Shown here: positions 1 to 35,975 of the stretch, piece after piece | Numbering within the stretch: position 1 is the first letter of the stretch | How the letters are laid out: each line of letters starts with the position of its first letter | NCBI GenBank assembly: GCA_016196115.1 | Contig: JACPYI010000002.1 | Location: 1 to 35,975, forward strand | Length of the DNA stretch: 35,975 nucleotides | Reading direction: 5' to 3' | From: Candidatus Sungiibacteriota bacterium | GTDB taxonomy: Bacteria; Patescibacteriota; Minisyncoccia; Sungbacterales; HO2-52-23 | The notes under the pieces: generated by a model | What the model saw: only the letters and a program-made list of their open reading frames with translations | Database searches by the model: none | Told to the model about the DNA's origin: nothing | Translations under genes and position numbers: made by a program

Positions 1-135
1 GGTACAGAAAGGTTACTTTTTCCTTCAAGGTATGATACACTGCGAGGGTAGGTTTCATACGAATGGCCATGGACTTCTTCATCATTTTAAGTGCATGGCT
101 ATTGGCATGATACCATATCAAAGGGAGTTTCGTAA

Positions 136-651
136 TTGAAAGATATTTCAGAACGGCCGGTCGTACGCACCACATGGGCGCCCAAAGGAAGAACGCCCAT
201 TCTTGCATCAACCGGATCATGGAAAAGCTTGAGCATGTCGGGAGTCATCATCACGACTCCCAAAGGCACCCGATCAAAACTGTTTCTTATGATCTTCCAT
301 GGAAGCATGCACGGAAAAGACTTTGTGTTCTACCTGAAGCAGTTGAAGCGGCATCTTGCGGGCAGAAAGCTCTTACTCATCTGGGATGGACTTCCCGCGC
401 ATCGGGCAGGGCCGGTTACCGAATATGTCCAAACACAACAGAAATGGCTGAAGCTCGCACGGCTTCCCGGATATGCCCCGGAACTCAACCCGATAGAATA
501 TCTCTGGTCTGCCATGAAGACGAAGGACATATCTGGATTGCCGGTACGGGGATTGCCAAATCTCAAACAGGCGATACACAGATCAAGACGGCGGATCAAT
601 GGCGATCAGAAGGTACTCACCGGATTTCTCAGAGCAAGCGGACTGTATTAA
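136..651 (+). pseudogene. IS630-family DDE transposase, C-terminal remnant
   Basis: Translation has LLIWDGLPAHRAG...LPGYAPELNPIEYLWSAMK typical of IS630/Tc1-like DDE; in-frame TAA immediately before the TTG start; N-terminal half not found upstream. Confidence 0.75.
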
Positions 652-675
652 GGTAATGGTGAAAGGTCAGTAGGT

Positions 676-1830
676 ATGCTAAATCCTCAAAAAACTTTTT
701 CAATAGGTCTGTTTATCTTCATCACAGTCGCTTTCTTAGATATTCCCGTTTTCGCCCAAACGCTCCCGAGTTCCAATCCTCCGGCTATCTCGGGTGTTGT
801 TGCGGACAATATTACGCAATCCTCCGCGCTTATCTCGTGGACGACGGATGTGCCGGCAACCACGCGGCTGGATTACGGCTCGACGGGCGCGTATGAAATC
901 AATTCCATTATCGAGCCGAGTTTGCGGACGTTTCATCAGATCCAGGTCTTGCCGCTTGATACGGATACGACCTACCATTACCGGGTGCGCTCAACTGACG
1001 CGTCAGGCAGGGAGCGGGTTGGCACGGACAATACGTTCACGACAAAACCTCCTCTTGACTACATGCCCCCTGCTGAAATTACCTCGCTGCACGTGGCAAG
1101 CGCCACGGTAACTTCGCTCGTGCTGACGTGGATCGCGCCGGGCGATGACGGATCAATCGGCACCTCAAGCAGCTACGAGATCCGCGCCTCATACACCACG
1201 ATACCCGATATCGGCGCGCTGCAGTGGTGGAATAGCGCGAATGTGCTGCTTGGCCCGCCAAAGCCCAACGGACCCGGATCCAAAGAATCATACACGGCGC
1301 AAAATCTTGCAACAAGCACACAGTATTATTTCGCGGTTCGCGCGCGTGATAAGGCCGGGAATATTTCACCGATCTCGATCTCTGGTATCAAGTCGGGCAC
1401 GACGCTTGTCGCGCCGCCGCCGACCATAACCGTGGTTTCGGTTTCGACCTCGTCTCCGGCCACATCGACATCGGTGACGATTGCGACCTCAACTCCAGGA
1501 ATACCTGTTCCTTCCGCAGTTGGCGGACCTGTCCCTGTTCTGCCATCGCCAGTGGTGCCAACGCCCACCGCTTCAACCGTACTTCTTTGGTCCAGTACCC
1601 GCAGTCTTTCCTATGGTATGCGGAACCAGGACGTCAAAACGCTGCAAAGGATACTCATCGCGAAGGGACTTTTGAAAAAAGGAAGCGATTCGGGATTCTT
1701 CAATCTTCTTACGCAAGCCGCGGTACGGAAATTTCAGTGCGCTCAAAAAATTGTCTGTTCCGGCTCTGCCCGTACCACCGGGTATGGCGCGGTAGGAGCA
1801 AAGACTCGTCATGCTCTAAGCAATGGTTGA
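676..1830 (+). CDS. Secreted fibronectin type III-like protein with C-terminal peptidoglycan-binding-like domain
   Basis: N-terminal signal-like hydrophobic stretch; FN3-like repeats (ISWTTDVPATTRLDYG...YHYRV); Ser/Thr/Pro/Val-rich linker; C-term SYGMRNQDVKTLQRILIAKGLL...LTQAAVRKFQ. Confidence 0.75.
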   Translation: MLNPQKTFSIGLFIFITVAFLDIPVFAQTLPSSNPPAISGVVADNITQSSALISWTTDVPATTRLDYGSTGAYEINSIIEPSLRTFHQIQVLPLDTDTTYHYRVRSTDASGRERVGTDNTFTTKPPLDYMPPAEITSLHVASATVTSLVLTWIAPGDDGSIGTSSSYEIRASYTTIPDIGALQWWNSANVLLGPPKPNGPGSKESYTAQNLATSTQYYFAVRARDKAGNISPISISGIKSGTTLVAPPPTITVVSVSTSSPATSTSVTIATSTPGIPVPSAVGGPVPVLPSPVVPTPTASTVLLWSSTRSLSYGMRNQDVKTLQRILIAKGLLKKGSDSGFFNLLTQAAVRKFQCAQKIVCSGSARTTGYGAVGAKTRHALSNG

Positions 1831-1861
1831 CTTTTTCCCCGGTTTTCCCCATACTCCGAGT

Positions 1862-2167
1862 ATGTTAGTCATTCGTCTTCAGCGCGTGGGCAGGAAAAAC
1901 GATCCGGCGTTCCGCATGGTTGTGGGTGAGCGGCGCTCAAAGCCGCAATCAAACGGCATGGAGGTGCTGGGGTCGTATCATCCCAAGACCAAAGAGACCA
2001 TTCTCAAACATGAGCGTATTTTGTATTGGATGTCGAAAGGCAGCCAGGTTTCGGATACCGCATATAACATACTGGTGGCAAAAGGCGTGATACGCGGGAA
2101 AAAGAGGGGCGTGGTACCTATCGTGAAAGTAGACAATAATACTGAAAAGGTCGAGAGCGAAGTATGA
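1862..2167 (+). CDS. rpsP: 30S ribosomal protein bS16
   Basis: MLVIRLQRVGRKNDPAFRMVVGERRSKPQ...EVLGSYHPKTK. Confidence 0.95.
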   Translation: MLVIRLQRVGRKNDPAFRMVVGERRSKPQSNGMEVLGSYHPKTKETILKHERILYWMSKGSQVSDTAYNILVAKGVIRGKKRGVVPIVKVDNNTEKVESEV

Positions 2168-2541
2168 ATTTTTTTGCGAAAGCAATGGCAATCATGACAC
2201 AAGACCAGGAATTTCTTGAATTCGTCGTCAAAGCGCTCGTGGATGTTCCGGATGCCGTACATACCGATCGCAAGGTGGATGAGATGGGCGTGTTGATCAC
2301 GCTGAAAGTCGACCCTGCGGATATGGGAAAGATTATCGGCCGCAACGGACAGACCGCAAAATCAATCCGGGCATTGCTTCGGGTCGTGGGCGTGAAAAAC
2401 AACGCGCGCGTCAACCTGAAGATCGAAGAGCCCGAAGGAGGCCGCGGCCCAGCCATGAGGCGAGAGGATCACGGGGATCGTTCCGAACATGACGCCCGCA
2501 TGCGGGACGTTGACGAGGTGGTTGACGACTTGAAACTGTAA
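2164..2541 (+). CDS. khpA: KH-domain RNA-binding protein KhpA
   Basis: EFVVKALVDVPDAV...GKIIGRNGQTAKSIRALL (KH GxxG motif); overlaps rpsP stop. Confidence 0.85.
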   Translation: MNFFAKAMAIMTQDQEFLEFVVKALVDVPDAVHTDRKVDEMGVLITLKVDPADMGKIIGRNGQTAKSIRALLRVVGVKNNARVNLKIEEPEGGRGPAMRREDHGDRSEHDARMRDVDEVVDDLKL

Positions 2542-2554
2542 TCAAACATGTGAG

Positions 2555-2589
2555 ACAAAACCCGCCCCGATGCGTCAGGCGGGTTTTGT
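2555..2589. terminator. Bidirectional intrinsic terminator
   Basis: Perfect 12-bp arms ACAAAACCCGCC / GGCGGGTTTTGT directly after khpA. Confidence 0.8.
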
Positions 2590-2664
2590 ATTATACTATT
2601 ATGACCGATCGGCAAGAATAGTATTAGAACTTACGCGTTTGACCTTTGATATTGGGTAGTGAGC

Positions 2665-2699
2665 ATGAGATGATGGGGATAGCTCCCCTAACATCTCAT
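2665..2699 (+). promoter_or_regulatory. Foldback hairpin in the IS just upstream of the transposase start
   Basis: ATGAGATG..GGGGA tagc TCCCC..CATCTCAT; ends 7 nt before the ATG at 2707. Confidence 0.6.
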
Positions 2700-2706
2700 T
2701 CCCACT

Positions 2707-3678
2707 ATGCAGTACCAAAAATGTTCTCTTGATCTCTATGTTGACTTCTTCATCGCAAGCCAGAAGCAGTATTCGGGGCTGGAACTCTCAAGGGTATCGC
2801 CTGATCCCATGGCGCACGATGCCGTAAGCCGGTGGCTGTCGAAGGAAAAGCTTACCCCCAAGATGCTGTGGCACGAAAGTCAGTATCTGATTGATCCGAA
2901 TGCCGGCTATCTCTCGATTGACGATAGCGTGCCTGACAAGCCCTACTCCCATGAAATCCCGCTTGTCAAAACTCAATACTCTGGCAAACACCATGGTCTT
3001 GTCAAAGGTATTGATATCGTGAATACGGTCTGGACTGACGGCGTCAAGATCATTCCCATTGACTATCGCATCTACGATCCGACCCATGATGGCAAAACCA
3101 AGAATGATCACGCGCGGGAAATGCTTACCATGGCTCAAAAGCGAGGATTGAGGCCGGAGTACGTCCTTATGGATGCATGGTTCACCTCGGTGGGTAATCT
3201 GAAAGCGATTACGCATCATGGCCGGAAATGGATCGGGGAGATCAAATCGAATCGTCTGGTTTCAACGAAGATGAATCAGTACGTCCCAGTCAAGAACTTG
3301 GATTGGACGAACAAAATCGTCCGCAAGGTCTGGCTCAAGGCATACGGGCGGATCGTGGTCAGCAAGATCGTTGCCCCAAACGGCGACATTGCCTACATTG
3401 CCACGAACGATCTGTCTCTTGATGATGCGGAGACGATCAAAACCCATTATGCCTGCCGATGGACGATTGAAACCTTCCATCGGGGAATCAAGGAGTGTAC
3501 TGGGATTGAAAGGTGCTATTCAACTCAAGAACGATCCCAACGAAACCACATTCTGTGCGCGTTCCTCGCATTCCTGAAGCTGGAATGGGAACGTATCCAG
3601 AACTCGATTTCATGGTATGAGCAGAAGTGGTCTATCCCGAGATTGGCGGTTACTGCTTATCTGGGGTCAAACGCGTAA
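2707..3678 (+). CDS. DDE transposase, IS4 superfamily
   Basis: DDSV (first D), DAWF (second D), YACRWTIETFHRGIK = Y-2-R-3-E-6-K signature. Stop codon lies inside the right TIR. Confidence 0.9.
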   Translation: MQYQKCSLDLYVDFFIASQKQYSGLELSRVSPDPMAHDAVSRWLSKEKLTPKMLWHESQYLIDPNAGYLSIDDSVPDKPYSHEIPLVKTQYSGKHHGLVKGIDIVNTVWTDGVKIIPIDYRIYDPTHDGKTKNDHAREMLTMAQKRGLRPEYVLMDAWFTSVGNLKAITHHGRKWIGEIKSNRLVSTKMNQYVPVKNLDWTNKIVRKVWLKAYGRIVVSKIVAPNGDIAYIATNDLSLDDAETIKTHYACRWTIETFHRGIKECTGIERCYSTQERSQRNHILCAFLAFLKLEWERIQNSISWYEQKWSIPRLAVTAYLGSNA

Positions 3679-4012
3679 GTCCTAAGTATAATAAAATTCG
3701 ATTCTGGGATTTTGAAAAAGAAAAAACCATGCTACGCTGGGCATGGCAGGAGACGATGCATCCGATGAGGCAAGCATCATCAATGGAGATAGTGATGCGA
3801 GGGGAGCCAAAAAGGAAAATACGCGGTGATCCTATCGATGATGGATTCGATCTGTGGCCAAGAAGGAACGAGGAGAATGAGAACCAATACCAGAAGAAGC
3901 AATATAACCGTTATGGAGGTATGTGACTTTTTCATTTCGCCCCCCTTTTTTTCAGGTGCTATGATAAGATCATATTAGCGCTATTCTATCTGAGCTGGCT
4001 CGAAGAATAAAC

Positions 4013-4723
4013 ATGCGTTTTGACATTATCACCATTTTCCCGAAAATTATTGATGCCTATCTTGGCGAATCAATCATGAGACGCGCGCGAGCAAAAAAAC
4101 TCGCGGAGTTTTACATTCATGATTTACGCGACTACACCAAAGAGCAACATCGCAAAGTTGACGATCGGCCGTTTGGCGGCGGCCCCGGCATGGTACTCAA
4201 AATCGAACCAATCGCGGGAGCACTTCATTCGATTTTGAAAATTTCCAATTTCCAATTTCCAATTTCCAAACGGAAAAAAATAAAAATAGTCGTTTTTTCC
4301 GCCGCAGGGAAGCAGTTTACTCAAAAAATGGCTGCCGAGTGGGCGAAAAAATGTGATCGGATTATTATGGTTTGCGGGCGCTACGAAGGGATCGATGATC
4401 GTATAAAAAAAGTAGTTATTGAAAATTGGAAATTAAAAATTGAAAATTTGTCGATAGGACCCTATGTGCTCACCGGCGGCGAACTGCCCGCGCTGATCCT
4501 GGCAGACGCGGTTTCGCGCCATATTCCCGGGGTGCTCGGCAAAGGTGAATCGCTCGAAGAAAATCGCTACGGCATCGGCGTGCCCGTCTATACCCGCCCT
4601 GAAGTTTTCCAATGGCCCGCCAGTGGGCGAGGTAAAAAAAAGAAAAAGTACCGCGTTCCCAAAGCGCTGCTTTCCGGAGATCACAAAAAAATAGGTGAGT
4701 GGCGGAAAAAATATGCCCGATAA
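4013..4723 (+). CDS. trmD: tRNA (guanine-N1)-methyltransferase
   Basis: MRFDIITIFPKII...DDRPFGGGPGMV...MVCGRYEGIDDR...IGPYVLTGGELPAL. Confidence 0.95.
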   Translation: MRFDIITIFPKIIDAYLGESIMRRARAKKLAEFYIHDLRDYTKEQHRKVDDRPFGGGPGMVLKIEPIAGALHSILKISNFQFPISKRKKIKIVVFSAAGKQFTQKMAAEWAKKCDRIIMVCGRYEGIDDRIKKVVIENWKLKIENLSIGPYVLTGGELPALILADAVSRHIPGVLGKGESLEENRYGIGVPVYTRPEVFQWPASGRGKKKKKYRVPKALLSGDHKKIGEWRKKYAR

Positions 4724-5960
4724 TCTTCAATTTCCGAAAAATTTTTTGTGGGGTGCAGCCGCCTCGGCGCATCAGGTCGAGGGCGGCAATCACAATGACT
4801 GGAGCGAGTGGGAATTGGCCAATGCCGAGCGGCTTGCGGCCGAGGCCGAGAAAAGGTTCGGCCGCTTGCCGTCGTGGCCGATGATCCGCGAGCAGACAAC
4901 GCGCCCGGAAAATTATATTTCCGGCAGGGCGTGCGACCACTACCGCCGCTTCCGCGAGGATTTTGATATTGCTAGATCGCTTGGTCACACCAGCCATCGT
5001 TTTTCAATCGAGTGGTCGCGCATTGAGCCGGAAGAGGGAAGATTTGACGAGCACGAAATCGAGCATTACCGCGAAGTGATCATGGCGCTCCGCGAACGCG
5101 GCATGGAACCGTTTGTCACCTTGTGGCACTGGACTTTGCCGGTTTGGTTGCGAGATAAAGGGGGAGTTGAGAGTAAAGAGTTCCCTAAGTATTTCGCGCG
5201 GTACGTGCAAAATATTGTTAGTTCGCTTGGGACGAGTGTCCGATTTTGGATAACGTTAAATGAGCCCGATATTCAGCCAATGAATGCATACTTTCGTGGT
5301 CTGTGGCCGCCGCAAAGAACAGGGATTCTTGCCTATTCCCAAGCCGTACATCAACTCATTCGCGCTCATAAAGCGGCGTATCAAGTTATTAAAACGATTA
5401 GTCCCAACGCACAGATCGGGGTCTCGAAAGATAATGTATATTTTGAGTCGGCGAACTGGAATCCTTGGAATATTTTGTTACGAATGTTTGCTGATTATTT
5501 TTGGAACCACTATTTTTTTAATGCCATCAGCGGTCATCAAGATTTTGTTGGTCTCAATTATTATTTTCATAATCGTATTGACTGGTGGTATCAAAGAAAT
5601 GAGAATAGAAAAATTTCTGATTTGGGTTGGGAACTGTATCCAGCAGGGTTTTATTTTGTACTCAAAGATCTTGCGCGATATAAGAAGCCCATCTACGTAA
5701 CCGAAAATGGGCTCGCGGATATGCAGGACGAAAAGCGCGCCCAGTTTATCAAAGATTGTATTGCCTCTATGAAGCGAGCCATAGGTGAGGGCGTAGACGT
5801 CCGCGGATATTTTTATTGGTCGCTTCTGGATAATTTTGAGTGGGACAAAGGTTTCTGGCCGAGATTTGGATTGATGGAAATAGATTATAAAACGCTTGAG
5901 CGGAAAATCCGTCCAAGCGCGCGGGAGTTTAAGAGAATAATTGATGAATTATCGTTGTGA
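4713..5960 (+). CDS. Glycoside hydrolase family 1 (beta-glucosidase-like)
   Basis: FPKNFLWGAAASAHQVEGG, TLNEP, YVTENGLAD, SLLDNFEW: GH1 motifs. Confidence 0.92.
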   Translation: MPDNLQFPKNFLWGAAASAHQVEGGNHNDWSEWELANAERLAAEAEKRFGRLPSWPMIREQTTRPENYISGRACDHYRRFREDFDIARSLGHTSHRFSIEWSRIEPEEGRFDEHEIEHYREVIMALRERGMEPFVTLWHWTLPVWLRDKGGVESKEFPKYFARYVQNIVSSLGTSVRFWITLNEPDIQPMNAYFRGLWPPQRTGILAYSQAVHQLIRAHKAAYQVIKTISPNAQIGVSKDNVYFESANWNPWNILLRMFADYFWNHYFFNAISGHQDFVGLNYYFHNRIDWWYQRNENRKISDLGWELYPAGFYFVLKDLARYKKPIYVTENGLADMQDEKRAQFIKDCIASMKRAIGEGVDVRGYFYWSLLDNFEWDKGFWPRFGLMEIDYKTLERKIRPSAREFKRIIDELSL

Positions 5961-6203
5961 CATATCCACTAATTCTAGACATGCCGCGTAACCTGTTTTG
6001 GTGAAGATATGATACACGTCTCTTGATCGCTGTTTTCCCCAGTGTACTCCAATACAGTATTGGTCTCGACCTTCATCTACCATTAAGCAATTTTGAACGA
6101 CCCCCGCATCTCCTTGTTTAATCCTGCCATCGTCCAGATCTTTTTTGGCTCGAACAACTTGGTTCATCTTTAAATTTGTTTGTGCGCGGGTAAAAAATTC
6201 CAT
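5949..6203 (-). CDS. Small hypothetical protein (84 aa)
   Basis: ATG ORF convergent with the GH1 gene; no family recognised. Confidence 0.5.
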   Translation of the reverse strand: MEFFTRAQTNLKMNQVVRAKKDLDDGRIKQGDAGVVQNCLMVDEGRDQYCIGVHWGKQRSRDVYHIFTKTGYAACLELVDMSQR

Positions 6204-6277
6204 TATCTCTCTCCTTCTACAAAAAATGACAAAGGGCTATATAAGGGACACAATATAAAAGTATTATTGAACTGTCA

Positions 6278-8119
6278 ATGACCTGGCTCATTACTACGCT
6301 GATCGCGTCGGTCATCATCGGCACCGCGAGTATCTTTGATAAAATGCTGCTCAAGCGGCGCGGGTTTTCGGATCCGTGGGTGTACGCGTTTTGGGTCGGG
6401 ATTTTGGGATTTGCCGCGCTTCTGCTCGCGCCGTTCGGCGTGGTGGTGCTGCCGCTTGGGGTCATGGCGCTGGCGTTTGGCGCGGGTGCGGTGTTTCTCT
6501 TAGCGACGTTCTTTTTTCTGTGGGCGCTGCGCGACGGCGAGGCATCGGAGGCGCTGCCCATCATCGGCGGGCTCGCGCCCATTGCCACCTATCTTTTCGG
6601 GTTGTGGATTTTGCACGACCATCTGGGGATTGCGGAACTCATTGGTTTTTTTCTGCTGGTCGTGAGCGGGGTTATTTTTCTCGGCGTCGAGCACAAGGAG
6701 GTGCGCCTTGAGATCGCCGGACTTGCCGCAATCAGCGCCGTGCTGTTCGGCCTTTCCAATATTTTGAAAAAAATGACGTTTACGCGCGGAGATTTCTTGA
6801 GCGCTTTCGTCTGGATCAGCGTCGGCGGAGCGCTACTCGCCTTGGCGTCTCTGGCGCTTCCGCATGTCAGGAAAAAAATACACTCCACAATCAGCACCAG
6901 CAAGGCGTCAAACAAAGAATGGTATCTTGCCAACCGCGCATGGGCGGCGATCGGTACGATTCTCGTAAGTTTTGCGATCGCGATCGGGCACCCGGCGCTG
7001 GTGGAGGCGGCGCAAGGGTTTAAGTACGTCGTCATTTTTGTGGGCGGATGGCTGCTCCTGAAAGAAGAATTTTTCGGGCGTGTGCTCTTCTGGAAGATTG
7101 TCGCCACGATTCTGATCGTATGCGGACTTGGCTGGCTGGGCATCGCAGCGTATGCCGAGAGTATTCCGATTGACCCGTACCGGGACATCACGTGGGGCAT
7201 CACATTTTCGGACGAATACAGCCGGGACAAGCTGGGACTTGACTGGCGCGCCAATTTCAACGCCATCGTGGATGAGCTGCGCCCGAAAAAAATGCGCGTT
7301 GTCGCATACTGGGATGAGATCGAACAATCTCGGGGCGTATTTGATTTTTCGAATCTTGACTGGGAGCTTGCTCGCGCCCGCGAGAGCGGAATCGGGGTGG
7401 TCTTGGCGCTCGGGATGCGCGTGCCTCGCTGGCCCGAGTGCCACATGCCCGCATGGGCCGCAGCCCTTGATCAGGGGACCAAAGAAAGAGTGCTCGGTGA
7501 ATTTATCTCTCGCGTTGTCATGCGCTATCGCGATAATCCGGCCCTCCAGATGTGGCAGGTTGAGAACGAACCGTTTTTAAGATTTGGCCTGTGTGCGACT
7601 CGGCCGCGGCAGGCGCTTCAAGATGAGATCGCGCTGGTAAAATCGCTCGACCCTCTTCGCCCAGTCGTGGTAACGGACGGAGGCGAATTCGGATTATGGA
7701 CCCAAGCCATTCGCGCCGGAGACATATTCGGCACCACTATCTATCGGCGCACGTATCCACCTTCAGTAGGAAAATATACCGGCATCATCGACTATCCGTT
7801 GAGCCCATCATTTTTCAGATTCAAGCAAAAATTGGCGCGCCTGTTCACAGGCGAGTACGCGAAACCATTCGTCGTGATCGAGTTGCAGGCCGAGCCATGG
7901 GGACGCCTTGAGGTGCCGCTCATCTCGTACCAAGAACAAACCGATATTTTTTCTCTCGCTTATTTCCGCGAAACCATCGAGTATGCCAAACAAACCGGTT
8001 TTGACGAGTACTACCTTTGGGGTGCCGAGTGGTGGTACTATGTGCGGGAAAAAGAAGGTGATACCCAGTACTGGGATATTGTGAAAAATCTGCTTGACAA
8101 GAAAATGGGAAGAGAGTAG
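6278..8119 (+). CDS. EamA/DMT-type multi-TM protein fused to a C-terminal clan A-like glycoside hydrolase domain
   Basis: Residues ~1-295 are serial TM helices with EamA-like organisation; residues ~300-613 contain MRVVAYWDEIEQSRGVFDFSNLDW, QMWQVENEP and VIELQAEPWG, resembling GH5/GH42-like TIM barrels. Confidence 0.75.
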   Translation: MTWLITTLIASVIIGTASIFDKMLLKRRGFSDPWVYAFWVGILGFAALLLAPFGVVVLPLGVMALAFGAGAVFLLATFFFLWALRDGEASEALPIIGGLAPIATYLFGLWILHDHLGIAELIGFFLLVVSGVIFLGVEHKEVRLEIAGLAAISAVLFGLSNILKKMTFTRGDFLSAFVWISVGGALLALASLALPHVRKKIHSTISTSKASNKEWYLANRAWAAIGTILVSFAIAIGHPALVEAAQGFKYVVIFVGGWLLLKEEFFGRVLFWKIVATILIVCGLGWLGIAAYAESIPIDPYRDITWGITFSDEYSRDKLGLDWRANFNAIVDELRPKKMRVVAYWDEIEQSRGVFDFSNLDWELARARESGIGVVLALGMRVPRWPECHMPAWAAALDQGTKERVLGEFISRVVMRYRDNPALQMWQVENEPFLRFGLCATRPRQALQDEIALVKSLDPLRPVVVTDGGEFGLWTQAIRAGDIFGTTIYRRTYPPSVGKYTGIIDYPLSPSFFRFKQKLARLFTGEYAKPFVVIELQAEPWGRLEVPLISYQEQTDIFSLAYFRETIEYAKQTGFDEYYLWGAEWWYYVREKEGDTQYWDIVKNLLDKKMGRE

Positions 8120-8122
8120 TAT
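8094..8122 (+). promoter_or_regulatory. Sigma70-type promoter for the 16S transcription unit
   Basis: TTGACA-17 nt-TAGTAT; the -10 overlaps the upstream gene's stop codon. Confidence 0.6.
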
Positions 8123-8276
8123 TGCTCCACGGTTTGTCTGAAATCTTTTCTGTGTGGAACGCAGATTTACAATTCGTGAATCCCAAAAATAGCAGCTGGG
8201 AACTGGCTCCCGATTTGCATCGGGATCCTCAGTGCCGTTGCCAAATTTTTTGAAAATTTGGACGGCGTTGGGATTT

Positions 8277-8293
8277 TTCCAGCTGTTCCGATT
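8277..8293 (+). other. 5' arm of 16S precursor processing stem
   Basis: TTCCAGCTGTTCCGATT is a perfect reverse complement of AATCGGAACAGCTGGAA at 11482-11498. Confidence 0.85.
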
Positions 8294-8397
8294 AAGTATG
8301 GTCATCCCGACCTGTCGGGATGACCTTTATAGAGGATTTGATCCTGGTCCAGGATGAACGCTGGCGGCGTGGATAAGGCATGCAAGTCGTGCGGACA

Positions 8398-8887
8398 CAA
8401 TCGCCAACTTCTAATCGCTAATCTATAATGAAATTATGAAAATGCATTTCAGGGAATTTAAGGTCTATAGAGATGCAAAAACCTTAGTAGTTCAAACATT
8501 CCGTTTGACGAGAAAGTTTTCAAGAGAATTTTATTATTTGTCAGATCAGATAAACAGAAGTGCTTTGTCAATTGTCCTTAATATTGCCGAAGGGTCGGCT
8601 AAAGGGAGTGACAAGGACTTTAATCGATACATAAAAAATTCTCTTGGGTCAGCAACAGAACTATCTGCAGCTTTTGAAATCGCGGAAGACCTTAGGTTGA
8701 TCACCAAGGAGGAATACGATACCCTTGATGCTGAAATACAAGAAGTTATCAAACAATTGGGTGGTTTCTCGAAATATTTGCGGCGCAATGATTAATCAAT
8801 GATCGCTAATCGATAATAAAAAATTCAAGATTAGTGATTGTAGATTTCTGATTGCGTGAGCGATTGGAGATTATAAGTTGGTGATTG
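8398..8887 (+). other. Intervening sequence in the 16S V1/h6 region
   Basis: Ends pair as a 13-bp stem: CAATCGCCAACTT (8398-8410) / AAGTTGGTGATTG (8875-8887), one G-U; encloses ORF 8436-8795. Confidence 0.85.
8436..8795 (+). CDS. Four-helix-bundle (S23/IVS-encoded) protein inside the 16S IVS
   Basis: FREFKVYRDAKTLVVQTFRLT...LSDQINRSALSIVLNIAEGSAKGSDKDFNRYIKNSLGSATEL: matches the four-helix-bundle family known from rRNA intervening sequences. Confidence 0.92.
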   Translation: MKMHFREFKVYRDAKTLVVQTFRLTRKFSREFYYLSDQINRSALSIVLNIAEGSAKGSDKDFNRYIKNSLGSATELSAAFEIAEDLRLITKEEYDTLDAEIQEVIKQLGGFSKYLRRND

Positions 8888-9246
8888 CGTTAGCGGCGAA
8901 CGAGTTAGTAACACCTTGGCACTTACCTCACAGACGGGCATAACTCCGCGAAAGCGGGGCTAATTCCCGATATTATCTCCGTCGCAAGACGGCGATGAAA
9001 GGCCGCAAGGCCACTGCGAGAGAGGCCTAGGTCCTATCAGGTAGTTGGCGGGGTAACGGCCCACCAAGCCGATGACGGGTAGGGGGCGTGAGAGCGCGAC
9101 CCCCAACGGCGGAATTGAGATACGGTCCGCACACCTACGGGTGGCAGCAGTCAAGAACATTCGACAATGGGCGAAAGCCTGATCGAGCGACGCCGCGTGC
9201 AGGAAGAAGGGTTTCGGCCTGTAAACTGCTTTTCACCGGGAACAAG

Positions 9247-9416
9247 TCCGGCCCTTTTTGGATTCTTGTGTATTGTGTCATCCTCGCGAAACTTGTCCTC
9301 GTGAAAACGGGGAGCGGGGATCCAGAAAAACTGGATTCCCGATCAAGTCTGGGGGAATGACAAGGAAGATAGTAACATACTTCTTTATTTTTGTCAAGAG
9401 TCCAAAAAGGGCCGGA
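9247..9416 (+). other. Second 16S intervening sequence/helix expansion (h17 region) containing a dispersed palindrome
   Basis: 16-bp perfect closing stem TCCGGCCCTTTTTGGA (9247-9262) / TCCAAAAAGGGCCGGA (9401-9416); interior 9275-9362 matches the family-1 repeat. Confidence 0.8.
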
Positions 9417-9888
9417 TTGAGCGTACCGGTGGAATAAGAGGTTGGTAACTACGTGCCAGCACCCGCGGTAATACGTAGACCTCAAGCGTTATCCGGATTT
9501 ATTGGGCGTAAAGGGTCTCGAACACCAAAGGCGAAGGCAAACTCCTGGCCATTACCTGACACTCATGAGACGAAAGCGTGGGCAGAAAAAAGGATTAGAT
9601 ACCCTTGTATTCCACGCCGTAAACGATGCACGCTCGTTGTTCCGAGTATCGACCCTCGGAGTGACTTAGCTTACGCGTTAAGCGTGCCGCCTGGGAAGTA
9701 CGAGCGCAAGCTTAAAACTCAAAGGAATAGACGGGGATTCGCACAAGCGGTGGACCATGTGGTTCAATTCGACGGCAACCGAGGAACCTCACCAGGGCTT
9801 GAAATGGCAGTGACATTCCGGGGAAACTTGGAACTTCTCACAAGGACGCTGTCACAGGTGATGCACGGCCCTCGTCAGTTCGTGATGT

Positions 9889-10712
9889 GATCCAAAAATT
9901 CGCATCCTCGCGGAGTAATCCGCGATGTAAAACTCGGCTCATATTGGTGAAGTCCCGCAATTTGTGGGATAATACCAAGGGAAGTTGGAAAATTATATGT
10001 CGGTTGTCTTTCGAGCCCGAAAAAATCAAGAATTGATTCTCACGAATCGCCAATTTGAAATTATCATTGGCTCTCTCTTGGGAGACGCGTACCTCAGTCC
10101 GCTCGGGAAAGTTCAGTTTGAACATAGTACCAAAGCGGAAGAATATCTGAAGTGGAAATTCCAAGAACTTGATGGAGCGCGATATAAAAAAATTGGATAT
10201 GTGGAAAGAACAGTAAGCGGAAATCTTACGTTTTCTTGCCGGTTTTGGACAAGACAATTCTTTCGGGCATTACGAAACGAAATCTATAACCCTCAAGGCA
10301 AAAAATATATTTCTTCAGGATGGCTTCAAAAAATTACTCCGCTCGCTTTGGCCGTCTGGTATATGGATGACGGCCACTATGAGAAAGCAAAAAAGAGATG
10401 CATTATTGCCACTGACGGTTTTAGCGATGACGACCGAGAAAAACTGCAAAAGTTTTTGAAGGATACATTTGATCTGAAGATTACGATCTGGAGTAATGGC
10501 AAGATAGCCATGACTCAATTGGAGACACTGAAATTCTTTAAGATCATCGATCCTTTTAGAATCGAGTGCATGGCATATAAATTTCCTAACCCCTTAACGA
10601 CTAATCCCGGAAGGGGATTGATGGTCCCGACAAGATCGGGATCATAAAACGCCGAGCTCCTTCAGTATTATATTGAAGGATGAAGGTATAGTCTGGGTCT
10701 GTAAAAAGACCG
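9889..10712 (+). other. Group I intron in 16S rRNA (near E. coli ~1078)
   Basis: Removal restores GTGATGT|GAATTGTTCCCTTAAG. P1: exon GATGT (9884-9888) with IGS GCATC (9902-9906), terminal U-G. P3 CTCGGC (9933-9938)/GCCGAG (10651-10656); P7 GACTA (10599-10603)/TAGTC (10689-10693); P8 CCTTCA/TGAAGG; P9 GGTC/GACC; last nt G. Confidence 0.88.
9997..10647 (+). CDS. LAGLIDADG homing endonuclease in the group I intron
   Basis: Two LAGLIDADG-like motifs: IIIGSLLGDAYL and PLALAVWYMDDG. An alternative TTG start lies at 9985. Confidence 0.92.
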   Translation: MSVVFRARKNQELILTNRQFEIIIGSLLGDAYLSPLGKVQFEHSTKAEEYLKWKFQELDGARYKKIGYVERTVSGNLTFSCRFWTRQFFRALRNEIYNPQGKKYISSGWLQKITPLALAVWYMDDGHYEKAKKRCIIATDGFSDDDREKLQKFLKDTFDLKITIWSNGKIAMTQLETLKFFKIIDPFRIECMAYKFPNPLTTNPGRGLMVPTRSGS

Positions 10713-11481
10713 GAATTGTTCCCTTAAGTGGGGTAACGAACGCAACCCCCGTTGCATGTTATATGTGTCATGCGAGACTGCCTTCGTATAGAAGGAGGAA
10801 GGAGGGGATGACGCGAGGTCAGCGTGTCCCTTTGATGCCCTGGGCTACACACGTGGTACAATGGCGCGTACAATGGGTCGCCAAGTCGCGAGACGGAGCT
10901 AATCCCATCAAAACGCGCCCCAGTTCAGATTGGAGTCTGCAACTCGACTCCATGAAGCCGGAATCGCTAGTAAACGCAAATCAGCTACGTTGCGTTGAAT
11001 ACGTTCTCGAATCTTGTACTCACCGCCCGTCACGTTAAGGGAGCCGGGAGTGCCCGAAAGTCCGGATTCGTCCGGAATTACGGTAAGCTCGGTAACATGA
11101 ACGAAGTCGTAACAAGGCATCCGTAGCGGAAGCTGTGGATGGAACATTTCCTACTAGGGAATTTATAGAAGCGAAATACGCATGCTCGGATGGGATATAT
11201 CGCGCGGTCCTTTTCGGAACTCGGGATATGTCTTGAGCACTGCCGCTTCTCCCTAAGGTCGTTTCCCGACTCGTCGGGATATAGTGTTGGTCTTGCCCTC
11301 CTACGCTCTATGAGCTTCGGAAGGGTCTTCTTTCGTTAAAGCTTTGGAGACGTTTCTTCTCCTATTGTATTGGGAGGACTCGTCCTCCGAAGCCTTGGCG
11401 AAGGAGGAGAGCTTTAAATTAAGACCCTGCGGTTCCGTCAGTGAACGGAACGCCCTCCGACGCGCAAGCTTTGGAGGGTAC

Positions 11482-11498
11482 AATCGGAACAGCTGGAA
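11482..11498 (+). other. 3' arm of 16S precursor processing stem
   Basis: Perfect 17-bp reverse complement of 8277-8293. Confidence 0.85.
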
Positions 11499-11520
11499 GA
11501 AGACAATTTATTTTTCTTGC

Positions 11521-11546
11521 AAAAGCACCTATTTTGGGTGTTTTTG
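11521..11546 (+). terminator. Probable intrinsic terminator of the 16S-only unit
   Basis: AAAAGCACCtattttGGGTGTTTTTG. Confidence 0.55.
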
Positions 11547-11588
11547 TATTTGCCAAAACAACATTTTTTTATTAGAGTGTGTCAGAAA

Positions 11589-11660
11589 GGGCGACTAGCT
11601 CAGTGGTAGAGCGCTTCACTGATAATGAAGAGGTCGGAAGTTCGATCCTTCCGTCGCCCA
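11589..11660 (+). tRNA. tRNA-Ile (GAT)
   Basis: Cloverleaf GGGCGAC..GTCGCCC; anticodon loop CTGATAA, GAT at 11621-11623; no encoded CCA. Confidence 0.95.
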
Positions 11661-11661
11661 C

Positions 11662-12837
11662 TTGTTAAATACGAAGAAAAAAGTTTTTGTAGGGATGTCG
11701 GGCGGGGTGGACTCGTCGGTCGCGGCGGCGCTTTTGCAGGAGCGCGGTTTTTTCATAACCGGGGTGCATATCAAGATGTGGTCGGATCCGGAGATTCCGT
11801 GCGCGTTCAAGGAAGACCGGTATGATGCGATGCGGGCGGCGGCCCATCTGGGGATTCCGTTCGAGACATGGGATCTGACGGCCGAATACAAACATGCGGT
11901 GGTAGAGTATATGATTGCCGAATACGCGGCAGGGCGTACGCCCAATCCGGACGTGATGTGCAACCGCGAGATCAAGTTCGGCGTTTTTTTGCGGCGCGCG
12001 CTGGTGGAGGGCGCGGATTTTATCGCGACCGGACATTACTCCAGAATTACGAAGCACAAAACACGTAACACGACACAAGAATACAGTTTATTGCAAGCGA
12101 AGGATATAAACAAAGACCAGTCATATTTTTTGTGGACGCTCACGCAGGAGCAGCTCCGGCACTGTTTGTTTCCCATCGGCGATTATACGAAGCCGGAAGT
12201 GCGGGCTGTGGCAAAAAAACTTGGGCTTCCCAATGCGGGCAAGCCGGATTCGCAGGGGATTTGTTTTATCGGCGAGATAGATATGGCGGAGTTTTTAAAA
12301 AAATACATTCCGGTGTGCCGCGGATCGGTAGTCACGACTTCGGGCAACGTGGTTGGCGAGCACGACGGGCTCTCATTTTATACCATGGGCCAGCGCCATG
12401 GGTTGGGAATCGGCGGCTCGCCTTCGTCAGGACTTCGGCGGAGCGAAGGCGGAATTCCGTATTACGTGGCGGAGAAAAACGCGAAGACCAATACGCTGGT
12501 GGTGGCCGAAGGACCGTACGATGAAAAACTTTTTTCAAGCAATCTTGCGGTTGCGGATGTGAATTGGATCTCCGGTGTGCCGCCAAGATTGCCTTTTGTA
12601 TGCGAAGCGCGTATCCGGTACCGGCAGCCGTTGCAGAAGTGTGTCGTTTCTCTTTGTCATCCCGAACGAAGTGAAGCCCGCCTGCCGGACGGGCAGGGAT
12701 CTCGACGAGATGCTTCGCCTTTAGCTCAGCATGAAATGCGAGTTGTTTTTAACGAGCCGCAGCGCGCGGTCACGCCCGGCCAGTCCGCAGTGTTTTACTC
12801 CAAGGATGAGATGCTCGGCGGCGGAATAATCCGGTAA
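11662..12837 (+). CDS. mnmA: tRNA-specific 2-thiouridylase
   Basis: KKKVFVGMSGGVDSSVAAALL; NPDVMCNREIKFG; GKPDSQGICFIG; EPQRAVTPGQSAVFY. TTG start. Confidence 0.95.
   Translation: MLNTKKKVFVGMSGGVDSSVAAALLQERGFFITGVHIKMWSDPEIPCAFKEDRYDAMRAAAHLGIPFETWDLTAEYKHAVVEYMIAEYAAGRTPNPDVMCNREIKFGVFLRRALVEGADFIATGHYSRITKHKTRNTTQEYSLLQAKDINKDQSYFLWTLTQEQLRHCLFPIGDYTKPEVRAVAKKLGLPNAGKPDSQGICFIGEIDMAEFLKKYIPVCRGSVVTTSGNVVGEHDGLSFYTMGQRHGLGIGGSPSSGLRRSEGGIPYYVAEKNAKTNTLVVAEGPYDEKLFSSNLAVADVNWISGVPPRLPFVCEARIRYRQPLQKCVVSLCHPERSEARLPDGQGSRRDASPLAQHEMRVVFNEPQRAVTPGQSAVFYSKDEMLGGGIIR
12654..12735. repeat. Family-2 palindromic repeat inserted in-frame in mnmA
   Basis: tcatcccgaacgaagtgaagc...gggatctcgacgagatgcttcgcc..; translates HPERSEARLPDGQGSRRDASPLAQ between conserved MnmA blocks. 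Confidence 0.75.
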
Positions 12838-12928
12838 AGTGAGAAGGCAAGGTCTTGCCTGACGGTGCGATTTATTGTATTCATACATCAAGAGCAGTTT
12901 TTTGATAACTAAAGAAAGGACGCGCATC

Positions 12929-14202
12929 ATGACTATGCGTAAACATAAAAGGTATGGACAAACCGGACCCTATCGTTCCGAGGCGTTTGGACTCGACACC
13001 GATCTCGAAGAATCTCCCTACGAGCTGGAAGAGAATTTTGATAATCTGATCGCCCGTTATTTTGGGGATGTGCGCCAGTTTGATTTGCTCAACCGTGCCC
13101 AAGAGCATGCCCTGTGGAGTCGCATTGAGAGTGCGCAAAAGCGCGAACGCCGCATCTTGTGTCAAACGCCAATGGCTATTTCCGTTCTGGACGATTTTTT
13201 GGATGAAGTGCGGCATAGCGAACCACCAAAAGGTACAAGAGAAAAGCATCGTGCCTTATTTGCCCGGGAAAAAGAACAATGCATCCGTTTTGTTCAAAGC
13301 ATATCCTGCGAGGTTGACGAGATCGCGCATAGCCTGGGGGCAGCACGTTCCAGATCGGAATTGCGCGGTATATCGCGACGGTTGTTTAAGACGTGGGAAA
13401 CGCTATTGGCGTATCCTGAAGTATTTGAGAACATTCGCCAGAAGCTGCAGGAGGAGTATGACAAGAAGCAAAACGACGTTGCCCTGTCGGGAATATATCG
13501 CAGATGGCAGAAAGCCGGTCATAGACTCGAAGGGATGAAAGCCGGCATGATCCGCGCCAACCTGCGCCTGGTCATTCATATGGCGAATCGCTATCGGGGC
13601 AGCGGCGTACCGTTTCTTGACCTGATCCAAGAAGGCAATATTGGCCTGATGCGCGCGCTCGAAAAATTCGAGCCGAGCCGCGGGCTCAAATTTGTTACCT
13701 ACGCGCATTGGTGGGTGCATCAAGCAATCACTCGTGCCATTTCCCAGCAATACCGCACCGTCCGGCTCCCCAACCACATCGGTGAGCGGAAAAACAAACT
13801 GCGCGCTGCAGTGGATCGTCTCTTGAGCCAGTACGGTCGGCATCCCACCACGGAAGAATTGAGCCGCGCATTGCGTTGGACACTCGTGAAAGTGGAAGAA
13901 TTGCAAGCGGCGGTGCAGCCTGTTGTTCGTCTTCAGCAACCGTCGGACAGCGACGACGGGAATTTGATGGACACCCTGGAAGGCAGTGCCTGGCCGACTG
14001 CCTCGCCAGTTTGACGGAGCGCGAAGCCTTTATCTTGCGCCTGCGCTATGGTCTGGAGTCAGAACAACCCCACACACTGCAAGAAATCGCCGATATGCTT
14101 GAGATAAGTCGTGAGCGTGTCCGCCAGATCGAGCGGCAAGCATTTGAGAAGCTGCGCCAACCGCATCGCAGTGCCATGCTGGCCGATTTTGTCAGTCCCT
14201 AA
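12929..14202 (+). pseudogene. Sigma-70 (RpoD-like) gene with a frameshift between sigma3 and sigma4 regions
   Basis: Frame A (to 14014): NLRLVIHMANRYRGSGVPFLDLIQEGNIGLMRALEKFEPSRGLKFVTYAHWWVHQAI. Frame B (to 14202): LTEREAFILRLRYGL...TLQEIADMLEISRERVRQIERQAFEKLR. SD-like AAGAAAGGA upstream. Confidence 0.8.
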
Positions 14203-14214
14203 TTTTTTGCATAA

Positions 14215-14241
14215 CCGCCGTTCCGAGGAGCGGCGGCTTTT
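14215..14241 (+). terminator. Intrinsic terminator after the sigma gene
   Basis: CCGCCG ttccgaggag CGGCGG CTTTT. Confidence 0.7.
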
Positions 14242-14288
14242 ACTTTTTTGGTTGTCCAAAAAGCGAAAATACGTTATCCTGTTTTCAT

Positions 14289-16181
14289 ATGCAATCGTCC
14301 GAGATCCGGCAAAAATTTTTTGAGTTTTTCGAGGCGCGGGGGCATAGGGTAGTTCCTTCGTCTTCGCTTATACCCGACGACCCATCGGTGCTTTTGACGA
14401 CCGCGGGTATGCAGCAATTTAAGCCCTACTATACGGGCGATGCGGATTCGATGACCAGTGTGCATCCTATGCTTGGTAAACCGCTTGGTTCAAAAAATGC
14501 CGTATCAATTCAAAAATCGTTCCGTACATCGGACATTGATGAAGTGGGAGATGAGCGGCATCTTACATTTTTTGAAATGATGGGTAACTTCAGTTTCGGC
14601 GGATATTTCAAAGAAGGGGCGATTAAATTGGCACATGAATTTTTGACGTCAAAAGAATGGATGGATTTAGAAATTTCTTATGTTACTATTTTTCAAGGAA
14701 AAGAAGATATCGGGGTTCCAAAAGACGAAGAGTCGAAAGAAGATATCGGGGTTCCAAAAGACGAAGAGTCGAAAAGAATATGGCAGTCGCTCGGCATCGC
14801 CGACATTCGGGAAGAAGGCATGGAAGACGTATTCTGGGGTCCGACGGGATCGTCAGGGCCGTGCGGGCCGACCACGGAAATTTATTGCAAAAACGGCGCC
14901 GGGCAGGATATCGAGGTCTGGAATATCGTATTCAACGAATTTTTTTTCAACGGCTCGCGCGAGGAATTGCTCGCAGGCAACTCCGGAAAAAAACTGGAAC
15001 GGCTTAAAACCCCGGGTGTGGATACGGGCATGGGCTTGGAGCGGCTGGTGATGGTCGTACAGAAAACAACGACGATTTTTGAGACGGATTTATTCGCACC
15101 GATTCATAGTTTTATGCGAGGTAATGCGAGTCGTCAAGAAGAGATGCGTATTATCGCAGATCATGTAAGAGCCGTAACATTTTTGCTTGCCGATGGAGTT
15201 CGACCGTCGAATAAAGAGAGAGGGTATATTTTAAGACGATTGATCAGGCGCGCGATAATACAGTGGCAACAGTTAGGGTTTTCTCGTCATGGTCTCTCCA
15301 ATTTGATTAAGGGGATGATGGACCAATATGGAGTTTTCTATGAGGAGACTAAACATAATCAAGGAACAGTCGATCATGAATTTTATGTCGAAGCCGAGAA
15401 GTTTGATCGAACATTGAAAACTGGGGCAAAAGAATTTTTTGATAGATTTCCGGATATGAAAATCAAAGAGGGTGCGTTCGGCTTTCACCAGATAAAAAGA
15501 ATTTCCGGAGATGATGCATTTTATTTTCATCAAAGTTATGGCTTGACTCTTGATGTGATAAAGGACTTTGCAAAAAAAGGAGGGCACATCGTTGAGGTAG
15601 ACGAAAAGGAATTTGAGAGTGCATTGGAAAGACATCGGGAAATTTCCCGCGCCGGATCGCAGTCGAAATTCGGCGGGCATGGGTTGTATATGAAGACCGG
15701 AGAGGTTACGATCCGCGACGAATCCGAGGTGGAGAAGGTGACGCGGCTGCACACGGCCACTCACCTGATGCACGCGGCATTGCGGGCGGTGCTCGGGCCC
15801 GAGGTGCGGCAGGACGGGTCCGACATTACGGTGGAGCGCACACGGTTTGATTTTCGTTTTGGCAGGAAAGTGACGCCGGATGAATTGAAAAAAGTTGAGG
15901 ATTGGGTGAATGAAGCGGTTGAAAAAGACCTGACCGTGAAATGGGAAGAGATGTCATACGAGGAAGCCATCGCCCGGGGTGCGCTTGGATTTTTTCATGA
16001 AAAATATCCAGTGCGCGTGAAAGTGTACACCATGTTTGATCCAGACACCAACGAGGTATATTCAAAAGAATTGTGCGGCGGCCCGCATGTCGCGCATACC
16101 AACGAGGTCGGCCGTTTTCGCATTGTGAAAGAAGAGTCATCCTCCGCGGGCGTGCGCCGCATCCGCGGAGTGGTGGAATAG
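14289..16181 (+). CDS. alaS: Alanyl-tRNA synthetase, short form ending after the editing/SAD domain
   Basis: IRQKFFEFFEARGHRVVPSSSLIPDDPSVLLTTAGMQQFKPYY; TATHLMHAALRAVLG; KELCGGPHVAHTNEVGRFRIVKEESSSAGVRRIRGVVE*. Confidence 0.95.
   Translation: MQSSEIRQKFFEFFEARGHRVVPSSSLIPDDPSVLLTTAGMQQFKPYYTGDADSMTSVHPMLGKPLGSKNAVSIQKSFRTSDIDEVGDERHLTFFEMMGNFSFGGYFKEGAIKLAHEFLTSKEWMDLEISYVTIFQGKEDIGVPKDEESKEDIGVPKDEESKRIWQSLGIADIREEGMEDVFWGPTGSSGPCGPTTEIYCKNGAGQDIEVWNIVFNEFFFNGSREELLAGNSGKKLERLKTPGVDTGMGLERLVMVVQKTTTIFETDLFAPIHSFMRGNASRQEEMRIIADHVRAVTFLLADGVRPSNKERGYILRRLIRRAIIQWQQLGFSRHGLSNLIKGMMDQYGVFYEETKHNQGTVDHEFYVEAEKFDRTLKTGAKEFFDRFPDMKIKEGAFGFHQIKRISGDDAFYFHQSYGLTLDVIKDFAKKGGHIVEVDEKEFESALERHREISRAGSQSKFGGHGLYMKTGEVTIRDESEVEKVTRLHTATHLMHAALRAVLGPEVRQDGSDITVERTRFDFRFGRKVTPDELKKVEDWVNEAVEKDLTVKWEEMSYEEAIARGALGFFHEKYPVRVKVYTMFDPDTNEVYSKELCGGPHVAHTNEVGRFRIVKEESSSAGVRRIRGVVE
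14702..14775 (+). repeat. 36-bp tandem duplication within alaS
   Basis: AAGAAGATATCGGGGTTCCAAAAGACGAAGAGTCGA x2, giving KEDIGVPKDEES x2. Confidence 0.9.
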
Positions 16182-16231
16182 AAAACCCGGCCGGATTGGT
16201 GTTTCATTTTGAATTTTGGTATACTGCGGTC

Positions 16232-17290
16232 ATGTCTTTCCTGAGAAAAGAAAAATCGCATCTGTCTGCGGCGCTTGACGTCGGATCGCGGACCATCAAG
16301 GGGCTGGTGTTCGAAGTTTCCGATACGGGTCTGATCATAAAAGCCCACAAGCGCATCGTGATCCAGATGCCCGCCGCGTATCGCGCACCCAGGATCGTCG
16401 GCGAACTTCACACGACACTTGCCGATATAATCAAAGAATTCGGCCGGATTCCCGGAAAAGTAATCGCCGGATTCGGAACCAGTTTGGCTGAATATCGCGT
16501 CGAGCAATGGGATGTGGAGCCGAGGGAAAAAATGCGTCTTGACCGGAAATATCTGGCTGGATACTTCAACGGTCTATTTGGGCAGCATGAGGAAAAAGAC
16601 CGGGCAACGATGGCGACTCCGGTGAGTATCGAGATCAACGGATACCCGGTCAGGCCCGAAGTCCTTGACGGCGATGCTCGGCACTCCCTTTTCATGCTTG
16701 GAGGAGCGTGTCGCGACATCCGATTTCGCACCGTTGTCTCGTATTTTCCGTCCGAGATTAGGACCCTGCTTGCCGAGATGAAACAAATGCTTGGAGGGGT
16801 TCCGATTGAGTTTATTCCTTTAGCATCTGTATATCAGGAAGCATTGGCGTATCGGCTCAACGTGCGCGATGCGCTCCTGATCGATATTGGCGGGACCAGC
16901 ACCATGCTCGTGCTGCTCAAAGATGGGATGCTGGTGCAGACCGTTGCCTTTCCGTTCGGCGTTTTCTCCATCGGCAAGAAAGTTGCCAAAGAAACCAGTG
17001 TGTGGAGTCAGTGCTTGCGTAATGCAGCCGACTCTCTCTATTCTTTTGGTCCTCTCACCGGAGAGACGTATCTTGTCGGCGGCGGCGCCCGTATCCCGGA
17101 ATTGCGTTCGTATGTGGAGCAGGGCGAGTGGCTGAAAAGCATTTCGTATGCCGCAACTCCCCACGTGATCGTGCTCGAAGGTAAGTCATTGCTTGCTCGT
17201 GATGCCCTGGCTGGATTTTTGCAGGGTCCTGAAGATGCCGGGCTTGCGTCAGTGGTAGAGTACAGCATGCATCATGAAGTAATCATATAA
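16232..17290 (+). CDS. PilM/FtsA-like actin-fold ATPase
   Basis: SAALDVGSRTIKGLVFEV; LLIDIGGTSTMLVLLKDG; YLVGGGARIPELRSYV. Confidence 0.7.
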   Translation: MSFLRKEKSHLSAALDVGSRTIKGLVFEVSDTGLIIKAHKRIVIQMPAAYRAPRIVGELHTTLADIIKEFGRIPGKVIAGFGTSLAEYRVEQWDVEPREKMRLDRKYLAGYFNGLFGQHEEKDRATMATPVSIEINGYPVRPEVLDGDARHSLFMLGGACRDIRFRTVVSYFPSEIRTLLAEMKQMLGGVPIEFIPLASVYQEALAYRLNVRDALLIDIGGTSTMLVLLKDGMLVQTVAFPFGVFSIGKKVAKETSVWSQCLRNAADSLYSFGPLTGETYLVGGGARIPELRSYVEQGEWLKSISYAATPHVIVLEGKSLLARDALAGFLQGPEDAGLASVVEYSMHHEVII

Positions 17291-17297
17291 GATCATT

Positions 17298-18737
17298 ATG
17301 GTCAACGATCCTTTGCATAAAAAAATAGCCGACGGCATCAGAGTCCGTTCTGCAAGCAAGATTCCGATCCAAAAACCGCCGAAAAAATCTGCTGCGTCAG
17401 ACAAGGGAGCCGAGGAACTGATCATTCATCCCTATGTGCCAACCGGTAACGGAGGTTTTACCACATGGTCTTCTTTTCCTCAAGCCCTGTCCGAACCAAT
17501 CCCATCCGGTCAGAGAACCATCATGGCCGATGTCGTGCGGCATGCATCCCCCAGACCCTATGCGCTCTGGGGTATGATGGCGGGCATGATCCTGATCGTG
17601 GGATCGGGCATTGTGCTCTCGACCGTATTGAGCCGCGCGACCGTGCGGGTCAAGCCCAAGATTGAGGTTGTGACCATCCAAAACGTGTCTGTTATTTTTG
17701 ATACGGCAATCTTCCAACCGATTCCCGAACAAAAAACAATTCCGGCAGAGCATCTGCATTTTACCGAAGCCCGTACGCAAGAGGTTGGTGTCAGCGTCGT
17801 AAAGTATGTTGAGGCGCATAGCCACGGCATAGTCACGATTTCCAACCAATACGGCATCGCACCCCAGCGTCTGATTGCGCAAAGCAGATTTCTCACACCG
17901 TCCGGAGTGTTGTTCCGCCTTGCCAATTCGCTTGTTGTTCCTGGCGCAGTATTGGAAAAGGGAACGCTCACGCCTCGATCAATTGATGCTGAACTGATTG
18001 CGGATATTCCGGGCGAGCACGCAAATCTTTCCGGTCCGATGCGGTTAAAGATTTCCGGATTTCAGGGCACGCCCAAGTATGACGGTTTTGCGGTAGTCGC
18101 GCCCAATGGTTTTGGCGGAGGTTTCCGGGGCACGAAAAAAGTTCCGAGCGATATGGATATGCAGGGCGCCCAACAAGCAGCCACCAAAAAAGTGTATGAT
18201 GAATTAAAACAGCAGATGCAGCAAAAAATTCCGCCCGGGTTGCGTCTTGTTGACGGGTTCCAGGAAATCCGCATTGTCAAGGTGGCTCTCGATGATCCTC
18301 GACCCCTTGGAGAGGGGATAATTGATCAAGGCCAGCAGCATGACAAACTTGCGGTGCGGGCGGTCGCCGAAGGTGATGCTCTGGTTTTTCACGAAGACGA
18401 CGTGATCGCATTGCTTAAAGGAGTGCTTCTGCCGCAAGACAATACCAAGGTATTTGTTGACAATTCCGTAAACCTAACCTACGCGGTGCATACGCTCAAT
18501 TTTGATCGGGGACGCGCCGATGCAATGATACAGGGAAGTATCAAAACAAAACAGCCCCTCACCCAGGTCCAGCGCGACGACTTGGCAACTGCATTGGCCA
18601 ATAAAAAACAGGGCTCGGTGCGGGAGTTTTTCAACTCGCGCAATGATGTTGTTTTGTCATCCCTCTCCGTGTTCCCTCCGTGGAAATCAACCTTGCCGTC
18701 CAGCGCCGGACGCATTCAGGTTGTGGAGGAAGAATAA
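17298..18737 (+). CDS. Single-TM membrane-anchored hypothetical protein
   Basis: One TM segment (MMAGMILIVGSGIVLSTVL) followed by a large soluble domain; 7 nt downstream of the PilM-like gene. Confidence 0.6.
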   Translation: MVNDPLHKKIADGIRVRSASKIPIQKPPKKSAASDKGAEELIIHPYVPTGNGGFTTWSSFPQALSEPIPSGQRTIMADVVRHASPRPYALWGMMAGMILIVGSGIVLSTVLSRATVRVKPKIEVVTIQNVSVIFDTAIFQPIPEQKTIPAEHLHFTEARTQEVGVSVVKYVEAHSHGIVTISNQYGIAPQRLIAQSRFLTPSGVLFRLANSLVVPGAVLEKGTLTPRSIDAELIADIPGEHANLSGPMRLKISGFQGTPKYDGFAVVAPNGFGGGFRGTKKVPSDMDMQGAQQAATKKVYDELKQQMQQKIPPGLRLVDGFQEIRIVKVALDDPRPLGEGIIDQGQQHDKLAVRAVAEGDALVFHEDDVIALLKGVLLPQDNTKVFVDNSVNLTYAVHTLNFDRGRADAMIQGSIKTKQPLTQVQRDDLATALANKKQGSVREFFNSRNDVVLSSLSVFPPWKSTLPSSAGRIQVVEEE

Positions 18738-18775
18738 ATACGTATCCGACTCCTGCCGCATCAACGCATTATGTT

Positions 18776-19000
18776 TTATCTCGTCGTATACGGCACGAGC
18801 GCCAGATACCGCGCCCGCTTAGCCGCAACAGCAAGGCGGCGCTGGTGAAAGGCGCAGAGGCCGGATTTGTGGCGGGGATATATTTTCCCCTGGCTGCTCA
18901 TAAAACGGCGCACAAGTTCTGCGTCTTTATAATCAATCACGTCGCGATTGACGGTGCAAAAATAACATTGTTTTTGTTCTTGCTGCGGTTGCGGGCGCAT
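18776..19000 (-). CDS. rpsR: 30S ribosomal protein bS18
   Basis: CYFCTVNRDVIDYKDAELVRRFMSSQGKIYPRHKSGLCAFHQRRLAVAAKRARYLALVPYT. Confidence 0.93.
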   Translation of the reverse strand: MRPQPQQEQKQCYFCTVNRDVIDYKDAELVRRFMSSQGKIYPRHKSGLCAFHQRRLAVAAKRARYLALVPYTTR

Positions 19001-19002
19001 AT

Positions 19003-19545
19003 TCAGAATGGAATGTCTTTTACGTCTATTTCCTGTTCGTCTCCGGGAAGTTCGATGATGGGGGTGGTGTCTTCGGCCGGAGATTTTTGTTCATGCTGGT
19101 CGGTCGGAGCTGACTGATTATATCCTTCTCCTTGTTGTCCGCTTCCGCTTCTTGGCGCGCCTTGCTCGCTGCTCATCCTGCCTGTGGAGAGCGGCGCCGA
19201 ACCACCTCCCATTCCTGCCGGACGCGGACCGAACTGAAATTCATCGACTACGATCTCGGTCCGCGTGTGCTTGGCCCCGCTCTGGTCGTCCCATGAGCGG
19301 GTCTGCAAGCGCCCTTCGATAAACATGCTGCTTCCTTTCTTCATATACTGTGCGATGATCTCGGCGGATCGAGCCCATGCGACAATGTTATGAAATTCAA
19401 CCTGTTCTTGCCGCTGTCCGGCCGCGTTATTAAAGGATCGGTTGGTTGCAATGCCAAATGTACATACGGCCTGCCCGTTGGGCGTTTGGCGAAGTTCCGG
19501 ATCACGCGTCAGATTGCCGAAAAGAAATACCTTGTTGAGATTCAT
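19003..19545 (-). CDS. ssb: Single-stranded DNA-binding protein
   Basis: MNLNKVFLFGNLTRDPELRQTPNGQAV...FHNIVAWARSAEII; acidic C-terminus DIPF. Confidence 0.95.
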   Translation of the reverse strand: MNLNKVFLFGNLTRDPELRQTPNGQAVCTFGIATNRSFNNAAGQRQEQVEFHNIVAWARSAEIIAQYMKKGSSMFIEGRLQTRSWDDQSGAKHTRTEIVVDEFQFGPRPAGMGGGSAPLSTGRMSSEQGAPRSGSGQQGEGYNQSAPTDQHEQKSPAEDTTPIIELPGDEQEIDVKDIPF

Positions 19546-19550
19546 AACCC

Positions 19551-19625
19551 ATCTGTCATCCTGAATGAAATGAAGGTTCTCTCGCTCCAATGAGATTCTT
19601 CGCTACACTCAGAATGACAAGTCAA
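19551..19625. repeat. Family-2 palindromic repeat between rpsF and ssb
   Basis: tctgtcatcctgaatgaaatgaag...gagattcttcgctacactcagaatgaca. Confidence 0.7.
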
Positions 19626-19635
19626 AGAAACCATC

Positions 19636-20103
19636 TTACCTTCCCAATATCTCCTCCAATTTTTTATCGAGCGCCTCCAAATCAAGCCGTGTGTCTTCGC
19701 TTGGGATCTGGCGCACTGGATCACGCATCTCTCGCACAGGACTCTTGGCGGTTGAACCAAAGGAGGTACGCGCGCCAATCGAACGGATAAAGGGCTTTCG
19801 CTTCTCGATTTCCTCTTCAAGTATAAGGAATCGGAGCGTCTCGCCGTGTCCCTTGAATTTCTTCTCAAACTCCGCGATGCGCCCGGGCTGCAACCGGAAC
19901 GTGGTGCATCCGAAGTACGCGTTGCCTTGTTTTTTAATCTGGTATGCGAGTTTCTGTTTTCTTGGCTGCTCCGCTCTGCGAATCGTGCCTCCCAGCTCAT
20001 CAATCAGGCCGGAGAGCTTTCCCACATACGCCAAAACCTCCGTTTCGGCGAGCGCAGGGGAAAGAAGATAGGCCGCTTCGTAGTTTTTGGCATCAGAATC
20101 CAT
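19636..20103 (-). CDS. rpsF: 30S ribosomal protein bS6
   Basis: KNYEAAYLLSPAL...LGGTIRRAEQPRKQKLAYQIKKQGNAYFGCTTF; rpsF-ssb-rpsR order. Confidence 0.92.
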   Translation of the reverse strand: MDSDAKNYEAAYLLSPALAETEVLAYVGKLSGLIDELGGTIRRAEQPRKQKLAYQIKKQGNAYFGCTTFRLQPGRIAEFEKKFKGHGETLRFLILEEEIEKRKPFIRSIGARTSFGSTAKSPVREMRDPVRQIPSEDTRLDLEALDKKLEEILGR

Positions 20104-20239
20104 GACTTTTAGTATACAAAATATTAAACTCTCGCACAATATTGACTCTTTCTTTACTTTATGTTCTAATTTTAAATCAACAATCGATCCACGATCGTGT
20201 GTGAAATGTTGATTTAAATCTTAATTCGCTCGTCGTTGA

Positions 20240-21304
20240 TTAAATCCGAAACTTGATCACGTCCCCGTCCATGACGGGGTATTGTTTTCCTTCAATGCGC
20301 AGCAGGCCGAGTTCGCGGGCGCGGGCGTATGAGCCGGTCTCGAGCAGTTTGTCATACGCGATCACCTCGGCGCGGATGAATTTTTCCTCGAAGTCGGAGT
20401 GGATGGCGCGGCCGGCGCGGGGAGCAAGCGATCCGGCCGGAATGGTCCAGGCGCGTGTCTCGTCTTCACCAGTGGTGAGGAAGGTGATGAGCCCGAGTGT
20501 CTCATAGCCCACGCGGATCAACTGATCGAGACCGCTTTGTGCGATACCCAAACTTTCGAGCAATTCTTTTTTTTCTTCCACGGGCAATTCGGAAAGTTCG
20601 GATTCGATCTTTGCGGATACCACTGCGTAAGGCGATGCGCCGATTTTTTCTTTCAACGCTCCGGTTGGCCGCCAACTATCCTGTACTTGTTTTTCCGAGC
20701 AGTTAAAGATATAAATGATTGGTTTTGCAGTGAGCAGTTGCAACTCGCCAAGCATGACCTCATCTCTATAAGCGCGCCGTCCGGCTTTGAGGTCCGGCTC
20801 GATCATTTCCAGGATACTCACGCGCTCCTCCGCGCCTTTTACGCGCGCGTGGAGTTCGCTTTGCGCCGCTTCAAGACGTTTGGACACGACCTCCAGATCT
20901 TTGAGGATCAGCTCATACTCAATCACGTCAATGTCCGATACCGGATCAATGTTGTCGCTGACGTGCGTAATATCGCCATCCTCGAATACGCGCACAACCT
21001 CCGCGATCGCGTCCGTCTCGCGGATATGCGAGAGAAATTTGTTGCCAAGCCCCTCGCCCTCGCTAGCGCCCTCGACCAGTCCGGCGATGTCCACGAATTC
21101 CACCACCGTCGGCACGATCTTTTTCGAATGCGAAAGCTCCGCGAGCTTGGCAAGCCGCTCGTCCGGAACCTCGACCACGCCGACATTGGGCTCAATCGTG
21201 CAGAAAGGGTAGTTGGCGATGTCAACCTTTTTGCGAGTCAAGGCGTTAAAGAGGGTGGACTTCCCTACATTGGGCAGTCCGACGATGCCGATCTTCAAAG
21301 ACAT
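20240..21304 (-). CDS. ychF: Ribosome-binding ATPase YchF
   Basis: MSLKIGIVGLPNVGKSTLFNALT...NYPFCTIEPNVGVVEVPDERL. Confidence 0.96.
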   Translation of the reverse strand: MSLKIGIVGLPNVGKSTLFNALTRKKVDIANYPFCTIEPNVGVVEVPDERLAKLAELSHSKKIVPTVVEFVDIAGLVEGASEGEGLGNKFLSHIRETDAIAEVVRVFEDGDITHVSDNIDPVSDIDVIEYELILKDLEVVSKRLEAAQSELHARVKGAEERVSILEMIEPDLKAGRRAYRDEVMLGELQLLTAKPIIYIFNCSEKQVQDSWRPTGALKEKIGASPYAVVSAKIESELSELPVEEKKELLESLGIAQSGLDQLIRVGYETLGLITFLTTGEDETRAWTIPAGSLAPRAGRAIHSDFEEKFIRAEVIAYDKLLETGSYARARELGLLRIEGKQYPVMDGDVIKFRI

Positions 21305-21328
21305 AATGAATAATGGTATACTAAAATC

Positions 21329-22111
21329 GTGAAAATTTCAAATCTAAAAAAGCTCAAGCCCAAAAAACTTATTGTGTTCGATCTGGACGGTACGCTGACG
21401 CCGAGTAAATCTCCGTTGCGACGCGATATGGCAGCACTTCTCTCACGTCTTTTGAAAGAAAAACCAGTGGCGGTAATCGGCGGCGGAACATACAAACAGT
21501 TTAAAACGCAGTTTGTCGCTCATGCGAAGCTTCCACCCGCGCTCATGAAAAATCTGTTCCTTTTCCCGACATCTTCAACAACATTTTATAAATACCATAC
21601 AGGCTGGAAAAAAGTATATGCCCATGGGCTTACTCGAGAACAAAAGAAAAAAATTTTTGCCGCGCTCCACCTCACATTTCGTGAAGGCGGCTATGTAAAA
21701 CCCAAAAAGACATATAGTAAGATCATCGAAGATCGGGGAAGTCAGATAACGTTTTCGGCGGTCGGGCAAAAAGCTCCGGTGAAGATAAAGGAGGCATGGA
21801 AAAGAAAATACGATGACCTGCGACTTCACATGACCAAGATATTACAGAAACATTTGCCAGATTTCGAGGTGCGCGCGGGAGGCCTTACCTCCATTGACGT
21901 AACCAAAAAAGGTATCGACAAGGCATACGGGTTGGAGCAGATCAAAAAGCATTTGCATGTGGACATCAAGGACATGCTCTTCGTCGGAGACGCGATCTTT
22001 CCCGGCGGCAACGACTATGCGGTCGTCCGAACCGGCGTGGACTATATTCCGGTAACCGGCCCGGAGCAGACCAAAGAGATTATCAGAACGTTGCTCAAGA
22101 GTGACCAGTAA
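21329..22111 (+). CDS. HAD-superfamily hydrolase, phosphomannomutase-like (HAD-IIB)
   Basis: LIVFDLDGTLTPSKSPL; SQITFSAVGQKAP; IDVTKKGIDKAYG; FVGDAIFPGGNDYAV. Confidence 0.85.
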   Translation: MKISNLKKLKPKKLIVFDLDGTLTPSKSPLRRDMAALLSRLLKEKPVAVIGGGTYKQFKTQFVAHAKLPPALMKNLFLFPTSSTTFYKYHTGWKKVYAHGLTREQKKKIFAALHLTFREGGYVKPKKTYSKIIEDRGSQITFSAVGQKAPVKIKEAWKRKYDDLRLHMTKILQKHLPDFEVRAGGLTSIDVTKKGIDKAYGLEQIKKHLHVDIKDMLFVGDAIFPGGNDYAVVRTGVDYIPVTGPEQTKEIIRTLLKSDQ

Positions 22112-22181
22112 TGGCTTACGCAAAAATAGTATTACTGTCATTCTGATACGATCGTAATGAAATGATAGTAATCAAAAGCAG

Positions 22182-22209
22182 TTGACATTTTGTACGGTTC
22201 CGGTATGCT
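22182..22209 (+). promoter_or_regulatory. Sigma70-type promoter
   Basis: TTGACA-16 nt-TATGCT; predicted TSS ~22216. Confidence 0.65.
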
Positions 22210-22215
22210 GAAACT

Positions 22216-22311
22216 AATGGGTTGCTGCAAAACAGCGACCATAAATGGATGATCAGAAGCAACCCATGCGGGGTTGTTTTTGGTCATCCCCGTTCTTTTG
22301 GAGGTGGACCA
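22216..22311 (+). promoter_or_regulatory. Structured 5' leader with mutually exclusive hairpins
   Basis: ATGGGTTGCT (22217-22226)/AGCAACCCAT (22258-22267) competes with GTTGCTG (22221-22227)/CAGCGAC (22233-22239); then CGGGG..CCCCG and SD GGAGG before the ATG at 22312. Confidence 0.55.
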
Positions 22312-22643
22312 TGGCCATTCGGTTCCACGAGTCGCTCCCCCGCAACTGGAGCAAGCTCCTTCCAAAGACCAGCGAAGGGAAGGTGTTTGTGGTTGAAACA
22401 TCTTCCTTTGAAATTCTTTTTTTCTTGTGCGCTTTCGTGGTCTGCTGGGACAACGTGAAGGCGCTCGTGGGCGGGCAGAGGTTGACCGAAGGTGTTTTCT
22501 CGGTCAACGATGGTCTGCTTACCATTATTGTGAGGCGGACAAAAGACGGATGGCCTTCGCCCGGCCAGAAGGCCTACGTCTTGAGGGATATACAGGAAGA
22601 TCTGGAGTCGGACAAAGTCCGGCTCGAGATCATCCATGTGTAG
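22312..22643 (+). CDS. Hypothetical protein (~110 aa)
   Basis: ATG preceded by GGAGGTGGACC; followed by a strong terminator; no family recognised. Confidence 0.65.
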
Positions 22644-22662
22644 ATCCCGGGTCCGCGAACCA

Positions 22663-22715
22663 GAGAGTCCTCGCTCCACGGGGACTCTCAAAACTTTTAT
22701 TTGCCTTTTTGTTAT
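22663..22715 (+). terminator. Intrinsic terminator
   Basis: GAGAGTCC tcgctccacgg GGACTCTC followed by a T-rich tract. Confidence 0.65.
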
Positions 22716-22736
22716 GGTATTCTTGACTAAGTTTAA

Positions 22737-22805
22737 TGTCATTTCCGACTTGATCGGGAATCCAGTGATTCTAGTTCTGGATTCCAACTTTCGTGGGAAT
22801 GACAA
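22737..22805. repeat. Family-1 palindromic repeat upstream of rmuC
   Basis: gtcatttccgacttgatcgggaatccag...ctggattccaactttcgtgggaatgacaa. Confidence 0.85.
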
Positions 22806-22810
22806 GAATA

Positions 22811-23863
22811 ATGACTCCTGAATTCGTCATCCTCTTTCTGTTCATACTTGCCGGCTTTGCCGGGGTCTTTTGGTTTTTGAATAAATCGCGAAAAGGCGAT
22901 CCGCGCGATCGGGAGCACGAGCAGAGCGTGATGCTGCTCCTGCAGGGGCAGATCAACGAAGTCACGCGTACGCTCGACATGCGGCTTGCCGAGTCGACGC
23001 AGATGCTGCAGTCGCAGTACGGGACCACGGCGCGCATTACGGGCGAGATCACGGAAAAGCTCGCCAAGCTTGAGGAGACCAACCGGCAGGTGGTCGGATT
23101 CGCGGATCAATTGCAGAATCTGCAGGATATTCTGAAAAACCCGAAACAGCGTGGGATTTTAGGCGAGTATTATCTGGAAACATTGTTGAAAAACGTAATG
23201 CCCCCGGGCAGCTTTCAGATGCAATATCCGTTTCCGGACGGTCTGATCGCGGATGCCGTGGTGTTTGTAAAAGAAAAAAAAATCTGCATTGATTCCAAAT
23301 TTTCCCTTGAGAATTACAACCGCATTCTGGAAGCGCGCGACCCGGCAGAAAAAGAGCGGCTTGAGAAAATTTTCCGGCAGGATTTGAAAAACAGGATAGA
23401 CGAGACCGCAAAATACGTGAAGCCGGAAGAGGGGACCATGGAGTTCGCGTTTATGTTTATCCCGGCCGAGGCGATCTATTATGATCTGCTCGTCAATCAG
23501 GTGGGTGCGGTCAAAGTGAACACGCAGGACCTGATCCAGTACGCGTTCAAAGAAAAACGAGTGATCATTGTTTCGCCCACGTCGTTTCTCGCATATTTGC
23601 AGACCGTACTGCAAGGTCTCCGCGCCCTGCAGATCGAGGAGTCGACAAAAGAGATCCGCAAGCGCGTGGAAGAACTCGGCAGGCATCTGGGCGCGTATGA
23701 TACGTTTATGAAAAAACTAGGGCTCCATCTCGGCACGAGCGTAAACATGTACAACAGCGCCTACAAAGAATTTAGCAAAATAGACAAAGACGTGCTGCGG
23801 ATAACTGGAGAGAAAGCGGGCGTTGAGCCGATGATGGTGGCACTTCCGGAAGATATGGGTTGA
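22811..23863 (+). CDS. rmuC: DNA recombination protein RmuC
   Basis: NPKQRGILGEYYLETLLKNVMPPGSFQMQYPF...CIDSKFSLENYNRI...FIPAEAIYYDLL. Confidence 0.93.
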   Translation: MTPEFVILFLFILAGFAGVFWFLNKSRKGDPRDREHEQSVMLLLQGQINEVTRTLDMRLAESTQMLQSQYGTTARITGEITEKLAKLEETNRQVVGFADQLQNLQDILKNPKQRGILGEYYLETLLKNVMPPGSFQMQYPFPDGLIADAVVFVKEKKICIDSKFSLENYNRILEARDPAEKERLEKIFRQDLKNRIDETAKYVKPEEGTMEFAFMFIPAEAIYYDLLVNQVGAVKVNTQDLIQYAFKEKRVIIVSPTSFLAYLQTVLQGLRALQIEESTKEIRKRVEELGRHLGAYDTFMKKLGLHLGTSVNMYNSAYKEFSKIDKDVLRITGEKAGVEPMMVALPEDMG

Positions 23864-23973
23864 TCTGACCTATTCAACATTTACTCACGATCGTAAGAAA
23901 GTGTTGAATATGGATAGGCCTGTGCATAACTCTTCCTTGCGCCAATCGGGGGGGGCGTTATGATGAACATATT

Positions 23974-24255
23974 ATGGATCTGCTCCAAGAATACAATAAA
24001 ACTCAACCAAAAATCCAGCTTCCCCATACATTGCCCACAGAGGGGCAGTTGCTGGCGCAGCGTTACGCTCCCGATGCCGGGTTCTTTGTACGATTGGTGA
24101 TGAAACTATCCGGCGGGAGAATACAGAATACGAAACAGGCGAGTATTATATTATTGATCTTTGCGATGATCGTCATGATAATATCGCTATTTTTATTTTT
24201 CGGCGGAGATACTGCGGATTTCTCTCCAGATTGGACTCCTTATACGGGCCGTTAG
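23974..24255 (+). CDS. Small hypothetical membrane protein
   Basis: Single TM (ASIILLIFAMIVMIISLFLFFGG). Confidence 0.55.
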   Translation: MDLLQEYNKTQPKIQLPHTLPTEGQLLAQRYAPDAGFFVRLVMKLSGGRIQNTKQASIILLIFAMIVMIISLFLFFGGDTADFSPDWTPYTGR

Positions 24256-24286
24256 TGGTTTCGCTCAAATTTACTAAAATTCTCGT

Positions 24287-24781
24287 ATGTCGTTTCCCCA
24301 GACAAAAAAAGGATTCACGCTTATCGAATTGCTGGTTGTAATATCCATTATCTCGCTTTTGGCAAGCATAGTGCTTGCATCTCTCAACAGTGCGCGAGTG
24401 AAGGCGCGAGATGTACGCAGAAAGGCAGACTTGCGACAATTGGAGCTTGCAATCCAATTTTACTACGATACGGCAGGGACATTTCCGCCATCAGTAACCA
24501 CTGGCGTGGATAACATGCATAGTATTACGGAAGGCGGCGTAAATTGGCCGGTTGCTTTCAGAAATGAACTTGCTCCATACCTGTCTCCGCTTCCCTTTGA
24601 TCCTATCCATCCATCAAGGCTCTACGGAGCGGAACGAATGAATGGCAGAGCACCCGATGCAAAATGTAATGGTCAATTCGTATTGTGGATGTATTTGGAA
24701 AATTCCAGCGATCCTGATTGGGGGAAATTTTCCTGCGGATGGGCACCACTCCATTATTTCAGACTGTTAGGTGCGTTTTGA
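24287..24781 (+). CDS. Type IV pilin/pseudopilin-like protein
   Basis: Prepilin N-terminus KKGFTLIELLVVISIISLLASIVLASL. Confidence 0.92.
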   Translation: MSFPQTKKGFTLIELLVVISIISLLASIVLASLNSARVKARDVRRKADLRQLELAIQFYYDTAGTFPPSVTTGVDNMHSITEGGVNWPVAFRNELAPYLSPLPFDPIHPSRLYGAERMNGRAPDAKCNGQFVLWMYLENSSDPDWGKFSCGWAPLHYFRLLGAF

Positions 24782-24834
24782 TTTTTCATGTCATTCTTCT
24801 TGCCCTTCCGCGAAAAATCTGATACGATTTCCCC

Positions 24835-25575
24835 ATGCCCCACATCGAAATTGCGGCGGAAAAGCTTTTTTTCGTGTTCGGGTTTCCGGTGACCAATACG
24901 TTGCTTACCTCATGGATTGTGATGGGGATTTTGATCGGCTCTGCTTTTTTGATCTCGCGGCATGTGGAACTCGCGCCAAAGGGGCTGCAGAACGTGTTTG
25001 AGAGTTTTTGCGAGGGGTTTTTGAATCTGATGGCATCCATTTTCGGAAGCCGCGAGAAGGCCGAGCAGTATTTTCCGCTGATCGCGACGGTTTTTCTTTT
25101 TATCCTGATCTCGAACTGGTTGGGCATATTTCCCGGGGTTGGCTCAATCGGTTTTTATGAGATGGTACACAGCGAAAAACTTTTGGTACCATTTTTCCGG
25201 TCTGCAGCATCGGATTTGAACGTGACGCTTGCCCTTGCCACGGTCATGGTTTTTCTGGTACATGTATCTGGGATGGCGGCGCTGGGGGTGCGGGCGCATC
25301 TATCCAAATTCTTTTCGTTCAAGGGCCCGATCGAGTTCTTCGTCGGCATACTTGAATTAGTGTCGGAATTTGCTAAAATTATATCGTTCTCGTTCCGGCT
25401 TTTCGGCAATATATTCGCCGGTGAGGTGCTGCTCATCGTGACCGGGTTTCTGGCGCCGTTCGTGGCACCGCTTCCGTTTCTCGTGCTCGAGATCTTTGTC
25501 GGGTTCGTGCAGGCGCTGGTGTTCGCGATGCTCTCCATGGTATTTATCAGCATGGCCGTGGCGGAGCATCATTAG
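24835..25575 (+). CDS. atpB: ATP synthase F0 subunit a
   Basis: NWLGIFPGVGSIGF; SFRLFGNIFAGEVLL; FVGFVQALVFAMLSMVFI. Confidence 0.93.
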   Translation: MPHIEIAAEKLFFVFGFPVTNTLLTSWIVMGILIGSAFLISRHVELAPKGLQNVFESFCEGFLNLMASIFGSREKAEQYFPLIATVFLFILISNWLGIFPGVGSIGFYEMVHSEKLLVPFFRSAASDLNVTLALATVMVFLVHVSGMAALGVRAHLSKFFSFKGPIEFFVGILELVSEFAKIISFSFRLFGNIFAGEVLLIVTGFLAPFVAPLPFLVLEIFVGFVQALVFAMLSMVFISMAVAEHH

Positions 25576-25618
25576 ATCTTCGGCGAGATTCAAAATTAAA
25601 AAATTTATAAATCTATAT

Positions 25619-25685
25619 GTCATTCCCGACTTGATCGGGAATCCAGAAACCATAACGCTGGATTCCCGCTTTCGCGGGAATGACA
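25619..25685. repeat. Family-1 palindromic repeat at the atpB/atpE junction
   Basis: gtcattcccgacttgatcgggaatccag...ctggattcccgctttcgcgggaatgacaa. Confidence 0.9.
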
Positions 25686-25694
25686 ACGCAAAAA

Positions 25695-25925
25695 ATGTAC
25701 GATGTTAATTCATTGCGGCTTATCGCAACCGCTGCCGCGATTATCGGCGGTACCATAATGCCGTCATTCGCCATCGGGCTGATCGGATCAAACGCGTTGA
25801 AGGCCATCGGCAGGAACCCGGAAGCGGCATCTAAAATACAGACGCCCATGATCCTTGCGATCGCGTTTGCCGAGGCCATCGCGATCTATGCGCTGGTCGT
25901 GGCATTAATTATAAAGTTCGTGTAG
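25695..25925 (+). CDS. atpE: ATP synthase F0 subunit c
   Basis: IGLIGSNALKAIGRNPEAASKIQTPMILAIAFAEAIAIYALVVALII. Confidence 0.95.
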   Translation: MYDVNSLRLIATAAAIIGGTIMPSFAIGLIGSNALKAIGRNPEAASKIQTPMILAIAFAEAIAIYALVVALIIKFV

Positions 25926-25933
25926 GAGAATCG

Positions 25934-25996
25934 TGTCATCCTGAACGCAGTGAAGGATCTTGATTCTTCTCCGCCAACTGGCGGATCAGAATGACT
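25934..25996. repeat. Family-2 palindromic repeat at the atpE/atpF junction
   Basis: gtgtcatcctgaacgcagtgaaggatcttgattcttctcc...cagaatgac. Confidence 0.75.
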
Positions 25997-26006
25997 ATGA
26001 AGGCGT

Positions 26007-26516
26007 ATGTCCGAGCTTATCTCGAAACTTGGCATTGATTGGCGGTTGCTCTTGGCACAGGCAGTCAACTTTTTCCTGCTGCTTTTTCTGTTGAAAAAGT
26101 TTGCATATAAGCCGATCCTGGTAATGCTTGCTCGTCGGCGGCAGGAGATTGAGAAAGGATTTCAGCTTCGGGCCGAGGCCGAAGAGACGCTCAAAAATGC
26201 GGACGCGCTGCGCGAGCAAACCCTGCAACAGACACGCACCGACGCGCTCGCGATGGTGAACGAGGCCGAGCAGGTCGGCAAGAAACGGCAGGAAGAAATA
26301 ATCGCGGAGGCCGCCAAAAAAAGCGAGCAAATAGTGCATGACGCCAAACGCATCATCGCGCAGGAGAAGGCGATCATGGGCGATGAAGTGTACGCGGTTG
26401 CGCAGGAATTGATCTGTAGCGGTCTTGTGAAGGTTCTCGGCAAAATCCCGCATGAGGAACGCGACCGGGAATTGATCCGCGACGCGCTTGCGGAGTTAAA
26501 AACTGTTTCGTCATAA
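26007..26516 (+). CDS. atpF: ATP synthase F0 subunit b
   Basis: LGIDWRLLLAQAVNFFLLLFLLKKFAYKPI then long charged coiled-coil; operon position. Confidence 0.9.
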   Translation: MSELISKLGIDWRLLLAQAVNFFLLLFLLKKFAYKPILVMLARRRQEIEKGFQLRAEAEETLKNADALREQTLQQTRTDALAMVNEAEQVGKKRQEEIIAEAAKKSEQIVHDAKRIIAQEKAIMGDEVYAVAQELICSGLVKVLGKIPHEERDRELIRDALAELKTVSS

Positions 26517-26896
26517 TGAAATACCGCATTGCACAATATGCCGAAGCGCTCCACGCGGCCCTCAAAGATGCGCCCGCGTCCAAGCAAAAACAGATCATGC
26601 GCCGGTTTGCGGCACTGCTCGCGCGCCATCGCATGAGCGGGAAAAGCGATTCTGTGGTGGCGGCGTACGAGAAGATCGTGTTGCGGGAAAATGGCGTGCG
26701 GAAGGTCAAGATCGAATCCGCGGCCCCGGTGAGCGAACAACTGAAAAAAGAGATCGGTCAGATTCTGGGGAAAGAGGTTCTTATCGAAGAAAAAACGCGT
26801 CCCGACCTGCTCGCAGGCGTTAAAATTTTAGTGGATGGCGAATTGCTCATTGACGCTTCGGCCAAACGTCAATTGGAGAGAATTTTCCAAAAATGA
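26516..26896 (+). CDS. atpH: ATP synthase F1 subunit delta (short)
   Basis: YRIAQYAEALHAAL...GKEVLIEEKTRPDLLAGVKILVDGELLIDASAKRQLERI. Confidence 0.88.
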   Translation: MKYRIAQYAEALHAALKDAPASKQKQIMRRFAALLARHRMSGKSDSVVAAYEKIVLRENGVRKVKIESAAPVSEQLKKEIGQILGKEVLIEEKTRPDLLAGVKILVDGELLIDASAKRQLERIFQK

Positions 26897-26905
26897 GAGG
26901 CGGTC

Positions 26906-27005
26906 TGTCATTCCCGCCATGCCTACCGGCAGGCAGGCGAAGGCGGGAATCTAGTAGTAAACCAATGGGGACTTTCTGGATTCCCGATCAAGTCGGGAAT
27001 GACAA
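26906..27005. repeat. Family-1 palindromic repeat at the atpH/atpA junction
   Basis: gtcattcccgcc...ggcgggaat...ctggattcccgatcaagtcgggaatgaca. Confidence 0.85.
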
Positions 27006-27028
27006 AGGAGTAAAGAGTAAATCCTATT

Positions 27029-28576
27029 ATGCAAAACAATATTGTCGAACTACTGAAATCGGAAATCGAGAATTACAAGCGGGAGATCAAGCTTGAAAAA
27101 GTCGGGCATGTTTTGGAAGTGGGAGACGGCATTGCAAAAGTGTCCGGGCTCTCGGGCGTTGCTTCTCAAGAAATGCTTGAATTCGCAACAAGCGATGGAC
27201 CGGTGATCGGCATTGCGTTCAACCTGGAAGAAGACATGGTTGGCGCGATCTTGCTTGGCGATTATTTGAAAGTGAAAGAAGGGGACGCGATCAAGCCGCT
27301 CGGCCGCGTGCTTTCGGTGCGGGTGGGAGATGAGATGATCGGGCGCGTGATGGATCCTTTGGGCAACCCGCAGGATGAGCGCGGCCCTCTTTTTCCTGCC
27401 GAGGGAGAATCCGAAAAAGAGAAACCCGTTTTTTATCCAATCGAACGCCTTGCGCCTTCGGTGACCATGCGCGAATCAGTAAATACTCCGCTCCATACGG
27501 GTATCAAGGCCATTGACGCGATCATCCCGATCGGCAGGGGACAGCGCGAGCTTATCATCGGCGACCGGCAGCTGGGCAAGACATCCATCGCGATTGATAC
27601 GATTATCAACCAGAAGCGCGATACGCGCCATCGGACCCCGATCTGCGTCTATGCCGCAATCGGGCAGAAAGAATCCAAGATCGCCAAGATCGTGGCCACG
27701 CTGAAAGACGCAGGCGCGCTCGAATATACGATTATCGTGTCCGCTCCGGCATCATCCCCGGCGTCGCTCTGGTATCTTGCTCCGTACACGGCCGCCGCGA
27801 TCGCGGAGTATTTTATGCATCAGGGGAAAGACACACTCGTGGTTTATGACGATCTCTCCAAACACGCATGGGCGTACCGCGAGCTCTCGCTTCTGTTGCG
27901 CCGACCCCCGGGGCGCGAGGCATATCCGGGAGACGTGTTTTACCTCCACTCGCGCCTGCTTGAACGCGCCGCTAAACTCAATAAAGAAAACGGCAGCGGC
28001 TCTATGACGGCGCTGCCGATCATCGAAACCCAGCTTGGCGACATCTCGGCGTACATCCCGACCAATGTAATCTCGATCACCGACGGCCAGATCTATCTTG
28101 AACCGGAATTGTTCTACCAGGGCGTGCGCCCGGCGCTCAACGTCGGGCTTTCGGTATCGCGCGTGGGATCGGCGGCCCAGACCAAGGCCATGAAAAAAGT
28201 TGCGGGCAAACTGCGCCTTGAGCTCGCGCAATTCCGCGAGCTTGCCGCGTTCGCCCAATTCGCGTCCGACCTCGACGAATCAACGCGCAAGCGCATCGTG
28301 CGCGGAAAAGTACTCACCGAACTCCTCAAGCAGCCCGAACTCGACCCGATCCTGTTTGAGAAACAAGTGGTCCTGATCTACGCCGGCACCGGCGGTTACT
28401 TTGACGCATACGACCCGGAAAAAGTCCAGCAGATCGGCCAGGACATGATCGCGTATCTCGAAAAACTGCACGGGCAAGACATTCTCGAAAAAATAAGAAC
28501 GTCAGGCGAACTGACCGCCGAAGTGGAGGAGAAATTGAAAACCGCAATCGGGGATTTTCAGAAATTATCGATATGA
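27029..28576 (+). CDS. atpA: ATP synthase F1 subunit alpha
   Basis: [29 protein letters not shown] and full-length match. Confidence 0.97.
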
Positions 28577-28699
28577 TTTCCCAAAAACTCAAAACAATTT
28601 TCGGCCTCTCCATACTGGCGGCTACTACCCCGGCCTCATCACCGCGTTAGGATTTCCGATCTTTGCATTTTTCTTTTGGAGAGAATTGCTGAAGAATTT

Positions 28700-28729
28700 A
28701 AAAACTAAAAAGCCGCCTGCGATGGCGAC
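28700..28729 (-). terminator. Intrinsic terminator of the minus-strand tRNA-like gene
   Basis: Minus strand: GTCGCC atcgca GGCGGC TTTTTAGTTTTT. Confidence 0.7.
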
Positions 28730-28738
28730 CCTTTAGTG

Positions 28739-28811
28739 TGGACCTGACGGGATTTGCACCCGTTACGCCGCTTGCGAAGGGCGGAATTTTACTACATAAA
28801 ACTACAGGCCC
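28739..28811 (-). tRNA. Atypical tRNA/tRNA-like RNA; anticodon most likely TCG (Arg) but uncertain
   Basis: Minus strand GGGCCTG TA ...CCGCC CTTCGCA AGCGG CGTA ACGGG TGCAAAT CCCGT CAGGTCC A (73 nt). Good acceptor and T arms; A/T-only D stem, no GG in D-loop, C-A mismatch closing the anticodon stem. Confidence 0.55.
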
Positions 28812-28825
28812 AGGTCCACGAACGC

Positions 28826-28855
28826 ATTATAAAACAAAAAGGACCCCTCTTGCAA
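28826..28855 (-). promoter_or_regulatory. Promoter for the minus-strand tRNA-like gene
   Basis: Minus strand TTGCAA-18 nt-TATAAT, -10 about 7 nt upstream of the predicted 5' end. Confidence 0.6.
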
Positions 28856-28970
28856 GGAATCCTTTTTGTTCGCAAGCAACAAACCTATAGTTCTATAGGT
28901 TCCACCCTTTACTCCCCATTATACTCGAACCATGAAATTAGTCAATAGCGGCTGTGGATAATTAAAATGT

Positions 28971-31306
<2,336 letters not shown>

Positions 31307-31312
31307 AAATTC

Positions 31313-31392
31313 AAAGTTCAAATGACAAATGTCAAATAAATGTTTTGGAATTTTGAGCTTGATTTGAACTTTGGATTTTGACATTTGAAATT
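31313..31392. repeat. Family-3 AT-rich palindrome at the atpD/atpC junction
   Basis: ttcaaagttcaaatgacaaatgtcaaa...tttgaactttggattttgacatttgaaa. Confidence 0.7.
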
Positions 31393-31635
31393 ATGCATCT
31401 ATCCATCTACTCATTGCGAGAAACGATTTTCGAGGGAGAAGCCACGAGCGTGAGCCTTCCCACGCCGCTCGGCGAGATGACCGTGCTCGACCACCACATT
31501 CCTATGGTCTCGGCCGTGAGTCCGGGCCAAATTCACTACGTGCTTCCCGACAGTACGACCACGGTACTGCCATTCAACGGAGGCATCCTTGAGGTGCGTC
31601 CGGAGAGTAGTGTGATTGTGCTTGCAAATCCATGA
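31393..31635 (+). CDS. atpC: ATP synthase F1 subunit epsilon, short (N-terminal beta domain only)
   Basis: LSIYSLRETIFEGEATSVSLPTPLGEMTVLDHHIPMVSAV...NGGILEV; no C-terminal helical hairpin. Confidence 0.88.
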   Translation: MHLSIYSLRETIFEGEATSVSLPTPLGEMTVLDHHIPMVSAVSPGQIHYVLPDSTTTVLPFNGGILEVRPESSVIVLANP

Positions 31636-32084
31636 ACAAATATATTTTTTCTCACCCCACCTCGCTTGACCACTATGTTGCGGACGCGTTTGTGGTGCGG
31701 TGCTTTGACAACCGTTTCTGGGGCGTATTCCACAAATTTATCAAAGCGCAAAACCTCAAGCATATTGATCTCGAATCGGTTGCCGGCGGCGCGAAAATAT
31801 TTTCCTCGCCCGAGCAGGAAGGCGACCGCGACTTCATGCTCCGCGAACTTGAGAAGTCAGTCAAGCTGCACCATACCAAAAAAGTCATGCTCTTCACGCA
31901 CCACGATTGCGGCGCCTACGGAGGATTTGCAAAATTTGAGAGCGATCCCGAGAAAGAATTCGCTTTTCATCAAAGTGAACACCGAAAAGCTATTGGGGCA
32001 ATCCAAGAACGCTTTGCTGATATACAGATTGAAACTTATTTTATTGACGATCAGGGAATCATAAAAATCTTACAAAGATTATGA
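31632..32084 (+). CDS. Compact beta-carbonic-anhydrase-like protein
   Basis: VRCFDNRF (C-x-D-x-R) and HHDCGAYGG (H-x-x-C) zinc-ligand pattern; ATGA overlap with atpC. Confidence 0.65.
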   Translation: MNKYIFSHPTSLDHYVADAFVVRCFDNRFWGVFHKFIKAQNLKHIDLESVAGGAKIFSSPEQEGDRDFMLRELEKSVKLHHTKKVMLFTHHDCGAYGGFAKFESDPEKEFAFHQSEHRKAIGAIQERFADIQIETYFIDDQGIIKILQRL

Positions 32085-32794
32085 AAAGATCAATATCTTC
32101 GATGTGGGCAGTTGTCGCGGCTCTCGCGATACTGGGGATAGTCGGGTTTATGTTCTCGCGCAAGAGCGCGGAGGAGGCGAAGGCGCCGGACATATTTGCG
32201 CCTGTCTTGAGCCAAGGGTCACCACAGCAGGCGCAGCCGGATCAGCAGCAAACGGCGTCGGAGAGAAGTGCAACTGGCAGCAATGGCAGCCAATCACCAA
32301 CTAAAGGAGTTCGTAATTTTATGCATATCATAAGCATTCAGACCAGTTTCGGGGAAATTCAGTTCGAGACGTACGACGCGGATGCTCCCAAGACCGTGCA
32401 GAATTTTATTTCGCTCGCGCAAAAGGGATTTTACAATACGCTCACGTTTCATCGGGTCATTTCCGGATTCATGATCCAGGGCGGCGATCCAAAAGGGAAC
32501 GGTACGGGCGGACCCGGATACCAATTTGAAGACGAGCTCAATCCGAACACCGAATCGTATAAGAACGGATACAGGAAAGGCGTGGTTGCCATGGCCAACG
32601 CCGGGCCAAACACCAACGGCAGCCAGTTTTTCATCATGCTTGCCGATTACCCGCTTCCCAACAATTACACGATTTTCGGTCGCGTGGTAAAGGGGCAGGA
32701 CGTGGTGGACACCATCGGCAAAGTTCAGACCGGCACCCAAGACCGGCCACAAAAACCGTTAACCATGCAGTCGGTCAAAGTAGTAGCGAAGTAA
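32081..32794 (+). CDS. Cyclophilin-type peptidyl-prolyl isomerase, membrane-anchored
   Basis: N-terminal TM; FHRVISGFMIQGGDPKGNGTGGPGYQFEDE...GVVAMANAGPNTNGSQFFI. Confidence 0.93.
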   Translation: MKRSISSMWAVVAALAILGIVGFMFSRKSAEEAKAPDIFAPVLSQGSPQQAQPDQQQTASERSATGSNGSQSPTKGVRNFMHIISIQTSFGEIQFETYDADAPKTVQNFISLAQKGFYNTLTFHRVISGFMIQGGDPKGNGTGGPGYQFEDELNPNTESYKNGYRKGVVAMANAGPNTNGSQFFIMLADYPLPNNYTIFGRVVKGQDVVDTIGKVQTGTQDRPQKPLTMQSVKVVAK

Positions 32795-32833
32795 ATTTTT
32801 GACATCTATACGAAAAACCAATAAGATAGGGAC

Positions 32834-33088
32834 ATGAAGAAATCTTTATATATAGCAACCGAGTATGGGAGCCATTTAGTTGCGATTGAACCCGATGAAC
32901 GGCGCGGGTATGTTGTTGCCGCTCCTGCGCTCCCCGGAGTCATTACATGGGGTAAGAATCTGGCTCATGCAAAAGAAATGGTGCGAGAAGCCATTGAATT
33001 ATGTATTGAGTCGCTCGTGCAAAAGAGATCAGCTGTAAAGCCGACCTCACGTTCCAATAAATCTCAAAAGATACTGGTAAAAGTATGA
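32834..33088 (+). CDS. hicB: HicB-like antitoxin
   Basis: YVVAAPALPGVITWGKNLAHAKEMVREAIELCIESL; overlaps hicA. Confidence 0.85.
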   Translation: MKKSLYIATEYGSHLVAIEPDERRGYVVAAPALPGVITWGKNLAHAKEMVREAIELCIESLVQKRSAVKPTSRSNKSQKILVKV

Positions 33089-33315
33089 GTATCATCCCCA
33101 TAGTAACTCCGAGCGAACTCCTGTCAGTCCTGCTCAAAGCAGGATTTAAAATTATCCGGCAGAAGGGAAGCCATATCAGGGTCACCCGACCGGTTACTGG
33201 AAAAAGCACAACTATTGCCATGCATGCAAAAGATTTTTCCCGCGGTATGACCCTTAAAATTCTAAACCAAGCCGGCATCTCGACAAAAGAATTCTTAAAG
33301 CTGTTGGGGAAATAG
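33085..33315 (+). CDS. hicA: HicA-like mRNA interferase toxin
   Basis: LLSVLLKAGFKIIRQKGSHIRVTRP...LKILNQAGISTKEFLKLL. Confidence 0.88.
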   Translation: MSIIPIVTPSELLSVLLKAGFKIIRQKGSHIRVTRPVTGKSTTIAMHAKDFSRGMTLKILNQAGISTKEFLKLLGK

Positions 33316-33335
33316 AATAAAGAACTGAAAATCAT

Positions 33336-33911
33336 ATGTCAGCGGAATCAGCGAACAACATGAATGCGAAACCCAACCGTCCGTTTGAGGTTGTAGAGTA
33401 TGATGCGAACTGGATCAAAGAATTTGAAAAGCGCAGAGAAAAATTGAAAGAGATACTCGGGGATGATATTGTGGATATCCAACACGTTGGTAGTACAGCT
33501 ATTCTTGGCATGATCGCGAAGCCACAGATAGATATTCTTATCGTGGTTGAAAATCTCGACACTATAAGAAGTAAATACGATGAGATGCGGGCTTCGGGTT
33601 TTGAACCGCGAGGTGATTATGCCGCCATTGGAGAAGAATATTTCACTGAAGACACTGAGCAGGGAGTGCGATTGGCGAGTATACATATTTTGCCCCAAGG
33701 ACATCCTGAAATAGCAGCAACAATAAATTTTCGAGATTACCCGAGTACGCACCAAGAAGACCGAGATCTCTACGGAGCGACCAAGAAAGAATTATTTATA
33801 AGACATGCGGATAACTACCTGGCATATGGCCGCGAGAAAAGTTCACTTATTGAAACAATACGAGAGCGCGCAAATCAATGGGCGAGACAACTTCTTGATG
33901 CAAACGATTGA
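33336..33911 (+). CDS. GrpB family (UPF0157) nucleotidyltransferase-fold protein
   Basis: VVEYDANWIKEFEKRREKLKEIL...IQHVGSTAILGMIAKPQIDILIVV. Confidence 0.88.
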   Translation: MSAESANNMNAKPNRPFEVVEYDANWIKEFEKRREKLKEILGDDIVDIQHVGSTAILGMIAKPQIDILIVVENLDTIRSKYDEMRASGFEPRGDYAAIGEEYFTEDTEQGVRLASIHILPQGHPEIAATINFRDYPSTHQEDRDLYGATKKELFIRHADNYLAYGREKSSLIETIRERANQWARQLLDAND

Positions 33912-33999
33912 ATCAAAGTAGAAAAATGATTTCAAGCGGAAACCAATTGACTCATTGCCAATACTTTGCCATACTGGAGAGCAGTTGAAATGACGCTTT

Positions 34000-35217
34000 A
34001 TGCTTTCTCAAACACCTAAACACGGCTCGCGGATTTTTATTATTGCCATTTCATTGGTCCTCTTGGGGATCAGCTTTTTTGTCGGGGCATGGTACGGGTA
34101 TGAACATCGGCCCGCAGTTGAAAAAGTGCTTGGCGTTATGGGACAACGGCCTCCGGAGCAGTTTGCGAATGTTGATTTTAATCTCTTTTGGGATGTGTGG
34201 TCGCGTCTGGAGGATACATACGTGGACAAGGGCAAGATTAACCGTGAGAAGCTCGTATACGGTGCGATTCAGGGGATGGTTGGTTCGCTTAAGGATCCTT
34301 ATACTGAATTTTTCCCGCCCGCTGAAACAAAACAATTTGCGGAAGATGTCAAGGGTGAGTTTGACGGCATCGGCGCCGAGATTGGATTGCGAAAAAGTAT
34401 TCTCACGATCATTGCCCCATTGAAAAACAGCCCGGCTGAAAGAGCCGGTCTCAAAGCAGGAGATAAGATTTTCAAGATCGATGATCAGGCCACCGCAGAT
34501 GTACAGCTTGATGAGGCGGTGCGGTTGATTCGCGGGAAAAAAGGAACCAAGGTACGGCTCCTGGTTTTTCGCGATGGTTTTGATAAAGCGCGGGAGTTTA
34601 CGATTACGCGCGATACCATAGAGGTACAGACGATCTCAGCCGAGAAAAAATCTGATGGGGTCTTTGTGATCAAACTCAACCAGTTTTCGGAAAATGCCGG
34701 ATACGAGTTTAAAAAAGCGGTGCAGGAGTTTTTTGCAAGCGGATCAAAGAAGCTCATCTTTGATCTGCGCAATAATCCTGGAGGATATCTCTCGGTTTCG
34801 GTTGACATTGCAAGTTGGTTTTCAAATTCCGGCGATGTGATCGTTCGGGAACGTTTTGCCAACGGCACCGAAGAAGTGCACCGTTCACAGGGATATGGCC
34901 TGCTCAAAGGCGTGCCGACGGTGGTGCTCGTGAACGAGGGATCCGCGTCCGCATCAGAGATTGTGTCCGGAGCATTGCGCGATCTGAACGGTATAAAACT
35001 TATCGGGGCAAAAACATTTGGCAAGGGCTCGGTGCAGGAAGTGCTTGATCTTGCGCAGAAGTCCTCGCTCAAAGTCACGATCGCCAAGTGGCTGACGCCC
35101 AAAGGAACGGAGATCAACGGCAAGGGCCTTGAGCCGGATATTGCTGTGCAGCAGGGAGACGATCCCAAGAAAGACCCGGTTATGGACAAGGCGATCGAGG
35201 TGTTGGGGAAAATGTAA
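34000..35217 (+). CDS. S41 family carboxy-terminal processing peptidase
   Basis: PDZ ([12 protein letters not shown]...[13 protein letters not shown]) plus [36 protein letters not shown]. Confidence 0.95.
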
Positions 35218-35233
35218 ACACACACGGCCGCAT

Positions 35234-35713
35234 ATGAAAATCATCCTCTTGCAAGACGTGCCGCATGTAGGAAAAAAGAACGAAATCAAAGAGGTGAGCG
35301 GCGGCTTTGCGCGTAATTTTCTTTTTCCGCGAAAACTGGCCGTGCCGGCGACCGAACAGGCACAACGTTCTCTTGCGACCAAGAAAGAGCATGATGAGAA
35401 ACGAAAATCCGCCGCGCAGAAGCAGTATCAGAAACTTGCAGAAAAGTTGCAAGGGCTTCAGGTTTTAATTAGGATTAAGATCGGCGAGAGAGGGAAAGCG
35501 TTCGGTTCCGTCAATGCCGCAAAGATCGTCGAGCAGCTGAAAACCCAACATCATATCGAGCTTGAGAAAGAGTGGCTCCGTCTTGATGAGCCATTGAAAT
35601 CAACCGGAGTGAAAGAAGTGCCGGTGCGGTTTCCACAGGGCGTCGAAGGCACGATAACAGTCGATATTCAGCCGATTGAAGAAGTCCTCCTTCGCCAAGG
35701 ATTCGGAGGATAA
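35234..35713 (+). CDS. rplI: 50S ribosomal protein bL9
   Basis: [36 protein letters not shown]. Confidence 0.93.
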
Positions 35714-35720
35714 AATTTAT

Positions 35721-35975
35721 ATGGCTACACCACGATATATCTTTGTGTGCGGAGGGGTGATGTCGAGCGTTGGCAAGGGAGTCGCGACCGCGTCCATTGG
35801 AAAAATTCTGCAGGCGCGGGGGTATAGGGTCTCGCTGGTGAAATGCGACATGTACGTGAATATCGATGCCGGCACCATACGGCCAACAGAGCATGGCGAG
35901 GTGTTTGTCGGGGAAGACGGCATTGAGGCAGATCAGGATATGGGCAATTATGAGCGCTTTACCGATCAGATCTCT
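35721..35975 (+). CDS. pyrG: CTP synthase, N-terminal part (runs off window)
   Basis: [52 protein letters not shown]. Confidence 0.93.

Follow-up and report, generated by a model that had tools for sequence, protein, structure and literature searches.

The question raised by this locus is whether a 16S rRNA gene that departs so widely from that of E. coli still encodes a working rRNA, and whether it really stands apart from its relatives. The window, i.e., the whole stretch of 35,975 nucleotides that was analysed, corresponds to bases 1–35975 of a 101-kb contig (C22), in a genome assembly of 842 kb and 39 contigs that is nominally 100% complete. The first-pass annotation had placed a 16S rRNA gene at 8326–11154, which is borne out by a match of 1003.9 bits to the RF00177 covariance model (gathering threshold 50), spanning model positions 1–1533. 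The model match itself begins only at 8815, owing to a 496-nt insert in h6 that displaces the model; the true 5′ end, found by aligning the sequence directly with the consensus of the model, lies at about 8326 and begins TTTATAGAGGATTTGATCC.

8326–11154, + strand: 16S rRNA gene, mature ends placed by homology (RF00177; 5′ end from the consensus alignment, 3′ end from cmscan)

A second SSU gene, such as the canonical rrs whose presence had been raised as a counter-indication, was searched for across the 842-kb assembly and not found, and the window 16S is the sole copy there. CPR rRNA genes are mostly single-copy (PMC11270868). The locus probably holds the 16S rRNA gene, in single copy, of a Patescibacterium of the Sungbacteria family, with a gap due to assembly deletion, with inserts that are processed and with an rRNA that works. 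It is an ordinary, functional CPR gene, whose inserts are of known kinds and whose one gap is suspicious.

Evidence for function comes from base pairing. The window was projected on the RF00177 consensus structure through the cmscan alignments, the 5′ end being aligned by hand. In these alignments, which favour structure though they are mostly ungapped, 359 of the 381 pairs scored (94.2%) are standard. Among the 145 pairs that depart from the RF00177 consensus, pairing persists in 128 and is lost in 17. Where both sides have changed, pairing is maintained in 109 of 118 cases, compared with a permutation mean of 45.7 and a maximum of 64 in 10,000; all 15 doubly changed pairs of the conserved class (both consensus letters capital) are compensated. 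Compensation is far beyond chance, and this count of compensated versus uncompensated changes sustains the earlier proposal that the unusual bases are mutually compensated. Every motif and coordinate then listed is present in the sequence, including the h45, 530-loop and h44-base changes as they had been written, and the following states were confirmed.

8334–8338 and 8346–8350, + strand: h1, GGATT and GGTCC
9737–9739 and 11010–11012, + strand: h28 neck, ATT and AAT, with A9729 and T11020
10721–10723 and 10730–10732, + strand: h36, CCC and GGG

A same-genus genome (G001) provides a closer view, since it shares the last 378 nt of the 16S with 96.8% identity (12 differences). Both two-sided pair changes between the two sequences are compensated, and none of the scored pairs is disrupted. 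This same-genus 16S differs by paired changes, and therefore the 16S of the lineage works. With paired changes mostly compensated and a second SSU absent from the assembly, the gene does not have the features of an rRNA pseudogene. The surroundings of the gene are also informative, as the 16S is enclosed by two complementary arms lying 3.2 kb apart and is followed by a tRNA gene.

8274–8293, + strand: 5′ arm of the 16S precursor processing stem (TTTTTCCAGCTGTTCCGATT), inverted repeat of 20 nt, 95% complementary to 11482–11501
11482–11501, + strand: 3′ arm of the processing stem, inverted repeat with 8274–8293
11589–11661, + strand: tRNA-Ile(GAT), downstream of the 16S, in the same order in G001

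The core of this stem, CGGAACAGCTG, is also found 3′ of the 16S in G001. The flanking stem presumably has a role in processing: the 16S precursor would be transcribed and closed by it, and the gene is probably a transcribed, processed and working rRNA. The compensation, the flanking stem, the sole SSU and the differences from G001 without broken pairs all agree with the view of the first-pass annotation that structural selection, rather than decay, has shaped this rRNA. It would serve in a normal small subunit, its odd bases being lineage states held paired by selection, as the compensation shows. Elsewhere in the window, a weak tRNA-like match on the − strand (28739–28811; RF00005, 43.1 bits) is not called by ARAGORN.

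The same annotation had described the gene as extremely divergent and on a very long branch, a description that does not hold. Over shared positions, the exons are 89.8% identical to those of G005, whose 923-kb genome is a single contig and comes from the family of the window organism; the identity is 89.4% with G009 and 89.1% with G010. L104 (Candidatus Sungbacteria bacterium RIFCSPLOWO2_01_FULL_54_21) has the 16S statistics, 3′ end and h21–h23 segment of G009. In a maximum-likelihood tree of 46 Patescibacteria 16S rows, from which the h18 columns were left out, the window pairs with G010 (SH-aLRT 94), within a clade of 9 rows at family/order level (99), and thus groups within the Sungbacteria family; its end branch of 0.041 is among the shortest of the tree. 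The extreme divergence was only apparent, because E. coli was the comparison.

Relatives carrying the same pairs were also looked for. Relatives not chosen by pattern commonly show the h1, h28, h36 and h45 states, which are usual in the family or in CPR. The h36 CCC/GGG state occurs in at least 118 CPR contigs, a set selected by that very pattern, and agrees in 16–21 of 22 unselected relatives; these two counts rule out the h36 flip as a rare signature. The window shares with the Sungbacteria 16S of G009/L104, G005 and G010 the 89–90% identity, the CCC/GGG h36 and the GGAACA... tail, and both G005 and G010 carry inserts at its h6 and h17 sites. In contrast to all of them, it has a 132-nt gap, a G507–C524 pair in h18 and a group I intron where these relatives have none.

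Two of the inserts are intervening sequences closed by long stems.

8395–8891, + strand: h6 intervening sequence, 496-nt insert at model position 64, with an imperfect closing stem of about 29 bp (from the fold)
8436–8795, + strand: 23S_rRNA_IVP (PF05635) ORF within the h6 insert (E=5e-29)
9247–9416, + strand: hairpin intervening sequence that replaces the tip of h17, without ORF (inverted repeat 9247–9268/9395–9416)

The h6 insert is a 23S_rRNA_IVP intervening sequence, with its PF05635 ORF in a stem-closed rRNA insert. It resembles the bacterial 23S intervening sequences that encode PF05635 proteins, by both its long closing stem and its ORF, but it lies in h6 of the 16S and not in the 23S. 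The h17 hairpin, of 170 nt, has a folding energy of −89.1 kcal/mol and a z score of −10.4. By analogy with comparable intervening sequences, an RNase III-like enzyme may excise the h6 and h17 inserts or nick their long stems, and cleavage at these sites would leave the 16S fragmented yet base-paired. In CPR, 48% of the 16S genes carry inserts, and both 23S_rRNA_IVP ORFs and group I introns that encode LAGLIDADG enzymes are found in them (Tsurumaki et al. 2024, PMC11270868); intervening sequences of the PF05635 type were already known in the 16S of CPR, and the inserts of the window do not differ in kind from these CPR rRNA insertion sequences (PMC11270868). The 16S of G001 carries a different ORF-bearing insert, near position 1390 (L164, 254–1104).

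The third insert interrupts h36.

9889–10712, + strand: group I intron of 824 nt in h36 (P1, P10, omega-G, fold)
9985–10647, + strand: intron-borne ORF for a LAGLIDADG_2 homing endonuclease (PF03161, E=8.6e-32)
Predicted exon junction of the spliced 16S: CGTGATGT joined to GAATTGTTCCC

Its group I features are a P1 helix (GAUGU 9884–9888 / GCAUC 9902–9906) with a U.G pair at the 5′ splice site, a P10 helix (AAUUC 9897–9901 / GAAUU 10713–10717) and a 3′ terminal omega-G at 10712. Because the RF00028 model gives only 17.2 bits on the intron (E 0.089, below the gathering threshold of 50), the intron is classed as group I from P1/P10 and from the S-element-like GAAGGTATAGTC. P1, P10 and the terminal G fix both splice sites, and the length of the resulting exon join equals that of the intron-less G005. 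The h36 intron would self-splice, and the LAGLIDADG enzyme may account for its spread.

Once the gene is set among its relatives, only the 530-loop G507–C524 pair and one h44 pair, which is U-A in the window versus C-G in same-genus G001, are locally unusual.

9437–9501, + strand: h18 / 530 loop, with G507–C524 replacing C507–G524; 65 nt identical to Liptonbacteria L042

G507–C524 was otherwise found in seven Liptonbacteria-like loci, whereas the family members carry C507–G524. In the 530 pseudoknot, U505 opposite C526 is a non-standard pair that also occurs in the family, for example in L011 and L015. Outside the h18 block, the window 16S resembles Sungbacteria. The block could therefore be an assembly chimera, or a segment acquired horizontally from a Liptonbacteria-like donor, which is a somewhat doubtful proposal, compatible with the main reading of the gene. 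The exact identity with L042 and the distribution of G507–C524 speak for it, as does the position of the block, which ends 18 nt 5′ of the deletion junction described below. However, the overlap with L042 at the 5′ edge of h18 is of about 6 nt, too short for a k-mer join, and h18 stems vary fast within the family, each stem state being common elsewhere, so that convergence is possible.

The 3′ end of the rRNA shows a different kind of departure, which is shared by all the family members seen.

11142–11154, + strand: 16S 3′ tail GGAACAUUUCCUA..., without the CCUCC anti-Shine-Dalgarno core (cmscan tail alignment)

The CCUCC anti-SD, which is usual in bacterial SSU rRNA but not defining for it, is absent from the window tail GGAACAUUUCC and from every family member seen, and this absence across the family makes it a clade trait. 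In 67 ORFs of the window's genome, taking the first ATG as the start, GGAGG precedes 1.5% of starts versus 0.9% of internal ATGs, and no clear altered SD motif complementary to the 3′ tail was found in these ORFs under the same start definition. In G035 too, GGAGG is little more frequent upstream of predicted starts than of internal ATGs, and in both genomes A/T-rich motifs resembling TATAA or TAATA are enriched directly upstream of starts (first ATG only). This start-site pattern suggests SD-independent or leaderless initiation. Most Parcubacteria loci seen are also devoid of CCUCC (GGAUCAAUUAAACU, GGAAUAAUUCAAUUUG and others); the CCUCC-less loci include L011, L014, L016, L022, L164, L197, L198 and many CPR loci, and Uhrbacteria, Magasanikbacteria and Woesebacteria retain GGAUCACCUCC. 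Era, the protein that binds GAUCACCUCC, is lost in most CPR (PMC10582724). A literature search of limited reach found no report of anti-SD loss in Parcubacteria.

The one strange feature is the gap in the central domain. Like the three inserts, the processing stem and the CCUCC-less tail, it does not appear in the first-pass annotation.

9519–9520, + strand: deletion junction; 132 nt missing, made up of h21, h22 (5′ strand) and the whole of h23, 690 loop included (comparison with CPR loci)

The junction is flanked by GGCGTAAAGGGTCTC and GAACACCAAAGGCGAAGGC. The interval measures 14 nt in the window, whereas almost every one of about 110 other CPR loci has 145–147 nt there, or more in a few that carry inserts (the value obtained for L145 being a spurious motif hit), and the deletion was found in none of these other loci. 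As assembled, the sequence lacks a complete central domain with h23 and its 690 loop, although the living gene may differ; the 3′ strand of h22 is kept, without its partner. The missing piece was found nowhere in the genome, either with a 26-nt pattern allowing up to 3 mismatches or with a covariance model of h21–h23, both of which were positive for the controls G005 and G009. A DNA search of the genome with the G005 segment, run without a control, gave no match. The genome retains the genes of uS15 and bS18, two ribosomal proteins that contact h20–h23.

An assembly deletion, not a real loss, is the most likely origin of the gap, because about 110 loci keep the region, uS15 and bS18 are retained, and anomalies are present nearby in a sigma gene and in alaS. 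The sigma-70-type gene (12875–14202), 3 kb downstream, has its regions 2-3 and its region 4 in different frames, and residues are missing between them relative to relatives. This is apparently a deletion or frameshift, real or assembly-made, and the gene may be a decaying paralogue instead of a sign of misassembly. In alaS, an exact 36-nt tandem duplication (14699–14770) repeats 12 residues. The two anomalies suggest assembly faults in the stretch. Against an assembly deletion, a stray contig might have kept the piece after a mere local error, and there is none in the assembly; the junction has no obvious microhomology and no assembly mechanism is visible. The contig of same-genus G001 ends without the 5′ part of the 16S present in the window and gives no reading on the gap.

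Two other explanations take the deletion as real. In the first, the window would hold a recent pseudogene or partly deleted copy, an intact 16S existing unassembled. The removal of the 690 loop and of one h22 strand would fit such a copy, as would the second 23S fragment of the bin, but the rest of the gene shows no decay, rRNA genes are usually single-copy in CPR (PMC11270868) and the second 23S is itself suspect. The bin has a Sungbacteria-like 23S on contig C20, about 85% identical to family members. The other 23S, on the 3.3-kb contig C17 (L032), downstream of a membrane-helix ORF, is about 78% identical to the first, and it matches other Paceibacteria families best, G119 among several, rather than Sungbacteria. 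C17 is thus probably a contaminant, and its 23S was rejected as the sign of a second operon on account of this identity and these matches. The pseudogene explanation is therefore improbable.

In the second explanation, the ribosome would truly lack h21, half of h22 and h23 with its 690 loop, or would receive the piece in trans, from a separate gene that escaped assembly. The window 16S is the only SSU in the assembly, its remainder is under strong structural constraint and the missing part is nowhere else, all of which would be expected from such a reduced or split 16S. Yet all relatives keep the region, at 145–147 nt or longer, the 3′ strand of h22 is retained partnerless and uS15 and bS18 are kept; to our knowledge, the 690 loop is near-universal. 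A reduced or split 16S is accordingly a very remote prospect. If true, the gap would break a rule on the ribosome platform, revealing a small subunit with a reduced or split central domain.

The locus illustrates how a CPR 16S may seem alien beside E. coli and yet be ordinary within its own clade. Inserts such as those described here can conceal such 16S genes from amplicon surveys. The loss of CCUCC across the order and in many other Parcubacteria bears on translation initiation in such cells.

Follow-up and report, generated by a model that had tools for sequence, protein, structure and literature searches.

In CPR bacteria, ribosomal RNA genes commonly carry insertions, which are found in 48% of 16S genes (PMC11270868), and ribosome reductions in which single rRNA helices are shortened have also been described in these organisms (PMC12641178). 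On the protein side, the rRNA site of uS15 comprises the junction of h20, h21 and h22 and a GU/GC motif in h22 (PMC4684408; PMC8470358), and the uS15 residues T21/G22/Q27 and H41/D48/S51 have been linked to RNA recognition (PMC4684408). For metagenome-assembled genomes, local assembly errors that lack the support of even one read constitute a described class (PMC7111523). The 16S rRNA gene studied here lies in a window, the whole stretch of DNA analysed, of 35,975 nucleotides at the start of a contig of 101 kb (C22). It resembles the CPR genes with insertions in having the same kinds of insert, one with an IVP ORF, one with a LAGLIDADG_2 ORF and an ORF-less stem, whereas the feature that concerns us is a loss and the published cases are insertions (PMC11270868). 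With the shortened helices it shares a loss of rRNA sequence within the same large group; there, however, single helices are shorter, while here several whole conserved elements are gone, and in one genome only (PMC12641178).

A covariance-model search of the 842-kb assembly found a single 16S match in the organism's own genome, and the gene in the window matched RF00177 end to end (model positions 1-1533, 1003.9 bits). Because the h6 insert hides it, the true 5' end, GAGGATTTGATCCTGGTCC at 8332, is missed by about 480 nt in the Rfam alignment, which begins at 8815. As listed in the table, the gene contains three inserts; that in h17 is stem-like and has no ORF, and in the LAGLIDADG_2 insert (9890-10713) no Rfam intron family exceeded the threshold. 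The leader and the trailer together form a 20-nt processing stem that spans the whole gene, and the same leader sequence also precedes the 16S of a genome of the same genus (G001). For these two reasons, a chimera joining the 16S halves of two organisms was rejected. The exons outside the orphaned strand described below are 90-92% identical to those of relatives and reveal no decay elsewhere. In the 530 pseudoknot, the pair equivalent to E. coli C507-G524, with numbering assigned by hand, is G-C (window 9445 and 9462; GTGCCAGCACCCGCGG). This pair is near-universally C-G, and its change is a compensatory double one, which fits a working gene. Given the otherwise conserved exons and this change, we also rejected a 16S pseudogene. 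The 3' end of the gene (window 11140-11160) reads GGAACATTTCCTACTAGG, where the anti-Shine-Dalgarno core looks degenerate, as it does in some relatives.

Coordinates of the 16S rRNA gene, its parts and related genes in the window
Feature	Position	Strand	Remark
Pre-16S processing stem, 5' arm	8274..8293	+	
16S rRNA gene (exons and three inserts)	8332..11154	+	5' end at 8332, Rfam alignment from 8815
Insert in h6 of 16S	8398..8890 (approximate ends)	+	
ORF in h6 insert: 23S_rRNA_IVP / four-helix-bundle protein	8436..8795	+	
Insert in h17 of 16S, stem extension	9247..9416	+	flanked by 22-nt inverted repeat
h20 5' strand GGGTCTC	9512..9518	+	pairs with GAGAC at 9568-9572; ordinary h20 of the order
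Junction of 132-nt deletion	9518..9519	+	h21, h22 5' strand and h23/h23a with 690 loop absent
Orphaned h22 3' strand and 3' end of h23 region	9519..9556	+	as conserved as is normal for the family
Insert near E. coli position ~1080	9890..10713 (approximate ends)	+	LAGLIDADG_2 ORF 9985-10647
Pre-16S processing stem, 3' arm	11482..11501	+	
Sigma-70-family gene	12932..14202	+	~50-nt clean deletion and frameshift at ~13985
rpsR (bS18)	18776..19000	-	intact
rpsF (bS6)	19636..20139	-	intact

At the site of the loss the window reads GGGCGTAAAGGGTCTC followed immediately by GAACACCAAAGGCGAAGGC, so that GGGTCTC (9512-9518) directly abuts GAACACC (from 9519). RF00177 sets 179 model positions against 48 nt here, leaving a gap of 131 positions; sequence is missing as one contiguous block rather than by dispersed losses, and a gene that matches RF00177 overall does not present the h21-h23 central domain with its 690 loop. 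In three genomes of the same family (G009, G005 and G004) exactly 132 nt separate GGGTCTC from GAACACC. The preliminary description, which had reported a central-domain loss of ~135 nt extending over h21-h23 and including the 690 loop, was therefore right about the absence of one block that relatives carry, while its size needs correction to 132 nt, and so does its extent: h21, the h22 5' strand and h23/h23a are gone, whereas the h22 3' strand, now without a partner, and the 3' end of the h23 region are retained (GAACACCAAAGGCGAAGGCAAACTCCTGG). The same description had h20 apparently preserved by a new GTCTC/GAGAC pairing. We discarded this idea, as that pairing is the norm for h20 in the order, whose members read GGGTCTCCAG... 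at this place. In a computed fold of the sequence as assembled h20 is still able to close, and the remaining insert folds no better than shuffled sequences (z = -0.32). No repeat or shared word that might explain a collapse is present at the junction.

Comparison with related genomes placed this gene apart. Among the same-order genomes with a match to the intact pattern, total length and spacing are the same throughout, and in the readable 16S loci of 27 relatives h19 and the 690 loop lie about 117 nt apart, or more in one. When the class was scanned, the deletion pattern occurred in 1 of 384 genomes, the organism's own, and the intact spacing in 151, a number that is also the effective denominator, the other genomes of the class either not matching the flanking words exactly or having no assembled 16S. 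A collection of 85k species, which may omit the window's own genome, yielded 13 matches to the deletion-type pattern, none with any other 16S mark nearby. The same-genus genome G001 gives no view of the region because its 16S breaks at contig ends. That gene is broken at inserts (L092 1-700 and L093 1-100), ends at the h6 insert and has a further insert at TTGTACTC (~1390). A literature search on 16S without the 690 loop returned nothing useful. The 38 orphaned nucleotides are identical to G009 at 36 of 38 positions and to G005 at as many, which is also the identity between G009 and G005 (36/38). Judged by this comparison, the orphaned h22 strand is not relaxed and has not drifted, which argues against a real loss, since a strand without its partner would drift unless the loss were very recent.

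The proteins that bind the missing block have likewise remained as they were. Genes for uS8, uS15 and uS11 are present in one intact copy each, and rpsF and rpsR do lie within the window, as had been pointed out earlier, both intact. In uS15, residues T21, G22, Q27, H41, D48 and S51 (numbered without Met1) are all in register; of the rRNA site of this protein, the 16S in the window lacks h21 and one of the two h22 strands. Hence the hallmarks of a functionally reduced rRNA, namely a relaxed or rebuilt partner and altered binding proteins, are lacking. We know of no ribosome without a 690 loop. Taken at face value, the assembled sequence, in which h20 can close, would describe a real, working 16S that has dispensed with h21, half of h22 and h23, leaving the small subunit with a radically reduced platform, and Patescibacteria ribosomes are indeed known to be reduced (PMC12641178). 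However, the gene is a single copy unique among the genomes searched, its orphaned strand is unrelaxed, all five binding proteins (uS8, uS15, uS11, bS6, bS18) are kept, what remains of the insert does not fold better than chance, and the known CPR reductions only shorten single helices (PMC12641178), so that we regard such a ribosome as extremely improbable. The remarkable reduction offered as one option in the preliminary description is thus not supported, given the presence of the block in every readable relative, the conserved strand and the intact proteins.

The block was also sought elsewhere. The 690-loop motif does not occur in the window, its degenerate form allowing <=3 mismatches had zero matches in the organism's own genome and in G001, and a probe of 132 nt taken from G005, which recovered G005 itself, found nothing in either genome at E up to 10. 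Covariance-model, DNA and motif searches of the 842-kb assembly (39 contigs) all failed to find the lost block. With no copy of it in the assembly, intron excision and a relocated piece were rejected. Scrambled rRNAs exist in some mitochondria and provide the model for a split 16S, whose h21-h23 piece would be encoded elsewhere, transcribed separately and paired in trans with the orphaned h22 3' strand. The conserved orphaned strand and the retained platform proteins are what this model requires, and the gene already harbours three inserts; nevertheless, the block is missing from the assembly by all three kinds of search despite a completeness score of 100%, no relative shows such a split, and no bacterial 16S that obtains a central piece in trans is known to us. 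Mitochondrial small-subunit rRNAs that are reduced or scrambled do show large losses or pieces in trans, but these are accompanied by changes in the proteins and by prolonged decay, and we saw neither of the two here. A split gene therefore seems very unlikely to us, and the earlier suggestion of a piece encoded elsewhere gained nothing from the genome-wide search for a separate 690-loop fragment. For the broader proposition that a living bacterium has as its sole 16S one without h21, half of h22, h23 and the 690 loop, and either works without them or obtains the piece as a separate RNA from unassembled DNA, we see only a slight chance.

A different possibility is that the deletion is genuine and belongs to a damaged allele or strain variant, while an intact second 16S was left unassembled or unbinned. 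Copies of rRNA genes are often lost from metagenome bins, and 16S genes of relatives also break at contig ends, as that of G001 does at its h6 insert. On the other hand, a single 16S was found in the genome, its exons are otherwise undecayed and the compensatory pair in the 530 pseudoknot (507=G, 524=C) points to a working gene; we consider a damaged allele improbable.

The loss is clean, affects one continuous block and is unique, and it is at odds with every other feature of the gene and with those of the ribosomal proteins. Since the block is intact in all readable relatives, the orphaned strand is conserved and the binding proteins are intact, we favour a misassembly, which among the three options of the preliminary description fits these data best. 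The 132-nt gap very probably arose as a local error in assembling the metagenome, and in the organism itself the 16S central domain is most likely of the ordinary kind. Flanking the block are two 16S stretches that are common, nearly letter for letter, to related bacteria, and within it lies the 690 loop, which is conserved even more strongly. Where several organisms are sampled together, such common stretches become tangled in the assembly graph, and the assembler may then write across them a consensus unsupported by any read; this step of the assembler is one that we infer. An alteration that is missing from all relatives and inconsistent with both the partner strand and the binding proteins is what an assembly error would look like. 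The likeness to the described local errors lies in a clean, unsupported-looking change on a good contig without Ns, in a conserved multi-copy region and a mixed sample; in contrast to them, the junction in the window has no overlap that reveals a mechanism (PMC7111523).

The quality of the assembly bears on this reading from both sides. The genome comprises 842 kb in 39 contigs with a completeness score of 100%, its 101-kb contig is continuous, and of the 167 genes that could be compared with G001 just two are frame-broken; apart from few broken genes the assembly is mostly sound. This soundness, the long contig, the lack of Ns in the window and the lack of a junction repeat speak against an assembly error. 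Two other possible errors were noted: on the same contig a clean deletion, at a distance of 4.5 kb from the 16S junction, and in the bin a contig with a foreign 23S. The deletion lies in the sigma-70-family gene, one of the two frame-broken genes, where it falls between regions 3 and 4 and leaves the downstream region 4 open and conserved. It may be a second assembly error or a fresh pseudogene, and as a true pseudogene it may count against an error in the 16S.

A true loss would make this either the first ribosome to lack a 690 loop or the first bacterial 16S whose central piece is supplied in trans, and the platform would need rethinking. If it is an error, a 16S taken from a bin with a completeness score of 100%, on an unbroken 101-kb contig and with no Ns in the window, can be short of one tenth of its conserved core. 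Such a sequence would give misleading trees and probes and would mislead any survey of reduced ribosomes.

Further observations concern the remainder of the genome. No second assembly of the same species was found, and a scan of viral contigs was also empty. The foreign 23S is on a 3.3-kb contig (C17, L032) and shares 69-80% identity with the 23S that belongs to the genome, on C20 (L031), so C17 is likely a contaminant. The own 23S is unlinked from the 16S, is followed by the 5S and contains two group I introns (L031 4280-4545 and 4920-5203). The sigma-70-family gene of the window encodes a second sigma factor, the main one being located on C7. A tRNA-like Rfam match of 43 bits with no ARAGORN call lies at 28739-28811 on the minus strand of the window, and a HicA/HicB-type toxin-antitoxin pair occupies 32834-33315.
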